A DNA stretch of 64,000 nucleotides from Dyella amyloliquefaciens. GTDB taxonomy: Bacteria; Pseudomonadota; Gammaproteobacteria; Xanthomonadales; Rhodanobacteraceae. The stretch is taken from NCBI RefSeq assembly GCF_004296575.1, contig NZ_SAYT01000002.1, forward strand, positions 611,313 to 675,312, given 5' to 3'. Position numbers and translations under genes: made by a program. The notes beneath the pieces are model-generated. The model worked only from the letters and a program-made list of their open reading frames with translations, ran no database searches and was not told the origin of the DNA. Below are positions 1 through 64,000 of the stretch, piece after piece. Numbering within the stretch: the first letter of the stretch is position 1; each line of letters begins with the position of its first letter.

Positions 1-1140
1 CTTGCCAGACATGCCCGAGATCTGCCAATCCAGGGTCTTGTCGATGAGCGGCATGATCGCGCCCAGACCCCAGCCACCGCCGTAGGTGTCGTGGTTCTGG
101 TACGAGCCGTTGACGGCATAACGGTTGTAGAAGGCGCGGCCCAGGCCGAACACTTCGTAATGACCAAAGCCCGGATCGGCGGCGAACTTCACGATCACGT
201 CCGGCATGTGGTTGAGCGACAGCGTGTTGGCCGAGTCGAAGCCCGAGCCTGCACCGATGTTGTAAGCCGTCTGCTGCACCGGCGCATTGGCCTGGTTCGG
301 GCTGGAGTAGAACGTGGTCTGCGGATTCTCGAGCGAGATACCCAGCCAGTACTTCTTGTCCCAATCCTTGACCAGGCGGATCTGCGCCTGACGCGCCCAG
401 GTGAAGCCCGGGATGTACTGTGCGTCGATCTGCGGCGGCATCTGCTCGGTGCGCGGGATGATGCCCTTGGCGTTGAGCGTCAGCAGCGACCAGTTCTGGC
501 CGGCCAGCAGGTGCAGGCCTTCGTTGTCCCAGTCGGAGGTCATGTAGACGTTGCGCATGCGCGGATTGAACGAGTTGGACTCGTTCGAGTTCGCGGTCTG
601 GGCGCCGCCCAGGAAGTCCATTTCGATGTAACCGGCGAGATGGGTGTTCGGGTTCACGTCACCCTGCGCGAGGGCCGACAGGCGGCTCTGGCGGGCGCTC
701 ATGCGGAACTCGCTCATGTGCGCGGTCTGCACGTTCTTGTACGGCATCGCGCTGTAGTTGGAGGCGATGTCCGCGCCTTCCTGGGCCGAACGGTAGATCG
801 TTTCAGCCGCCAGGAAGCCACCGAGCGTGATGTTCACGCCCTTGTAGGCGATCTTGTCAGCCGACTTCTTCACCTGGGTGTCGGTCGCGGCGACCTGTTT
901 CTGCACCTGCTCCACGGCCTGGCCGGTGGACACGTTGATGTCGGACTGAGCATCCGTACGCTGCTCCAGCTCGACCACCTTCGCCTGCAGGGCCTGCAAC
1001 TGGGCCTTCAGCGCTTCGATTTCAGCGGACTGCGACGACTGCGTGGTCTTCGAGTTCGCCTGGGCCGGATCGGCCATCACGTGAAAGCTGGTAACGCCCA
1101 AACCGGCAGCAACGGCTACCGCGAGCAACTTGGAACGCAT
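1..1140 (-). CDS. Outer-membrane porin, DcaP-like, 3' end outside window
   Basis: Only the first 380 codons are present; the frame is open to the left edge, so the C-terminus is missing. The ATG at 1140 is followed by a signal peptide (about residues 1-22, basic start MRSK then a hydrophobic core). Next comes a predicted coiled coil (about residues 33-90, with repeats such as [18 protein letters not shown]). From about residue 97 the sequence alternates aromatic and small residues as in a beta-barrel. An N-terminal coiled coil before the barrel is typical of DcaP-type trimeric porins, which move small solutes across the outer membrane. The substrate cannot be read from sequence. A Pho-box-like sequence lies about 107 bp upstream, so it may belong to the phosphate regulon with the neighbouring pst genes. 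The family call is by overall pattern and is moderately sure. Confidence 0.75.
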
Positions 1141-1246
1141 GGATATTCTCCGCATGTAGGTAGGAACCACCTGGACCGCCCCCTTTCGATCTCCGGCCGT
1201 CCAAGCACGATCGGAGCGCAGGATGCGGCCGCGTCTTTACCGTTAG

Positions 1247-1264
1247 ATGCACGTTATGTGACAG
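1247..1264 (-). promoter_or_regulatory. Candidate Pho box upstream of the porin
   Basis: On the minus strand this reads CTGTCACATAACGTGCAT. It has the 7-4-7 layout of the enterobacterial Pho box (CTGTCAT-AWAW-CTGTCAY). The first half and the AT spacer fit well; the second half matches 4 of 7. Read as PhoB 11-mers, CTGTCACATAA is followed directly by CGTGCATCTAA. It lies about 107 bp before the porin start. PhoB control is inferred from the motif and from the nearby pst operon. Confidence 0.45.
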
Positions 1265-1368
1265 AACCAAGACATCGGTCTGCTGGAGCCCGCCAACGGA
1301 GAGCTAACGAGCGCCCTGCCCTGAGCACCGGGCCACGGCCACCTGGCAGTGGCTGCTATGCTTGCGGG

Positions 1369-2028
1369 ATGGAAAACCTCTGCAACAGCATGGCCGGCCG
1401 CATGGCCGAGCGCTTTCGCGGCTTCCTGCCGGTCATCGTGGACGTGGAAACCGGTGGCTTCGACTCCGAGCGCGACGCGCTGCTGGAAATCGCCGCCGTC
1501 ATCCTGCGCATGACACCCGAAGGCTATCTGCAGCCGATGCCCGCCGTGGCGGCCCATGTGGAGCCGTTTCCCGGCGCCAACATCGATCCGCGTGCGCTGG
1601 AAATCACCGGTATCGACCCGGACAACCCGCTGCGCGGCGCGCTGGACGAGCGTCTGGCGCTGGACCACGTGTTCAAGCCCATCCGCGACGCCATGCGTGA
1701 CATGGATTGCCAGCGCGCCATCCTGGTGGGGCACAACGCGGCCTTTGACCTGGGTTTCCTCAATGCCGCGGTGCGCCGCGTGGGGCACAAGCGCAACCCC
1801 TTCCACCCCTTCAGCTGCTTCGATACCGCCACCCTGAGCGGCCTGGCATTCGGCCAGACGGTGCTCAGCAAGGCCGTGCAGGCGGCTGGCATTCCTTTTG
1901 ATACGCGCGAGGCGCACTCGGCCATTTACGACGCCGAGCGCACGGCCGAACTGTTCTGCACCATCGTCAACCGCTGGCGCCGCCTCGAGGTATTCGAGCG
2001 CGAGCAGATCGGCATTGAGTCGATGTAA
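1369..2028 (+). CDS. rnt: Ribonuclease T, 3'-5' exoribonuclease
   Basis: This 219-residue protein is the DEDD-family exonuclease that trims 3' ends of tRNA and other stable RNAs. The sequence closely follows E. coli RNase T. Exo I is [20 protein letters not shown] (about residues 25-44, carrying the catalytic D and E). Further motifs are [12 protein letters not shown] (Exo II), [19 protein letters not shown], and [15 protein letters not shown] (Exo III with the general-base His and the last Asp). The reading frame is open far upstream, but homology begins only at the ATG at 1369 or the in-frame ATGs at 1390 and 1402. The porin is divergently transcribed on the left. The pst operon follows after about 190 bp, with a probable terminator between. 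Confidence 0.95.
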
Positions 2029-2035
2029 AGGCAAA

Positions 2036-2079
2036 AGCCGCCCCGGGGGCGTTTCCGGGGTGTCGCCTTAATCCCTTTT
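2036..2079 (+). terminator. Probable rho-independent terminator after rnt
   Basis: Just after the rnt stop there is a GC-rich hairpin (CCCCGG near 2042 pairing with CCGGGG near 2055, with flanking partial pairing GGCG/TCGCC). It is followed by CTTTTTTAT. The stem is imperfect, so the exact limits are uncertain. Confidence 0.5.
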
Positions 2080-2090
2080 TTATCAGCGCC

Positions 2091-2127
2091 ATATGACAAG
2101 TCTTGCGCATTGTCATATAGCTGAAAC
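2091..2127 (+). promoter_or_regulatory. Pho box region controlling pst operon
   Basis: TTGTCATATAGCTGAAAC (2110-2127) fits the Pho box 7-4-7 pattern well. It continues in 11-base steps (CTGAAACATTG, then AACTCATTTCA, then TTGCAAC), as expected for tandem PhoB binding. A second half-box in the opposite orientation (CATATGACAA, 2094-2103) makes an inverted repeat with TTGTCATATAG. It lies 88 bp before the pstS start. PhoB-P activation at low phosphate is established for pst operons; the exact sites here are inferred. Confidence 0.7.
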
Positions 2128-2214
2128 ATTGAACTCATTTCATTGCAACACGGCACGCATGAAATAGCGGCGGGCGGGAATCCCCCGAGACCCTTATCGC
2201 TCAAAGGAGCCACC

Positions 2215-3237
2215 GTGTTGACCTCAACCAAATACCTCACCACCGCCGTGTTCGCCGCGGCCTCGATGTTCGGCATGGCCGCACAGGCCACCGACATCAC
2301 GGGCGCTGGCTCGAGCTTCGTCTACCCGGTGCTCTCGAAGTGGTCCGCGGGCTATGCCGAGAAGACCGGCAACAAGCTCAACTACCAGTCCGTCGGCTCG
2401 GGCGCCGGCGTGGCCCAGATCAAGGAAGGCACCATCGACTTCGGCGCGACCGACGCACCGGTGAAGGCTGAAGACCTCGCGCAGTTCGGCCTGGGCCAGT
2501 TCCCGGTCGTGGTCGGCGGCATCGTGCCGGTGGTCAACATCAACGGCATCGAAGCCGGCCAGATCAAGCTGGACGGCGCCACGCTCGCCGACATCTTCCT
2601 CGGCAAGATCACGCAGTGGAACGATCCCAAGATCGCCGCGCTGAACGCCGGCCTGAACCTGCCGGCCGGCAAGATCACGGTCGTGCACCGCTCGGACGGT
2701 TCGGGCACCTCGTTCAACTTCACCAACTACCTGTCGAAGGTGAGCCCGGAATGGGCTGGCAAGGTGAAGTTCGGCACCGCCGTTGACTGGCCGACCGGCG
2801 TGGGCGGCAAGGGCAACGAAGGCGTGTCTCAGTACGTCAAGCAGATCAAGGGTTCGATCGGCTACGTCGAATACGCCTATGCCGTGAAGAACAAGATCAG
2901 CTGGGTGAACCTGAAGAACGCCGCTGGCCAGGTCATCGCGCCGAGCGCCGATGCCTTCGCCGCTGCCGCTGCCACCGCCGACTGGGGCAGCGCCAAGGAC
3001 TTCAACGTGATCATGACCAACGCGCCGGGTGCGCAGGCATGGCCGATCACCGCGACCACCTGGGTGGTGATGTACAAGAAGCCGAAGAACGCCGAGCACA
3101 CCAAGGTGGCCTTCGAATTCTTCAAGTGGGCGCTGGAGAACGGCCAGAAGGACGCCGCCTCGCTCGACTACGTCGCGCTGCCGGACAGCCTGGTCAAGAA
3201 GATCGAGGCTTACTGGAGCACCGAGTACAAGCACTAA
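2215..3237 (+). CDS. pstS: Phosphate ABC transporter, periplasmic phosphate-binding protein
   Basis: PstS captures phosphate in the periplasm and delivers it to PstCA. The start is the GTG at 2215, because AAAGGAG lies six bases upstream and the signal peptide begins right there (LTSTKYLTT..., cleavage after AAQA); in-frame codons further upstream look non-coding. The mature protein opens TDITGAGSSFVYPVLSKW and has the usual phosphate-contact segments SVGSGAGV, DFGATDAP and HRSDGSGTSFNFTNYL. At 340 residues it is close to E. coli PstS (346). It is the first gene of pstSCAB-phoU, behind the Pho boxes. A 187-bp gap with two strong hairpins separates it from pstC, which probably lets more PstS than channel be made. 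Confidence 0.97.
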   Translation: MLTSTKYLTTAVFAAASMFGMAAQATDITGAGSSFVYPVLSKWSAGYAEKTGNKLNYQSVGSGAGVAQIKEGTIDFGATDAPVKAEDLAQFGLGQFPVVVGGIVPVVNINGIEAGQIKLDGATLADIFLGKITQWNDPKIAALNAGLNLPAGKITVVHRSDGSGTSFNFTNYLSKVSPEWAGKVKFGTAVDWPTGVGGKGNEGVSQYVKQIKGSIGYVEYAYAVKNKISWVNLKNAAGQVIAPSADAFAAAAATADWGSAKDFNVIMTNAPGAQAWPITATTWVVMYKKPKNAEHTKVAFEFFKWALENGQKDAASLDYVALPDSLVKKIEAYWSTEYKH

Positions 3238-3249
3238 GGCGTCACGTCT

Positions 3250-3332
3250 CGCCGGTCATGCTACGGCAACCGGCGGGCCCTACCCTTGGACTTGATCGCA
3301 CGGCATGGCCGCCCGACTCACCTCGGGCGGCC
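3250..3332 (+). promoter_or_regulatory. Two hairpins between pstS and pstC
   Basis: The first hairpin pairs CGCCGGT (3250-3256) with ACCGGCG (3269-3275). The second is a perfect 10-bp stem, GGCCGCCCGA (3307-3316) with TCGGGCGGCC (3323-3332), with a 6-base loop, followed by TGTTGTTG rather than a T run. The position directly after pstS suggests mRNA 3'-end protection or partial termination, giving high PstS relative to PstCAB. This is an inference from structure and position. Confidence 0.5.
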
Positions 3333-3424
3333 TGTTGTTGAAAGGCGCCTCGCAACGGCGCATCGTCAATGATCGGCTGGGCCTGCATCGCCTGGCCGGC
3401 AGCCACGAGAGGGATCGCAATCAC

Positions 3425-4444
3425 ATGCAAGCGAATGTAGGCGCCGTCGCCTCGACCATGGTCCAGGAGGAACGCGCGCATCGCGATGCGCGACATGACC
3501 GCCTGTTCTCCTGGCTGCTCAAGGGTTGCGCGTTGCTCGTGCTGGCCAGCCTGCTCGGCGCGGCCGGCGCCACGCTGTGGGGCGGTCGCCACGCGTTCGC
3601 CACCTTCGGCTGGCATTTCCTGATCAGTTCGGCGTGGGATCCGAGTACGGATACCTACGGCGCGCTCGTTCCTGTCTACGGCACCATTGCCACCTCGGTG
3701 ATCGCCCTGATCATCGCCGTGCCGATCAGCTTCGGCGTCGCGCTCTATCTCTCCGAAGTGGCCCCCGCATGGCTGCGCACCCCGGTGGCTTCGGCCATCG
3801 AACTGCTCGCCGGCATCCCTTCGATCATCTATGGCATGTGGGGCCTCTTCATCTTTGCGCCCTTCTTCGCCGACCACATCAAGCCGTGGCTCACCAACTA
3901 CCTGGGCGACAAGCCCGACGACGGCAAGCTGTCGTGGGTGGCCGCGCACGTGCCCTTCATCGGCAAGCTGTTCGGCAGCGACTACCCGTTCGGCGCCAGC
4001 GTGCTCACCGCCGGCATTGTGCTGGCAGTGATGATCATCCCGTTCATCTCCTCAGTGATGCGCGAAGTGTTCCAGACGGTGCCGACGCGCCTGAAGGAGT
4101 CGGCCTATGCGCTGGGTTCCAGCACCTGGGAAGTGTCCTGGGACATCGTGCTGCCCTACACACGCTCGGCCGTAATCGGCGGCATCTTCCTCGGCCTCGG
4201 CCGCGCGCTGGGCGAGACGATGGCGGTGACCTTCGTGCTCGGCAACGCCATGCAGTTCTCTGCATCCATCCTCGATCCGGGTGCATCGATCGCCTCGACC
4301 ATCGCCAACCAGTTCAGCGAGGCCGCGGGCCTGCAGAAGTCCACGCTGATGGCGCTGGCGTTCCTGCTGTTCGTGGTGACCTTCATCGTGCTGCTGATCG
4401 CCCGCTGGATGCTGCGCCAGCTCGCCCACAAGGAGGGTCGCTGA
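3425..4444 (+). CDS. pstC: Phosphate ABC transporter permease PstC
   Basis: PstC is one of the two inner-membrane channel subunits of the phosphate transporter. The ATG at 3425 has a GAGAGGGA sequence 11 bases upstream; the frame stays open to 3305 but those residues do not resemble the family. The 339-residue protein has a first membrane segment at about residues 28-50, then the BPD permease core with YGTIATSVIALIIAVPISFG and, near the C-terminus, the EAA-loop-type segment LKESAYALGSSTWEVSWDIV and GLGRALGETMAVTFVLG. The stop overlaps the start of pstA by one base (TGATG), so translation is coupled. Confidence 0.95.
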   Translation: MQANVGAVASTMVQEERAHRDARHDRLFSWLLKGCALLVLASLLGAAGATLWGGRHAFATFGWHFLISSAWDPSTDTYGALVPVYGTIATSVIALIIAVPISFGVALYLSEVAPAWLRTPVASAIELLAGIPSIIYGMWGLFIFAPFFADHIKPWLTNYLGDKPDDGKLSWVAAHVPFIGKLFGSDYPFGASVLTAGIVLAVMIIPFISSVMREVFQTVPTRLKESAYALGSSTWEVSWDIVLPYTRSAVIGGIFLGLGRALGETMAVTFVLGNAMQFSASILDPGASIASTIANQFSEAAGLQKSTLMALAFLLFVVTFIVLLIARWMLRQLAHKEGR

Positions 4445-5319
4445 TGGCCGGCAATTCCAGCCTGTATCTGCGCCGCCGCTTCACCAACGCGCTGGCGCTG
4501 ACGCTCAGCACGATGGCCACGGTGCTTGGCCTGATTTTCCTGGCCTGGATCCTGTGGGAAACGCTGCGCCAGGGCCTCGGCGCCCTGACGCCCAAGCTGT
4601 TCACCAAGATCACCGCCTACGGCGAGGACGGCGGCCTGGCCAACGCCATGGTCGGCAGCCTGATCATCAATCTCATCGGCATCCTCATCGCCACGCCGAT
4701 CGGCGTGATGGCCGGTGCATGGCTGGCCGAGTACGCCAATCGCACGCGCCTGGGCGAGTCGATCCGCTTCCTCAACGACATCCTGCTGTCGGCGCCGTCG
4801 ATCGTGCTGGGCCTGTTCGTCTACACCATCATCGTGTTGCCGACCACGGCGCTCACCTCCGGCAACACCACCTTCTCCGGCCTGGCCGGCGGCGTGGCGC
4901 TGGCGCTGATCGCCCTGCCGGTGATCGTGCGCACCACCGACGAAATGCTGCGCCTGGTGCCCTCCACCCTGCGCGAAGCCTCGCTGTCGCTGGGCATCCC
5001 GCAGTGGAAGCTGACCACGCAGATCCTGGTGCGCTCGGCGCGCTCGGGCATCATCACCGGCGTACTGCTGGCGCTCGCGCGCATCAGCGGCGAAACCGCG
5101 CCACTGCTGTTCACTGCGTTCGGCAACAACTACATGACCGCCAACCCGATGGACAAGATGTCCAGCCTGCCCCAGGTGATCTACCAGTACGCCAACGATC
5201 CGGGCGAGGCGATGCACGCCATCGCCTGGGCCGGTGCGTTCGTGCTCACCATGTTCGTGCTGCTGCTGAGCCTTGCTTCCCGTCTGGTCCTTTCACGCAA
5301 CAAGGTGTCCCATGACTGA
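4444..5319 (+). CDS. pstA: Phosphate ABC transporter permease PstA
   Basis: PstA is the second channel subunit and partners PstC. It has 291 residues, near the usual 280-300. The start is fixed by the one-base overlap with pstC and by AGGAGGGT six bases upstream. The first membrane helix lies at about residues 14-40 ([18 protein letters not shown]). The BPD domain contains [33 protein letters not shown] and the coupling loop [20 protein letters not shown], followed by [19 protein letters not shown]. It overlaps pstB by eight bases, in keeping with a tightly coupled operon. Confidence 0.96.
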
Positions 5320-6127
5320 GTCCGCCGCCGCCGGCATCCATCCGCAGTCCGCGGCCACGCCTGCCCCGATCGCGCCCACCAAGATCCAGGTGCGCGACCT
5401 GCACTTCTACTACAACGGTTTCCATGCGCTGAAAGGCATCAGCATGGATATTCCGGAGAAGAAGGTGACGGCCATCATCGGCCCGTCCGGTTGCGGCAAG
5501 TCGACCCTGCTGCGCATCTTCAACCGCATTTATGCGATCTACCCGAAGCTGGAAGCCAAGGGCGAGATCGTGCTGGATGGCGAGAACATCCTCGACGCCA
5601 GCTATTCCATGAACCGCCTGCGCAGCAAGGTCGGCATGGTGTTCCAGAAGCCGGTGCCGTTCCCGATGACCATCTTCGAGAACGTGGCCTACGGCATCCG
5701 CCACCACGAGAAGCTCTCGCGCGCCGACATGGACATCCGCGTCGAGCAGGCGCTGCGCAGCGCCGCGCTGTGGGACGAAGTGAAGGACAAGCTCAAGCAG
5801 AGCGCGCTCGGCCTCTCCGGCGGCCAGCAGCAGCGCCTGTGCATCGCCCGCGGCATCGCGCTGAAGCCCGAAGTGCTGCTGCTGGACGAGCCGACCTCGG
5901 CACTGGACCCGATCGCCACCGGCCGCATCGAACAGCTGGTGGAAGAACTCAAGAACGAGTACACCATCGTCATCGTCACCCACAACATGCAGCAGGCGGC
6001 CCGCTGTTCGGACCTCACTGCCTTCATGTACCTGGGCGAGCTGATCGAGTTCGACCGTACCGAACAGATCTTCACCAAGCCGAGCAAGAAGCAGACCGAA
6101 GACTACATCACCGGTCGCTTCGGCTAA
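5312..6127 (+). CDS. pstB: Phosphate ABC transporter ATP-binding protein PstB
   Basis: PstB powers phosphate import by ATP hydrolysis and also helps signal phosphate status to PhoR through PhoU. It has 271 residues. Visible motifs are Walker [12 protein letters not shown] (about residues 57-67), the Q-loop [15 protein letters not shown], the ABC signature [16 protein letters not shown], Walker [14 protein letters not shown] and the switch His in [10 protein letters not shown]. The ATG at 5312 overlaps the pstA stop by eight bases (ATGACTGA). A short GC-rich interspersed repeat separates it from phoU. Confidence 0.97.
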
Positions 6128-6133
6128 CTTTAT

Positions 6134-6194
6134 CCCTCTCCCCTCTGGGCGACCCGAAGGTAGTCCCCGTGGGAGAGAGGGCTGGGGTGAGGGG
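6134..6194. repeat. Partial copy of repeat family B
   Basis: The segment starts CCCTCTCCC (6134-6142) and ends GTGGGAGAGAGGGCTGGGG followed by TGAGGGG. These are the same arms as the larger family B elements at 6986-7102 and 51804-51920. The transcript would fold into a hairpin between pstB and phoU, which could alter how much PhoU is made. No coding capacity is seen. Confidence 0.6.
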
Positions 6195-6245
6195 CCAGTC
6201 TTGCGGCAACCTTCACTTGCTCCAACTCATCGCACGAGAATCCAC

Positions 6246-6977
6246 ATGAGCGGCAGCAGCAAAGAACACATCATCAAGAGCTACGACGACGAGCTGACCC
6301 GCCTCACCGGCGAAATCGTTCGCATGGGCGAGCTCGCGGTGAGCCAGCTGGAAGCGGCCATCGACGTGATCGACCGCCGTGACGAGCGCGCCGCGCAGCA
6401 CGTGGTCAACAACGACGACGCCATCGACCTGCTGGAGCAGGAAATCAGCCACGACGTGGTACGCCTGCTGGCGCTGCGCGCGCCGATCGCCGGCGACCTG
6501 CGCAACGTGTTCGCGGCCCTGCGCATCGCGGCCGACATCGAGCGCATCGGCGACTACGCCGCCAACGTGGCCAAGCGCTCCATCCCGCTGTCGATGGTGG
6601 CGCCGGTCAGCCCGACCAGCGGCCTGGGCTACCTCGCCGAACTGGCCGCGCAGGAAGTGCGCGACGTGCTGATCGCCTACCGCGACCGCGACGCCGAACG
6701 TGCTTACCAGGTGTGGAAGGACGACGCCGAGCTGGACGAAGCCTATACCGGCTATTTCCGCCAGCTGCTCACCTACATGATGGAAGACCCGCGCAACATC
6801 ACGCCGTGCACGCACCTGCTGTTCATGGCGAAGAACATCGAGCGCATCGGCGATCACGCGACGAACATCGCCGAAAGCATCTGGTATCAGGTCAACGGCG
6901 AACCGCTGACGGCGCAGCGCGCCAAGCGTGATTTCACCTCGAATCCCGAGCTGACCAAGCTGGGCAACAAGGACTGA
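6246..6977 (+). CDS. phoU: Phosphate signalling protein PhoU
   Basis: PhoU is a cytoplasmic protein that links PstB to the PhoR kinase and holds the Pho response off when phosphate is plentiful. The 243-residue protein shows the two PhoU repeats. Each carries the metal-binding-type signature: AADIERIGDYAANVAKRS at about residues 96-113 and AKNIERIGDHATNIAES near residue 200. The ATG at 6246 is chosen because SGSSKEHIIKSYDDELTRL matches the family start; the extra open frame before it lies in repeat DNA. It is the last gene of the pst operon. phoB and phoR are not in this window. Confidence 0.97.
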   Translation: MSGSSKEHIIKSYDDELTRLTGEIVRMGELAVSQLEAAIDVIDRRDERAAQHVVNNDDAIDLLEQEISHDVVRLLALRAPIAGDLRNVFAALRIAADIERIGDYAANVAKRSIPLSMVAPVSPTSGLGYLAELAAQEVRDVLIAYRDRDAERAYQVWKDDAELDEAYTGYFRQLLTYMMEDPRNITPCTHLLFMAKNIERIGDHATNIAESIWYQVNGEPLTAQRAKRDFTSNPELTKLGNKD

Positions 6978-6985
6978 TCTCTGAG

Positions 6986-7102
6986 CCCCTCTCCCATTGG
7001 GAGAGGGGTTGGGGAGAGGGTGCGAGGCTTGCGTAGCCTCCCACCCTTCGCTTCGCCCGCACCCTCATCCGCCTACCGGCACCTTCTCCCGCAGGGAGAA
7101 GG
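6986..7102. repeat. Composite interspersed repeat, family B copy 1
   Basis: This element has three hairpins in a row. CCCCTCTCCC/GGGAGAGGGG (6986-7008) has a 3-base loop, GAGGCT/AGCCTC spans 7024-7040, and CCTTCTCCC/GGGAGAAGG spans 7082-7102. The whole unit reappears in inverted orientation at 51804-51920 with high similarity, including the CCCGCACCCTCATCCG-type spacer. It sits between the converging phoU and gdx genes, so it may also end transcription. It resembles bacterial REP/BIME-type elements. Confidence 0.75.
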
Positions 7103-7151
7103 ATTCCTCCGTTCATGCTCAATGAAAGATGGGAATTAGTCGTCTCCGGCG

Positions 7152-7472
7152 TCAATGCCCACTGGTGATCTTCAACCCCACCATCCCCAACACCACCAGC
7201 CCGACGCACGCCAACCGCAACGGCGACGCCGAATCGCCAAACAACACGATACCGAGCAGCACCGCGCCCACCGCGCCGATACCGGTCCAGATCGCATAAG
7301 CCGTCCCGATCGGCAGCGTCTTCACTGCCATCGCCAGCAGAATGATGCTGGCCGTCATCGCCGACACAGTGACCACACTGGGCCACAACCGGCTGAAACC
7401 TTCGGTGTATTTGAGCCCCACCGCCCAGACCACTTCAAACAGTCCGGCAAGGGCAAGATAGATCCAGGGCAT
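7152..7472 (-). CDS. gdx: Guanidinium exporter, SMR family
   Basis: This 106-residue protein has four membrane helices and is very close to E. coli SugE/Gdx: it shares [30 protein letters not shown] and a C-terminal VLGMVGLK-type segment. The membrane-embedded Glu of the family is present in [12 protein letters not shown]. Family knowledge: Gdx exchanges guanidinium ion for protons. The start is the ATG at 7472, with AGAGGA eight bases upstream. A longer open frame from 7523 would read through the riboswitch and is rejected. The upstream guanidine-II riboswitch strongly supports guanidinium as the substrate, rather than the broad drug range of EmrE-type relatives. Confidence 0.95.
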
Positions 7473-7493
7473 GAGACTGCTCCTCTGGAAAGA

Positions 7494-7540
7494 GCAGGGT
7501 CGTCCCCGCGATAAAGCATGCATGCGGGGCCGTCCCCGCA
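7494..7540 (-). promoter_or_regulatory. Guanidine-II riboswitch (mini-ykkC) before gdx
   Basis: On the minus strand two hairpins carry the diagnostic ACGR tetraloop. The first is TGCGGGG-ACGG-CCCCGCA (7540-7523). The second is GCGGGG-ACGA-CCCTGC (7509-7494), which includes one G-T pair. They are joined by a 13-base AT-rich linker, and the gdx ribosome site follows seven bases after the second hairpin. Two such hairpins directly ahead of an SMR exporter are the textbook mini-ykkC arrangement. Guanidine binding to both loops is expected to relieve inhibition of translation. Confidence 0.93.
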
Positions 7541-7565
7541 GACTGGCCCCATTGCAGGGCCAGTC
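7541..7565 (-). other. 9-bp hairpin abutting the guanidine-II riboswitch
   Basis: GACTGGCCC (7541-7549) pairs perfectly with GGGCCAGTC (7557-7565) around a 7-base loop. It lies between the stop of the small membrane protein gene and the first riboswitch hairpin. There is no T run on either side, so it is not a classic terminator. It may insulate the riboswitch or stabilise the upstream mRNA. Confidence 0.5.
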
Positions 7566-7598
7566 ACGTCATTCTACATGAGCCGCCTGAATGCCCTT

Positions 7599-7886
7599 TC
7601 AGGATGTGATCTTGCTGCCCAGCTCACGGGCCTCGCGCCGTGCGCGAGCGGAATGCACGATGCCGTAGACGCCGATGACGATCCACGCGACCTGCATCAG
7701 GAACGCGGGCCAGTTCATCGCTACGCCGAACACCAGCGACAGGATCACCCCCAGCGCACCCAGTACGTTCATCAGCTGGTACAGCAAGCCGTTGCCGTGC
7801 AGCTTGTGGGCCTGCAGCAACAGGAACGCGAGCAATACCAGCACCACGCCGACATAACCACACCAGTCATGCCACAGGAAGGTCAT
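7599..7886 (-). CDS. Small membrane protein, CBU_0592-like
   Basis: This 95-residue protein has three hydrophobic stretches: about residues 10-24 (YVGVVLVLLAFLLLQ), 33-55 (GLLYQLMNVLGALGVILSLV) and 60-78 (PAFLMQVAWIVIGVYGIV). The tail is charged (SARARREARE). The pattern resembles the CBU_0592 family of uncharacterised inner-membrane proteins, for which no function is known to me. The ATG at 7886 overlaps the rlmB stop by four bases (ATGA), so it is translated from the rnr-rlmB transcript. The family assignment is by pattern only. Confidence 0.7.
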   Translation of the reverse strand: MTFLWHDWCGYVGVVLVLLAFLLLQAHKLHGNGLLYQLMNVLGALGVILSLVFGVAMNWPAFLMQVAWIVIGVYGIVHSARARREARELGSKITS

Positions 7887-8629
7887 CGCTTTTCACTCCT
7901 TTGACGTAAAGCCTCGAACAACACCACGCCGGCGGCAACGGAGACGTTGAGGCTCTCCATCACACCCGGCATCGGGATCTTCGCGACGAAATCGCAGGTT
8001 TCACGCGTGAGCCGGCGCATGCCCTCGCCTTCACTGCCGAGCACGAGCGCCACCGGCCCCTTCATGTCGATGCTGTAGAGGGACGTATCAGTGTCGCCAG
8101 CCAAGCCCGTGATCCACACTCCCGCATCCTTGAGCGTGCGCAAGGCACGTGCGAGGTTGGTCGCTGCAATCAGCGGCACGCGATCGGCGCCGCCCGCCGA
8201 CGCGCGACGCACCACGGGAGTGAGGCCCACGGCCCGATCCTTGGGCACGATGACCATGGTGACCTTCGCCGCAGCAGCGCTGCGCAGGCACGCGCCGAGG
8301 TTGTGCGGATCGGTGACGCCATCCAGCACCAGCACCAGCGCATCATTGCCGGCAGCCTCGAGCAGGCCGGTGATATCGTTCTCGCCCCCCATCGGCGGCG
8401 CTTCGTAAAGCGCCACGATGCCCTGGTGACGCGCCTCACCCGCCAGCTTGTCGAGCTGTTCGCGCGGGCGATGATGCACCGGGATGTTCAGCGCCTTGGC
8501 GCGCGTGGCCAGTTCCTGCACGCGCGCATTGCGCTGCCCCTGCTCCACCAGCAGCTCGCGTACGCGCGATGCGTCGTTGCTCAGCGCGCCTTCGACCGGG
8601 TTGATCCCGACGATCCAACTCTCACTCAT
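7883..8629 (-). CDS. rlmB: 23S rRNA (guanosine-2251-2'-O)-methyltransferase
   Basis: RlmB is a SPOUT-class enzyme that methylates the 2'-OH of G2251 in the peptidyl-transferase P-loop of 23S rRNA, using S-adenosylmethionine. The 248-residue protein has the N-terminal substrate-binding domain (about residues 1-75: IVGINPVEGAL, HHRPREQLDKLAGEARHQGI) and the knotted catalytic domain with motifs VLDGVTDPHNLGACLRSA, LVLGSEGEGMRRLTRETCD and IPMPGVMESLNVSVAAGV. Its ATG overlaps the rnr stop by four bases. The rnr-rlmB pair is a common gammaproteobacterial arrangement. Confidence 0.96.
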   Translation of the reverse strand: MSESWIVGINPVEGALSNDASRVRELLVEQGQRNARVQELATRAKALNIPVHHRPREQLDKLAGEARHQGIVALYEAPPMGGENDITGLLEAAGNDALVLVLDGVTDPHNLGACLRSAAAAKVTMVIVPKDRAVGLTPVVRRASAGGADRVPLIAATNLARALRTLKDAGVWITGLAGDTDTSLYSIDMKGPVALVLGSEGEGMRRLTRETCDFVAKIPMPGVMESLNVSVAAGVVLFEALRQRSEKR

Positions 8630-11235
8630 CGTTTACCTTTCTTCTTGCTGGTCTTGCGGACCTTGGAGGTGGCCTGGGACGCCGCCGCCTTCGCGGCCTT
8701 CAGCTTGTCCTTGGCCGCCGACTTTACCTTGGCGAACACGCCTCCTCCCTCGGCCGGCTTGCCGACGGCCTTCGAAGGCGTCTTGCGCCCGGCCGGTGGC
8801 AGCGGCGGCAGCGTCACGGCGGGGGCGGCATTATCGCGCGGCGCGGGGCGCTCCGTCGCCTTGCGTCCCTTCTGCGGCAGCGAATAGCGCTCGCCCGCAG
8901 CGGCGTAGTCGTAGCGACGCTCGCCGCGCGGCGGCTCGACGGCCTTTTCCTTGCGCGGCGAAACGAGGCGGAAGTCGATCTTGCGGTCTTCCAGCGAAGC
9001 GCGCAGCACCTGCACCCGCACGTGGTCGCCCAATCGGAACTGAGCGCCGCTGCGCTCGCCCTTCAACAGATGGCGCACGGGATCGAAGTGGTAGTAGTCG
9101 TTGGAGAGCTGGCTGATGTGCACCAGCCCCGACACCTTCGATTCGTCCAGTTCGACGAACAGGCCGAACGAGGTGACGCCGGTGACCGTACCGGCGAACT
9201 CGCTGCCCACATGCTTGGACATCCACGCGCACTTGAAGCGCTCGTCCACGTCGCGCTCGGCCTCTTCCGCACGGCGCTCGCGCTGCGAGCAATGCACGGC
9301 CATGGCCGCCATCTCGGTGGGGGTATAGCTGTAGCCCGAGGGCTTGCCGCCGGTGATGGCGTAACGGATCGCACGATGCACCAGCAGATCCGGATAGCGA
9401 CGGATCGGCGAGGTGAAATGCGCATACGCCTCAAGGGCGAGACCGAAATGCCCGCGATTGTCCGGCTGATACGCGGCCATGCTCTGCGCACGCAGCAGCA
9501 CCGACTGGATCAGCTCGCGCTCGGGACGGTCGTGCACCAGCCGAAGGATGTCGGCGAAGTCGGCCGGGGTCACCTCTTCCACCGGCGGCATGCGCAGCTT
9601 GAACTCGCGCAGGAACTGCTGGAGATCCTCGTACTTCTCCACCGGCGGCGGCTCGTGCGCGCGGAACAAGGCCGGAATCTTTTTCTTCTCGAGGAACAAT
9701 GCCGCCTGCACGTTGGCGGCGATCATGCATTCCTCGATCAGCTTGTGCGCATCGTTGCGCTCGGTGGCGCCCATGGCCTCCACTTCGCCGCGCTGGTCCA
9801 GGCGGAACTTCACCTCGGGCGTCTCGAAGTCGATCGCGCCGCGACGCTTGCGTTGCGCTGCCATCAGCTTATACAGGCCGTGCAGATGCTCCAGCTGGGG
9901 CATGACGTCGGCCAGTTCGTGGCGCGCATCGGCGTCCTCGAGCCCGATGGCCTGCCACACGCGGTCGTAGGTCAGGCGTGCATGCGAACGCATCACCGCG
10001 TCGTAGAACTTCGACTTGACCACCGCGCCTTCGGTGTCCACGACCATGTCGCACACCATGCACAGGCGCTCGACCTTGGGGTTCAGCGAGCAGATGCCGT
10101 TGGAGAGCGTCTCCGGCAACATCGGCACCACGAAGCCCGGAAAATAGGTCGATGTGCTGCGCTCGTAGGCTTCCTTGTCCAGCGCCGAGCCCACCTTCAC
10201 GTAATGCGATACGTCGGCAATGGCGACCACCAGGCGGTAGCCACCGCCACGGCGCGGTTCCGCGTACACGGCGTCGTCGAAGTCCCTGGCGTCCGCACCG
10301 TCGATGGTCACCAGCGGCAGCGACCGCAGGTCCATACGTCCCTCGCGCTCGGCGGCCGTCACCTGCGGTTCCACCTGGGCCGCGTCGCGCGTGACCGCAT
10401 CCGGCCAGTCGTGCGGCAGGTCATGGCTGGCGATCGCCATCTCCACCAGCAACGATGGCTGCAGGCGTTCCCCCAGAACCGCGCGAATCGCACCGAGCGG
10501 GCCGCGGTGGGCTGACGGTGGCTGGGTAATCTCAACCACGACGATCTGCCCGGAGCGCGCTCCCATGTCCTGTCCCGGCTGGATCATCACGTCCTGGTGG
10601 AGGCGACGGTCGTCCGGCGCCACCAGCATCACGCCATCCTCCAGCACCACGCGACCGACCAGGCGCGGCGAACGCCGCTGCAGCACTTCAACAATGGCGC
10701 CTTGCTTGCGGCCGCGACGGTCGATGCCGACCACACTGGCCAGCACGCGATCGCCATGCAACACCAGGCGCATCTGTTGCGGGGACAGGTAGAGGTCGTC
10801 GCCGCCGTCGTCCGGTCGCAGGAAGCCGTAGCCCTCCGCATTCGCCAGCACGACACCGGGAATCAGGTCCAGCTTGTTCGCCGGCGCGTAACCGCCACGA
10901 CGACCGAGCAGCAACTGTCCGTCGCGCACCATCGCACCCAGGCGCTTGCGCAGGGCATTGAGCTCGTACTCGTCGGCAAGGGAGAGTGCTTCGGCGATGC
11001 GCGCCTCGGTCAGCAGTTCGCCCCGCGATTCCAGCAGCCCAAGGATGGCCTCGCGACTGGGGATGGGGCGTTCATAACGTTGTGCCTCGCGTTCGGCATG
11101 CGGATCGCCCACCCGGCCTTCCCGTACTTTCGACGGGTCGAGTGCCGAGCGTCGTGCGCTCTTCTTCAGCGCGACGGGGCTGGTTTTGGCGTCCTGCTTG
11201 CGATTGCGTGGTTCTTTTTTTCGGGTCACATCCAT
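8626..11235 (-). CDS. rnr: Ribonuclease R
   Basis: RNase R is a processive 3'-5' exoribonuclease that can digest structured RNA; it acts in rRNA quality control and mRNA decay. The 869-residue protein (E. coli 813) shows, in order, an N-terminal winged-helix region (SREAILGLLESRGELLTEARI), cold-shock domains (about 140-260), the RNB domain with the catalytic Asp cluster DGADARDFDDAVYAE (about residue 320) and SPIRRYPDLLVHRAI, an S1 domain (FAGTVTGVTSFGLFVELDES) and a long basic tail. The tail (about the last 90 residues, ending KVRKTSKKKGKR) is rich in Lys and Ala, as seen in RNase R proteins with unwinding activity. The ATG at 11235 is the only good start. Confidence 0.97.
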   Translation of the reverse strand: MDVTRKKEPRNRKQDAKTSPVALKKSARRSALDPSKVREGRVGDPHAEREAQRYERPIPSREAILGLLESRGELLTEARIAEALSLADEYELNALRKRLGAMVRDGQLLLGRRGGYAPANKLDLIPGVVLANAEGYGFLRPDDGGDDLYLSPQQMRLVLHGDRVLASVVGIDRRGRKQGAIVEVLQRRSPRLVGRVVLEDGVMLVAPDDRRLHQDVMIQPGQDMGARSGQIVVVEITQPPSAHRGPLGAIRAVLGERLQPSLLVEMAIASHDLPHDWPDAVTRDAAQVEPQVTAAEREGRMDLRSLPLVTIDGADARDFDDAVYAEPRRGGGYRLVVAIADVSHYVKVGSALDKEAYERSTSTYFPGFVVPMLPETLSNGICSLNPKVERLCMVCDMVVDTEGAVVKSKFYDAVMRSHARLTYDRVWQAIGLEDADARHELADVMPQLEHLHGLYKLMAAQRKRRGAIDFETPEVKFRLDQRGEVEAMGATERNDAHKLIEECMIAANVQAALFLEKKKIPALFRAHEPPPVEKYEDLQQFLREFKLRMPPVEEVTPADFADILRLVHDRPERELIQSVLLRAQSMAAYQPDNRGHFGLALEAYAHFTSPIRRYPDLLVHRAIRYAITGGKPSGYSYTPTEMAAMAVHCSQRERRAEEAERDVDERFKCAWMSKHVGSEFAGTVTGVTSFGLFVELDESKVSGLVHISQLSNDYYHFDPVRHLLKGERSGAQFRLGDHVRVQVLRASLEDRKIDFRLVSPRKEKAVEPPRGERRYDYAAAGERYSLPQKGRKATERPAPRDNAAPAVTLPPLPPAGRKTPSKAVGKPAEGGGVFAKVKSAAKDKLKAAKAAASQATSKVRKTSKKKGKR

Positions 11236-11364
11236 GCCTTTTGCTAGGGCCGGCCCGCGAGCAACGCGGGCCGATCAAAAATCAGTGAAAGAATAGTTGA
11301 CAACTCACCGACACATGCCTAATCTACGCGGCTCACGCAGCTCAAAAAGCACAGCGTGACACCT

Positions 11365-11449
<85 letters not shown>

Positions 11450-11460
11450 ATTATAGAAGA

Positions 11461-11484
11461 AGCCCGCAGCGATGCGGGCTTTTT
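11461..11484 (+). terminator. Rho-independent terminator of tRNA-Leu
   Basis: AGCCCGCA (11461-11468) pairs with TGCGGGCT around a 4-base loop, and TTTTTCGTTT follows. It begins 12 bases after the tRNA 3' end. Confidence 0.9.
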
Positions 11485-11519
11485 CGTTTCTGTCGTTCGG
11501 GCTCTGCGCCATCGCCAGC

Positions 11520-13067
11520 TCAGCTGATGACACGCAGCGCACTCAACCCGCCGACCAGTGAATGCACATGTTCGAGACCTTCCGCGCGCAACAGTCGCGC
11601 CGCGTGTCCGCTGCGTCGGCCGCTGGCGCAGATCAATAGCGTCCGCCCTTCTGCAAGTTCCGCCACGTGCGCCATCACCTGCGCGGAGGGAACCTGCAGC
11701 GACGGCAGCTCCAGCGGCTCGATCGCGATCTCGCCTGCTTCGCGCAGGTCGACCAGTCGATAGCCTGCCGCCAAGGCGTCTTCCAGCCGCCCGAACACCA
11801 CGTCGATGTCGCTTTGCGACTGCACCAGGGCCACGGCCTGCCGCGCAACCGCGACGCAACCGCCATGCGCAGCACAACCCTGCGCCACGTCGATGGGCAG
11901 ACGGGTCGTCGTGTAGTCGAGCAGATTGAGCAGCAACAAGGCCGGTTCGCAGGGGCGTGGCAAGTCGAGCAGGAGCTTCAACGCCTCCATCGCCTGCATC
12001 GTGCCGAACATGCCGGGCACCGGACCAAGCACACCGGACTGCACGCAGCTGCCCACAGCCTCGGGCGCAGGCTCGAGCGGCCACAGGCAGCGCAGGCACG
12101 GTGTACCCGGCTGTGCCGTTACCACCTGCAGCTGTCCTTCGTACTGGTAGACGCTGGCGAGAACCAGCGGCGTACCGCTGAGCACGGCCGCATCGCTGCT
12201 CAGGTAGCGACTGCGCATGTCGTCGGTACATTCGAGCACCAGGTCGAACTGGCGGAAGATCTCGACCGCGTTGCCGGCGTGCAGTGGCTCGGTCCAGGTC
12301 TGCACAGCCACGGTGGGATTGAGCGCAGCCACGCGTCGTGCCGCCAGCTCCGCCTTGAGTTCACCGATGTCCCGCGTGTCGTAAAGGGTCTGACGATGCA
12401 GGTTGCTGGCCTCCAGGCGATCGCCATCGACAATGCCCAGCGTGCCGATGCCTGCGCCAGCGAGATAGCTGATGGCCGGGCAACCCAGACCGCCGGCGCC
12501 GATCACCAGTATGCGCGCCGCAGCGAGCCTGGACTGCCCTGCCTCGCCCACTTCGCGCAGGCGGACCTGTCGCGAGTAGTCCGGTGTGAACGCCCCGGGC
12601 TCGTGATGATGGTGATGCGCAGGATCCGACTCGTGCTCATGCGCCCGGTGTACGTGGGTGCAGGCAACCCACGCCGTGTCACCGGTCAGGTAATGCTCTT
12701 TCTTCCAGATCGGCAGGCGATGCTTGATCTCGTCGATGATGTAGCGGCAGGCGCGGAATGCCTCGTCGCGATGCGCGGCGGAGACGCCAATCCACACCGC
12801 GAGATCGCCCACCTTGAGGTCACCGGTGCGGTGGACGCAGCCGGCATCGGTGACGCCATAACGCTCGATGGCTTCCGCCAGGATGCGCTCGCCCTCGGCT
12901 TCGGCCAGCTCGGCGTAGGCCTCGTATTCCAGGCCATCCACCTCGCGCCCTTCATTGCTGTCGCGCACCCAGCCCTCGAAGGCGCAGAATCCGCCGCTGC
13001 CGGAGTGCTTGAGCCCTTCGCGCTGTTGCGCCGTATCGACCTGCACGTTGGAAAGACGAAAGCGCAT
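11520..13067 (-). CDS. MoaE-MoeB-rhodanese triple fusion for molybdopterin synthesis
   Basis: One 515-residue protein joins three Moco functions. Residues 1 to about 140 are MoaE, the large subunit of molybdopterin synthase (GGFCAFEGWVRDSNEGREV, AVWIGVSAAHRDEAF, PIWKKEHY with the conserved Lys). A His-rich linker follows (HVHRAHEHESDPAHHHHHEP, about residues 139-158). Residues about 160-400 are a MoeB/ThiF-type adenylyltransferase (RQVRL, VIGAGGLGCPAISYL, GDRLEASNLHRQ) that would activate the MoaD C-terminus. Residues about 415-515 form a rhodanese domain with active loop CASGRRSG. MoeB normally holds zinc with two CXXC pairs; here the first is CLRC, but the second is spaced CX5C (CAAHGGC). 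The gene overlaps moaD by one base, so synthase, its activating enzyme and a possible sulfur donor are made together. Confidence 0.93.
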   Translation of the reverse strand: MRFRLSNVQVDTAQQREGLKHSGSGGFCAFEGWVRDSNEGREVDGLEYEAYAELAEAEGERILAEAIERYGVTDAGCVHRTGDLKVGDLAVWIGVSAAHRDEAFRACRYIIDEIKHRLPIWKKEHYLTGDTAWVACTHVHRAHEHESDPAHHHHHEPGAFTPDYSRQVRLREVGEAGQSRLAAARILVIGAGGLGCPAISYLAGAGIGTLGIVDGDRLEASNLHRQTLYDTRDIGELKAELAARRVAALNPTVAVQTWTEPLHAGNAVEIFRQFDLVLECTDDMRSRYLSSDAAVLSGTPLVLASVYQYEGQLQVVTAQPGTPCLRCLWPLEPAPEAVGSCVQSGVLGPVPGMFGTMQAMEALKLLLDLPRPCEPALLLLNLLDYTTTRLPIDVAQGCAAHGGCVAVARQAVALVQSQSDIDVVFGRLEDALAAGYRLVDLREAGEIAIEPLELPSLQVPSAQVMAHVAELAEGRTLLICASGRRSGHAARLLRAEGLEHVHSLVGGLSALRVIS

Positions 13068-13309
13068 CAGCCGCCTGCCACCGGTGGAATGAAGACAATG
13101 GTGTCACCCTCTCGCAAGGGTCGGTCCCAGGCGCTGAATTGCGCATTGACCGCGACCTTCAGCGCATCGGCGGCAAGCGAAAAACCGTGGCGCGCCCGCA
13201 ACTCGTCATAGAGTTCGCGCACCGATGTGGCAGCCGTCTGCACCTGCTCACCGGACGAACCGGCCTGTTCGCGCAGCTGGGCGTAGTACTGCAGGTTCAC
13301 CACGGTCAT
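13067..13309 (-). CDS. moaD: Molybdopterin synthase small subunit MoaD
   Basis: MoaD is the ubiquitin-like sulfur carrier of molybdopterin synthase. The 80-residue protein ends in the required Gly-Gly (FIPPVAGG). It has the family core FSLAADALKVAVNAQF and the LREGDTIVFIPP strand. The C-terminal Gly is adenylylated by the MoeB domain and then carries the thiocarboxylate used by MoaE. The ATG at 13309 overlaps the mobA stop by four bases, and its stop overlaps the MoaE-MoeB fusion start by one base, so the carrier and its partner enzymes are translationally coupled. Confidence 0.94.
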   Translation of the reverse strand: MTVVNLQYYAQLREQAGSSGEQVQTAATSVRELYDELRARHGFSLAADALKVAVNAQFSAWDRPLREGDTIVFIPPVAGG

Positions 13310-13905
13310 GCCTGGAACTCCATGCGGTGTTGCATCTCATCGCGCTCTTCGGGCGTGTTGACGTTGTCCAGCGCGTCGCCGGGCGCCGGCAACAGCACGA
13401 TGCGCGACTGGATCAGCGCCTTGCGGGGGCAGTAGCTGCCGTCCTCATAGCGCTGCTTCAGCAAGGCATGGCTGGAGGGCTCCCAGATCGCGCAGAGCGG
13501 TTCGGGCAGACCATCGTGACGACTCGCGAACACCGTGGCGCTGGCGGAGGCATCCCGCGCATCGATCAGCTGCTGCAGGGTCGTTTCGTCCAGCAGCGGA
13601 AGATCGCAGGCCAGCACGAGCCAGGCTGCCTCGGGAAAACGGTCCTGTGCGGAGAGAATGCCTGCCGCGGGGCCGATGGCGTCGTAGCTGTCCACGATCT
13701 GCGGCAAGCCTGCGCGCAGCGGGTCATCGCGCTGTTGATCGCGCACCGACAGGAAGGCACGCTCGGTGACAGCTTCCAGCAGTCGCCATGCCCGCAGCAG
13801 TTGCGGTTCGCCGCGATAGGGCAAGGCCGCCTTGTCCTGGCGCATGCGCTGGCTCGCACCGCCGCTCAGCAGCAATCCAAAGAGGGGTGGTTGCCGGTCG
13901 CTCAT
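13306..13905 (-). CDS. mobA: Molybdenum cofactor guanylyltransferase
   Basis: MobA transfers GMP from GTP to molybdopterin to make the guanine dinucleotide cofactor needed by NarG, NapA and FdsA. The 199-residue protein opens with the nucleotide-binding loop LLLSGGASQRMRQDKAALPY. The usual consensus is LAGG-x-S-RMG-x-DK, so the Gly after RM is replaced by Arg here; the Lys is kept. Further motifs are VDSYDAIGPAAGILSAQD and WLVLACDLPLLDE (metal-binding Asp). The start at 13905 is chosen because homology begins at SDRQPPLFGLLLSGG and it gives the usual ATGA overlap with moaC. Confidence 0.88.
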   Translation of the reverse strand: MSDRQPPLFGLLLSGGASQRMRQDKAALPYRGEPQLLRAWRLLEAVTERAFLSVRDQQRDDPLRAGLPQIVDSYDAIGPAAGILSAQDRFPEAAWLVLACDLPLLDETTLQQLIDARDASASATVFASRHDGLPEPLCAIWEPSSHALLKQRYEDGSYCPRKALIQSRIVLLPAPGDALDNVNTPEERDEMQHRMEFQA

Positions 13906-14417
13906 GCGGACTCCGTGGCGGTGAAATCGTGCTTGCCGCCGCTCTTGCCGATCAGGCGGATGTCGCCGATCACGATGTCGTGCGACAGCGCCTTGCACAT
14001 GTCGTAGATGGTCAGCGCGGCGACGCTGGCGCCGGTGAGCGCCTCCATCTCCACGCCGGTGCTGCCGCGACAGGAGACCGTGCAGTCGATCAGCGCATCG
14101 TCACCCTCCATGCGAATGACCACGTCGCAACGATCGATGGCCAGCGGATGGCACAGCGGAATCAGCTGGGGCGTTGCCTTGGCACCCATCACGCCGGCAA
14201 TCTGCGCCACCGTGATCACGGCACCCTTGCGCGTGACATGGCCGGCATCGCGCAGGGCCTGGGCGACATCGGCGGGGAATGTCACCCTCGCCCTCGCCTG
14301 TGCCACGCGATGGGTGACGGGCTTGGCGCCGACGTCCACCATGCGTGGCTGCTGCGATTCGTCGACGTGGGTGAGCTTGGCGGTAGATGAGGTCACGATG
14401 GATTCCAGCTCCGGCAT
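13902..14417 (-). CDS. moaC: Cyclic pyranopterin monophosphate synthase MoaC
   Basis: MoaC converts 3',8-cyclo-7,8-dihydro-GTP, made by MoaA, into cyclic pyranopterin monophosphate, the first stable Moco intermediate. The 171-residue protein contains the strongly conserved QLIPLCHPLAIDRCDVV, GVEMEALTGASVAALTIYDM and DIRLIGKSGGKHDF segments, including the catalytic Asp and Lys. The ATG at 14417 (MPELESIV) is preferred over a TTG at 14441. It is followed by mobA with a four-base overlap and lies 52 bp after moaA. Confidence 0.96.
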   Translation of the reverse strand: MPELESIVTSSTAKLTHVDESQQPRMVDVGAKPVTHRVAQARARVTFPADVAQALRDAGHVTRKGAVITVAQIAGVMGAKATPQLIPLCHPLAIDRCDVVIRMEGDDALIDCTVSCRGSTGVEMEALTGASVAALTIYDMCKALSHDIVIGDIRLIGKSGGKHDFTATESA

Positions 14418-14469
14418 GGCGTGATTATCGGCCTGGCGCAAGGCGACGGCATGAAGAAACCGTTTAGGC

Positions 14470-15519
14470 CTACCCGCCGATATAGTGCATCTCGATCTTG
14501 TGTTTGCGGCTGCCGTGACGCTCGGCGCGCTCTTCGCTGTAGCGGTCGCTTCGGCGCAGCCAGACGTTGCGCAGGCATTCGGTCATTGCCTCGTCGCTGG
14601 CACCATCGCGCATCAGGCTGCGCAGGTCGGTGCCCCGGGTGGCGAACAGGCAGGTGTAAAGCTGGCCCTCCGAGGACAGCCGGGCACGCGTGCAGCCACC
14701 GCAGAACGGCTGGCTGATGGACGAGATCATGCCGATCTCCCCTGCCCCGTCCACAAAGCGATAACGCGTGGCGACCTCGCCCGGATACTTGGGTGGTACA
14801 GCCTGCAGTGGCCATCGCGCATGGATGCGCTCGATCAGCTCCTGCGAAGGCACCACGTCGTCGGCGCGCCACGCGTTGTGGTTGCCCACGTCCATATACT
14901 CGATGAAACGCACCACGATGCCGGTGCCGCGAAAGCGCTCGACCAGCTCCGTCACCGTGCCTTCGTTGACGCCCCGCTGCACCACCGTATTGAGCTTCAC
15001 GCCGTGTGGAAATCCGGCGAGCTGCGCCGCCTCGATCCCGTCCATCACATCGCCGAGCGCGCCGCGCCCGCCACTCATGCGATGGAACAGCGCCGGATCG
15101 AGCGTATCGAGGCTCACCGTGATGCGGTCGAGCCCGGCGTCGCGCAACTCGCGGGCGTGGCGCGCCAGCAGAACGCCATTGGTTGTCATCGCCAGATCAG
15201 TAATGCCATCGATGCGACGCAGCCGCGACACCAGCTCGGCGAGTTGCGGCCGCAACAATGGCTCTCCACCGGTAAGGCGCAGCTTGCTGACGCCAAGCGT
15301 CGCCGCCAGCCGGCACAGACGCTCGATCTCGTCGAAACTCAGACGCTCGTCGTTGCGCAGGAACGTGAAGTGTTCGCCGTACGTGGATTCGGGCATGCAG
15401 TACGGGCAACGGAAGTTGCAGCGATCCATCACCGAGATGCGCAGGTCGTGCATCGGCCGTCCGTGCTGGTCCTGAGGCAGTTCGGCCGAGGCTTCGGGAT
15501 GGGCATGCAGGACGCTCAT
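14470..15519 (-). CDS. moaA: GTP 3',8-cyclase MoaA (radical SAM)
   Basis: MoaA performs the first Moco step, rearranging GTP with a radical SAM mechanism. The 349-residue protein has the N-terminal cluster motif CNFRCPYCMP (about residues 33-42), the SAM-binding LTGGEPLLRP, and the C-terminal second cluster with CGGCTRARLSSEGQLYTCLF. It ends in HYIGG, where the twin glycines are known to be essential in the family. The start at 15519 (MSVLHAHPE) is taken because the open frame before it lies inside moeA. It is separated from the moeA stop by a single base. Confidence 0.97.
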   Translation of the reverse strand: MSVLHAHPEASAELPQDQHGRPMHDLRISVMDRCNFRCPYCMPESTYGEHFTFLRNDERLSFDEIERLCRLAATLGVSKLRLTGGEPLLRPQLAELVSRLRRIDGITDLAMTTNGVLLARHARELRDAGLDRITVSLDTLDPALFHRMSGGRGALGDVMDGIEAAQLAGFPHGVKLNTVVQRGVNEGTVTELVERFRGTGIVVRFIEYMDVGNHNAWRADDVVPSQELIERIHARWPLQAVPPKYPGEVATRYRFVDGAGEIGMISSISQPFCGGCTRARLSSEGQLYTCLFATRGTDLRSLMRDGASDEAMTECLRNVWLRRSDRYSEERAERHGSRKHKIEMHYIGG

Positions 15520-15520
15520 G

Positions 15521-16729
15521 TCACCACCGATAGAACGCTGCAATGGTGCCGGCTGGCACGGGGCCCAGTCCGGGCGGAAGTTGCACCACGCCATGCGTAC
15601 GCGGCAGCGACGAGAAATCGCCTGACGTGCGCGACGGCACCGGATGAGCCATGACCAACCCCTGCGCATCGGTGTGCACGTGCGCGGGCACGAAGCTCGT
15701 CAGCATGACATTGGTATCCATCGCCGCATCCAGGCAGACCATCTCCATCGGCGTCGGCGTCGTGCCCATGGCGGCCAGCAAAGCCGGACGCACATAGCGA
15801 ATGGCACATACCAGCGCGGATACCGGGTTGCCGGGCAACGCGAACACGGCCTGACCGCTCGATCCCACGCCGAACCACATGGGTTTGCCGGGCTTCTGCG
15901 CAATGCGATGGAACACGCGACGCACCTCGAGGGCCTCCAGCGCGGACGGCACGTAATCACGCTGCCCCATCGATACGCCGCCAGACAGGATCAACACATC
16001 GTGCGCGGCAAGCAGCTTCGCCAGCTTGCCGCGCGTTGCCTCCTGGTCATCGGCAACGTGATCGATGGTGACTCGCCCGAATCCGTGGAGACGCATCGCG
16101 GTCGCCACGGCGATGTCATTGGAACGCCGGATCTGGCCTTCGCCCAGCGACGCTCCCACCTCCACCAGTTCATCGCCCGTGGAGAGGATGGCGATGGAAG
16201 GGATGGAGGCCACTTCCACCCGGGCGAAGCCGTTCGCGGCAAGCAACGCGATTTCGGGCGCGCCAATCGGTGTGCCCACGTCGAGCAACGGCTCGCCGGC
16301 GACGCAGTCGGAGCCACGCGAATGGATGAATTGCCCACGCGCCGGCTGATAACCGTCGGCGAGGTGATAGAGCTCTCCCTCACGCCGCGTCTGCTCCACG
16401 GGAATCACGCAATCACAACCCGTCGGCCGCATGGCGCCGGTGGTCACTTCGATGCAGGCATCGCTCGGCACCAGCGCCTGCAACGACATGCCCGCCAGCT
16501 GCATGCCTGCCAGGGTGAATGCCCGCGGAAGGGTTTCATGCCAGCGGATGGCGATGCCATCCATCATCACGCGGTCGAACGGCGGATGGTCGTGTTCGGC
16601 ATGCACCGGTTGCCGCAGGATGCGGCCGGCCGCCTCGTGCAGCGACACCGGCTCGCTGCCGAACGACGACATGTGTTCGGCAATGAGGGCCTCGGCCTGC
16701 GCGACGCTGATCAACTCGGTCATGGACAT
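15521..16729 (-). CDS. moeA: Molybdopterin molybdenumtransferase MoeA, copy 1
   Basis: MoeA inserts molybdate into adenylylated molybdopterin. The 402-residue protein shows the expected domains: FDRVMMDGIAIRW near residue 52, TGAMRPTGCDCVIPVEQ, the MoCF-binding domain with LSTGDELVEVG, LILSGGVSMGQRDYVPSAL, KPGKPMWFG and LPGNPVSALV, and a C-terminal beta-barrel domain (about residues 325-402). The start at 16729 or the in-frame ATG at 16723 are both possible. It is followed by moaA after one base. A second, diverged MoeA is encoded at 19774-21042. Confidence 0.95.
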   Translation of the reverse strand: MSMTELISVAQAEALIAEHMSSFGSEPVSLHEAAGRILRQPVHAEHDHPPFDRVMMDGIAIRWHETLPRAFTLAGMQLAGMSLQALVPSDACIEVTTGAMRPTGCDCVIPVEQTRREGELYHLADGYQPARGQFIHSRGSDCVAGEPLLDVGTPIGAPEIALLAANGFARVEVASIPSIAILSTGDELVEVGASLGEGQIRRSNDIAVATAMRLHGFGRVTIDHVADDQEATRGKLAKLLAAHDVLILSGGVSMGQRDYVPSALEALEVRRVFHRIAQKPGKPMWFGVGSSGQAVFALPGNPVSALVCAIRYVRPALLAAMGTTPTPMEMVCLDAAMDTNVMLTSFVPAHVHTDAQGLVMAHPVPSRTSGDFSSLPRTHGVVQLPPGLGPVPAGTIAAFYRW

Positions 16730-16811
16730 GGCACGGTGGCAACCCGGAAAAGGTGCTGGCAACGATTATGAAGTGGGTATCGGGGATGCACAATCAAAGC
16801 GACGAATTCCA

Positions 16812-17900
16812 TCATGCACCCAACGCCACGGCCTTGACCTGCGCCCATACCTCGTCCCCTGGCGACAGCCCCAGGTCATGCCATGAACGGCGTGTGATGC
16901 GGGCAAGCAAGGGGCTGCCGGAGGCGTCGAGCCGCACGAGGCATTGCGAGGAAGCCCCTGCATCGGCCATGGCGACGATGCGGCAGGCCACCTGGTTCAA
17001 TACGCTGGTGGACACCTGCCGCTCCCGGCTCAACACCACGTCACGTGCCGCGATGCGGCAACGCACCGATTGCCCCATCCTCTCTTCGTGATGCGGAAGC
17101 CACAGCGTGCCGCCCTGAAACTCCAGCTCGATAAGCTGGTCGTGCGTGTCGATGCCACGCACCGTACCCTCGATCACCGTTCCCAGCGCTTCACCCATCG
17201 CGGGTGGAAGATCCAGGCGGGTGAGCGTGTCCTGCGGATTGCCCTGGGCGACCACGTGGCCGCCTTCGAGCAACACGATGTGGTCTGCCAGGCGCACCAC
17301 TTCGTCGATGTTGTGGCTGACGTAAAGCATCGGGACCTGCAGCGTGCCGTGCAGGCGCTCCAGGCAGCCCAGCAGATCCACGCGCGCCGTGGCGTCGAGC
17401 GCGGACAACGGCTCGTCGAACAGCAGCAGGGCGGGATCTGACAACAGTGCACGGACCATGGAGACGCGCTGGCGTTCACCGCCGGACAGCGCACCCACGC
17501 GACGATCGAGCAATGTGCGCAGACCGAAACGGTCGATCATGCCCTCGCGATCAAGGTGTGCCGGACGACCCGCACGCCGAAATCCATAGTCGATGTTGCC
17601 CCCCACCGAAAGATGGGGGAGCAGACTCGGTTCCTGAAACACATAACCCAGCCGCCGTTTGTGCGGCGGCACGAACACGCGGCGCGCCGAGTCCTGCCAC
17701 AGGTCATGTCCGAACGAGACCCTGCCCGTGCTGTCCTGTTCGAGGCCCGCAATAGCGCGCAGGCAAGTGGATTTCCCTGCCCCGGATGGGCCGAACAATG
17801 CCGTGATGCCTCGCGCAGGCAACGCCATGTCGACGTCCAGCACCAGGGCGCCACGACGCAGCGCGAGTTTCGCGTCGAGTCCGTGCAGCGACTCAGTCAC
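16812..17900 (-). CDS. modC: Molybdate ABC transporter ATP-binding protein ModC
   Basis: ModC drives molybdate import with ModA and ModB. The 362-residue protein has Walker A FGPSGAGKSTCL (about residues 37-48), the Q-loop GYVFQEPSLLPHLSV, signature LSGGERQRVSMVRALL, Walker B LLLFDEPLSALD and the H-loop LYVSHNIDEV. A C-terminal TOBE/MOP region (about 290-362: LNQVACRIVAMADAGASSQC, ending WAQVKAVALGA) is the usual molybdate-sensing part. The start is the GTG at 17900 (GTGACTGAG), which overlaps the modB stop by eight bases; longer frames upstream are inside modB. modE is not in the window. Confidence 0.95.
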   Translation of the reverse strand: MTESLHGLDAKLALRRGALVLDVDMALPARGITALFGPSGAGKSTCLRAIAGLEQDSTGRVSFGHDLWQDSARRVFVPPHKRRLGYVFQEPSLLPHLSVGGNIDYGFRRAGRPAHLDREGMIDRFGLRTLLDRRVGALSGGERQRVSMVRALLSDPALLLFDEPLSALDATARVDLLGCLERLHGTLQVPMLYVSHNIDEVVRLADHIVLLEGGHVVAQGNPQDTLTRLDLPPAMGEALGTVIEGTVRGIDTHDQLIELEFQGGTLWLPHHEERMGQSVRCRIAARDVVLSRERQVSTSVLNQVACRIVAMADAGASSQCLVRLDASGSPLLARITRRSWHDLGLSPGDEVWAQVKAVALGA

Positions 17901-18576
17901 GCACGTACCTGCGTGGGCGAAGCAGCGACATGGCGAGCAACGCGGCAAACGAAACCACCAGCAGGCACAGGGACAGCACATTGGCCTGGTGGTACTCGCC
18001 TGCCTGCACGTGATCGTAGATGCGCATGGACAGCACGCGGGTCTGGCCCGGGATGTTGCCGCCGATCATCAACACCACACCAAACTCGCCCACGGTATGT
18101 GCGAAGCCCAGCACCGCCGCCGTGACCACGCCCGGCCATGCCAGCGGCAAGGCCACTGTGAAAAAGCGATCCAGTGGCCGCGCGCCCAGGCAGGATGCAA
18201 CCTCCAGCGGGCGGGCACCGATCGACTCGAACGCGTTGTGCAACGGCTGCACCACGAAGGGCAGCGAATAGAGCATGGACGCCACCACCAGGCCCTGAAA
18301 GGTGAAAGGAAGTGCGGTCAGGCCGAGCGCCGCGATGGCCCGGCCTACCGGCCCCTCGGGCCCCAGCAGCAGCAATAGATAGAAGCCCAGCACGGTGGGA
18401 GGCAGCACCAGCGGCAACGCCACCACGGCGGCGGCCGGCCGCCGCCAGCGCGACGCGGTATGCGCCAGCCACCATGCCAGCGGCATACCGATCACCAGCA
18501 GCAAAAGGGTCACGACGCCGGCGAGCCGCAGCGTGAGTCCGAGTGCCTGAAGATCCTGGCCGGAAAGCAACGCCAT
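17893..18576 (-). CDS. modB: Molybdate ABC transporter permease ModB
   Basis: ModB forms the homodimeric membrane channel of the molybdate importer. The 227-residue protein has about five membrane segments. Family sequences are PLAWWLAHTASRWRRP, LPLVLPPTVLGFYLLLLLG, the Gly-rich GLVVASMLYSLPFVVQPL and the EAA loop RPLEVASCLGARPLDRFF, then AHTVGEFGVVLMIGGNIPG, which is diagnostic for ModB. The ATG at 18576 lies nine bases after the modA stop. Confidence 0.96.
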   Translation of the reverse strand: MALLSGQDLQALGLTLRLAGVVTLLLLVIGMPLAWWLAHTASRWRRPAAAVVALPLVLPPTVLGFYLLLLLGPEGPVGRAIAALGLTALPFTFQGLVVASMLYSLPFVVQPLHNAFESIGARPLEVASCLGARPLDRFFTVALPLAWPGVVTAAVLGFAHTVGEFGVVLMIGGNIPGQTRVLSMRIYDHVQAGEYHQANVLSLCLLVVSFAALLAMSLLRPRRYVRD

Positions 18577-18585
18577 GGCCGCCGC

Positions 18586-19362
18586 TCAGTGTTCGCCGCC
18601 ACCAGGGAGACTGAAGCCGTAACCAGCCAGGATGGCGCGTGCCGGTGCTTGCTGCACATAGCGCGCAAAGTCCTCGGCCAGCGCATTGCCGGCGCCACGC
18701 TTGGTCAGCACGAAGCTCTGTCGCAAAGGCTCATGCAGAGACGCCGGCACCGGTGCGTAACTGCCCTTGCCAGGGGACGCCAGCACCAGCGACTCGGCCA
18801 CCAGCCCCACCTGAGCGTTGCCGCTCTGCGCGAACTGGACGGTCTGCGCGATGTTCTCGCCGAACACCAGCCGGGGCTGCACCTGGTCCCATATGCCCGC
18901 CGCGCGCAGGGCCTGCTCCGCGCGCTTGCCATAGGGCGCGTGCTGCGGGTTGGCGATCGCTATGCGACCGAAGCGGGGCTGTGCGAGGTCGGCCACCTGC
19001 ACGCCATGCATGTCGATGCTCGCGCTCCACATCACGAGATGGCCCTCCGCATAGGGCACGGGTGTTCCACCCGCCTTGCCGTGGGCAACCAGCTGTTGGG
19101 GGTAGCTGCTGTCGGCCGAAAAGAACAACTCGAACGGTGCGCCCTGCTCGATCTGCGTCAGCAACATGCCTGACGCACCGAAGACGACGTCAAGCTTGGC
19201 GCCAGGGTGATCATGGCCATAAGCCTCGACCAGCTTGCCCATCGCGTCATGCAGGTCCGCCGCTGCCGCGATGGTGATGTGCTGCTCCTGCGCGCTGGCC
19301 TTGGGCCATGGCATCAGTGTGGCAGCGATCAGGAACAGGCAGGATCCCAAATGGAATTTCAT
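18586..19362 (-). CDS. modA: Molybdate-binding periplasmic protein ModA
   Basis: ModA binds molybdate (and often tungstate) in the periplasm and hands it to ModBC. A signal peptide ends near KASA, followed by EQHITIAAAADLHDAMGKLV. Ligand-binding segments are FGASGMLLTQIEQGAPFELF, IAIANPQHAPYGKRAEQAL and LVAESLVLASP. The start at 19362 (MKFHLGSC, 258 residues) has GGGA about nine bases upstream; an in-frame ATG at 19371 would leave too little room for that site. It is the first gene of modABC, about 70 bp after the small unknown gene at 19433. Confidence 0.94.
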   Translation of the reverse strand: MKFHLGSCLFLIAATLMPWPKASAQEQHITIAAAADLHDAMGKLVEAYGHDHPGAKLDVVFGASGMLLTQIEQGAPFELFFSADSSYPQQLVAHGKAGGTPVPYAEGHLVMWSASIDMHGVQVADLAQPRFGRIAIANPQHAPYGKRAEQALRAAGIWDQVQPRLVFGENIAQTVQFAQSGNAQVGLVAESLVLASPGKGSYAPVPASLHEPLRQSFVLTKRGAGNALAEDFARYVQQAPARAILAGYGFSLPGGGEH

Positions 19363-19432
19363 TCGTTGCATCCCTTTTCATCTGCGAGCGGAATTCGTGG
19401 AGCAGGCACCGTCATATATCCAGGCGTAGCGG

Positions 19433-19777
19433 TCAGGACGAACGACGCTGCCTCACGCTATCGCGCACATCCACGTCAAACAACAGTTCAAGCACGTCAT
19501 CGCCGCTTCCCGTGGGCAAGTTGAAGGTCAGTCCTTCGCGCGTGGGCAGCCGCGCGGCATGTGCCCGCACGGCTGCCTCCGGGAGCTCGATCAGCCAGGC
19601 ATCAGCCCGCCCGGACAGCCCGGCATCGATACTTCCACCCAGGCGTAAAGCACACCCCATGGCGAACGCCTGGGCGAACCGGGTATGCGACTCAACCGTG
19701 CCGCCCGCCAGCAGCTGCGTCAGCTCAGCCTCGCCGATGCGCACACGCAGGCTTTGTCCTTCGATCTGCAGTTTCAT
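19433..19777 (-). CDS. Small uncharacterised protein of the molybdenum cluster
   Basis: This 114-residue soluble protein has no signal peptide or membrane segment. It opens MKLQIEGQSLRVRIGEAELT and has LLAGGTVESHTRF. It resembles short proteins often found beside molybdate or Moco genes (possibly DUF7009), but I cannot name a function. The later part, DAWLIELPEAAVRAHAARLP followed by LTFNLPTGSGDDVLELLFDV, looks like two strands around a helix. The ATG at 19777 overlaps the moeA-2 stop by four bases, so it is translated from the moeA-2 message upstream of modABC. That position suggests a link to molybdate handling. Confidence 0.8.
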   Translation of the reverse strand: MKLQIEGQSLRVRIGEAELTQLLAGGTVESHTRFAQAFAMGCALRLGGSIDAGLSGRADAWLIELPEAAVRAHAARLPTREGLTFNLPTGSGDDVLELLFDVDVRDSVRQRRSS

Positions 19778-21042
19778 CCGGTGACTCCTGGAACGTGCGT
19801 GGGCATGAAAGTGAGGCTCGCAGCGGGATGCATGCTGACAATCTGCACCAAGGTGCCGGCAGGACAGTCGCCCGCATCCTCGGGCAGGACTACCCAGGCG
19901 TCCGCCTCAGCGAAAGGCCGGATGCGGAATGGCTGCTGCAGGGCGGCCACGCTGGCATGCAGGCGCCCCTCTGCATCCTGCATCAGGGTCGCGCGCAGGA
20001 AGTGCCGCAGCCCCGGCTTGGGTTGCTGCCCCGTATCCAGCCGGGCATGCAGCACCGCTTCGCTACTCAGCCCCTGCATCGCCCGCAACGTTGGGACGAT
20101 GAAGAACCTGAAACCCACGGCAACAGCCATTGGCGTGCCAGGCAGCGCCACGACCAGCGCACCGTCATCCATCCGCGCGGCCAGCAGGGGCTTGCCGGGT
20201 CGCATGGCGACCTTGTGGAACAAGATATCCGCACCGAGTCGGCGCAAGGTGTCGGGAACGAAGTCGTAGCGCCCCATCGAAACGGCACCGGTACTGATGA
20301 TGAGATCGGCACCGGCCTTGCGCCCCCGTTGCACGGCGCGCTCGTAGTTGTCGGCCGTGTCGTCCACCGTTTCGCACGACAGCACCCGCACGCCCATGCC
20401 TGCAAGTGCAGCACTCAGATACGGGCCGTTGGAATTGTGGATATGCCCAGCAGCCAGCGGCCGCTCCGGATCGGGCTGCAGCTCCTTGCCCGTGCAAATG
20501 ATGGCGACGCGGGGGGCGCGCGTAACATCGACTCGCGCGATACCCAGCGCAGCCAGCAACATGATATGAGCGGGTTCGATACGAACGCCCGCGGCGAGAA
20601 CCCGCTCCGCCCTGGCAACGTCGCTGCCGGCGAGGCGAACATTGGCGCCGGGTTCGATCGGTTCCAGCAAGCGGATACGTAGCGGCAAGCCATCATGACC
20701 CTGGCTTAGCAGTTCCGTGCGCTCCACCGGCACCACGGTATCCAGCCCCGCCGGGAGCTGAGCCCCCGTCATGATTTCCCAGGCGCGCTGATTCGCTCCG
20801 GTCGCCGTATCGCCTGCCGCTTGCGAGCCGCCGACATCGTGTTCGGACCCGGCATCCAAGGCCCCCTTGGCGGACAGGGCATACCCATCCATGGCCGCAT
20901 GATCGAACGAAGGCAGGTCCATCGGGCTGATCACATCCAGCGCAAGCACCCGGCCGGATGCCGCCGCCAGCAGGCAGACATCGCCAGCCAGCGGCCGGAC
21001 GTGTGCGCAAAGCCGTTCCAGTGCCTGGGCGTAACTGATCAT
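19774..21042 (-). CDS. moeA2: MoeA-like molybdopterin molybdenumtransferase, copy 2
   Basis: The 422-residue protein has the MoeA layout: PSFDHAAMDGYALSA near residue 46, MTGAQLPAGLDTVVPVE, ICTGKELQP, ISTGAVSMGRYDFVPDTL, RPGKPLLAA and a C-terminal domain from about residue 340. It is clearly a diverged paralogue of copy 1. The strongly conserved GNPVS element is GTPMA here, and GGVSMG is GAVSMG. It may be specialised, for example toward one enzyme's cofactor or toward tungsten, or it may be partly redundant; sequence alone cannot decide. It is the first gene of the minus-strand moeA2-DUF-modABC run and diverges from narK1. Confidence 0.88.
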   Translation of the reverse strand: MISYAQALERLCAHVRPLAGDVCLLAAASGRVLALDVISPMDLPSFDHAAMDGYALSAKGALDAGSEHDVGGSQAAGDTATGANQRAWEIMTGAQLPAGLDTVVPVERTELLSQGHDGLPLRIRLLEPIEPGANVRLAGSDVARAERVLAAGVRIEPAHIMLLAALGIARVDVTRAPRVAIICTGKELQPDPERPLAAGHIHNSNGPYLSAALAGMGVRVLSCETVDDTADNYERAVQRGRKAGADLIISTGAVSMGRYDFVPDTLRRLGADILFHKVAMRPGKPLLAARMDDGALVVALPGTPMAVAVGFRFFIVPTLRAMQGLSSEAVLHARLDTGQQPKPGLRHFLRATLMQDAEGRLHASVAALQQPFRIRPFAEADAWVVLPEDAGDCPAGTLVQIVSMHPAASLTFMPTHVPGVTG

Positions 21043-21287
21043 GTGGCGTGAACGCTATGGTGGCCGTAGTGAAGGTCCAGTGGACGTATATCCATGCACA
21101 CCGACCGCCTCGGGGCAAGCATAAGCCGGCCGGCGCGGCACCGCCCATTGGTCGGTTGAACTAATCACAGTGCCACCGCCTCAGCCGCCCTTGCCCTTCG
21201 ACCGGCGAATAGGCAGGTCCGCCCCCTCTTTCTAGCCTTTCCGGAAGCCATTGGGCTTCGCGCTACCCCAGCGAAAGGCAGGCATCC
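21043..21287. promoter_or_regulatory. Divergent regulatory region between moeA2 and narK1
   Basis: No gene is seen in these 245 bp. It must carry promoters for both the minus-strand molybdenum genes and the plus-strand nitrate cluster. CCATTGG (21145-21151) followed by GAACTAATC (21158-21166) recurs upstream of narG as CCATTGGAACTAATC (24086-24100). TTGAACTAATCA resembles an FNR/Anr site, but the half-site spacing is one base too short, so I do not call one. Confidence 0.5.
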
Positions 21288-22559
21288 ATGAATCCCGCGT
21301 CCGACCGTCATCCACCACTGGGCCGGCAGGCCTACTCGGTGCTCGTTTCCAGCACGTTCGCCTTCACCATCTGTTTCGCCGCGTGGATGATGTTCGCCAT
21401 CCTCGGCATTCCGCTCAAGGCCCAGCTCAACCTCAGCGATACCGAATTCGGATTGATCGCCGCGATGCCCGTGCTCACCGGGTCGCTGATCCGCGTACCG
21501 CTCGGCATATGGACCGACCGGTACGGCGGTCGCATCGTCTTCTTCATCCTCATGCTGGCCACCGTGGCGCCGATCTGGTTGCTGTCCTACGCAACCCAGT
21601 TATGGCAGTTCCTCGTGCTGGGGCTGTTCGTCGGCCTGGCGGGCGGCTCGTTCTCCGTAGGCACCCCGTACGTTGCACGCTGGTTTCCCAAGTCGCGCCA
21701 GGGCCTGGCAATGGGGGTGTTCGGCGCGGGCAATTCCGGCTCGGCACTCACGAAGTTCGTGGCCCCTGCATTGATCGCTGCCGCCGGGACCTGGACCATC
21801 GTGCCCAAGGTGTATTCGGTAGCCATGCTGGTGACCGCCATCGTGTTCTGGCTGGCCTCGGCCACGAACCCCTCGCATCTGTCCGGCAAGACGGCCAGCT
21901 TTCGCGAGCAATTGGCAGTCATGAAGGATCCTCGCGTCTGGCGCTACTCGCAGTACTACTCGGTGGTGTTCGGCGGCTACGTCGCACTGGCGCTGTGGAT
22001 GACCAAGTACTACGTCGGCGAATACGGCTTCGACATGAAGGTCGCCGCGTTCCTTGCCGCCTGCTTTTCACTACCCGGGGGCGTCCTCCGGGCCATCGGA
22101 GGCTGGATATCCGACCGGTATGGCGCCTATCGCACGACCTGGTGGGTAATGTGGTTGTGCTGGGTGACCTTCTTCATCCTCAGCTACCCGCAGACCACGT
22201 TCATCGTGCAGGCGATTGGCGGCCCCAGGAACCTGCATATCGGCCTGAGCCCCACGATCTTCACCTTGCTGATGTTCGTCGTCGGCATCGCCATGGCCGT
22301 AGGCAAGGCATCGGTGTTCAAGTTCATCTCCGATGACTACACCGACAACATCGGCGCGGTCTCCGGCGTGGTCGGCCTCGCCGGCGGCATGGCGGGTTTC
22401 CTTCTTCCCATCATGTTTGGCGTGCTCTCGGACTTCACCGGCGTGCGCTCGACCTGCTTCATGCTCATGTACGGCACGGTCTGCATCAGCCTGGTCTGCA
22501 TGCACTACAGCTTCCGTGCCGAGCGCATCGCGCACGCCACGAAGAACCCGGCGCCCTAA
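21288..22559 (+). CDS. narK1: Nitrate transporter, NarK1 type (MFS)
   Basis: This 423-residue major facilitator protein has 12 predicted membrane segments. NarK1-type proteins are thought to import nitrate with protons. Visible family features are GIPLKAQLNLSDTEFGLIAA, the MFS loop RVPLGIWTDRYGGR, the nitrate signature GVFGAGNSGSALTKF after helix 4, and GGVLRAIGGWISDRYGAYRT between helices 8 and 9. It is followed 70 bp later by a NarK2-type protein, the same tandem pair known from Paracoccus and Pseudomonas nar clusters. The AAAGGCAGG before the ATG is a good ribosome site. Confidence 0.93.
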   Translation: MNPASDRHPPLGRQAYSVLVSSTFAFTICFAAWMMFAILGIPLKAQLNLSDTEFGLIAAMPVLTGSLIRVPLGIWTDRYGGRIVFFILMLATVAPIWLLSYATQLWQFLVLGLFVGLAGGSFSVGTPYVARWFPKSRQGLAMGVFGAGNSGSALTKFVAPALIAAAGTWTIVPKVYSVAMLVTAIVFWLASATNPSHLSGKTASFREQLAVMKDPRVWRYSQYYSVVFGGYVALALWMTKYYVGEYGFDMKVAAFLAACFSLPGGVLRAIGGWISDRYGAYRTTWWVMWLCWVTFFILSYPQTTFIVQAIGGPRNLHIGLSPTIFTLLMFVVGIAMAVGKASVFKFISDDYTDNIGAVSGVVGLAGGMAGFLLPIMFGVLSDFTGVRSTCFMLMYGTVCISLVCMHYSFRAERIAHATKNPAP

Positions 22560-22629
22560 CGCGTCCCTCGCCGATCCCGATTCGCATCACGCCGGCCTAA
22601 GCCCGGCAACCACACCGGAGCCATCCGTC

Positions 22630-24015
22630 ATGTCATCGCACGTTCTCTCCCGCTGGGAGCCGGAGAACCCGGCCTTCTGGCAGTCGTCAGGCGAAAAGGT
22701 CGCCTATCGCAATCTCTGGATTTCGATACCCGCGCTGATGCTCGCCTTCATCATCTGGTCCTTGTGGAGCGTCACCGTCGTCAATCTCGACAAGGCGGGC
22801 TTCCACTTCAGCAAGGACCAGCTGTTCTGGCTGACCGCCCTGCCCGCGCTGTCGGGTGCCACGCTGCGCCTGTTCTATTCCTTCATGGTGCCGATCTTCG
22901 GCGGACGGCGTTGGACCGCTCTGTCGACCGCCAGCCTTCTGATTCCCGCACTGGGCATGGGTTTCGCGTTGCGCGACCCGACCACCGGATATCCCACGCT
23001 CCTGCTGCTTTCCGTGCTTTGCGGACTGGGAGGCGGCAACTTCTCCTCGTCCATGGCCAACATCAGTTTCTTCTTTCCCAAGGCGAAGAAAGGCATTGCC
23101 ACGGGGCTGAACGCCGGCCTCGGCAATCTCGGTGTGTCGGTGGTGCAGTTCATCGCGCCGCTGGCGATCTCCGCCGGCGTGTTCGGCGCGCTTGCCGGCG
23201 AGCCCCACGAGTTCACCAGCAACGGCGTGGTGCAACAGGTCTGGCTGCAGAACGCCGGTTTCATCTGGGTGCCCTTCATTGCCGCGGCAGCGCTCGCTGC
23301 ATGGTTCGGCATGAACGACATCGCCGACGCCAAGGCCTCGTTCGCCGACCAGGCCATCATTTTCCGTCGCAAGCACAACTGGTTGATGTGCTGGCTGTAC
23401 GTCGGCACGTTCGGCTCGTTCATCGGCTTCTCGGCGGGGCTTCCACTGCTTACGAAATCGCAGTTCCCCGATGTGAACCCGACCGCCTATGCCTTTCTCG
23501 GCCCACTCGCCGGCGCACTCGCCCGCCCCATCGGCGGATGGATCTCGGACAAGGTGGGCGGCGCGCGCGTCACTTTCTGGACGTTCCTCGGCATGATCCT
23601 GGCCGTATTCGGCGTGCTCACCAGTCTGCCGCATCAGGGACAAGGGGGGAATTTCGACGGGTTCCTTGCCATGTTCATCGTGTTGTTCGCCCTGACCGGC
23701 ATCGGCAACGGATCGACCTTCCGCATGATCCCGATCATCTTCCTCACCGACCGGCAGCGCGCCGCCGAAGGCAAGAGCATCGTGGCGCAGAAGCAGGCCG
23801 TCCTCGATGCGGGCAAGGAGTCTGCCGCGGTACTGGGCTTCTCCGGTTCCATCGGCGCCTATGGTGGCTTCTTCATACCCAAGAGTTTCGGCACGGCGCT
23901 CAGCCTGACCGGCGCACCAGATGCAGCTCTGTACTGCTTCGTTGCGTTCTACCTCAGCTGCCTCCTCGTCACCTGGTGGTTCTACGCGCGCAAAGCGGCG
24001 GACATGCCGTGTTGA
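22630..24015 (+). CDS. narK2: Nitrate/nitrite transporter, NarK2 type (MFS)
   Basis: The 461-residue protein is very close to E. coli NarK: WEPENPAFWQ at the start, RNLWISIPALMLAF, ALSGATLRLFYSFMVPIFGG, FSSSMANISFFFPKAKKG, the signature GLNAGLGNLGVSVVQ, FGSFIGFSAGLP and GFFIPKSFGTALSLTG. Family knowledge: this type exchanges external nitrate for internal nitrite, supplying NarG on the cytoplasmic side and exporting its toxic product. The ATG at 22630 has CGGAG nine bases upstream; the longer open frame begins inside narK1 and is rejected. Confidence 0.95.
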   Translation: MSSHVLSRWEPENPAFWQSSGEKVAYRNLWISIPALMLAFIIWSLWSVTVVNLDKAGFHFSKDQLFWLTALPALSGATLRLFYSFMVPIFGGRRWTALSTASLLIPALGMGFALRDPTTGYPTLLLLSVLCGLGGGNFSSSMANISFFFPKAKKGIATGLNAGLGNLGVSVVQFIAPLAISAGVFGALAGEPHEFTSNGVVQQVWLQNAGFIWVPFIAAAALAAWFGMNDIADAKASFADQAIIFRRKHNWLMCWLYVGTFGSFIGFSAGLPLLTKSQFPDVNPTAYAFLGPLAGALARPIGGWISDKVGGARVTFWTFLGMILAVFGVLTSLPHQGQGGNFDGFLAMFIVLFALTGIGNGSTFRMIPIIFLTDRQRAAEGKSIVAQKQAVLDAGKESAAVLGFSGSIGAYGGFFIPKSFGTALSLTGAPDAALYCFVAFYLSCLLVTWWFYARKAADMPC

Positions 24016-24117
24016 TTGTCGGCCATCGCCGCAACCGAAGGTCCGCGGTGAGCTCAGGCGGACAGTAGTCCTGGCCAGACATTCGCCATTGGAACTAATC
24101 CCTCCGCAAGCGCCCTC

Positions 24118-24141
24118 GCAGCCCGACCTAGGTCGGGCTGC
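24118..24141. repeat. Perfect 24-bp palindrome upstream of narG
   Basis: The segment is its own reverse complement over 24 bases, with core CCCGACCTAGGTCGGG. It lies 113-136 bp before the narG start. There is no T run, so it is not a standard terminator of narK2. Its core matches two other palindromes at 33954-33969 and 34250-34261 (consensus CGACYTRRGTCGGG), which suggests a binding site for a dimeric regulator. Confidence 0.7.
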
Positions 24142-24253
24142 CGAAGCGCAAACCTTCCTTCAGTGAATTGGCGCAGGGCTCGCGCCTGCATACCGTTTCA
24201 TCAAGCGATGCCGAAGAGCGCAAGTGCGCACCGGCGTCCCATAGGAGATCCGC

Positions 24254-27200
24254 ATGAGCCATTTCCTCGATCGCCTGACCTTCCTCACCCGCGTCACATC
24301 GACCTTCGCCGACGGCCATGGCGCCGTGGTCGATGAGGATCGCCGATGGGAAGACGGCTATCGCCATCGCTGGCAGCACGACAAGGTGGTCCGCTCCACG
24401 CACGGCGTGAACTGCACCGGCTCCTGCTCGTGGAAGGTCTATGTCAAGAACGGCCTGATCACCTGGGAAACACAGCAGACCGACTATCCCCGTACACGGC
24501 CTGATCTCCCCAACCATGAGCCGCGCGGCTGCGCTCGCGGCGCGTCATACAGCTGGTATGTCTACTCGTCACAGCGCGTGAAGCATCCGCTGGTCCGCGG
24601 CCGCCTGATGCGCCTGTGGCGCGAAGCGCGCAAGACGCTCGATCCCATCGAGGCATGGGCCTCGATCAGCCAGAACCCTGACCATGCACGGCACTACAAG
24701 AACGCACGTGGCCAGGGAGGCTTCGTTCGAGCCGACTGGGAAACCGCGACGGAAATCATCGCTGCGGCCAACGCCTACACCATCAAGACCTATGGACCCG
24801 ATCGCGTGATCGGCTTCTCGCCCATTCCCGCCATGTCGATGGTGTCGTATGCAGCGGGAGCACGTTATCTGAGCCTGATCGGCGGCGCCTGTCTGTCCTT
24901 CTACGACTGGTACTGCGACCTTCCGCCGGCGAGTCCGCAAATCTGGGGGGAGCAGACCGACGTTCCCGAATCGGCCGACTGGTACAACTCCACCTACCTC
25001 ATGGTGTGGGGCTCCAACGTTCCCCAGACGCGCACACCTGACGCGCATTTCTATACCGAGGTTCGCTACAAGGGCACCAAGACCGTAGCCATCTCCAGCG
25101 ACTTCGGCGAGATGGTGAAGTTCGGCGACATCTGGCTTGCGCCCAAGCAGGGTACCGATGCAGCCCTCGCCATGGCGATGGGGCATGTGGTTCTCAAGGA
25201 ATTCCACGCCACTGGCAAGTCAACGTATTTCAGGGACTACGCCAAGCGTTACACCGATATGCCGATGCTGGTTACGCTGAAACAACATGGCTCATGCCTC
25301 GTACCCGATCACTTCCTGCGGGCATCGCAACTCAGCGATCACGCTGATGGTGCCCATCCAGACTGGAAAACGCTGCTCATCGATGCGAAGACCGGTGCCC
25401 TCGCCGTCCCCAACGGCACCATTGGCTTCCGTTGGGAGCGGACACAGGGCGACGGCGCTCCACCCGGGCGCTGGAATCTCGAGCTGAAGGACGGGGAGCG
25501 CGACGTCGAAGTGGACCCGCAGCTTTCCCTGGTGGACCAGCATGACGACGTGGTCGATGTCGGCTTTCCGTACTTCGGTGCCGACCACGACGCCCTGCTC
25601 ACGCGCCGCGTGCCGGTGCGCCATGTGACGCTCGCCGACGGCACCGTCAGGGCCGTGGCGACCGTCTACGACCTGCAGATGGCGAACTATGGCGTCGACC
25701 AGGGTCTAGGCGGAGCCAACGTCGCCACGTCCTACGACGACGACGTGCCCTGCACGCCGGCATGGCAGGAGAAGCACACCAGCGTGCCCCGCCACCTGGT
25801 CATCCAGGTCGCCCGCGAGTTTGCCGACAATGCCGACCAGACGCGCGGCAAGAGCATGGTGATTGTCGGTGCCGCGCTCAACCACTGGTACCACAACGAC
25901 ATGATCTACCGCGGCATCATCAACCTGCTGGTGATGTGCGGCTGCGTGGGCCAGAGCGGCGGCGGCTGGGCCCACTACGTCGGACAGGAAAAGCTCCGGC
26001 CGCAATTCGGCTGGGCCCCGCTTTCATTTGCGCTGGACTGGTCACGCCCGCCGCGGCAGATGAACGGCACCTCGTTCTTCTACAACCATACCAGCCAATG
26101 GCGGCACGAAAAACTTTCGCTGGACGAGATTCTCGCGCCCACGGCTGATCGTACGCGCTATGACGGCCTCTCACTGCTGGATCTCAACGCCAAATCCGAG
26201 CGCATGGGCTGGTTGCCTTCCGCACCGCAGCTGGGTGCCAACCCCCTGGACCTGGTGACCCAGGCACAGGAGGCGGGCAAAGACCCAGTCGCTTACGTGG
26301 TAGAGAGTCTGACATCGGGCGCCCTGAAGTTTGCCTGCGACGAGCCCGACAACCCCGCCAATTTTCCCCGCAACATGTTCGTGTGGCGCTCCAACATTCT
26401 CGGCAGCGCCGGCAAGGGACACGAATACTTCCTCAAATACCTGCTAGGCACGCAGAACGCGGTCTTCAGCGACGAGAACACGGCCATCAAACCGTCGCAG
26501 GTCGAAGTACGCGAAGCTGCCGAAGGCAAGCTCGACCTGCTGACCGTGCTCGATTTCCGCATGAGCACCACCTGCCTCTATGCCGACATCGTGCTGCCGA
26601 CGGCAACCTGGTACGAAAAGGACGACCTCAACACCTCGGATATGCATCCCTTCATTCATCCGTTGAGCGAGGCCGTGCAACCGCTGTGGGAGAGCCGCAC
26701 CGATTGGGAGATCTACAAGACCATCGCGCGCAAGTTCAGCGAACTGGCCGGCCCCTACCTCGGCACGCGCAAGGACCTGGTCTGCACGCCGCTGCTGCAC
26801 GACACGCCCAGCGAACTTGGCCAGGCCTTCGAGCCGCGCGACTGGCGGCTTGGCGAATGCGATCTTGTTCCCGGCAAGACCGCGCCAGCCATGACGGTGG
26901 TCGAACGCAATTACGGGGACATCTACCGCAAGTTCACTTCCGTCGGCCCCTTGCTCGAGACCCTGGGCAACGGCGGCAAGGGCATCAGCTGGGACACCCG
27001 TCACGAAGTACATGACATAGCGGGACTCACGCGCGTGGTAACGGAAGATGGCGTGTCCCGCGGCCGTCCGCGATTGGAGACGGCCATCGATGCCGCGGAA
27101 ATGATCCTTACCCTGGCGCCGGAAACCAACGGACACGTCGCGGTGAAAGCGTGGCAGGCCCTATCGAAAATCACCGGCCGCGAACACAGCCACCTCGCCC

Positions 27201-27973
27201 TCGGTCGCGAACACGACCGGCTCCGCTTCCGTGATGTGCAGGCACAACCCCGCAAGATCATTTCCGCTCCCACCTGGTCCGGGCTCGAATCGGAGGAAGT
27301 GAGCTACAACGCCGGCTATACGAACGTGCACGAACTGATCCCCTGGCGCACGCTCACCGGCCGCCAGCAGTTCTACCAGGACCATCGCTGGATGCTGGAC
27401 TTCGGCGAAGGCTCCTGCACCTACAAGCCCGCCATCGACACCAAGACGGTGACACCGATGCTGGCCAGGCAACCCAACGGCCACCCCGAGCTCGTGCTCA
27501 ACTGGATCACGCCGCACCAGAAGTGGGGCATCCATTCCACGTACTCGGACAACCTGCGCATGCTCACGCTCTCACGCGGCGGCCCCCATGTCTGGATTTC
27601 CGAGGCGGAAGCGAAGGAAGCCGGCCTCAAGGACAACGACTGGGTCGAGGTATTCAACCTCAACGGCACGCTCACTGCCCGTCTTGTGGTGAGCCAACGC
27701 GTGCCACGCGGCATGTGCCTCATGTACCACGCCCAGGAAAAGATCGTGAACGTACCGGGCGCCGAAACTTCGGGCATGCGCGGCGGCATCCACAACTCGG
27801 TGACCCGCACCGTGATCAAACCCACGCACATGATCGGCGGCTATGCGCAGCAGGCGTACGGCTTCAACTACTACGGCACGGTCGGCAGCAATCGCGACGA
27901 ATTCGTGATCCTTCGCAAGATGAGCAAGGTGGAATGGCTTGAAGACGCCATCGCCGGGGAGGCTGGCCAATGA
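24254..27973 (+). CDS. narG: Respiratory nitrate reductase alpha subunit
   Basis: NarG is the cytoplasm-facing catalytic subunit that reduces nitrate to nitrite at a Mo-bisMGD centre. The 1239-residue protein (E. coli 1247) is highly conserved. Residues about 50-58 give the FS0 cluster (HGVNCTGSCSWKVY; one His and Cys ligands), then YPRTRPDLPNHEPRGCARGA. The Mo ligand is the Asp in ESADWYNSTYLMVWGSNVPQ. Cofactor contacts include YYGTVGSNRDEF at the end. The N-terminus carries no twin-arginine export signal, as usual for NarG. AGGAG lies six bases before the ATG. The stop overlaps narH by four bases. It needs the Moco genes on the other side of the narK1 promoter region. Confidence 0.98.
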   Translation: MSHFLDRLTFLTRVTSTFADGHGAVVDEDRRWEDGYRHRWQHDKVVRSTHGVNCTGSCSWKVYVKNGLITWETQQTDYPRTRPDLPNHEPRGCARGASYSWYVYSSQRVKHPLVRGRLMRLWREARKTLDPIEAWASISQNPDHARHYKNARGQGGFVRADWETATEIIAAANAYTIKTYGPDRVIGFSPIPAMSMVSYAAGARYLSLIGGACLSFYDWYCDLPPASPQIWGEQTDVPESADWYNSTYLMVWGSNVPQTRTPDAHFYTEVRYKGTKTVAISSDFGEMVKFGDIWLAPKQGTDAALAMAMGHVVLKEFHATGKSTYFRDYAKRYTDMPMLVTLKQHGSCLVPDHFLRASQLSDHADGAHPDWKTLLIDAKTGALAVPNGTIGFRWERTQGDGAPPGRWNLELKDGERDVEVDPQLSLVDQHDDVVDVGFPYFGADHDALLTRRVPVRHVTLADGTVRAVATVYDLQMANYGVDQGLGGANVATSYDDDVPCTPAWQEKHTSVPRHLVIQVAREFADNADQTRGKSMVIVGAALNHWYHNDMIYRGIINLLVMCGCVGQSGGGWAHYVGQEKLRPQFGWAPLSFALDWSRPPRQMNGTSFFYNHTSQWRHEKLSLDEILAPTADRTRYDGLSLLDLNAKSERMGWLPSAPQLGANPLDLVTQAQEAGKDPVAYVVESLTSGALKFACDEPDNPANFPRNMFVWRSNILGSAGKGHEYFLKYLLGTQNAVFSDENTAIKPSQVEVREAAEGKLDLLTVLDFRMSTTCLYADIVLPTATWYEKDDLNTSDMHPFIHPLSEAVQPLWESRTDWEIYKTIARKFSELAGPYLGTRKDLVCTPLLHDTPSELGQAFEPRDWRLGECDLVPGKTAPAMTVVERNYGDIYRKFTSVGPLLETLGNGGKGISWDTRHEVHDIAGLTRVVTEDGVSRGRPRLETAIDAAEMILTLAPETNGHVAVKAWQALSKITGREHSHLALGREHDRLRFRDVQAQPRKIISAPTWSGLESEEVSYNAGYTNVHELIPWRTLTGRQQFYQDHRWMLDFGEGSCTYKPAIDTKTVTPMLARQPNGHPELVLNWITPHQKWGIHSTYSDNLRMLTLSRGGPHVWISEAEAKEAGLKDNDWVEVFNLNGTLTARLVVSQRVPRGMCLMYHAQEKIVNVPGAETSGMRGGIHNSVTRTVIKPTHMIGGYAQQAYGFNYYGTVGSNRDEFVILRKMSKVEWLEDAIAGEAGQ

Positions 27974-29511
27974 AGATCCGTGCTCAGGTTGCCATGGTGC
28001 TCAACCTCGACAAATGCATCGGTTGCCACACCTGTTCCGTCACCTGCAAGAACGTCTGGACGTCGCGCGACGGCGTCGAATACGCCTGGTTCAACAACGT
28101 TGAAACCAAACCCGGCATCGGCTATCCCAAGGAGTGGGAGAACCAGGCCAAATGGCGCGGCGGCTGGACCCGCGATGCCGACGGCAAGCTGCGCCCGCGC
28201 CAGGGCGGCAAGCTGCGGATACTGGGCAACCTGTTCGCCAACCCCAACCTGCCACAGATCGACGACTACTACGAACCGTTCACTTACGACTACGAGCGTC
28301 TTCAGAACGCTCCCCTGTCGCAGACCCCTCCGACGGCTCGCCCGGTGTCGGCCATCACCGGCAAGAAGATGGACAAGATCGAATGGGGACCCAACTGGGA
28401 AGACGATCTCGGCGGCGAGTTCGAATCGCGAAGCCGTGACCCGCTGTTCGAAGACGTGCAGAAGGAGATGTACGCCAGCTTCGAAAATACCTTCATGATG
28501 TATCTGCCACGGCTCTGCGAGCATTGCCTCAACCCGACCTGCGTAGCGTCCTGCCCTTCCGGCTCCGTCTACAAGCGCGAAGACGACGGCATCGTGCTGG
28601 TCGATCAGGACAAGTGCCGCGGCTGGCGCATGTGCATCAGCGGCTGTCCCTACAAAAAGATCTACTACAACTGGAAGAGCGGCAAGGCGGAAAAATGCAC
28701 GTTCTGCTTTCCCCGCCTTGAGGCCGGTCAGCCCACGGTTTGCTCGGAAACCTGCGTTGGCCGCATACGCTACCTCGGTGTCATGCTGTACGACGCCGAC
28801 CGTATCGCCGAGGCCGCAGCAACTCGCGACGAGCGCGATCTGTACCAGGCGCAGCTGGACGTATTCCTCGACCCGCACGCCCCCGAGGTGCAAGCCGAAG
28901 CGCTACGGCAGGGCATTGCCCAGAGCTGGATCGACGCCGCAAAGCGCTCACCCGTCTACCGGATGGCCTGCGAGTGGAAGGTCGCCTTTCCCTTGCATCC
29001 GGAATACCGGACGCTACCGATGGTCTGGTACGTCCCGCCCCTGTCGCCCATCCAGACGGCCGCCAAGGCCGGCCACATGGGCATGAATGGCATCATCCCC
29101 GATGTGGCCAGCCTGCGTATTCCCCTGCGCTATCTCGCCAACCTGCTGACTGCGGGTCGCGAGCAACCCGTCGTCCAGGCGCTCGAACGCATGCTGGCGA
29201 TGCGCGCCTACAAGCGCGCACAGACGGTCCACGGCGCTTGCGACGAGGCGGTGCTGGAGCAAGTCGGCCTGACGGCGGCGCAGGTCGAGGACATGTACCA
29301 GACCATGGCCATTGCCAACTACGAGGATCGTTTCGTTGTGCCCTCCTCGCACAAGGAAACGGCTGAAGACAGCTTCAATGAAAAGGGAAGCTGCGGATTC
29401 ACCTTCGGCAACGGCTGTTCGGGGGGCGCCTCACCCGGCTCACTGTTCGCCCTGCGACCACGAGGGACCAGCCACTCCCCGTCAAGGAAGAAACCGGAGA
29501 CCCCCACATGA
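27970..29511 (+). CDS. narH: Respiratory nitrate reductase beta subunit
   Basis: NarH carries electrons from the NarI hemes to NarG through four iron-sulfur clusters. The 513-residue protein opens MKIRAQVAMVLNLDKCIGCH and has the ligand groups CIGCHTCSVTC (about residues 16-26), CEHCLNPTCVASCPSG (about 184-200), CRGWRMCISGCPYKK (about 217-231; the Trp in place of one Cys gives the [3Fe-4S] cluster) and CTFCFPRLEAGQPTVCSETC. The C-terminal end (ALRPRGTSHSPSRKK) differs from E. coli. It overlaps narG and narJ by four bases each, so the three subunits are co-translated. Confidence 0.98.
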   Translation: MKIRAQVAMVLNLDKCIGCHTCSVTCKNVWTSRDGVEYAWFNNVETKPGIGYPKEWENQAKWRGGWTRDADGKLRPRQGGKLRILGNLFANPNLPQIDDYYEPFTYDYERLQNAPLSQTPPTARPVSAITGKKMDKIEWGPNWEDDLGGEFESRSRDPLFEDVQKEMYASFENTFMMYLPRLCEHCLNPTCVASCPSGSVYKREDDGIVLVDQDKCRGWRMCISGCPYKKIYYNWKSGKAEKCTFCFPRLEAGQPTVCSETCVGRIRYLGVMLYDADRIAEAAATRDERDLYQAQLDVFLDPHAPEVQAEALRQGIAQSWIDAAKRSPVYRMACEWKVAFPLHPEYRTLPMVWYVPPLSPIQTAAKAGHMGMNGIIPDVASLRIPLRYLANLLTAGREQPVVQALERMLAMRAYKRAQTVHGACDEAVLEQVGLTAAQVEDMYQTMAIANYEDRFVVPSSHKETAEDSFNEKGSCGFTFGNGCSGGASPGSLFALRPRGTSHSPSRKKPETPT

Positions 29512-30203
29512 ACACCGCCGGACACCCGACCGGTCCGCAGAAGGACGGTCGCATCTACCATCTCGCATCGGCTCTGCTTGCTTATCCGGAGCCGCGGCTG
29601 ATCGCCGGACTGCCGGACATCGAGGCATACCTGGCCGACCGGCCCACCGTGCGCGACATATTGGCGCCATTGCTGGCTCACCTGCACAACGATGACCTGA
29701 TCGACCTGCAGGAACGCTACGTCGCCACGTTCGATCGGCATCCGGGATGCGCGCTGTATCTGTTCGAACACATACATGGCGAAGGCCGGGATCGCGGACA
29801 AGCCATGGTCGACCTCCTCAATGAGTATCGTCGCCACGGCTGGGCCCCCAGCGCACATGAGCTGCCGGACCATATTCCGGTCTTTCTCGAGTTCCTTGGC
29901 GTGCGTTCCACGGAGGCGGGCGAAGACGACGCTGCCCGCTGGCTGGGTGAAGCCATACACATTCTCGCCGCCATCGGGGATCGCCTGGCCCGCGAAACGA
30001 GTCCCTATGCGGCAGTCTTCACCTTGCTGCGTACGCTGACGCCCATCCAGCCAAGACAGCAACCCGAACCGCCCGTCAGGGACATGGATGAAGCCATGGA
30101 GCGCTTTGGCCCGGGCGTGGATGGCGTGGAGCCGCTGCTGGCTCCCGCCGCATGCCAGGCGGATCCGTTCCGCCCGCATCCCCGCTCCACTCCTTCCGCG
30201 TAG
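29508..30203 (+). CDS. narJ: Nitrate reductase assembly chaperone NarJ
   Basis: NarJ is a TorD-family cytoplasmic chaperone that binds apo-NarGH until Moco is inserted and the complex docks on NarI; it is not part of the final enzyme. The 231-residue, mostly helical protein has the family segments IYHLASALLAYPEPRLIAGL, RYVATFDRHPGCALYLFEHI, the conserved HGEGRDRGQAMVDLL, and ELPDHIPVFLEFLGV. It overlaps narH by four bases and is followed by narI after 13 bases. Confidence 0.95.
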   Translation: MNTAGHPTGPQKDGRIYHLASALLAYPEPRLIAGLPDIEAYLADRPTVRDILAPLLAHLHNDDLIDLQERYVATFDRHPGCALYLFEHIHGEGRDRGQAMVDLLNEYRRHGWAPSAHELPDHIPVFLEFLGVRSTEAGEDDAARWLGEAIHILAAIGDRLARETSPYAAVFTLLRTLTPIQPRQQPEPPVRDMDEAMERFGPGVDGVEPLLAPAACQADPFRPHPRSTPSA

Positions 30204-30216
30204 CGAGGCGCCCGCC

Positions 30217-30900
30217 ATGTCCCTCCTTCATTCATTTCTGTTCGGCGTCTACCCCTATATCGCCGCGACGGTCTTCCTGCTGGGCAGTCTGATCCGCTTC
30301 GAACGCGAGCAGTACACGTGGAAGAGCGACAGCTCGCAGCTGCTCTACCACGGACGACTTCGACTCGGCAGCATCCTGTTCCACGTCGGCATCCTAGGTC
30401 TGTTCCTCGGTCATCTGGTCGGCCTGCTGACGCCCGTCGCCTTCTGGGACGCACTCGGCATATCGCATGGATTCAAGCAGCAAGTGGCGATGGTCGCCGG
30501 TGGCGTCATGGGGACACTCTGTCTGATCGGCTTGGTGATCCTGCTTCAGCGACGCCTTGCCCACGCACGCCTGGCGGCGGTCACCACACGGGGCGACAAA
30601 CTGCTGCTCGCATGGTTGCTGATCACGCTACTGCTTGGCCTGTCGACCATTGCCGTGTCTGCGGAACACCTCGACGGCCACGTCATGGTGCAACTCATGG
30701 CCTGGGCCCAGCACGTGACGACGTTCCGGGGTGATGCATCCAGTTACATCGTCGACATTCCCCTGGTCTACAAGGCGCATTTGTTCATGGGTCTAACGCT
30801 GTTCCTGATCTTCCCGTTCACGCGACTCGTGCACGTGTGGAGTGGCCTGGCCTCGGTGACCTACCTGGGTCGCGCGTGGCAGCTGGTACGTCCTCGCTGA
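30217..30900 (+). CDS. narI: Respiratory nitrate reductase gamma subunit (cytochrome b)
   Basis: NarI anchors NarGH to the inner membrane and oxidises quinol with two b hemes. It has 227 residues (E. coli 225). Five membrane segments are visible: YPYIAATVFLLGSLIRF, ILFHVGILGLFLGHLVGLL, VAMVAGGVMGTLCLIGLVIL, LLLAWLLITLLLGLSTIAV and AHLFMGLTLFLIFPFTRLVH. Heme-ligand His residues are in FHVGILGLFLGH near residues 54-65 and in the last two helices (KAHLF, RLVHVW). The ATG at 30217 is the match to the family N-terminus; the frame upstream overlaps narJ. Confidence 0.97.
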   Translation: MSLLHSFLFGVYPYIAATVFLLGSLIRFEREQYTWKSDSSQLLYHGRLRLGSILFHVGILGLFLGHLVGLLTPVAFWDALGISHGFKQQVAMVAGGVMGTLCLIGLVILLQRRLAHARLAAVTTRGDKLLLAWLLITLLLGLSTIAVSAEHLDGHVMVQLMAWAQHVTTFRGDASSYIVDIPLVYKAHLFMGLTLFLIFPFTRLVHVWSGLASVTYLGRAWQLVRPR

Positions 30901-31289
30901 ACGTCAACGTTGCGAATCCTCCGAGAACCTCGGACCCATCGCTGCGGTCCGCACGCAAGCGCCTGGAGGTTGGGGCGGCGTCATGCCTCCAGTGACGCCG
31001 TGCCGCATCGATAAGGTGGATGGCGTCACGTAACCTCGGGTGGAAGGTCAGAGGACGGGACGTCCTTCCCGGAATGACGCTCGCCGCGCCATCGATGAGG
31101 TCAGCAGCTCCGGATGGCGGAGCTACGACGACATTCCTGCCATCGGGGCCGGAGTGCCTCATGGATAGCGGTTACCTGCGGGATCACGGGACATCTGGAC
31201 ATCACCATCCCCGTCGATCCATCCGGCCTGGGATCCCGCCGACATCAGGAATGACGCGGGCAACGCTGGTTGTCGCGGGGTGGAACGCC
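30901..31289. other. Non-coding spacer between narI and narX with inverted-repeat remnants
   Basis: No convincing gene is seen in these 389 bp. GGCGTCA/TGACGCC (30977-30999) and AGCTCCG/CGGAGCT (31106-31124) form hairpins, and GGAATGACGC occurs twice (near 31071 and 31248) as a direct repeat. The pattern looks like a worn interspersed repeat. It may also contain a separate narX promoter. Confidence 0.5.
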
Positions 31290-33266
31290 GTGATCGACAT
31301 TTCTGCCACAGCGGCGCATGAGCCCACCGACCCGGTTGGCGTGCAAGCCAACGTACCGGCACCAAGGGAACAGCTCTCCACGCGGATCATTGCCGTATCC
31401 CTGGCGGCGCTGATTTTGGTGCTGGGGATGATCTTCAGCACGCTCCTGTTGTCGTGGAAGCTCGAGGGTGCGGGTGCCGCGATCAACGATGCAGGCAGCC
31501 TGCGCATGCGGGCCAACCGCATGGCCATAGAACTGGTGGCCACACGCTCAGGCCGACCCAACGGCCTGCAAGAGCAGATGACGCAATTTGAAGACACCCT
31601 GGCGCGCCTGCGCGACGGCAATCCGGCCCGACCGTTGTTCCTTCCCGATGAGCCATCCCTGCGAGGCCAGCTCGATCGCGTGGCGCATCAGTGGCACGAC
31701 ACGGTCAGACCAGCACTCATGGACGACGCGCGTCGTCCATACGATGACTCCGGCACGTACCTGGCGATGCTCCCGGGCTTCGTCGGCGAGGCCGACAAGC
31801 TCGTGCGGATGATCGAGCAGGACAATACGCAGAAGACCGCCCTGCTTCGCCTGTCGCAGATCCTGCTTGCGCTACTGGCCTGCATAGGCACGGCGGCCAT
31901 GATCCATCTGCTCTATCTGTGGATCATTCGTCCCGTGCGTAGTCTGCAGGATGGCCTCAACCGTATGGCCGAACGCGATTTCACCGTGCGTCTTCCGGTA
32001 GAGACACGTGACGAGTTCGGTCAGCTTGTCCTTGGGTTCAATCGCATGGCAGGAGAGCTGCAGGGCCTCTATGCCGACCTCGAACGGCGCGTGGAGGACA
32101 AGACCGCGGAGCTGGCCGCTCGCAATCATGCACTGGCTTCCCTCTATGACATGACCACCTTTCTGAGCGAGCCCCACGACGTTGAAACGATGTGTCGCGG
32201 ATTCCTTCAGAGGGTGATGGCCCAGTTCGATGCCAACGGCGGCAGCCTGCGCATACTCAACCCCAGTGAAGACAAGCTCCATCTGGTGGTATCCGAGGGA
32301 TTCCCGCCCACGTGGCCTGCGACCGAACACTGCATGACGGTCGATGCCTGCTTATGCGGCGCCCCGGTACGGTTGGGTACGCCTTTGGTGCGCGACCTTC
32401 AGGCGACGACGACACAAACGGACCAGGGACGCTATCCATGCCTGCGGCTGGGCCTGGCAGGCCTGTGGGTCTTTCGAATCGGTGCACGGCATGATGCCGA
32501 GGGATCGTTTTCGCTGCACTTCCGTACGCCCCGAGGCCTGTCGCCTGCCGAATCCGACCTGCTCGAAACGCTGGGCCACCATCTGGGTGTGGCCATCAAT
32601 CACCAGCGCCTCTCGGCAAGTGCACGCCAGCTTGCCGTCGTGGAGGAACGCAATCTCGTCGCGCAGGGGCTGCACGACAGCATCGCGCAGGCGCTCAACT
32701 ACCTGAACCTGCAGATCCAGATGCTGGCCGATGCCATTGCGACGGGCAATCTGCACGACGTGCACGCCATCGTGCCCCGGTTGCGACGGGGCGTGGAAGA
32801 AAGCTATCAGGATGTTCGCGAGCTCCTCGCGAATTTCCGCACCAAGCTCGGCCACGGCAACCTTAGGCTGGCCATCGAAGACACCATCGAGCGGTTCCAG
32901 CGCCAGAGCAGCGTCAAGGCGACGCTCCGCTTTACCGATGACGGTGGTACCCCCATGGCGCTCGAACAACAGTTGCAGGTGCTTTTCATCCTGCAGGAGG
33001 CGCTTTCCAACGTCAGGAAGCACGCCATGGCCAGCCAGGTCATCGTCGACGTACGGGACGGGCCCGACTTTACGCTCGCCATCGAAGACAACGGCCGCGG
33101 CTACGACCCGGCGATCGTCTTCGCCGGAGATCAGTTGCATGTGGGCCTGAGCATCATGCTCGAGCGCGCCGACCGACTGCATGCGCGACTGCAACTCCAC
33201 GGCGTCCTCGAACGCGGTGCATCGGTGCGCCTGACGCTACCGGAAAACAACCGCCAGCCGGCCTGA
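31290..33266 (+). CDS. narX: Nitrate/nitrite sensor histidine kinase NarX
   Basis: This 658-residue membrane kinase senses periplasmic nitrate. Domains in order, numbered from the GTG at 31290: helix 1 (about 33-55), a periplasmic region opening with the nitrate-binding P-box (INDAGSLRMRANRMAIEL, about 64-81), helix 2 (about 190-213), HAMP (RPVRSLQDGLNRMAERDF), a signalling helix, and a central module with Cys at about 348, 354, 356 and 384. Then comes an HPK7-type kinase with phospho-acceptor His in LHDSIAQALNYLNLQI (about 462), an N-box LQEALSNVRKHA and a G-box IEDNGRGYDP. The start is uncertain; an in-frame ATG at 31251 is possible, and longer frames lie in repeat-like DNA. narL follows after 28 bp. 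Confidence 0.93.
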   Translation: MIDISATAAHEPTDPVGVQANVPAPREQLSTRIIAVSLAALILVLGMIFSTLLLSWKLEGAGAAINDAGSLRMRANRMAIELVATRSGRPNGLQEQMTQFEDTLARLRDGNPARPLFLPDEPSLRGQLDRVAHQWHDTVRPALMDDARRPYDDSGTYLAMLPGFVGEADKLVRMIEQDNTQKTALLRLSQILLALLACIGTAAMIHLLYLWIIRPVRSLQDGLNRMAERDFTVRLPVETRDEFGQLVLGFNRMAGELQGLYADLERRVEDKTAELAARNHALASLYDMTTFLSEPHDVETMCRGFLQRVMAQFDANGGSLRILNPSEDKLHLVVSEGFPPTWPATEHCMTVDACLCGAPVRLGTPLVRDLQATTTQTDQGRYPCLRLGLAGLWVFRIGARHDAEGSFSLHFRTPRGLSPAESDLLETLGHHLGVAINHQRLSASARQLAVVEERNLVAQGLHDSIAQALNYLNLQIQMLADAIATGNLHDVHAIVPRLRRGVEESYQDVRELLANFRTKLGHGNLRLAIEDTIERFQRQSSVKATLRFTDDGGTPMALEQQLQVLFILQEALSNVRKHAMASQVIVDVRDGPDFTLAIEDNGRGYDPAIVFAGDQLHVGLSIMLERADRLHARLQLHGVLERGASVRLTLPENNRQPA

Positions 33267-33294
33267 CCCAATCCACCGATAGACGGACTTTCCC

Positions 33295-33963
33295 ATGCCC
33301 ATTCGCGTACTCCTGATCGATGACCACGCCCTGTTCCGCTCCGGCATTCGGCTCCTGCTCGAACGGCAGGCGGACATCGATGTCGTGGACGAAGCTGCGG
33401 ACGGACTGGAGGGCATCAAGCGAGCCAAACGGCACCGGCCCGACGTGATCCTGCTGGACCTGAACATGCCAGGTTTGTCCGGCATCGAAACCCTGCAGCT
33501 GTTGATCCAGGACGTGCCCGACGCCGCCGTGGTGATCCTCACCGTATCGGAAGACGCCGAAGAGCTCGTCACGGCCCTGCGCACGGGGGCGAGCGGATAC
33601 CTGGTGAAGAACATCGAAACGGAAACCTTGGTCACCGGCATCCGCAAGGCGGCCACGGGCGCCTCGGTCATCGCCGACGACATGACCGCCAAGCTTGTGG
33701 CCCAGCTTCGCTCCGCCGCCAGGCCTGCTCCCGCGCCCCAACCTGCCGGCGCGGCAGATCGGCTCACCGCGCGCGAGCACGTGATAGTTCGCGGTGTTGC
33801 ACGCGGTGAGAGCAACAAGGAAATCGCTCGTTGCCTCAACGTGGCCGAAAGTACGGTCAAGGCTCACGTGCAGAACATCCTGAAGAAGCTCAACCTCAAC
33901 AGCCGCGTACAAATGGCCGTCTATGCGGTTGAACGCGGCCTGCATGACGAAGACCCGACTTGA
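33295..33963 (+). CDS. narL: Nitrate response regulator NarL
   Basis: NarL is the DNA-binding partner of NarX. The 222-residue protein has a receiver domain with the acidic pair in LLIDDHALFRSG, phospho-acceptor Asp in DVILLDLNMPGLSGIE (about residue 59), conserved Thr in VVILTVSEDAEEL and Lys in SGYLVKNIE. A Pro/Ala linker follows, then a LuxR/FixJ-type helix-turn-helix (LTAREHVIVRGVARGESNKE ... STVKAHVQNILKKLNL, about 156-205). Its stop codon lies inside the palindrome at 33954-33969. It probably activates narK1K2GHJI with nitrate; I could not find convincing paired NarL heptamers. Confidence 0.95.
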   Translation: MPIRVLLIDDHALFRSGIRLLLERQADIDVVDEAADGLEGIKRAKRHRPDVILLDLNMPGLSGIETLQLLIQDVPDAAVVILTVSEDAEELVTALRTGASGYLVKNIETETLVTGIRKAATGASVIADDMTAKLVAQLRSAARPAPAPQPAGAADRLTAREHVIVRGVARGESNKEIARCLNVAESTVKAHVQNILKKLNLNSRVQMAVYAVERGLHDEDPT

Positions 33964-33969
33964 GTCGGG
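33954..33969. repeat. CCCGACTTGAGTCGGG palindrome at the end of narL
   Basis: A 7-bp perfect inverted repeat (CCCGACT/AGTCGGG) with a 2-base centre spans the narL stop codon. It is one of three CGACYTRRGTCGGG sites in the nitrate region. No T run follows, so a terminator role is unlikely. Confidence 0.6.
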
Positions 33970-34342
33970 ATTCCTAACCGTCCCCTTCCGAAGGTGTTTC
34001 AGGGAACCGGCTGCTCGCGGATCTCGACGGGCACCCCGGGCAGAGATGCGTAGCACGGTAGATGTGCTGCCTTGCGGAATGTCTGCTGCAAGTGCGGTCT
34101 CGTGGGTCGGCGCGAGGCATCGCCGGGCGGGGCATACGCAACCACAATCCTTTTGCCGCCAAGTGCTTGCCAATGCGGGCACGGACTCGCCGCGACGCAA
34201 CAAAGGAACGAGCTCGTCCATCGCCACGTACACCTCACGCCCCCATATTCGACTTAAGTCGGGTGGCATCGACTGAGGCGACCGCTTGAAGATCGCGCGG
34301 GGAGCCAGGCCCCCTGGCCTGGCGACAACGCGGGGGATGCTT
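33970..34342. other. Spacer between narL and the OFA transporter
   Basis: About 370 bp without a convincing gene. On the minus strand about 80 codons (34238 to 33999) read in one frame and a neighbouring frame gives MDELVPLLRRGESVPALAS. Either could be the remnant of a lost gene, but no start, ribosome site or family match is visible. The palindrome at 34250-34261 is in this region and is probably part of the transporter's promoter. Confidence 0.45.
34250..34261. repeat. CGACTTAAGTCG palindrome before the OFA transporter
   Basis: A perfect 12-bp palindrome followed by GG, so the 14 bases CGACTTAAGTCGGG differ by one base from the site at the end of narL. It lies about 80 bp before the transporter start, a usual distance for an operator. 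Confidence 0.65.
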
Positions 34343-36001
34343 ATGGTCAGCGTGCCGGGAGCGGATGTCCTTAAGACGGCGAATGGAGCAACGCCGGGAG
34401 TACTTGCCAGGGAACGCACCATTGCCGGTCCACGCTTCAACCGATGGCTGGTACCGCCCGCGGCATTGGCCATCCATCTGAGCATCGGCATGGCCTACGG
34501 GTTCTCCGTGTTCTGGCTGCCGATGACCAAGCTGGTGACGGAGGCCGATCCGGCCGCCTGCGCAAAGCTGGGCTTTCTCGCGCAGCTGTTCAGCACCGGC
34601 TGCAACTGGACGGTGCCAGCGGTCAACCACATCTTCGAAACCTTCATCGCCATGCTCGGCATCTCCGCCGCGATCTGGGGCGCCTGGCTGGAACACGCCG
34701 GTCCTCGCAAGGCGGGTTTCATTGCGGCACTTTGCTGGGGCGGCGGCCTGGTCATCGGCGGCATCGGCGTAGCGATGCATCAGCTATGGCTCGTCTACCT
34801 GGGGGCAGGTGTACTGGGAGGCATAGGCCAGGGACTCGGCTACATATCGCCCGTTTCGACACTCATCAAGTGGTTCCCTGACCGACGAGGCCTGGCGACC
34901 GGCTTTGCGATCATGGGCTACGGCGGCGGCGCCATGATCGGTGCCCCCATCGCCGTGGCGCTGATGCAGAAATTCACCACGAATGGCGTGCCTGGTGTGG
35001 CCTCCACCCTGGTCTGCATGGGTCTGCTGTATTTCGTCGCGATGTCCGCGGGCGCCTTCGGTTTCCGCGTGCCGCCTTCCGGTTGGCGACCGCTGGGCTG
35101 GACGCCACCGTCCGAGTCGTCGAACAAACTCATCACCCATCGGCACGTGCATCTGCGCGAGGCCTGGAAGACACCCCAGTTCTGGTTGATCTGGACGGTG
35201 CTGTGCGTAAACGTCACGGCAGGCATCGGCGTGCTGTCGATGGCGAGCCCGATGTTCCAGGATGTGTTCGGTGGCAAGCTGCTCGGCCTGGACAGTGCGG
35301 TCGAGCTGAGTACAGCGCAAAAAGCTGCGATCGCGGCATCGGCGGCAGGGTTGGTTGGCCTGATCAGCCTGTTCAACAGCCTGGGCCGCATCTTCTGGGC
35401 CTCGACCTCGGACTTCATCGGTCGCAAGACCACCTACTTCATCTTCTTCGCGCTCGGCATCGCGTTGTACTGCTCGCTGCCAACGCTGGGCCACATGGGC
35501 CTGGCCGGTGCCTTCGTGATCGCGGTGTGCATCATCCTGTCCATGTACGGCGGCGGCTTCTCCACGGTGCCGGCGTATCTCTCGGATATCTTCGGCACGC
35601 AGATGGTGGGTGCGATCCACGGGCGCCTGCTGACGGCATGGTCGGTGGCGGGCATCGTGGGTCCATTCCTGATCGCCGCGGTCCGCGAGGCGCAACTCAA
35701 TGCGGGTGTGGCCAAGAACCTGGTCTATGACCGCACGCTCTACATCCTCGCCGTTCTCCTGCTGGTCGGCATGGTCTGCAACCTGCTCGTGCGGCCGGTG
35801 AAGGAAAGTGCGCAGATGACCGATGAAGAACTGGACCACGAGCGATCGCTGCAACACGAGGCGGCGACCCTCTCCACCAACGCCCAGACGGCGGCACGTG
35901 GCGGCTTCGGCCTGGTGGGCGTCGTTGCCTGGGCGGCGGTTGGCATTCCCTTCCTGATCGGTGTATGGATAGCTATCACCAAGGCTGCCGCCTTGTTCTG
36001 A
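34343..36001 (+). CDS. MFS transporter, oxalate/formate antiporter (OFA) family
   Basis: The 552-residue protein has 12 or more membrane segments. It opens its first helix with [21 protein letters not shown], as in OFA-family carriers, and has [20 protein letters not shown] (loop 4-5) and [20 protein letters not shown] (loop 8-9). The family exchanges small carboxylates such as oxalate and formate. Lying 23 bp upstream of fdsG, it most likely moves formate for the NAD-linked formate dehydrogenase; the substrate is inferred from context. The ATG at 34343 has GGGGG seven bases upstream; the ATG at 34337 is also possible. The long loop between helices 3 and 6 and a charged C-terminal region ([15 protein letters not shown]) are visible. 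Confidence 0.85.
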
Positions 36002-36023
36002 AGAGATCCACGATGGTGGGAAC

Positions 36024-36524
36024 ATGAAGCGAGCGATAGATATCGCCGTACTGCCGGCCATTCCCGAGCACATCCGTGTGGTTGTGCTCGGAGTGACCGC
36101 GCGATTGAAAGGCACGCCGGGCGCCCTGCTCCCCATCCTGCATGGGGTGCAGGACGCGCTGGGTTATGTACCTGAAGAGGCCGTACCCCTCATCGCGCGC
36201 GAGATGAATCTCTCGCGCGCCGATGTGCACGGCGTGATCAGTTTCTACCACTACTTTCGGCAGCGGCCCGCAGGGCAGCACGTGATCCACCTGTGCCGTG
36301 CGGAATCCTGCCAGGCCATGGGCGCCGTCACGCTCGAGCAACATATCAAGCAACGCCTGGACATAGACTTTCATCAGACCACGGCCGATGGCGCCTATAC
36401 GCTGGAGCCGGTCTATTGCCTCGGCAACTGCGCGTGCTCGCCGGCGATGATGGTGGATGGCGAGCTCAAGGGTCGCATGACCCCTGCTCGTTTCGACGCC
36501 TGGCTCGAGGCGGAGGCGACATGA
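36024..36524 (+). CDS. fdsG: NAD-dependent formate dehydrogenase gamma subunit
   Basis: FdsG is the NuoE-like [2Fe-2S] subunit of the soluble formate dehydrogenase. The 166-residue protein has the family segment [38 protein letters not shown] and the four cluster Cys in CRAESC (about residues 91-96) and CLGNCAC (about 132-138). FdsG and FdsB pass electrons from the Mo subunit to NAD+. It overlaps fdsB by four bases (ATGA). A good ribosome site is only moderately clear (GGTGGGAA). Confidence 0.95.
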
Positions 36525-38080
36525 GCATTACGGTGTACGTGCCATGTGACGCCGGCGCTCTTTCGCTGGGTGCGGAGGCCGTGGCAACCGCCATCGCGGC
36601 GGAAGCCTCCCGCCGCGGCGTCGAGGTACGCCTGGTGCGCAACGGCTCACGCGGGATGTATTGGCTCGAGCCTCTGGTGGAGGTCGATTCCCCAGCGGGC
36701 CGCCTCGCCTATGGCCCGGTATTGGCCGAGGATGTGCCCGCCTTGTTCGATGCGGATTTCCTGCACGGTGGCGAGCACGCGCTCGCACACGGTCCTACCG
36801 AAAATATCGACTACCTGAAAAACCAGCAGCGCCTCACTTTCGAACGGGTGGGCGTGGTCGACCCCCGCAGCCTGGACGACTATCGCGCGCACGGTGGCTA
36901 CCGCGGCCTCGCCGCCGCACTGCACATAGCTGGCGAAGAGATCGTGCAAACCGTGCTCGATTCCGGCTTGCGGGGACGCGGCGGCGCCGCCTTCCCTGCA
37001 GGCATCAAGTGGAAGACCTGCCTCGATGCACCGGCCACGCAGAAATACGTGGTGTGCAACGCAGACGAGGGCGACTCGGGCACCTTCGCCGACCGCATGA
37101 TCATGGAAGGCGATCCGTTCGTGCTGATCGAAGCCATGACCATCGCCGGTCTAGCCGTCGGCGCTACGTGGGGCTACATCTACCTGCGCGTCGAATACCC
37201 GCATGCCCAGCGCGCCCTTGAACACGCCATCGCCACCGCCGAAGCCGCCGGCTATCTGGGCGACGATGTATGCGGCAGCGGCAAGGCCTTCCGTCTTGAA
37301 GTCCGGATGGGCGGCGGCGCTTATATCTGCGGCGAGGAAACCTCGTTGCTGGAATCGCTGGAAGGCAAGCGGGGGCAGGTGCGATTCAAGCCGCCCTTGC
37401 CTGCGATTGAAGGTCTGTTCGGCAAACCCACGGTCATCAACAACGTGGTGACCTTGGCCTCCGTACCAATCATTCTTGATCGCGGCGCCGGCTATTACCG
37501 CGACTATGGCGTGGGCAAATCGCGCGGTACGCTGCCGATCCAATTGGCAGGCAACCTCAAACGGCCAGGTCTGGTCGAGCATGCCTTCGGCCTCACCCTG
37601 CGCGATCTGGTGGAAGACTATGGCGGTGGTACCACCAGCGGTCGCCCGATCAGGGCCGTGCAGGTCGGTGGTCCGCTCGGTGCCTATATTCCTACATCCC
37701 GTCTCGATACGCCCATCGACTACGAAGCATTCGCCGCCATCGGCGGCATGCTCGGCCATGGCGGCATCGTGGTGTTCGACGACACGGTCGACATGGCCGC
37801 GCAGGCGCGCTATGCGATGGAATTCTGCGCCATCGAATCCTGCGGCAAATGCACGCCGTGCCGCATCGGCTCCACGCGCGGCGTCGAGGTCATCGACCGC
37901 ATGGTCGAGGGCAGCGCGCAGGAACGCGAGCGCAACGAAGTGCTGCTGCGCGACCTGTGCCAGACCATGATCGCCGGCTCGCTTTGTGCGCTCGGCGGCA
38001 TGGCGCCCTTCCCGGTGCTCAGTGCGCTCGATCATTTCCATGAAGATTTCGCAGGCACGGCCGACAAGGCCGGCGCCTGA
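36521..38080 (+). CDS. fdsB: NAD-dependent formate dehydrogenase beta subunit
   Basis: FdsB is the NuoF-like subunit that holds FMN and a [4Fe-4S] cluster and reduces NAD+. The 519-residue protein has an N-terminal region (about 1-110) resembling the thioredoxin-like NuoE C-terminal fold, then the flavin/NAD core ([59 protein letters not shown]) and the cluster motif [12 protein letters not shown] with a later Cys in [15 protein letters not shown]. The start at 36521 overlaps fdsG. The family length (about 520 in Cupriavidus-type enzymes) matches. Confidence 0.96.
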
Positions 38081-38094
38081 GGAGGTAGAACGCC

Positions 38095-40977
38095 ATGCTG
38101 TCCATCGTGGAAATCGACTACGGCACGCCCAAGTCCCCATCCGAAACCCTGGTCGAGCTGAACATCGACGGTCGCAGCATCCGCGTGCCGGAAGGCACCT
38201 CGGTGATGCGTGCGGCCGCACAGGCGGGTATCGCCATTCCCAAGCTGTGCGCCACCGACATGCTGGAAGCGTTCGGTTCCTGCCGGTTGTGCCTGGTAGA
38301 GATCGAGGGGCGCAAGGGTTATCCCGCTTCGTGCACCACGCCCGTCACCGACGGCATGAAGGTGAGCACGCAGACGCCGAAGCTGGCGGAGATACGCCGC
38401 GGGGTGATGGAGCTGTACATCTCCGACCACCCGCTCGACTGCCTCACCTGCCCCGCCAACGGCCACTGCGAACTGCAGGACATGGCCGGCGTAGTCGGCT
38501 TGCGCGAGGTTCGCTATGGCTATGACGGCGCCAACCATGTTCATGCGAAACAGCAGGACGGTTCGGCCAACCCCTTGTTCGTGGCCAAGGACGAATCCAA
38601 TCCCTACTTTGCCTTTGATCCTTCCAAGTGCATCGTCTGTTCGCGCTGCGTGCGCGCATGCGAGGAAGTGCAAGGCACCTTTGCGCTGACCATCCAGAAT
38701 CGCGGCTTCGACTCGAAGGTAGCGGCCAGCCAGGACAATCGCTTCCTTGATTCCGAGTGCGTCTCCTGCGGCGCCTGCGTGCAGGCCTGCCCCACCGCCA
38801 CGCTGTCGGAAAAGTCGCTGATCGACAAGGGCCAGGCCGAGCACAGCGTGGTCACCACCTGTGCCTACTGCGGCGTGGGCTGCAGCTTCCGCGCGGAGAT
38901 GAAGGGACAGGACATCGTGCGCATGGTCCCCAACAAGGACGGCCATGCGAACCATGGCCATTCCTGCGTGAAGGGGCGCTTCGCCATCGGTTACGCGTCG
39001 CATCCGGACCGCATCACTACGCCGATGATCCGCTCGAAGATCTCCGACCCGTGGCAAGTGGTGAGCTGGAAGCAGGCCATTGCCCACGTCGCCAGCGAGT
39101 TCAAGCGCCTGCAGTCGACCTACGGCAAACAAGCCGTTGGCGGCATCACCTCTTCGCGCTGCACCAACGAGGAAACCTACCTCGTACAGAAGCTGGTACG
39201 CGCGGGCTTCGGCAACAACAACGTGGATACCTGCGCGCGCGTCTGCCATTCGCCCACCGGCTACGGGCTCAAGTCCACCATCGGCGAATCGGCCGGCACC
39301 CAGGATTTCGACTCGATCGAATCGACCGACGTGGTGCTGGTGATCGGCGCGAACCCCACCGACGCACACCCGGTATTCGGTTCGCAGATGAAGCGGCGGC
39401 TGCGCCAGGGCGCCAAATTGATCGTGATCGATCCGCGCCGCATCGATCTGGTGCGCACGCCGCATGTTGAAGCGAAGTTCCATCTCAAGATCCGCCCCGG
39501 CACCAATGTCGCCATGCTCAACAGCCTGGCCCATGTGATCGTGACCGAGGGACTGGTGGCCGAGGCCTTCGTGGCCAATCGCTGCGAGCCCGAAGCCTTC
39601 GCCAAGTGGCGTGCGTTCGTGGCACAGGACAAATACAGCCCCGAGGCAATGGCGGAAGTGACCGGCGTACCCGCGGACCAGGTGCGTGGCGCAGCCCGGC
39701 TGTACGCCACCGGCGGCAATGCCGCGATCTATTACGGACTCGGCGTCACCGAACACGCCCAGGGCTCCACGGCGGTGATGGGCATCGCCAATCTCGCCAT
39801 GGCCACCGGCAACATCGGTCGCGAAGGCGTGGGCGTCAACCCGTTGCGCGGTCAGAACAATGTGCAGGGTTCGTGCGACATGGGTTCGTTCCCCCATGAG
39901 TTCACCGCCTATCGCCACGTGAGCGACGACGCGGTACGCCACAGCTTCGAGGAAGCCTGGGGCGTGACGCTGCTGGCCGAGCCGGGACTGCGCATCCCCA
40001 ACATGTTCGAAGCCGCGCTGGACGGCAGCTTCAAGGGTCTTTACATCGAAGGCGAGGACATCGCCCAGTCCGATCCGGATACCCAGCACGTTACCGCGGC
40101 GCTCACCTCGATGGAGTGCATCGTGGTGCAGGATCTGTTCCTCAACGAAACGGCCAAGTTCGCGCACGTCTTCCTGCCGGGCAGCTCCTTCCTGGAGAAG
40201 GACGGCACCTTCACCAACGCGGAGCGGCGCGTCTCGCGCGTACGCAAGGTGATGGAGCCCAAGGGCGGCTATGCGGACTGGGAGGTTACCCAGCTGCTGG
40301 CCCAGGCGATGGGCTATCCGATGCACTACACGCATGCTTCGGAGATCATGGACGAGATCGCCCGCCTCACCCCGACGTTTCAGGGCATCAGCTTCGCCAA
40401 GCTCGACGAGTTGGGTTCCGTCCAGTGGCCGTGCAACGAAGAGCATCCCCTTGGTACGCCAGTGATGCACGTGGACGAGTTCGTCCGCGGCAAGGGGCGT
40501 TTCATGCTGACCGAGTACGTGCCGACCACCGAGAAGGTCAACGCCGAACATCCGCTGATCCTCACCACGGGCCGCATCCTCAGCCAGTACAACGTGGGCG
40601 CGCAGACACGGCGAACCGCCAACGTGATGTGGCACGACGAAGACCGCCTGGAGATCCATCCGCACGACGCCGAAGAACGCGGCATCGCCAACGACGACTG
40701 GGTTGGCATTACCAGCCGTTCGGGCGAGACCGTACTGCGCGCGCTGATTTCCGAACGCATGCAGCCGGGCGTGGTCTACACCACGTTCCACTTCCCCGGC
40801 TCCGGCGCCAACGTCATCACCACCGACAACTCGGACTGGGCGACCAACTGCCCCGAATACAAGGTAACGGCCGTACAGGTCACCCGCGTCACCCAGCCGT
40901 CCGAATGGCAGCGGCGCTACCGCGCCTTTAGCGAGACGCAGGAAGGCCTGCTCGCCCCATCGGTGAAGCCCGCTTGA
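38095..40977 (+). CDS. fdsA: NAD-dependent formate dehydrogenase alpha (molybdenum) subunit
   Basis: FdsA oxidises formate to CO2 at a Mo-bisMGD centre. The 960-residue protein starts with a NuoG-like region: [2Fe-2S] Cys in KLCATDMLEAFGSCRLCLVE and ASC, His/Cys cluster HPLDCLTCPANGHCEL, and two [4Fe-4S] groups CIVCSRCVRACEE and CVSCGACVQACPT (about residues 180-240). The catalytic part has CAYCGVGC and the Mo ligand Cys in ARVCHSPTGYG (about residue 383), so it is a Cys enzyme rather than selenocysteine. The fdsC start overlaps its stop. Being soluble and NAD-linked, it feeds NADH into respiration or reductive metabolism. Confidence 0.97.
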   Translation: MLSIVEIDYGTPKSPSETLVELNIDGRSIRVPEGTSVMRAAAQAGIAIPKLCATDMLEAFGSCRLCLVEIEGRKGYPASCTTPVTDGMKVSTQTPKLAEIRRGVMELYISDHPLDCLTCPANGHCELQDMAGVVGLREVRYGYDGANHVHAKQQDGSANPLFVAKDESNPYFAFDPSKCIVCSRCVRACEEVQGTFALTIQNRGFDSKVAASQDNRFLDSECVSCGACVQACPTATLSEKSLIDKGQAEHSVVTTCAYCGVGCSFRAEMKGQDIVRMVPNKDGHANHGHSCVKGRFAIGYASHPDRITTPMIRSKISDPWQVVSWKQAIAHVASEFKRLQSTYGKQAVGGITSSRCTNEETYLVQKLVRAGFGNNNVDTCARVCHSPTGYGLKSTIGESAGTQDFDSIESTDVVLVIGANPTDAHPVFGSQMKRRLRQGAKLIVIDPRRIDLVRTPHVEAKFHLKIRPGTNVAMLNSLAHVIVTEGLVAEAFVANRCEPEAFAKWRAFVAQDKYSPEAMAEVTGVPADQVRGAARLYATGGNAAIYYGLGVTEHAQGSTAVMGIANLAMATGNIGREGVGVNPLRGQNNVQGSCDMGSFPHEFTAYRHVSDDAVRHSFEEAWGVTLLAEPGLRIPNMFEAALDGSFKGLYIEGEDIAQSDPDTQHVTAALTSMECIVVQDLFLNETAKFAHVFLPGSSFLEKDGTFTNAERRVSRVRKVMEPKGGYADWEVTQLLAQAMGYPMHYTHASEIMDEIARLTPTFQGISFAKLDELGSVQWPCNEEHPLGTPVMHVDEFVRGKGRFMLTEYVPTTEKVNAEHPLILTTGRILSQYNVGAQTRRTANVMWHDEDRLEIHPHDAEERGIANDDWVGITSRSGETVLRALISERMQPGVVYTTFHFPGSGANVITTDNSDWATNCPEYKVTAVQVTRVTQPSEWQRRYRAFSETQEGLLAPSVKPA

Positions 40978-41822
40978 CCACGCCCGAGCAAGAGGAACGC
41001 GCGAAGGGATACGTGACCCGGCCGGTCGATCGCTGGCGCGACGGTGCGTCCACGCACGAGAGCGACTTCGTCGCCGAGGAAGTGCCCGTTGCGATGGTCT
41101 ACAACGGGGTGACCTTCGCCGTGATGATGGCCACTCCGCACGACCTCGACGATTTCGCGCTGGGCTTTTCGCTCAGCGAAGGCCTCATCAACGATCCCTC
41201 GCAACTGCTCCAGCTGGAAAACCACGCGCTCATCGAAGGCATCGAACTGGCCATGCGGGTCACCGACAATGCATCGGGAGCACGCATCGGCAAGGAGCGC
41301 GAACGCCTGCTGCCGGGCCGCAGCGGCTGCGGCATTTGCGGCATGCGCGACCTTGAAAACGTGATCCGTCACGACCATCCGGTCGGCACGGGTCAGGCCA
41401 TTACGCGGGAGGCGCTGGAAGAAGCCCAGCGCCAGCTGCAATCCCGCCAGCCGATGAATGCCGCCACCGGCGCGGTCCATGCTGCCGCCTGGGCGGACTG
41501 TTCGGGCAGCGTGCTGCTGGTGCGCGAAGACGTCGGCCGCCACAACGCGCTGGACAAGCTGATCGGCGCCATGCGTCGCGGTGGCTTTGATCCCAACGAC
41601 GGCATGGCACTCGTGACCAGCCGGGCCAGCTACGAAATGGTGACCAAGGCCACCAGTGCCGGCATCACGATACTGGCGGCCATCTCGGCTCCTACCGCAC
41701 TGGCGATCGAACTGGCGCGCAGCGCGGGCATCACCCTGGTGGGCTTCACCCGGCCGGGCAGCCACAACGTCTACACTCACCCGGATCGCCTGCAACCGCC
41801 GGCGAAGCAAGAGACGCCATGA
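40974..41822 (+). CDS. fdsC: Formate dehydrogenase sulfurtransferase/chaperone FdsC (FdhD family)
   Basis: FdhD/FdsC proteins bind bis-MGD cofactor and pass sulfur to the molybdenum centre; without them FDH is inactive. The 282-residue protein has DDFALGFSLSEGLI, the functional CXXC-type motif SGCGICGMRD (about 118-127), AADWADCSGSVLL-type sequence with REDVGRHNALDKLIGA, and TSRASYEMVTKA. The start is the TTG at 40974, overlapping the fdsA stop (TTGA). The GTG at 41013, with AAGGGA just before it, is an alternative that would shorten it by 13 residues. It is followed by fdsD with a four-base overlap. Confidence 0.93.
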   Translation: MTTPEQEERAKGYVTRPVDRWRDGASTHESDFVAEEVPVAMVYNGVTFAVMMATPHDLDDFALGFSLSEGLINDPSQLLQLENHALIEGIELAMRVTDNASGARIGKERERLLPGRSGCGICGMRDLENVIRHDHPVGTGQAITREALEEAQRQLQSRQPMNAATGAVHAAAWADCSGSVLLVREDVGRHNALDKLIGAMRRGGFDPNDGMALVTSRASYEMVTKATSAGITILAAISAPTALAIELARSAGITLVGFTRPGSHNVYTHPDRLQPPAKQETP

Positions 41823-42040
41823 GAATCGAGCGACTGGTCACCATGGCCAACGACATCGCGACCTACTTCACCACGGAGCCTGATCACGCTGCCGCCGTGA
41901 TGAGCGTGCGCGATCACCTGAAACGCTACTGGGATCCCGCGATGCGGCGGCAGATCAAGGCTCATCTCGCGCAAGGCGGTGAAGGGCTGATGCCGTTGGC
42001 CAGGGAAGCCATCGCCGAACTGGAAGCACCGCCGGCGTAA
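41819..42040 (+). CDS. fdsD: Formate dehydrogenase delta subunit
   Basis: FdsD is a small subunit or assembly factor of the soluble NAD-linked FDH. The 73-residue protein is recognised by IERLVTMANDIATYF, HLKRYWDPAMRRQIKAHLAQ and the terminal acidic helix. Its exact role is not established to my knowledge. It closes the fdsGBACD run. Confidence 0.92.
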   Translation: MRIERLVTMANDIATYFTTEPDHAAAVMSVRDHLKRYWDPAMRRQIKAHLAQGGEGLMPLAREAIAELEAPPA

Positions 42041-42529
42041 CGCCAGCTCTCCCGAGCCAAGGCCGCGCACAACCTTCATGCTGGACACTACACTGCGGAA
42101 CCGGCTGCCCCAGGCATCTGTCGGCCGTTAGCGAACACCGTTAGGTACCGCACCTCCCAACGACTCGCCCTGCCCTCGATCCATGCACGTGCACTCGGCA
42201 CGGTCGTCCAGCAACTCCATCTGGAAAAGCGCTGCCGCGCGGATTGGTGCGCGCTCGCCACGCGGATCGCGGCGACTCCCTTACTCGCGACGCGGTTCCA
42301 CGCAGCACTCGCGTGTCTGAATGCGTGGATGTGGTTCGAACTTCGTCCGACGCGCTCGGCTCATCATCGTCATACCAAGTCGCGCGAATTCACACTGCTT
42401 TCACTGCAAAAGTCAGCTCGCTGCGTACACTAGTCTCCATTCGTGCGATCCGCTTCATGCAGGTTCTCGCCATAGACGCGTACCGATCTCGCATGATCCG
42501 TGTGAGAGCTTCTTACTCGTGAGGTGTGC
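42041..42529 (+). promoter_or_regulatory. 489-bp regulatory region before the nap operon
   Basis: No gene is seen in either strand and base composition is less GC-rich toward the nap end, as expected for a promoter. CCGTTAG occurs twice (42125-42131 and 42138-42144), 13 bp apart, on the same helical face with a slight offset; this could be a regulator site. I found no FNR consensus with correct spacing. The space also contains no terminator-like hairpin after fdsD, so read-through into nap is possible. Confidence 0.45.
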
Positions 42530-42691
42530 ATGGAAACACCACCGAAAGCGGGTCTGAAACGCCAGGAGAGGAACACGTTCCTCCTGCTCGCCGTTGTCCT
42601 TTTTCCCGTAGTGGCTGTGATGTTCGTCGCCACCTACGGGTTCATCGTCTGGTTCTGGCAAATGTTCGTCAGCGGCCCACCGGGCCACTGA
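42530..42691 (+). CDS. napE: Periplasmic nitrate reductase small membrane protein NapE
   Basis: A 53-residue protein, METPPKAGLKRQERNTFLLL, then a single membrane helix (about residues 18-45: AVVLFPVVAVMFVATYGFIV) and the tail WFWQMFVSGPPGH. The charged N-terminus with KRQERNTFLLLAVVLFP is typical of NapE, a small inner-membrane protein found in many nap operons with no known catalytic role. GTGAGG lies just upstream of the ATG at 42530. It precedes napD by 44 bp. Confidence 0.88.
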   Translation: METPPKAGLKRQERNTFLLLAVVLFPVVAVMFVATYGFIVWFWQMFVSGPPGH

Positions 42692-42735
42692 CGCGATGGC
42701 GTGCGAGCAACGGCTTATCTGCAAGAGGGGAAGCC

Positions 42736-43032
42736 ATGAAAGGCGAACAGCACATATCAAGCCTGGTCGTTCTGCACCGTCCGGAAAGCGCGGCGATAGT
42801 GCGCGAATTCACCGCGGCGCATGACGCCCTGGACATCGCCGCCGAAGGCGATAGCCGCTGCGTGCTGTTGTGCGAGACGGACAATCAGCGCGCCATCGTC
42901 GATCACATCGATGCACTGACCCTGCTTCCGGGCGTCATCAACGTGTCGCTGGTCTACCACCATGTCGAGTCTGCCGACGAACTCGACAAGCCCGCCATGA
43001 CCATGAAATCGCATCAGGGAGCCGACGTATGA
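42736..43032 (+). CDS. napD: NapA maturation chaperone NapD
   Basis: NapD is a cytoplasmic protein that binds the twin-arginine signal of NapA and delays export until the Mo cofactor is inserted. The 98-residue protein has the ferredoxin-like fold sequence [38 protein letters not shown] and [23 protein letters not shown] is eight bases upstream of the ATG. It overlaps napA by four bases, fitting its role of meeting the NapA leader as it is made. Confidence 0.94.
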
Positions 43033-45530
43033 CACCGACCATGACGCGACGCGAGTTCATACGCAATACGGCCGTCGCGATTGCTGCGAATGTCGCCGGC
43101 CTCGCGCTCCCGGCAAGCGCCACCAACGTATTGCTCGAAGGCGACCTCACCCAGCTCAAATGGAGCAAGGCGCCCTGCCGCTTCTGCGGCACGGGCTGCG
43201 GCGTCAACGTGGCCGTCAAGGACGGTCGCGTGGTGGCCACCCATGGCGACGTCCATGCCGAGGTGAACCGCGGCCTCAATTGCGTGAAGGGGTATTTCCT
43301 CTCCAAGATCATGTACGGCAACGACCGCCTGACGCAGCCACTGCTGCGCAAGAAAGACGGTGCCTATGCCAAGGACGGCGAGTTCACGCCCGTATCCTGG
43401 GACGAAGCTTTCGACGTGATGGCCGCGCAATTCAAGCGTGTGCTCAAGGACAAGGGCCCCGGCTCGGTCGGCATGTTCGGCTCCGGACAATGGACCATCT
43501 GGGAAGGCTATGCCGCGAACAAGCTGTTCAAGGCAGGCTTCCGCAGCAACAACCTCGACCCCAACGCGCGTCACTGCATGGCATCGGCCGTGATGGGGTT
43601 CATGCGTACGTTCGGCATGGATGAGCCGATGGGTTGCTATGACGACATCGAGGCCACCGACGCATTCGTGCTTTGGGGCTCGAACATGGCCGAGATGCAT
43701 CCCATCCTGTGGACGCGCGTCACGGACCGCCGCCTGTCCAATCCCCACGTGAAAGTGGCGGTGCTTTCCACCTTCGAGCATCGCAGCTTCGAGTTGGCGG
43801 ATATCCCGATCATCTTCACGCCGCAGACCGACCTGGTGATCCTCAACTACATCGCCAACTACATCATCAAAAACGGCAAGGTCAACAAGGATTTCGTCAA
43901 CCAGCACACCACGTTCAAGCGCGGCGTCACCGACATCGGCTATGGCCTGCGTCCCGACAACCCGCTGGAGATGAAGGCGAAGAACGCGAAGGATCCGACT
44001 GCCAGCGACCCGATCGACTTCGAGCAGTTCGCCGCCTTCGTGGCGCCGTACACGCTGGAAAAAGCGGTCGAGATGACCGGCGTCGAAAAGGGCTGGCTGG
44101 AACAGCTCGCCGAGCTGTATGCCGACCCCAATACCAAGGTCGTCTCCTTCTGGACCATGGGCTTCAACCAGCACACGCGCGGCGTGTGGGCCAACAACAT
44201 GGTCTACAACCTGCATCTGCTGACCGGCAAGATCTCCATGCCGGGCAACAGCCCCTTCTCGCTGACCGGACAGCCCTCCGCCTGCGGTACCGCGCGCGAG
44301 GTGGGCACCTTCAGCCATCGCCTGCCGGCCGACATGCTGGTGGCCAACCCCGAGCACCGCAAACACGCCGAGGAAATCTGGAACATTCCGCACGGCATCA
44401 TCCAGCCCAAGCCCGGCTTCCACGCGGTGGAGCAGAACCGCAAGCTGCGTGACGGCGTGCTCAACGCCTACTGGGTGCAGGTGAACAACAACATGCAGGC
44501 CGGTGCGAACCTGATGCAGGAGACGTATCCGGGCTATCGCGATCCGCGCAACTTCATCGTGGTATCGGATGCCTACCCCACCGTCACCGCCCAGTCCGCC
44601 GATCTCATCCTTCCCGCCGCGATGTGGGTCGAGAAGGAAGGCGCCTACGGCAATGCCGAACGACGCACGCAGTTCTGGCACCAGCTGGTGAAGGCGCCCG
44701 GCGAAGCGAAGTCGGACCTGTGGCAGCTGATGGAATTTTCCAAGCGCTTCACCACCGACGAATGCTGGCCGGCGGACCTGCTGGCCGCGAACCCGCAATA
44801 CAAGGGCAAGACCTTGTTCGAGGTGCTGTTCAAGAACGGCAAGGTCGACAAATTTCCCACCTCGGAAATCGAGGCCGGCTACGACAACGACGAATCGGCG
44901 GCCTTCGGCTTCTATGTGCAGAAGGGCCTGTTCGAGGAGTATGCCGAGTTCGGCCGCGGCCACGGCCACGACCTGGCGCCGTTCGACGCCTATCACCAGG
45001 CGCGCGGCCTGCGCTGGCCTGTAGTCGATGGCCATGAAACGCTGTGGCGCTATCGCGAAGGCACGGATCCTTACGTCAAGGCCGGTACCGGCTTCCAGTT
45101 CTACGGCAACAAGGACGGTCGCGCCGTGATCTGGGCATTGCCCTACGAGCCGCCCGCCGAAAGCCCGGACAAGGAATTCGATCTCTGGCTGGTCACCGGC
45201 CGCGTGCTGGAGCACTGGCATTCCGGCTCGATGACGATGCGCGTGCCCGAGCTTTATCGCGCGTTCCCCGAGGCCGTGGTGTTCATGAACCCCGACGACG
45301 CGAAAGCGCGCGGCTTCAAGCGTGGCGACGAGGTACGCGTGATATCGCGTCGTGGCGACATGCGTTCGCGCATCGAGACGCGCGGACGCAACCGCATGCC
45401 GACCGGCGTGGTGTTCGTGCCGTGGTTTGACGCAGGCCAACTGATCAACAAGGTCACGCTCGACGCGACCGATCCCATATCCAAGCAGACCGACTACAAG
45501 AAGTGTGCGGTCAAGGTCGTGGCTGTCTAA
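43029..45530 (+). CDS. napA: Periplasmic nitrate reductase catalytic subunit
   Basis: NapA reduces nitrate to nitrite in the periplasm with a [4Fe-4S] cluster and Mo-bisMGD. The 833-residue protein begins with a twin-arginine signal ([20 protein letters not shown], cleavage near PASA). The cluster is CRFCGTGC with a later CVKG (about residues 50-86). The Mo ligand Cys is in [20 protein letters not shown] (about residue 184). The C-terminal dinucleotide-binding region includes [19 protein letters not shown] and [18 protein letters not shown]. The start at 43029 ([10 protein letters not shown]) is fixed by the overlap with napD. Family length is typical (E. coli 828). Confidence 0.98.
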
Positions 45531-45542
45531 GGGGACATCGAT

Positions 45543-46121
45543 ATGCGCGACAAACCTCTCATCGCCATTGGCCTGCTGGTACTGATCGTCGTGGCCGCCG
45601 TGGCCTTCATGGCGGGCAGGAAAGCAGCCAACACCCCGCCGCCGGTAACCGCGACGGCGGCCACCTCTGCCAACCTGCCGTCACCCGGCGCCAAACCCGC
45701 CGCGGAGGAAGCGCCACAGGGCAACCAGATCGATGCCATGAGGCGCGGTATCCCGGTCAATCAGGAAGGCGCGGTACCGTCGCTGGCCCATGTGGAAAAC
45801 GCCGATATCAAACGCAATCGCGCCTACCCCATGCAGCCGCCGACCATCCCGCACTCCATCGACAACTACCAGGTCGACAAGAACTCCAACCGCTGCCTGC
45901 TGTGCCATGCACGCGCCAATGCGGACAAGTTCCAGGCGCCCCCTGTCAGCGTGACCCACTACATGGATCGCGACGACCAGTTCCTGGCGACCATCTCCCC
46001 GCGACGCTACTTCTGCAACCAGTGTCACGTGGTGCAAACAGATGCCAAGCCTTTGGTCGCCAACAACTTCAAGGATATCGACACCATCCTGTCCGAACAG
46101 CCCGAGCATAAGGCGAACTGA
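45543..46121 (+). CDS. napB: Periplasmic nitrate reductase diheme cytochrome c
   Basis: NapB transfers electrons from NapC to NapA in the periplasm. The 192-residue protein has an N-terminal signal or anchor ([18 protein letters not shown]), a Pro/Ala-rich spacer to about residue 60, and two c-heme sites, CLLCH (about 118-122) and CNQCH (about 159-163), with distal His candidates in [12 protein letters not shown] and [16 protein letters not shown] precedes the ATG at 45543. The uncleaved-looking hydrophobic N-terminus and the spacer are longer than in E. coli NapB (149 residues). Confidence 0.95.
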
Positions 46122-46123
46122 CC

Positions 46124-46723
46124 ATGTGGACACGGATCAAGTCGTGGGCTATCGCCTTCTGGCGGACCATGCGCCGACCCAGCGTGCACTACAGCCTGGG
46201 CTTCCTCACGCTGGGAGGATTCGTCGCCGGCCTGCTGTTCTGGGGCGCGTTCAATACCGCATTGGAAGCGACCAACACGGAAGCGTTCTGCACCGGTTGT
46301 CACGAGATGCACGACAACGTGTTCCAGGAACTGAAGTCCACCATCCACTACAGCAACCGCTCGGGCGTACGCGCCACCTGCCCCGACTGCCATGTGCCGC
46401 ACAACTGGACGGACAAGATCGCGCGCAAGATGCAGGCCTCCAAGGAGGTATGGGGCAAGATCTTCGGCACGATCGACACCCGCGAAAAATTCCTCGACCA
46501 CCGCCTGGAACTGGCCGAGCACGAATGGGCGCGATTAAAAGCCAACGACTCGCTGGAATGCCGCAACTGCCACAACTACGCCTCGATGGATCTCACGCGG
46601 CAATCGAGCCGCGCGGCGGAAATCCACAAGCGCTGGCTGGGCTCAGGTGAAAAGACCTGCATCGATTGTCACAAGGGCATCGCCCATCATCTGCCTGACA
46701 TGGCGGGAGTGCCGCAGGGCTGA
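46124..46723 (+). CDS. napC: Membrane tetraheme cytochrome c, NapC/NirT family
   Basis: NapC is an inner-membrane quinol dehydrogenase that hands electrons to NapB. The 199-residue protein has one N-terminal membrane helix ([20 protein letters not shown], about residues 23-42) and four heme motifs, CTGCH, CPDCH, CRNCH and CIDCH (about residues 57-185). The family segments [20 protein letters not shown] and [20 protein letters not shown] match NapC/NirT. It is last in napEDABC and is followed by a hairpin at 46736-46762. napF, napG and napH are absent, so ubiquinol to NapC is the likely route. Confidence 0.96.
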
Positions 46724-46735
46724 GCGTTGGTGAGA

Positions 46736-46762
46736 GGACCAAACCCAAGGCGGGTTTGGTCC
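46736..46762. terminator. Hairpin between converging napC and GYD genes
   Basis: GGACCAAACCC (46736-46746) pairs perfectly with GGGTTTGGTCC (46752-46762) over 11 bp with a 5-base loop. It sits between two converging genes and could end transcription from both sides. Neither side has a clear T run, so intrinsic termination is not certain. Confidence 0.6.
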
Positions 46763-46776
46763 GTCCCGGGGACAAC

Positions 46777-47070
46777 CTAGCCCATCTTGCCCAGCACGCT
46801 TTGCATCTCTTCAGCGGAGAACGCGCGCATGGTTTCGGATCGGGTATTCCCGGCCGCCGCGATGGTCAGGCCGAACGCCGTTGCGGACTGCTCATCGGGG
46901 GCATCGATGATGGTCACCAGGTCGTATTGCCCAAGCGTCCAATAGATGCCCTGGACGGTGGCGCCGAATTTCGCCGCGACGCCTTTCACGGCGTCCGCCC
47001 GTTTGGTGGTGTCCTTGATCGCCCGCATGCCCTGATCGGTCAGGTGCGTGAGCGAGATATATGTCGCCAT
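46777..47070 (-). CDS. GYD domain protein
   Basis: The 97-residue soluble protein opens ATYISLTHLTDQGMRAIKDT and contains GATVQGIYWTLGQYDLVTII, with the GxYD-type motif that names the family. These are small ferredoxin-like-fold proteins with no established function. The ATG at 47070 has AGGAGA about eight bases upstream; the frame upstream looks non-coding. It converges on the nap operon and shares the hairpin at 46736-46762. Confidence 0.85.
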   Translation of the reverse strand: MATYISLTHLTDQGMRAIKDTTKRADAVKGVAAKFGATVQGIYWTLGQYDLVTIIDAPDEQSATAFGLTIAAAGNTRSETMRAFSAEEMQSVLGKMG

Positions 47071-47281
47071 GCTGGTTCTCCTGTCTGGATCCAACGTGAG
47101 AAAGGAACGCGATGGGCGGCACAGGCACAGCGCTTGTCCCGTGGCGCCGGTCTGCGGCTTGCCAGGGACGGGGCACCCCCGGTGACGCGGCAGTCGCGCA
47201 ACCGGGACCAACGGGAGGGGACTATAAGGGCGCCTTCTCCGCCGCCGCGTGAAGACGACGCCGGCAGGTCGAAAGCGGCGA

Positions 47282-47698
47282 TCACGCGTGAGGCGGCCCC
47301 TTCAGCTCGATCATGTTGCCCTGAGGGTCATACAGGTAGATCGACGGGCCTTCGCCCTTGGCGCCGTAGCGGGAACCGATCTCGCCCACCCGCACGCCAT
47401 GGGCCTTGAGGTGGGACACGATGGTCGCTTCGTCGTAGTTCTCTACCTGCAGGCACAGATGATCCATGTTGTGCCCTTCCGCCCCCGGTCCCGCGCCACC
47501 CAGCCGGCCGAGCTTGCTGTCCAGCACCACCAGATCGATCAGCGAGTCGCCGGCGCGCAGCTGGACCAGGCCGATCTCGTCCTGCCTGCGTTCCTCGCGG
47601 CAACCGAGCACATCGCAATAGAAGCGCTGCATGGCTGGCAGGTCGCCCACGCGCAGCACCACATGATCGATCCGGGTTAATTGGAAGGGAGGGGTCAT
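47282..47698 (-). CDS. VOC family protein (glyoxalase/bleomycin-resistance fold)
   Basis: The 138-residue protein has the two beta-alpha-beta-beta-beta modules of the vicinal-oxygen-chelate fold. It shows IDHVVLRVGDLPAMQRFYCD with a metal-ligand His, NMDHLCLQVENYDEATIVSH in the second module, and SIYLYDPQGNMIELKGP at the end with the metal-ligand Glu. Substrate cannot be told from sequence; many such proteins are lyases or dioxygenases. It diverges from gcvP across about 120 bp. Confidence 0.9.
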   Translation of the reverse strand: MTPPFQLTRIDHVVLRVGDLPAMQRFYCDVLGCREERRQDEIGLVQLRAGDSLIDLVVLDSKLGRLGGAGPGAEGHNMDHLCLQVENYDEATIVSHLKAHGVRVGEIGSRYGAKGEGPSIYLYDPQGNMIELKGPPHA

Positions 47699-47804
47699 GG
47701 CGCTTACCGGGGCTGGGGGCGACCATCTTACGCGGGGTGAGACTCGAGCCGCACCGCGACTGAAGCCGAGGCTCCGGAGGGAGGCAAAGCGGGTCCGGGC
47801 ACCT

Positions 47805-47810
47805 TATAAT
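47805..47810 (+). promoter_or_regulatory. Putative -10 box of the gcvP promoter
   Basis: TATAAT, a perfect sigma-70 -10 hexamer, lies 12 bases before the glycine riboswitch begins, at the expected place for the start of its transcript. The -35 region (around 47782) is weak. Confidence 0.6.
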
Positions 47811-47821
47811 CGTGGTTTAGC

Positions 47822-48134
47822 GTGTGGTGGGAGAAGCGGTGCGAACCGCTGCCGAAGGCGCAAAAGCCCGTAATCGCTCAGGCCCCATACCATCACTCGT
47901 ACCAACACTCTGGAGAGACCGGTCAAGAGTCGCTAACAAAACTACTGCGCGTCCCCGAGGCGGGCGCGGTCGGTGCTCGGAATCCTCATGTACACCTTAA
48001 GTACTTTCCGGTTCCTGCGTGCCGCCCACACCCACCTCGAGAACGCTCGCTACGTTTTGTTAGCGACTCTGAAATCCGGCGCCGAAGGGGCACGAAGCGC
48101 AAGCTTCCAAACTCTCAGGCAAAAGGACAGAGGG
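47822..48134 (+). promoter_or_regulatory. Tandem glycine riboswitch with an expanded second aptamer
   Basis: Aptamer 1 (about 47822-47920) shows GGGAGA, GCCGAAGGCGCAA, CGCTCAGGCCCCA and the closing ACTCTGGAGAG. Aptamer 2 shows GCGCCGAAGGGGCACGAAGC, then AACTCTCAGG and CAAAAGGACAGAGG (to 48134). In aptamer 2 the arm that is normally a short hairpin just after TGGAGAG is about 150 bases long. It is closed by a perfect 16-bp stem, AGAGTCGCTAACAAAA (47926-47941) with TTTTGTTAGCGACTCT (48055-48070). A hairpin ACGTGC/GCACGT (48142-48158) follows and may be part of the switch. Tandem aptamers bind glycine and turn on the glycine cleavage genes. Confidence 0.92.
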
Positions 48135-48208
48135 GCGCTTCACGTGCGGCTTGCACGTCCGGCCGTCATTGGTCCCGCTCCTCTATTGCCATCCCGGAAG
48201 CCCCTGCC

Positions 48209-51100
<2,892 letters not shown>

Positions 51101-51123
51101 GCACGTTCACGCTGTGATGAACG

Positions 51124-51151
51124 AAAAGGGCTCCGCATGCGGAGCCCTTTT
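51124..51151. terminator. Bidirectional terminator after gcvP
   Basis: A perfect 28-base palindrome with arms AAAAGGGCTCCGCA and TGCGGAGCCCTTTT, flanked by an A run on the left and a T run on the right. It can end transcription both from gcvP and from the converging membrane-protein gene. Confidence 0.92.
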
Positions 51152-51187
51152 CATTTGCACGCTTCAGCGCTGCTATACGTCGTTCGC

Positions 51188-51643
51188 TCAGGCGTCCTGA
51201 GTTGCGCCCTGCTGCAACAAAGCAGCGTCCTTGAGGCGGTGGTAGGCAAACGTACCGCGGACACCCGTGATAAAGGCCAGCAACAGGCATACCGCCACGA
51301 CAATGCCGAACCCGAGGTTCAATGGCTGCGTGGCGAACTGGATGATCTTCTCGATCAGGAACAACACCAGGCCAATCACGGCGAAACTCTTGGAGCGCGC
51401 GCGGATACGCCAGGCAATCACGGCGAATGCCGCGGCGTCCGCATAGGCCGTCGCATCGATGCCAGCAATCGATTTTCCAGCGGTTATGGCGACGGTCGCA
51501 ATGAGCACGGTAACCACCGCGCACACCACCGCTGCCCAGAAACCTTGATTCGAAGCCTGCTCCGCATCGGCGAGATTGCCGATCTCCGGCCAATACCAGC
51601 GTTCCGGCTTGCTGCTCCTAGCCACGTTAGTTTCCCCTGTCAC
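51188..51643 (-). CDS. Uncharacterised small membrane protein
   Basis: The 151-residue protein has a soluble N-terminus (RSSKPERWYWPEIGNLADAE) and four hydrophobic stretches at about residues 37-53, 64-77, 84-100 and 107-128 (SFAVIGLVLFLIEKIIQFA; GFGIVVAVCLLLAFITGV). The C-terminal part is GTFAYHRLKDAALLQQ. I do not recognise the family. It is a single-gene unit converging on gcvP and sharing its terminator; upstream lies a repeat-rich stretch. Confidence 0.75.
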   Translation of the reverse strand: MTGETNVARSSKPERWYWPEIGNLADAEQASNQGFWAAVVCAVVTVLIATVAITAGKSIAGIDATAYADAAAFAVIAWRIRARSKSFAVIGLVLFLIEKIIQFATQPLNLGFGIVVAVCLLLAFITGVRGTFAYHRLKDAALLQQGATQDA

Positions 51644-51803
51644 ATTGAGTGCCAGCGGCGCCCTCCGCGCCGTGGTCGAGCCGATGTTAGCGATTCGACG
51701 GGACTGGCGGTACGGAAAGCCTCGCCCAGTCTCTCTTCGCTACTGGGGACTCCTTTCGATGCGCGGACGGGAGAGGGATTAGCACAGATGTGAGCGGAGG
51801 AAC

Positions 51804-51920
51804 CCTTCTCCTTCTGGGAGAAGGTGGCGGCAGCCGGATGAGGGTACGGGCGGAGCGAATCATGAAGGCCCGCGCAAGCCCCGCACCCTCTCCCCAACCC
51901 CTCTCCCGATGGGAGAGGGG
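51804..51920. repeat. Composite interspersed repeat, family B copy 2 (inverted)
   Basis: Reverse complement of the 6986-7102 element with high similarity throughout. It has CCTTCTCC/GGGAGAAGG first, then the CGGATGAGGGTACGGGCGGA spacer, then CCCCTCTCCC/GGGAGAGGGG (51898-51920). It lies after the M1 aminopeptidase gene end. The conserved order of hairpins over about 117 bases shows it moves or spreads as one unit. Confidence 0.8.
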
Positions 51921-51948
51921 CTTTTCGGGCTTCAGGCGGACGGAAAGA

Positions 51949-54597
<2,649 letters not shown>

Positions 54598-54724
54598 GTT
54601 GTATCCCCTCGTAGATGGGCCAAGTCGGTGGCCCTGAAATGGTGCAAAACAGGTCGATGTTGCTGTATGCGCGCGCCGACCAACATGGCCGGAAGTCATG
54701 GTGGGTTCAGACGCGCCCCTTCTC

Positions 54725-54809
54725 CTGTAGGAGCGCACCCAGTGCGCGACCGCAAAGTCACGGTGTCATCGCGCCGTTGGCTTTTCGCGCACTGGGTGCG
54801 CTCCTACAG
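54725..54809. repeat. Interspersed repeat, family A copy 1
   Basis: An 85-base element bounded by perfect 25-bp inverted ends. The outer part reads GTAGGAGCGCACCCAGTGCG and its complement returns at 54785-54809. A second copy lies at 61611-61693 in the opposite orientation, and the inner about 35 bases are also related. The end sequence resembles the Pseudomonas-type REP core (GTGGGAGCGGGCTTGCCCGC). Confidence 0.85.
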
Positions 54810-54829
54810 AGGCTCCAGCGTGGCGCAGC

Positions 54830-54856
54830 AAAAAGCCCCGCAATGCGGGGCTCTTT
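54830..54856 (-). terminator. Rho-independent terminator of the purA operon
   Basis: On the minus strand AGCCCCGCA pairs with TGCGGGGCT, followed by TTTTTGCTG. It lies 25 bases after the purA stop and ends the miaA-to-purA operon. Confidence 0.9.
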
Positions 54857-54880
54857 GGGTCTGAATCCGAGATCGCCGGA

Positions 54881-56284
<1,404 letters not shown>

Positions 56285-56321
56285 TCACGATGGTTTTTAA
56301 CGGCCCATCCACCGCATCAAA

Positions 56322-56507
56322 TCAATGCATCAACTGCAACGCGACCAGCCCGATGCCGATGGCCACCGCGCCGAACACGCGCAGCGTGCGCGGGCGCAGC
56401 TTCACCGCCTCGCGCATGGTGGCCTGCCAACCGCGCGGCGCGGCAAACAGCACCAGCCCTTCGATCACCAGCACCAGACACAGTGCCGCCAGCAGCTCAC
56501 GCGACAT
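56322..56507 (-). CDS. DUF2065 family inner-membrane protein
   Basis: The 61-residue protein has two membrane helices: LLAALCLVLVIEGLVLFAAP (about 5-24) and LRVFGAVAIGIGLVALQLMH (42-61). A Pro-Arg turn lies between (PRGWQATMREAVKLRPRTLR). DUF2065 is usually found between hflC and purA, exactly as here; no function is known. Confidence 0.88.
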   Translation of the reverse strand: MSRELLAALCLVLVIEGLVLFAAPRGWQATMREAVKLRPRTLRVFGAVAIGIGLVALQLMH

Positions 56508-56520
56508 CGCCGTCCACCAC

Positions 56521-57390
56521 TCAGTGCTTGGGCGATGCGCCGTCGTTGAAATACCGCAGGAACTCCGAGTCCGGCTTCAGCACCAGCACGCCCTTGCCGT
56601 CCTCGAACGACTTACGGTACGCCGCCAGGCTTCGATAAAACGCGAAGAACTCCGGATCCTGCCCATAGGCCTGCGCGTAGATGGCGGCTGCCTGGGCATC
56701 GCCCTCGCCACGCACCTTGGCGGCGTCGCGCTCGGCCTCGGCCTTGATGACCTGGGCCTGGCGATCCGCGTCAGCCTTGATTGTCTCGGCAGCCTGCTGA
56801 CCGGTGTAACGCAGCTCGTTGGCCAACTGGGCTCGTTCGGCGCGCATGCGCTTGTAGACCGACTCGCTCACTTCGTCCGGCAGGTCGATGCGCTTGATGC
56901 GCACGTCGACCACGGCAATACCGAGGTTCTTGCGCGCAGCCAGGTCGGTCTGCTTGCGCACGCGCTCGGTGACGTCCTTGCGGCCGGCCGAAACCAGCTC
57001 CTGCAAGGTGCGGCCGTTGAATTCGAAACGCAGCGCGTCCTTCACGATGGGCGTGAGGCGGTTGGCCGCCTGCAGCTCGTCACCGGCGGTGGCACGGTAG
57101 TAGGCGGCGTTGTCGGCGATGCGCCACTTCACGTAGAAGTCGACGTTGACGCTCTTCTTCTCCGAGGTGAAGTAACGCTCGGGCTGCGCTTCCAGGGTGA
57201 GGATGCGGTTGTCGAAGGTCATCACCTGCTGCACGAACGGCATCTTCACATGCAGGCCCGGCGTGTCGCCGGTACGCACGATGCGGCCGAACTGCAGCAC
57301 CAGGGCGGTCTGCCCTTCGTTGACCACGAACAGGCTGTTGAAGCCAACCAGCACCAGCAGCACGGCAATGATGGCGGAGACGAACTTCAT
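56521..57390 (-). CDS. hflC: Membrane protease modulator HflC
   Basis: HflC, with HflK, surrounds the FtsH protease and limits its access to membrane proteins. The 289-residue protein has one N-terminal membrane helix (SAIIAVLLVLVGFNSLFVVN) and the SPFH domain (FGRIVRTGDTPGLHVKMPF; TLEAQPERYFTSEKKSVNVD; coiled segment RMRAERAQLANELRYTGQQA). Its ATG overlaps the hflK stop by four bases. It lies 13 bases upstream of the DUF2065 gene. Confidence 0.96.
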   Translation of the reverse strand: MKFVSAIIAVLLVLVGFNSLFVVNEGQTALVLQFGRIVRTGDTPGLHVKMPFVQQVMTFDNRILTLEAQPERYFTSEKKSVNVDFYVKWRIADNAAYYRATAGDELQAANRLTPIVKDALRFEFNGRTLQELVSAGRKDVTERVRKQTDLAARKNLGIAVVDVRIKRIDLPDEVSESVYKRMRAERAQLANELRYTGQQAAETIKADADRQAQVIKAEAERDAAKVRGEGDAQAAAIYAQAYGQDPEFFAFYRSLAAYRKSFEDGKGVLVLKPDSEFLRYFNDGASPKH

Positions 57391-58547
57391 GGCTGCTTCT
57401 CCTTGCCGGCCATCGCGTCACTGCCCGCGGACTGCATCACCGCGCCCACGCCGGGTACGTCCTTGCCTGCGGCACGGTCAAGCGGCAGATAGATCATGTT
57501 GCGGCCACCGGAGCCATCCAGCACCTTGGGATTGTTGGACATCACGGCCTCGACCGTTTCCAGCCACAGGCGGCGACGGGTCACGTCGGGGGCGCCCTTG
57601 TATTCCTTGAGGATCAGGTTGAAGCGGGCCGCGTCGCCGGTGGCGATGGCCACGCGCTGCGCGTTGTAACCCTGCGCCTCGGCCAGGATGCGCGAGGCAT
57701 CGCCGCGCGCCACCGGCACCACCTGGCTGGAGTAGGCGCGCGCATTGTTCTCGGTGCCCTGCTTGTCTTCGCGCGCGGCGTTGACGTCGTCGAAGGCGTC
57801 CTTCACTTCCTGCGGGGGGGCCACGTTCTGGAAGCTCACATCGGTGACCATCAGGCCCGAGTCGTACTCGTTCAGGGTGGCCTGGAGGATCTCGCGGGTC
57901 TGCTGCTGCAGCGTGTCGCGAACCGCCGCGGCCGGCGTCGCCGGGACCACCGGCACGGCGACCGTCGCGGCCGTGCTGGCCGTGGCCGGGGTGGCGGCCG
58001 TGCCCTGCTCGTTGCCCTGGCTGGTCAGGATGTTGTCCATGATGTTGGCGCCCACCACCGTGCGTACGGCGGCTTCGGCGGCCTGGCGCAGCGTGTCTTC
58101 CGGCGGGCCACTAAGCGAAAACAGGTACTTGCGCGCATCCGAGACCTGGTACTGCACGTTGAAGTCGACCGAGATGATGTTCTCGTCGCTGGTCAGCATG
58201 CGCACCTTGTCCGACACCGAACGGATCTCGGTGGTGCCGACCTTGGTCACGGTTTCGAGCGGGCGCGGAAACTTCAGGTGGAAACCCGGCTGCAGCGTGC
58301 GCGAGTACTTGCCGAAGCGCAGCACCACGCCGGCCTGGCGGGCGTCCACGATGGTGTAGCTGCTCATCACCACCCACACGATGACGAAGGCCAGCAGGAT
58401 CACGAAGATGCCGCCCGCGCCGCCGCCGAGCTTGCCGAAGCGGTCTCGAAGCTGCTTGAGGATGTCGTCCAGCCCCGGCTTGTTGCCGGAGGGGCGATTC
58501 TTGCCCCAGGGATCACGTTGCCCGTTACCGGGTTCGTTCCAGGCCAT
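57387..58547 (-). CDS. hflK: Membrane protease modulator HflK
   Basis: HflK is HflC's partner. The 386-residue protein starts with a cytoplasmic region AWNEPGNGQRDPWGKNRPSG and a Gly-rich stretch, then a membrane helix (IFVILLAFVIVWVVMSSYTI) and the SPFH domain (AGVVLRFGKYSRTLQPGFHL; SVDFNVQYQVSDARKYLF). A Thr/Ala/Val-rich insertion (TAATPATASTAATVAVPVVP) follows near residue 200 and seems specific to this lineage. The start at 58547 is the family match. Confidence 0.95.
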   Translation of the reverse strand: MAWNEPGNGQRDPWGKNRPSGNKPGLDDILKQLRDRFGKLGGGAGGIFVILLAFVIVWVVMSSYTIVDARQAGVVLRFGKYSRTLQPGFHLKFPRPLETVTKVGTTEIRSVSDKVRMLTSDENIISVDFNVQYQVSDARKYLFSLSGPPEDTLRQAAEAAVRTVVGANIMDNILTSQGNEQGTAATPATASTAATVAVPVVPATPAAAVRDTLQQQTREILQATLNEYDSGLMVTDVSFQNVAPPQEVKDAFDDVNAAREDKQGTENNARAYSSQVVPVARGDASRILAEAQGYNAQRVAIATGDAARFNLILKEYKGAPDVTRRRLWLETVEAVMSNNPKVLDGSGGRNMIYLPLDRAAGKDVPGVGAVMQSAGSDAMAGKEKQP

Positions 58548-58733
58548 GGTCAGTCTCCTTGAGGCCGCTGGGAGGCCGGCTGCATTGGCCGGGAAACACA
58601 TTGAACGGGTTTGGACATGGTCTCGGGTGCTTGTCGTGACAAGTGTGCCGCCCGGGCCCGGATGGCCGCACAAACACCGGGGATTCTACCAGAGCCGGAC
58701 GGGGATTCCTCCCCATGGCCGGCGACGGACGGA

Positions 58734-60047
58734 TTACAGGGTTTCCTGTTCTTCCACGCTTCCCAGGATCTCGCGCAGCAGGGCCGCTTCGGCGGCACTG
58801 CCGCCGCTCAAGGGGGCGATGACGCTGCGCGGCGCGTCGATGCTCAGCCGCCAGCCGTGCTCGTCCACCTCTTCGCCCGCGATGGCGCCCGCGGCCTTGA
58901 GCCGGGCATGCAGGCGGCCCGCGGAATGCGGCAGGCGCAGTTCCGACTGCACGCGATCACCGCCCAGCAACTCGCCCAGCGCCTGCCTCAGCAAATCGAG
59001 GCCCACGCCGGTGGCGGCAGACAGCCATACCGTGGTCGGTCGACCCTCGGCGTCGCGGTCGATGCGGGGTTCGAGATCGGCCAGATCGATCTTGTTCATC
59101 ACCCGCAGCTGCGGCAGGTCGCCCGCGTCGATTTCCTCGAGCACGTTGTCGACCACCTTGGCCAGGCGCTCGCGCTCCTCGTCGGCGGCATCGCTTACGT
59201 GCAGCAGAAGGTCCGCGTCGCGCGCCTCGGCCAGCGTGCCGCGGAACGCAGCCACCAGGTCATGCGGCAGCTCGCGCACGAAGCCCACGGTATCGGCAAG
59301 CACGGCCGGCCCGCAGGACAGGCCGTCGAGCTTGCGCACGGTCGGGTCCAGCGTGGCGAACAGCAGGTCGGCGGCGAACACCTCGCCCTCGGTCAGCACA
59401 TTGAACAGGGTGGACTTGCCGGCGTTGGTGTAGCCCACCAGCGCCACGCGCGGCACCGTGTTGCGCAGGCGGGCACGACGCTGCTGCACGCGCTGCGTCT
59501 GCACCTTTTCCAGTCGCTTGGTGAGCATCTTCACGCGCTCGGCGAGCAGGCGGCGGTCGGTTTCCAGCTGGGTTTCGCCCGGACCGCGGTTGCCGATGGC
59601 ACCGCCGCGCTGGGCGTCCAGGTGGGTCCAGCCGCGCACCAGGCGGGTGGCCAGGTGCTTGAGCTGGGCCAGCTCCACTTCCAGCTTGCCTTCGTGCGAG
59701 CGGGCTCGCTGGGCAAAGATGTCCAGGATCAGGCCGGCCCGGTCCACCACGCGGATATTGAGCAGCTTCTCGAGGTTGCGCTCCTGCACGGGCGTGAGCA
59801 GATGGTCGACCAGTACCAGGTCCGCCTCCAGCGCACGCGCCGCTTCGGCGATCTCGTCGGCCTTGCCGGTGCCGATGTAGTAGCGCGGGTTGGGAACGTC
59901 GACGCGAGCGCTGATGCTGCCCAGGATCTCGGCGCCGGCCGACTTGGTCAGCTCGGCGAATTCTTCGGCACGCCGCACTGCGTCCCCTGCGCGCGAATGC
60001 GGGAGGACGAGGACGGCGCGTTCGCCTTTCTTTTGACGATCAAACAC
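58734..60047 (-). CDS. hflX: Ribosome-associated GTPase HflX
   Basis: HflX splits stalled 70S ribosomes under stress. The 437-residue protein has the N-terminal HflX domain (RYYIGTGKADEIAEAARALE; VDHLLTPVQERNLEKLLNI; GPGETQLETDRR) and then the G domain with G1 VGYTNAGKSTLFNVL, G3 DTVGFVRELP and G4 VMNKIDLADLE. The start is the GTG at 60047 (FDRQKKGERAVLVL), similar to Xanthomonas HflX; a GTG at 60098 is less likely. It lies 154 bases downstream of hfq. Confidence 0.95.
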   Translation of the reverse strand: MFDRQKKGERAVLVLPHSRAGDAVRRAEEFAELTKSAGAEILGSISARVDVPNPRYYIGTGKADEIAEAARALEADLVLVDHLLTPVQERNLEKLLNIRVVDRAGLILDIFAQRARSHEGKLEVELAQLKHLATRLVRGWTHLDAQRGGAIGNRGPGETQLETDRRLLAERVKMLTKRLEKVQTQRVQQRRARLRNTVPRVALVGYTNAGKSTLFNVLTEGEVFAADLLFATLDPTVRKLDGLSCGPAVLADTVGFVRELPHDLVAAFRGTLAEARDADLLLHVSDAADEERERLAKVVDNVLEEIDAGDLPQLRVMNKIDLADLEPRIDRDAEGRPTTVWLSAATGVGLDLLRQALGELLGGDRVQSELRLPHSAGRLHARLKAAGAIAGEEVDEHGWRLSIDAPRSVIAPLSGGSAAEAALLREILGSVEEQETL

Positions 60048-60201
60048 GGATAGGAACGGACCTGTAGGAAGACGCGGCGCCGCGGGCGGGAAGCCCACGG
60101 CGCCAGGCGGGAGTGGAAAGTGTATGCCGACGTGCCGCCAGACCCCAAAACGGGACCGGCGTTACGCCCTCTCACTCACATGGGTCGACAGGTCCGCCGA
60201 A

Positions 60202-60468
60202 TCAACCTTCGGTGTCGGGGGCCATGGGCGCGTCGCCATGACCTTCGTGGCCGTTGCCGACACGAACGTTGCGGCTCGGCACGACGGTGGAGATCGCGTG
60301 CTTGTAGACCATCTGGCTGACCTGGTTGCGCAGCAGCACAACGAACTGGTCGAAGGATTCGATCGTGCCCTGCAGCTTGATGCCGTTGACCAGGTAGATC
60401 GCTACCGGGACACGCTCCCGGCGAAGTGCGTTCAGAAACGGATCTTGCAATGACTGCCCCTTGGACAT
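60202..60468 (-). CDS. hfq: RNA chaperone Hfq
   Basis: Hfq pairs small RNAs with mRNAs. The 88-residue protein has the Sm1 motif [20 protein letters not shown] and Sm2 [15 protein letters not shown]. The N-terminal [13 protein letters not shown] includes the Gln of the distal/proximal RNA site. The short acidic/His-rich tail ([16 protein letters not shown]) differs from E. coli. The ATG at 60468 has AGAAATG-type spacing with GGGGAGAACAAGAA upstream. It lies in the classic miaA-hfq-hflX order. Confidence 0.97.
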
Positions 60469-60641
60469 TTCTTGTTCTCCCCTCGCAAACGGACGGGCCG
60501 GATAAAAGACGCACGCCGCGCCCCGGCCCAAGATGGATGAATATTAACCACTTTTAAATCGTTGATGAAAGAGCAGAAGTACATCTGCCCGATCTGTGAA
60601 AAAGACGTTTAGAAAACGCCTCACGAGATGTGTTCTGCATC

Positions 60642-61580
60642 TCAAAGAAAGAGCTCGAGCGCATCCTCGGCACGAGCCTGCAAACCCGCTCGATCCGGAT
60701 CAAGCACGCGGGCATCGAGCTCACTGCGCAGCCAGGTGATCTGCCGTTTGGCGAGTTGGCGGGTGGCGAAGACACCCCTGTCGCGAAACTCGGCGGCGTC
60801 CGTTTGGCCGTCCAGATGCTCCCATGCCTGGCGATATCCCACGGCTCGGATGGCCGGCAGGTCGGCGTGCAAGTCCTTGCGCTCGCGAAGGGTTCGCACC
60901 TCGCCCAGGAAGCCGGCCGCCAGCATCGCGTCGAAGCGTTCGGCGATACGCGCGTGCAAGGGTGCGCGGTCGGCCGGCAACAACGCCAGCTTCAGCACCC
61001 GCCATGGAAACCGTTCGCCGCTGCCGCCCTGCTGTTGCTCGGACAACGGCCGGCCGGTGAGCTCGATTACCTCCAGCGCGCGCTGGATGCGCTGGGCGTC
61101 ATTGGGGCCGATGCGTGCGGCGGCGGCTGGATCGAGGCGCTGCAGGCGTGCATGCAGGGAGGGCCACCCCGCTTCCACGGCTTCGGCGCTCAGTCGCTCG
61201 CGAATCGCCGGGTCGGCCTCGGGCAGGCGGGAGAGTCCCTGCTGCAGCGCCCTGAAGTAAAGACCCGTGCCCCCCACCAGCAAGGGCACCCTGCCCCTGG
61301 CGGTGATTCCCTGCATGGCCTCCATCGCGTCGCCGCGAAAATCGGCCGCCGAATAGGGCTCGGCCGGATCGCGGATATCGATGAGGCGATGCGGATACCT
61401 CGCCAGTGTCTGGGCGTCGGGTTTGGCGGTGCCGATGTCCATGCCGCGATAGACCAACGCCGAATCGACGCTCACCAGCTCCACCGGAAACCGTTCGCTC
61501 AACGCGCAGGCAAGCGCCGTCTTGCCCGACGCGGTCGGGCCCATCAGGAATACGGCGAGTGGGCGCTGATCGATCGTCAT
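60642..61580 (-). CDS. miaA: tRNA dimethylallyltransferase
   Basis: MiaA adds a dimethylallyl group to N6 of A37 in tRNAs that read U-starting codons. The 312-residue protein has the P-loop [16 protein letters not shown] (about 12-27), the substrate motif [32 protein letters not shown] and [13 protein letters not shown]. The ATG at 61580 ([18 protein letters not shown]) is the first good start. It opens the miaA-to-purA operon. A family A repeat lies just upstream. Confidence 0.97.
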
Positions 61581-61610
61581 CCAGCCATTGTAACGATCAC
61601 GCCGCCTTCC

Positions 61611-61693
61611 CTGTAGGAGCGCACCCAGTGCGCGAAAAGCCTACGGAGCTGTAACCCCAGACTCCGCGGTCGCGCACTGGGTGCGCTCCTACA
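61611..61693. repeat. Interspersed repeat, family A copy 2 (inverted)
   Basis: An 83-base element with the same ends as 54725-54809 (GTAGGAGCGCACCCAGTGCG and its complement; 24-25 bp). Its inner part (AAAAGCCTACGGAGC...) matches the reverse complement of copy 1's inner part (AAAAGCCAACGGCGC...), so the two copies are inverted relative to each other. It sits between the divergent... end of the S46 peptidase gene and the start of miaA. Confidence 0.85.
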
Positions 61694-61715
61694 AAGGGGG
61701 AAGTGGCGCGGATCG

Positions 61716-63869
61716 TCAGTGGGCAGGAACGCCCAGCTCCTTCAACAGCTGCGGCGCCGGGTACACCTTGTCCATCAGCCAGCGCATGTAGCGCAGGTCC
61801 ACGTGGATGGCGCGCTTGTAGCGTGGATCGAACATCCAGCTCGCGCTCACCGCCTCCCAGTTGCTGTCGAAGTTGAGGCCGACCAGTTCGCCCTTGGCGT
61901 TGAGCACGGGCGAGCCGGAGTTGCCGCCGGTGGTGTCGAGGTTGCTGAGGAAGTCCACCGGCATGGCGCCGGTCTTCGCGTCGGCGTAACCGGCATAGTC
62001 GCCCCGCGCGATGGCGTCCAGCAGCGGCTTGGGCGCATCAAACGGCTCCACGCCGGTGTTCTTCTCCACGATGCCCGCCGTTGTGGTGAGCGGCTGGTAG
62101 ACGACCGCATCGCGCGCCTGCAGCGGCGTGACCTTGCCGTAGCTCACGCGCAGCGTGGAGTTGGCATCGGGATATACCGCGCGGCCCTGCTTCTCGCGGT
62201 AGGCGATCAGCGCGTCCATATAGGCCGGCCGCAGGCGCAGTAGGTCGCCCTCGCGCGCCTTGCGCTCTTCCTCCATGCGCAGCAACGCCGGCTGCAGCTT
62301 CGCCGCCAGCACCAGCAGCGCGTCGTCCGACTTGGCCAGCTCCGCCGGCTCGGCCGTCAGCCAGTGCAGGCGCTGCGCTTCGTCGCCCAGGTGGGTGGCC
62401 GCGTAGATCTTGTCCAGCGTGGCCGTCAGCTCAGCCGGCGTGCGTCCGAACGCGGCGTCGAACTCGGGCAACCGCTGCGCATCGGGCAGCTTCTGATAGC
62501 GCGTCAGCAGCGAAACCAGCAGTTGCTTCTCGACCTTCGGGTCATAACGGCGCTGCACCTGGCGCAGCATGCCGGCCGTCAGGTCTTCATCGCGCTGCTG
62601 GTAACCGCTTTCGCGTTGCGCATCGGGCCTGGCGCGTTCGTGGGCAAGGCGCTGCAGGGTCAAGGCCGAACGCATGAGTTGCGTCTGCGTCTGCATCACG
62701 GCGAGCAGCAGGTCCCGCTCGCGCGTGGCGTTGCCGGTGGCAATCAGCCTCGCAACTTCGTCGATCTGGGGCCGCAACGTGGCAGCCGATGGCTGCGTGG
62801 CCAGCCACGCCAGCATCGCCTCCTCGTCCTTGCGGCGGATGGCGACCGCATCGCTGCGCTTGAGTCCGTCGAGCTCGCCGCTGTAGCGCTTGATGTTGTT
62901 CTTCAGCGACTGCAGCTGCGAGGCATAGCGGATGGTCGCCTGGCGGTCGGTGTGACCGACCTCCTCGATCACGTCCTGCAACTGGCGCAACACGTCCACC
63001 GTGGTGGGCAGGCGCCACTGCACCTGGTCGGCAAACTCGGCGGCGGTACGGTGGCGATAGGTGACGCCCGGATAGCCCGCCAGCATCACGAAGTCGCCCT
63101 CGTGCACGCCCTGTGCGGCGATCTGCAGATGCGCCGGCGGGTGGTACGGCACGTTGTCCTTGGCGTAGTCGGCCGGCTTGCCATCCGGGCCCACATAGGC
63201 GCGCAGGATGGTGAAGTCGCCCGAATGGCGCGGCCACACGAAGTTGTCCACCTCGTCGCCGTAGTTGCCGATCGCGCGCGGCGGCGCGTAGACCAGGCGC
63301 ACGTCGCGCAGCTCCAGCTGCTTCACCAGGTAGAAGTCGCGGCCATAGAACATGTTGACTACGCTGCAGCGCATGCCGGGCTCGCGCTCGCATTCGGTCA
63401 CCAGCGCCTTGCTGGCGGTGTCGATGGCGTCGTAGTACGCACGCCCCGTCTTGCCCTTGGCCGCGCCGAGCACCTTATCGGTGACCTTGTCGAAACCGGT
63501 GGTGACGCGCAGGCGGAAATCGGGGTTGGCCGGCAGCTCTTCCGCGCGCTCGTGCGAGACGAAGCCGTTCTGGATGAGATCGCGTTGTGCGTTGCTGTTG
63601 TACTGGATGACACCGAAGGCCACGTGGTGGTTGGTCAGCACCAGGCCATCGTTGCTGACGAAGGCACCGGTGGCGCCGCCCACCTTCACCACTGCGCTGA
63701 GCGGCGCCTTGGTTAGATCGGCAAGATCGGCGGGATTGCCCTGGAAACCCGCGGCATGCAGTTGCTTGGCGATGCTGGGCAGCTGCGAAGGCATCCACAT
63801 GCCTTCATCCGCGTGCGCTGTCGTAGCAAGCACCATGACCATGACCCACCCCATCTTCTTCAAACGCAT
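61716..63869 (-). CDS. S46 family dipeptidyl peptidase, exported
   Basis: S46 enzymes (DPP7/DPP11) remove dipeptides from peptide N-termini in the periplasm. The 717-residue protein has a signal peptide (RLKKMGWVMVMVLATTAHA), then DEGMWMPSQLPSIAKQL. The catalytic triad is His in LTNHHVAFG, Asp in GDEVDNFVWPRHSGDF and Ser in TTGGNSGSPVLNA. Eighteen residues after the catalytic Ser, in FDSNWEA, stands Ser. In Bacteroidetes DPP11 this position is Arg (acidic-residue preference) and in DPP7 Gly; Ser is, from memory, the state in some proteobacterial DPP11 proteins. An acidic preference is therefore only a guess. The start at 63869 is chosen for the signal peptide. Confidence 0.93.
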   Translation of the reverse strand: MRLKKMGWVMVMVLATTAHADEGMWMPSQLPSIAKQLHAAGFQGNPADLADLTKAPLSAVVKVGGATGAFVSNDGLVLTNHHVAFGVIQYNSNAQRDLIQNGFVSHERAEELPANPDFRLRVTTGFDKVTDKVLGAAKGKTGRAYYDAIDTASKALVTECEREPGMRCSVVNMFYGRDFYLVKQLELRDVRLVYAPPRAIGNYGDEVDNFVWPRHSGDFTILRAYVGPDGKPADYAKDNVPYHPPAHLQIAAQGVHEGDFVMLAGYPGVTYRHRTAAEFADQVQWRLPTTVDVLRQLQDVIEEVGHTDRQATIRYASQLQSLKNNIKRYSGELDGLKRSDAVAIRRKDEEAMLAWLATQPSAATLRPQIDEVARLIATGNATRERDLLLAVMQTQTQLMRSALTLQRLAHERARPDAQRESGYQQRDEDLTAGMLRQVQRRYDPKVEKQLLVSLLTRYQKLPDAQRLPEFDAAFGRTPAELTATLDKIYAATHLGDEAQRLHWLTAEPAELAKSDDALLVLAAKLQPALLRMEEERKAREGDLLRLRPAYMDALIAYREKQGRAVYPDANSTLRVSYGKVTPLQARDAVVYQPLTTTAGIVEKNTGVEPFDAPKPLLDAIARGDYAGYADAKTGAMPVDFLSNLDTTGGNSGSPVLNAKGELVGLNFDSNWEAVSASWMFDPRYKRAIHVDLRYMRWLMDKVYPAPQLLKELGVPAH

Positions 63870-64000
63870 GCCTGTTCCTCGGACGATTCGCAATAACTTG
63901 CGACCATAGAACGAAACGCCCGCGCGGGTAACGCTGCATTGCACACTTCAGGCAGGAACGGATCGGCGCCTGCAGCTGCAAGGTTGACGCCCCCATGGGT
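63870..64000. other. Upstream region of the S46 peptidase
   Basis: No gene is seen. On the minus strand this is the leader and promoter region of the peptidase gene; I could not identify a clear -10/-35 pair. Confidence 0.4.

Follow-up and report, generated by a model that had tools for sequence, protein, structure and literature searches.

The outsized arm in the second aptamer of the gcvP glycine riboswitch of Dyella amyloliquefaciens is best read as a tolerated passenger, a non-autonomous MITE-like element with IS5-type ends that lies in the P2 loop of aptamer 2. We give this reading a probability of about 0.88. The element is called MITE-like because of its terminal inverted repeats, the TNA duplications of its family and an IS5-family element with the same ends. 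According to this reading, a palindromic mobile element would have inserted into the apical loop of P2 in the second aptamer, most likely by transposition in trans through an IS5-family transposase; its 143 bp leave no room for a transposase of its own. The DNA analysed was a stretch of 64,000 nucleotides, the window, and positions are counted from its first base. The features discussed are the following:

47818-47902, plus strand: glycine riboswitch aptamer 1 (RF00504, 45.0 bits, cut-off 32)
47908-47923, plus strand: aptamer 2, 5' part, with P1, GGAGAG and the P2 5' strand CCGG (leader alignment, junction and P1/P2 pairs of the predicted fold)
47924-48072, plus strand: stretch replaced by 2-3 bp in the empty sites of 19/19 other genus genomes (genus leader comparison)
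47927-48069, plus strand: putative MITE-like mobile palindromic repeat, 143 bp (ends and length as in other copies; 23-copy alignment)
47927-47942, plus strand: left terminal inverted repeat GAGTCGCTAACAAAAC (0 mismatches to GAGYCGCTAACAAAAC)
47988-48065, plus strand: sX9 match, the 3' half of the element (RF02228, 51.4 bits, cut-off 44)
48054-48069, minus strand: right terminal inverted repeat, with the same sequence as the left one when read on the minus strand (0 mismatches)
48073-48140, plus strand: aptamer 2, 3' part, with the P2 3' strand, GCCGAAGG, P3, CTCAGGCA and P1 (RF00504 match; first 60 bases the same in five relatives)
48209-51100, plus strand: gcvP, glycine dehydrogenase, ATG at 48209 (open frame; similarity to a Dyella japonica locus)

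The gcvP leader and its arm

A preliminary description of this DNA had placed a tandem glycine riboswitch upstream of gcvP. A covariance model search bears this out, with both aptamers above the RF00504 cut-off. The leader shares with the known tandem riboswitches of gcvP leaders two aptamers above cut-off and the retention of the conserved columns. In the second RF00504 match (48059-48140, 41.4 bits, cut-off 32) the 5' strand is supplied by the end of the insert itself; the actual 5' sequence of aptamer 2, CTCTGGAGAGACCGG, lies upstream of the insert at about 47908-47922. We take the downstream frame to be gcvP from what is known of the protein and from the riboswitch context, and not from a family search. 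The best-matching gcvP loci belong to Dyella japonica (94%) and Dyella sp. C11 (93%, both as best-segment identity). Two loci titled Bacillus subtilis (L063) and Tolypothrix campylonemoides (L070) carry a gcvP that is 83% and 82% identical to that of the window, with the same leader type; these contigs are probably contaminant or mislabelled.

In the first hairpin of aptamer 2, GGAGAG and GCCGAAGG are 163 nt apart. The 46 named leaders have 11-39 nt here, whereas the P2 loop of aptamer 2 in the window has gained 147 nt. The outsized closed arm was seen correctly before; its closing stem had been given as a perfect 16 bp and is in fact a perfect 17 bp (47926-47942 with 48054-48070), in the sequence as well as in the predicted fold. 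The further structured core that had been described inside the arm is indeed structured, but it is the remainder of a single imperfect palindrome, with 71% agreement between the 145-base element and its reverse complement. The predicted fold energy of the arm is -74.2 kcal/mol, compared with a mean of -42.4 (sd 3.6) kcal/mol for shuffled sequences, which corresponds to a z of -8.8, and 0/200 shuffles reached so low a value. The 143-bp element pairs 16/16 at its ends and holds no transposase. A scan of 47680-48260 found no terminator or promoter in the arm, weak evidence because the leader's own promoter was missed too. A minus-strand match to MIR1437 (32 bits against a cut-off of 168) is regarded as a chance match to the palindrome. 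Elsewhere in the window there are a Guanidine-II riboswitch (mini-ykkC; 7495-7539, minus strand, 38.6 bits, cut-off 32) and a tRNA gene (11365-11446, plus strand, 53.4 bits).

Around the insert the riboswitch appears well preserved. Once the insert is omitted, 103/104 of the columns with at least 95% conservation across 62 leaders are kept in the window, and the sole changed column lies in aptamer 1. The same test on these 62 other leaders gave 0 mismatches in 34, one in 13 and more in 15; the set comprises 43 named and 19 genus leaders, some genomes being present twice and L044, L062 and L070 having been dropped by the pattern. The first 60 bases past the insert junction are identical in five relatives, the sixth input, L123, being unmatched. 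Between aptamer 2 and the start codon the window has a 15-base stretch that is missing from four close relatives. The minimum-energy fold of the leader, a prediction with a low ensemble frequency of 0.0008, keeps P1 and the P2 CCGG pairs of aptamer 2 and puts the element on top as a rod. In this arrangement the element would fold as a rod above P2 and leave the glycine-binding core free to form. Judged by the conserved columns, the glycine-binding parts look intact, as had been proposed, and glycine sensing is probably kept despite the insert. The insertion would be tolerated because the P2 loop is unconserved and the element is itself a palindrome, and the arm presumably has little or no regulatory role.

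Empty sites in related leaders

The arm is absent from all 46 named gcvP leaders that were examined (L033-L078, out of 80 gcvP loci), where GGAGAG and GCCGAAGG are 11-39 nt apart. A spacing of 16 nt was listed for 27 of them and one of 17-39 nt for the other 19; one of the 16-nt entries, L053, refers to aptamer 1 of that leader, and its aptamer 2 has a spacing of 11 nt. Likewise the arm is absent in 19/19 other genus genomes, a set that overlaps with the named leaders. There, the match to the window runs to 47923 and resumes at 48073 or 48074, with 2-3 bp in between. Eight of the 19 empty sites were printed, and their loop is ACCGGTTGAATCCGGC in five and ACCGGTTCAATCCGGC in three; the remaining 11 loci were outside the pattern or range of the loop-sequence script. 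The preliminary description had held that absence of the arm from most relatives, together with a non-functional aptamer 2, would speak against a composite riboswitch. The absence was found, while the conserved sequence around the insert gives no sign of a broken aptamer 2.

The window site is 147 nt longer, a net gain composed of 143 + 3 + 1: the copy is flanked by CAA on the left and by TGA and then one more A on the right. Starting from the loop ACCGGTTGAATCCGGC, as seen in two close relatives, insertion at TGA predicts TGA on both sides, and the window differs from this. Erosion of the duplication or a different ancestral loop is plausible. The imperfect duplication counts against a mobile origin, as does the finding that the window copy is the only one found in its own genome. 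In another Dyella genome (G078, contig C43) the single sX9 copy lies at 67232-67374 on the opposite strand, about 5.3 kb downstream of that genome's own empty gcvP leader (61605-61954).

The dispersed repeat family and a candidate parent

Matches to sX9 at E <= 0.001 occur in 28/147 genomes of the taxonomic family, 17 above the family cut-off, in 5/20 genomes of the genus and in 13/398 genomes sampled across the phylum, 4 above cut-off; the genome of the window is included in each count. The largest numbers of matches per family genome were 24 (G008), 21 (G111) and 14 (G037). The whole repeat unit could be aligned for 23 copies from ten genomes with a mean column identity of 89%, and the copies in other genomes lie at unrelated loci. 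Their terminal repeats are GAGYCGCTAACAAAAC, facing each other. Among 20 loci scanned, no known RNA family other than sX9 itself came above cut-off in the other copies.

An exact 3-bp TNA duplication flanks 15/22 other full-length copies. This count is made up of 12 copies from the end and duplication scan, which lists 14 full-length copies besides that of the window, together with L004 and 2/7 copies outside the genus. The scan itself took in 19 loci and yielded 15 full-length copies, 12 of them with an exact duplication (TTA, TAA or TCA); inexact were L032 (GTA/TTA), L146 (TAA/CAA) and the window (CAA/TGA). L004 has TAA/TAA flanks and is absent from the list owing to an extra base in its end. 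The low figure of 2/7 outside the genus, where the borders are approximate, counts against mobility, and so does that of 0/3 exact duplications among the 64-bp short forms. These short forms (L154, L158, L175) have the same ends with the inside mostly deleted, and further end pairs at 64-bp spacing occur in G113 and G151. When the joined flanks of two G113 copies were searched, an uninterrupted site was found for both in G151 (91% and 93% identity) and for one of them in G124 (87% identity); other genomes gave part-matches, and G113 itself matched in two slightly overlapping pieces.

Outside the genus, an sX9-like core is bounded by quite different, again mutually complementary ends at L013, L015, L017, L018, L022, L026, L030 and L193, in a scan of 43 loci, in 19 of which the script detected no core. 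One and the same core seems to travel with different terminal repeats. At L164:1331-1518 and L166:1501-1727 the terminal repeats of the MITE-like element enclose other internal sequence, which has a pair of palindromic repeats of the GTCAT-CCGG type.

The palindrome is maintained across the family. In the 23 copies, 13/47 pairs are changed on both sides, and five of five covariation measures lie above all 500 shuffles and every slid version, a result somewhat favoured by taking the counted structure from the same 23-copy alignment. The window copy forms 46/47 pairs despite 19 differences from the consensus, which leaves room for some selection on the arm; the other copies form 42-47/47. The preliminary description had proposed to look for covariation of the stem in relatives. 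The stem does covary, among dispersed repeat copies and not among gcvP leaders, and this therefore shows selection on the palindrome of the element and not on a gcvP arm. The covariation tells nothing of a function for gcvP, nor whether the constraint acts on RNA or DNA. Three G-U pairs of the sX9 strand are near-invariant (22-23/23 copies), which raised the idea of strand-specific RNA selection. This was rejected: there are A-C positions as well, which would read as G-U on the opposite strand (e.g. 13/23), and hence no strand preference is claimed.

In 13/22 other copies (L004, L005, L008, L010, L031, L032, L143, L145, L148, L149, L150, L153, L190) the duplicated triplet also serves, on one strand, as the stop codon that ends an open frame of 100 codons or more. 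Since the TNA duplication is itself the stop codon, the open frame keeps its stop. The background in the same flanks is 115/1001 TNA triplets; the contrast is weaker against TNA triplets that are not wholly inside such frames (6/19). For frames of at least 150 codons the figures are 12/22 copies versus 74/1001 of all TNA triplets or 14/80 of those not wholly inside frames, and for at least 200 codons 10/22 versus 44/1001 or 15/139. Some of the copies may not be independent, and this placement could reflect the survival of harmless insertions just as well as target choice.

A candidate for the parent type is an 864-bp element on the Xanthomonas citri plasmid pF (L188:2504-3367), annotated as an IS5 family transposase. 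Its ends have 0 and 1 mismatches to the 16 bases GAGCCGCTAACAAAAC, TAA lies on both sides, and the N-terminal frame has a match to DUF4096 ('putative transposase of IS4/5 family') with E 9.7e-28. The 16-base ends and the 3-bp TNA duplication are thus common to this element and the insert; however, the former has 864 bp with a transposase and the latter 143 bp without one, and the sequences differ inward of the ends. Ends that start with GAG and 3-bp TNA duplications are marks of the IS1031 group of the IS5 family. Both features are seen here, which makes the element a candidate member of that group.

The left end of the IS was found in 1/233 family genomes, G150. This genome has 14 sites of element ends, and in the five loci read the ends lie 46 bases from the contig end; the sequence inside the ends resembles the Xanthomonas IS in 55/64 and 56/63 aligned columns. 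A multicopy parent element may have broken the assembly there. A C-terminal piece of the transposase was found in 0/20 genus genomes, G150 included, in a search that had no positive control; this counts against the main reading. An autonomous parent within Dyella was considered and set aside: the left end occurs in G150 only, the contigs stop there, and the IS body is absent from the G150 assembly as searched.

Alternative readings and meaning of the insertion

The insertion is private to this genome and its duplication is eroded, which would also fit a damaged aptamer 2, with gcvP misregulated and the leader decaying. The changed conserved base in aptamer 1 and the 15-base stretch that four close relatives lack point in the same direction. 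We nevertheless consider damage unlikely. The leader retains 103/104 conserved columns, in line with the 34 leaders without and the 13 with one mismatch among 62, five relatives share the first 60 bases past the junction without change, and P1 and P2 persist in the predicted fold. The preliminary description had suggested an added riboswitch domain, be it a sensor, a protein site or a spacer for cooperativity. This idea is not supported, given the absence of the arm from 46/46 named leaders and 19/19 genus genomes and its repetition at unrelated loci. A related version, that the insert was exapted after its arrival and now alters folding kinetics, aptamer cooperativity, transcript stability or protein binding, seems to us quite improbable. 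The terminal repeats are perfect (0 mismatches), 46/47 pairs are kept and the riboswitch is otherwise conserved, and on these grounds the cell may well make use of the composite RNA. However, the arm is found in this genome alone among those examined, and other copies keep 42-47/47 pairs without any riboswitch, hence the pairing needs no local function. We see a similarly slim chance that exaptation has produced a fusion of riboswitch and mobile sRNA-like hairpin, which might respond to a second signal via sX9-type interactions.

The RF02228 match above cut-off might also be taken to mean that sX9 is here a separate sRNA gene, which has a promoter and a function of its own and is nested in the leader by chance, and copper-induced sX9 transcripts have been reported in Xanthomonas (PMC10924375). 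We hold this to be very improbable. RF02228 spans one half of the palindrome while the element ends lie outside the match, the copy number is like that of a repeat, and no sigma-70-like promoter was found in 47680-48260, a weak point because none was found for the leader either.

A comparable arrangement appears in the pneumococcal trp leader, where, according to PMC3049150, a BOX repeat lies between two T-box riboswitches, likely folds independently and apparently leaves regulation intact. Both cases have a structured small repeat in a tandem regulatory leader; the BOX repeat sits between two riboswitches, whereas the Dyella insert sits inside the hairpin loop of one aptamer. A 2024 review notes that sRNAs derived from MITEs have been reported and regards the formation of riboswitches by MITEs within mRNAs as conceivable (PMC10969869). 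The sRNA sX9 ranks third in a table of the 20 most prevalent ones in bacteria, and that part of the paper does not mention mobility (PMC9029176). Our literature search, which did not extend to the original sX9 report, found no account of sX9 as a mobile repeat and none of a glycine riboswitch that hosts a mobile element, although such accounts may exist.

The model of the Xanthomonas sRNA sX9, RF02228, is matched over its full length by the 3' half of the insert. In contrast to this model, the repeat itself is a palindrome of about twice that length, with terminal inverted repeats and TNA duplications. This suggests that RF02228 describes half of a mobile repeat, and if so its abundance reflects copying and not a conserved sRNA function. 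On the main reading, a natural insertion explains an apparently novel riboswitch architecture: about 150 nt can be accommodated in the P2 loop of a glycine aptamer while the conserved sequence around it gives no sign of decay. The likely mobile nature of RF02228 is the most useful by-product of this analysis.
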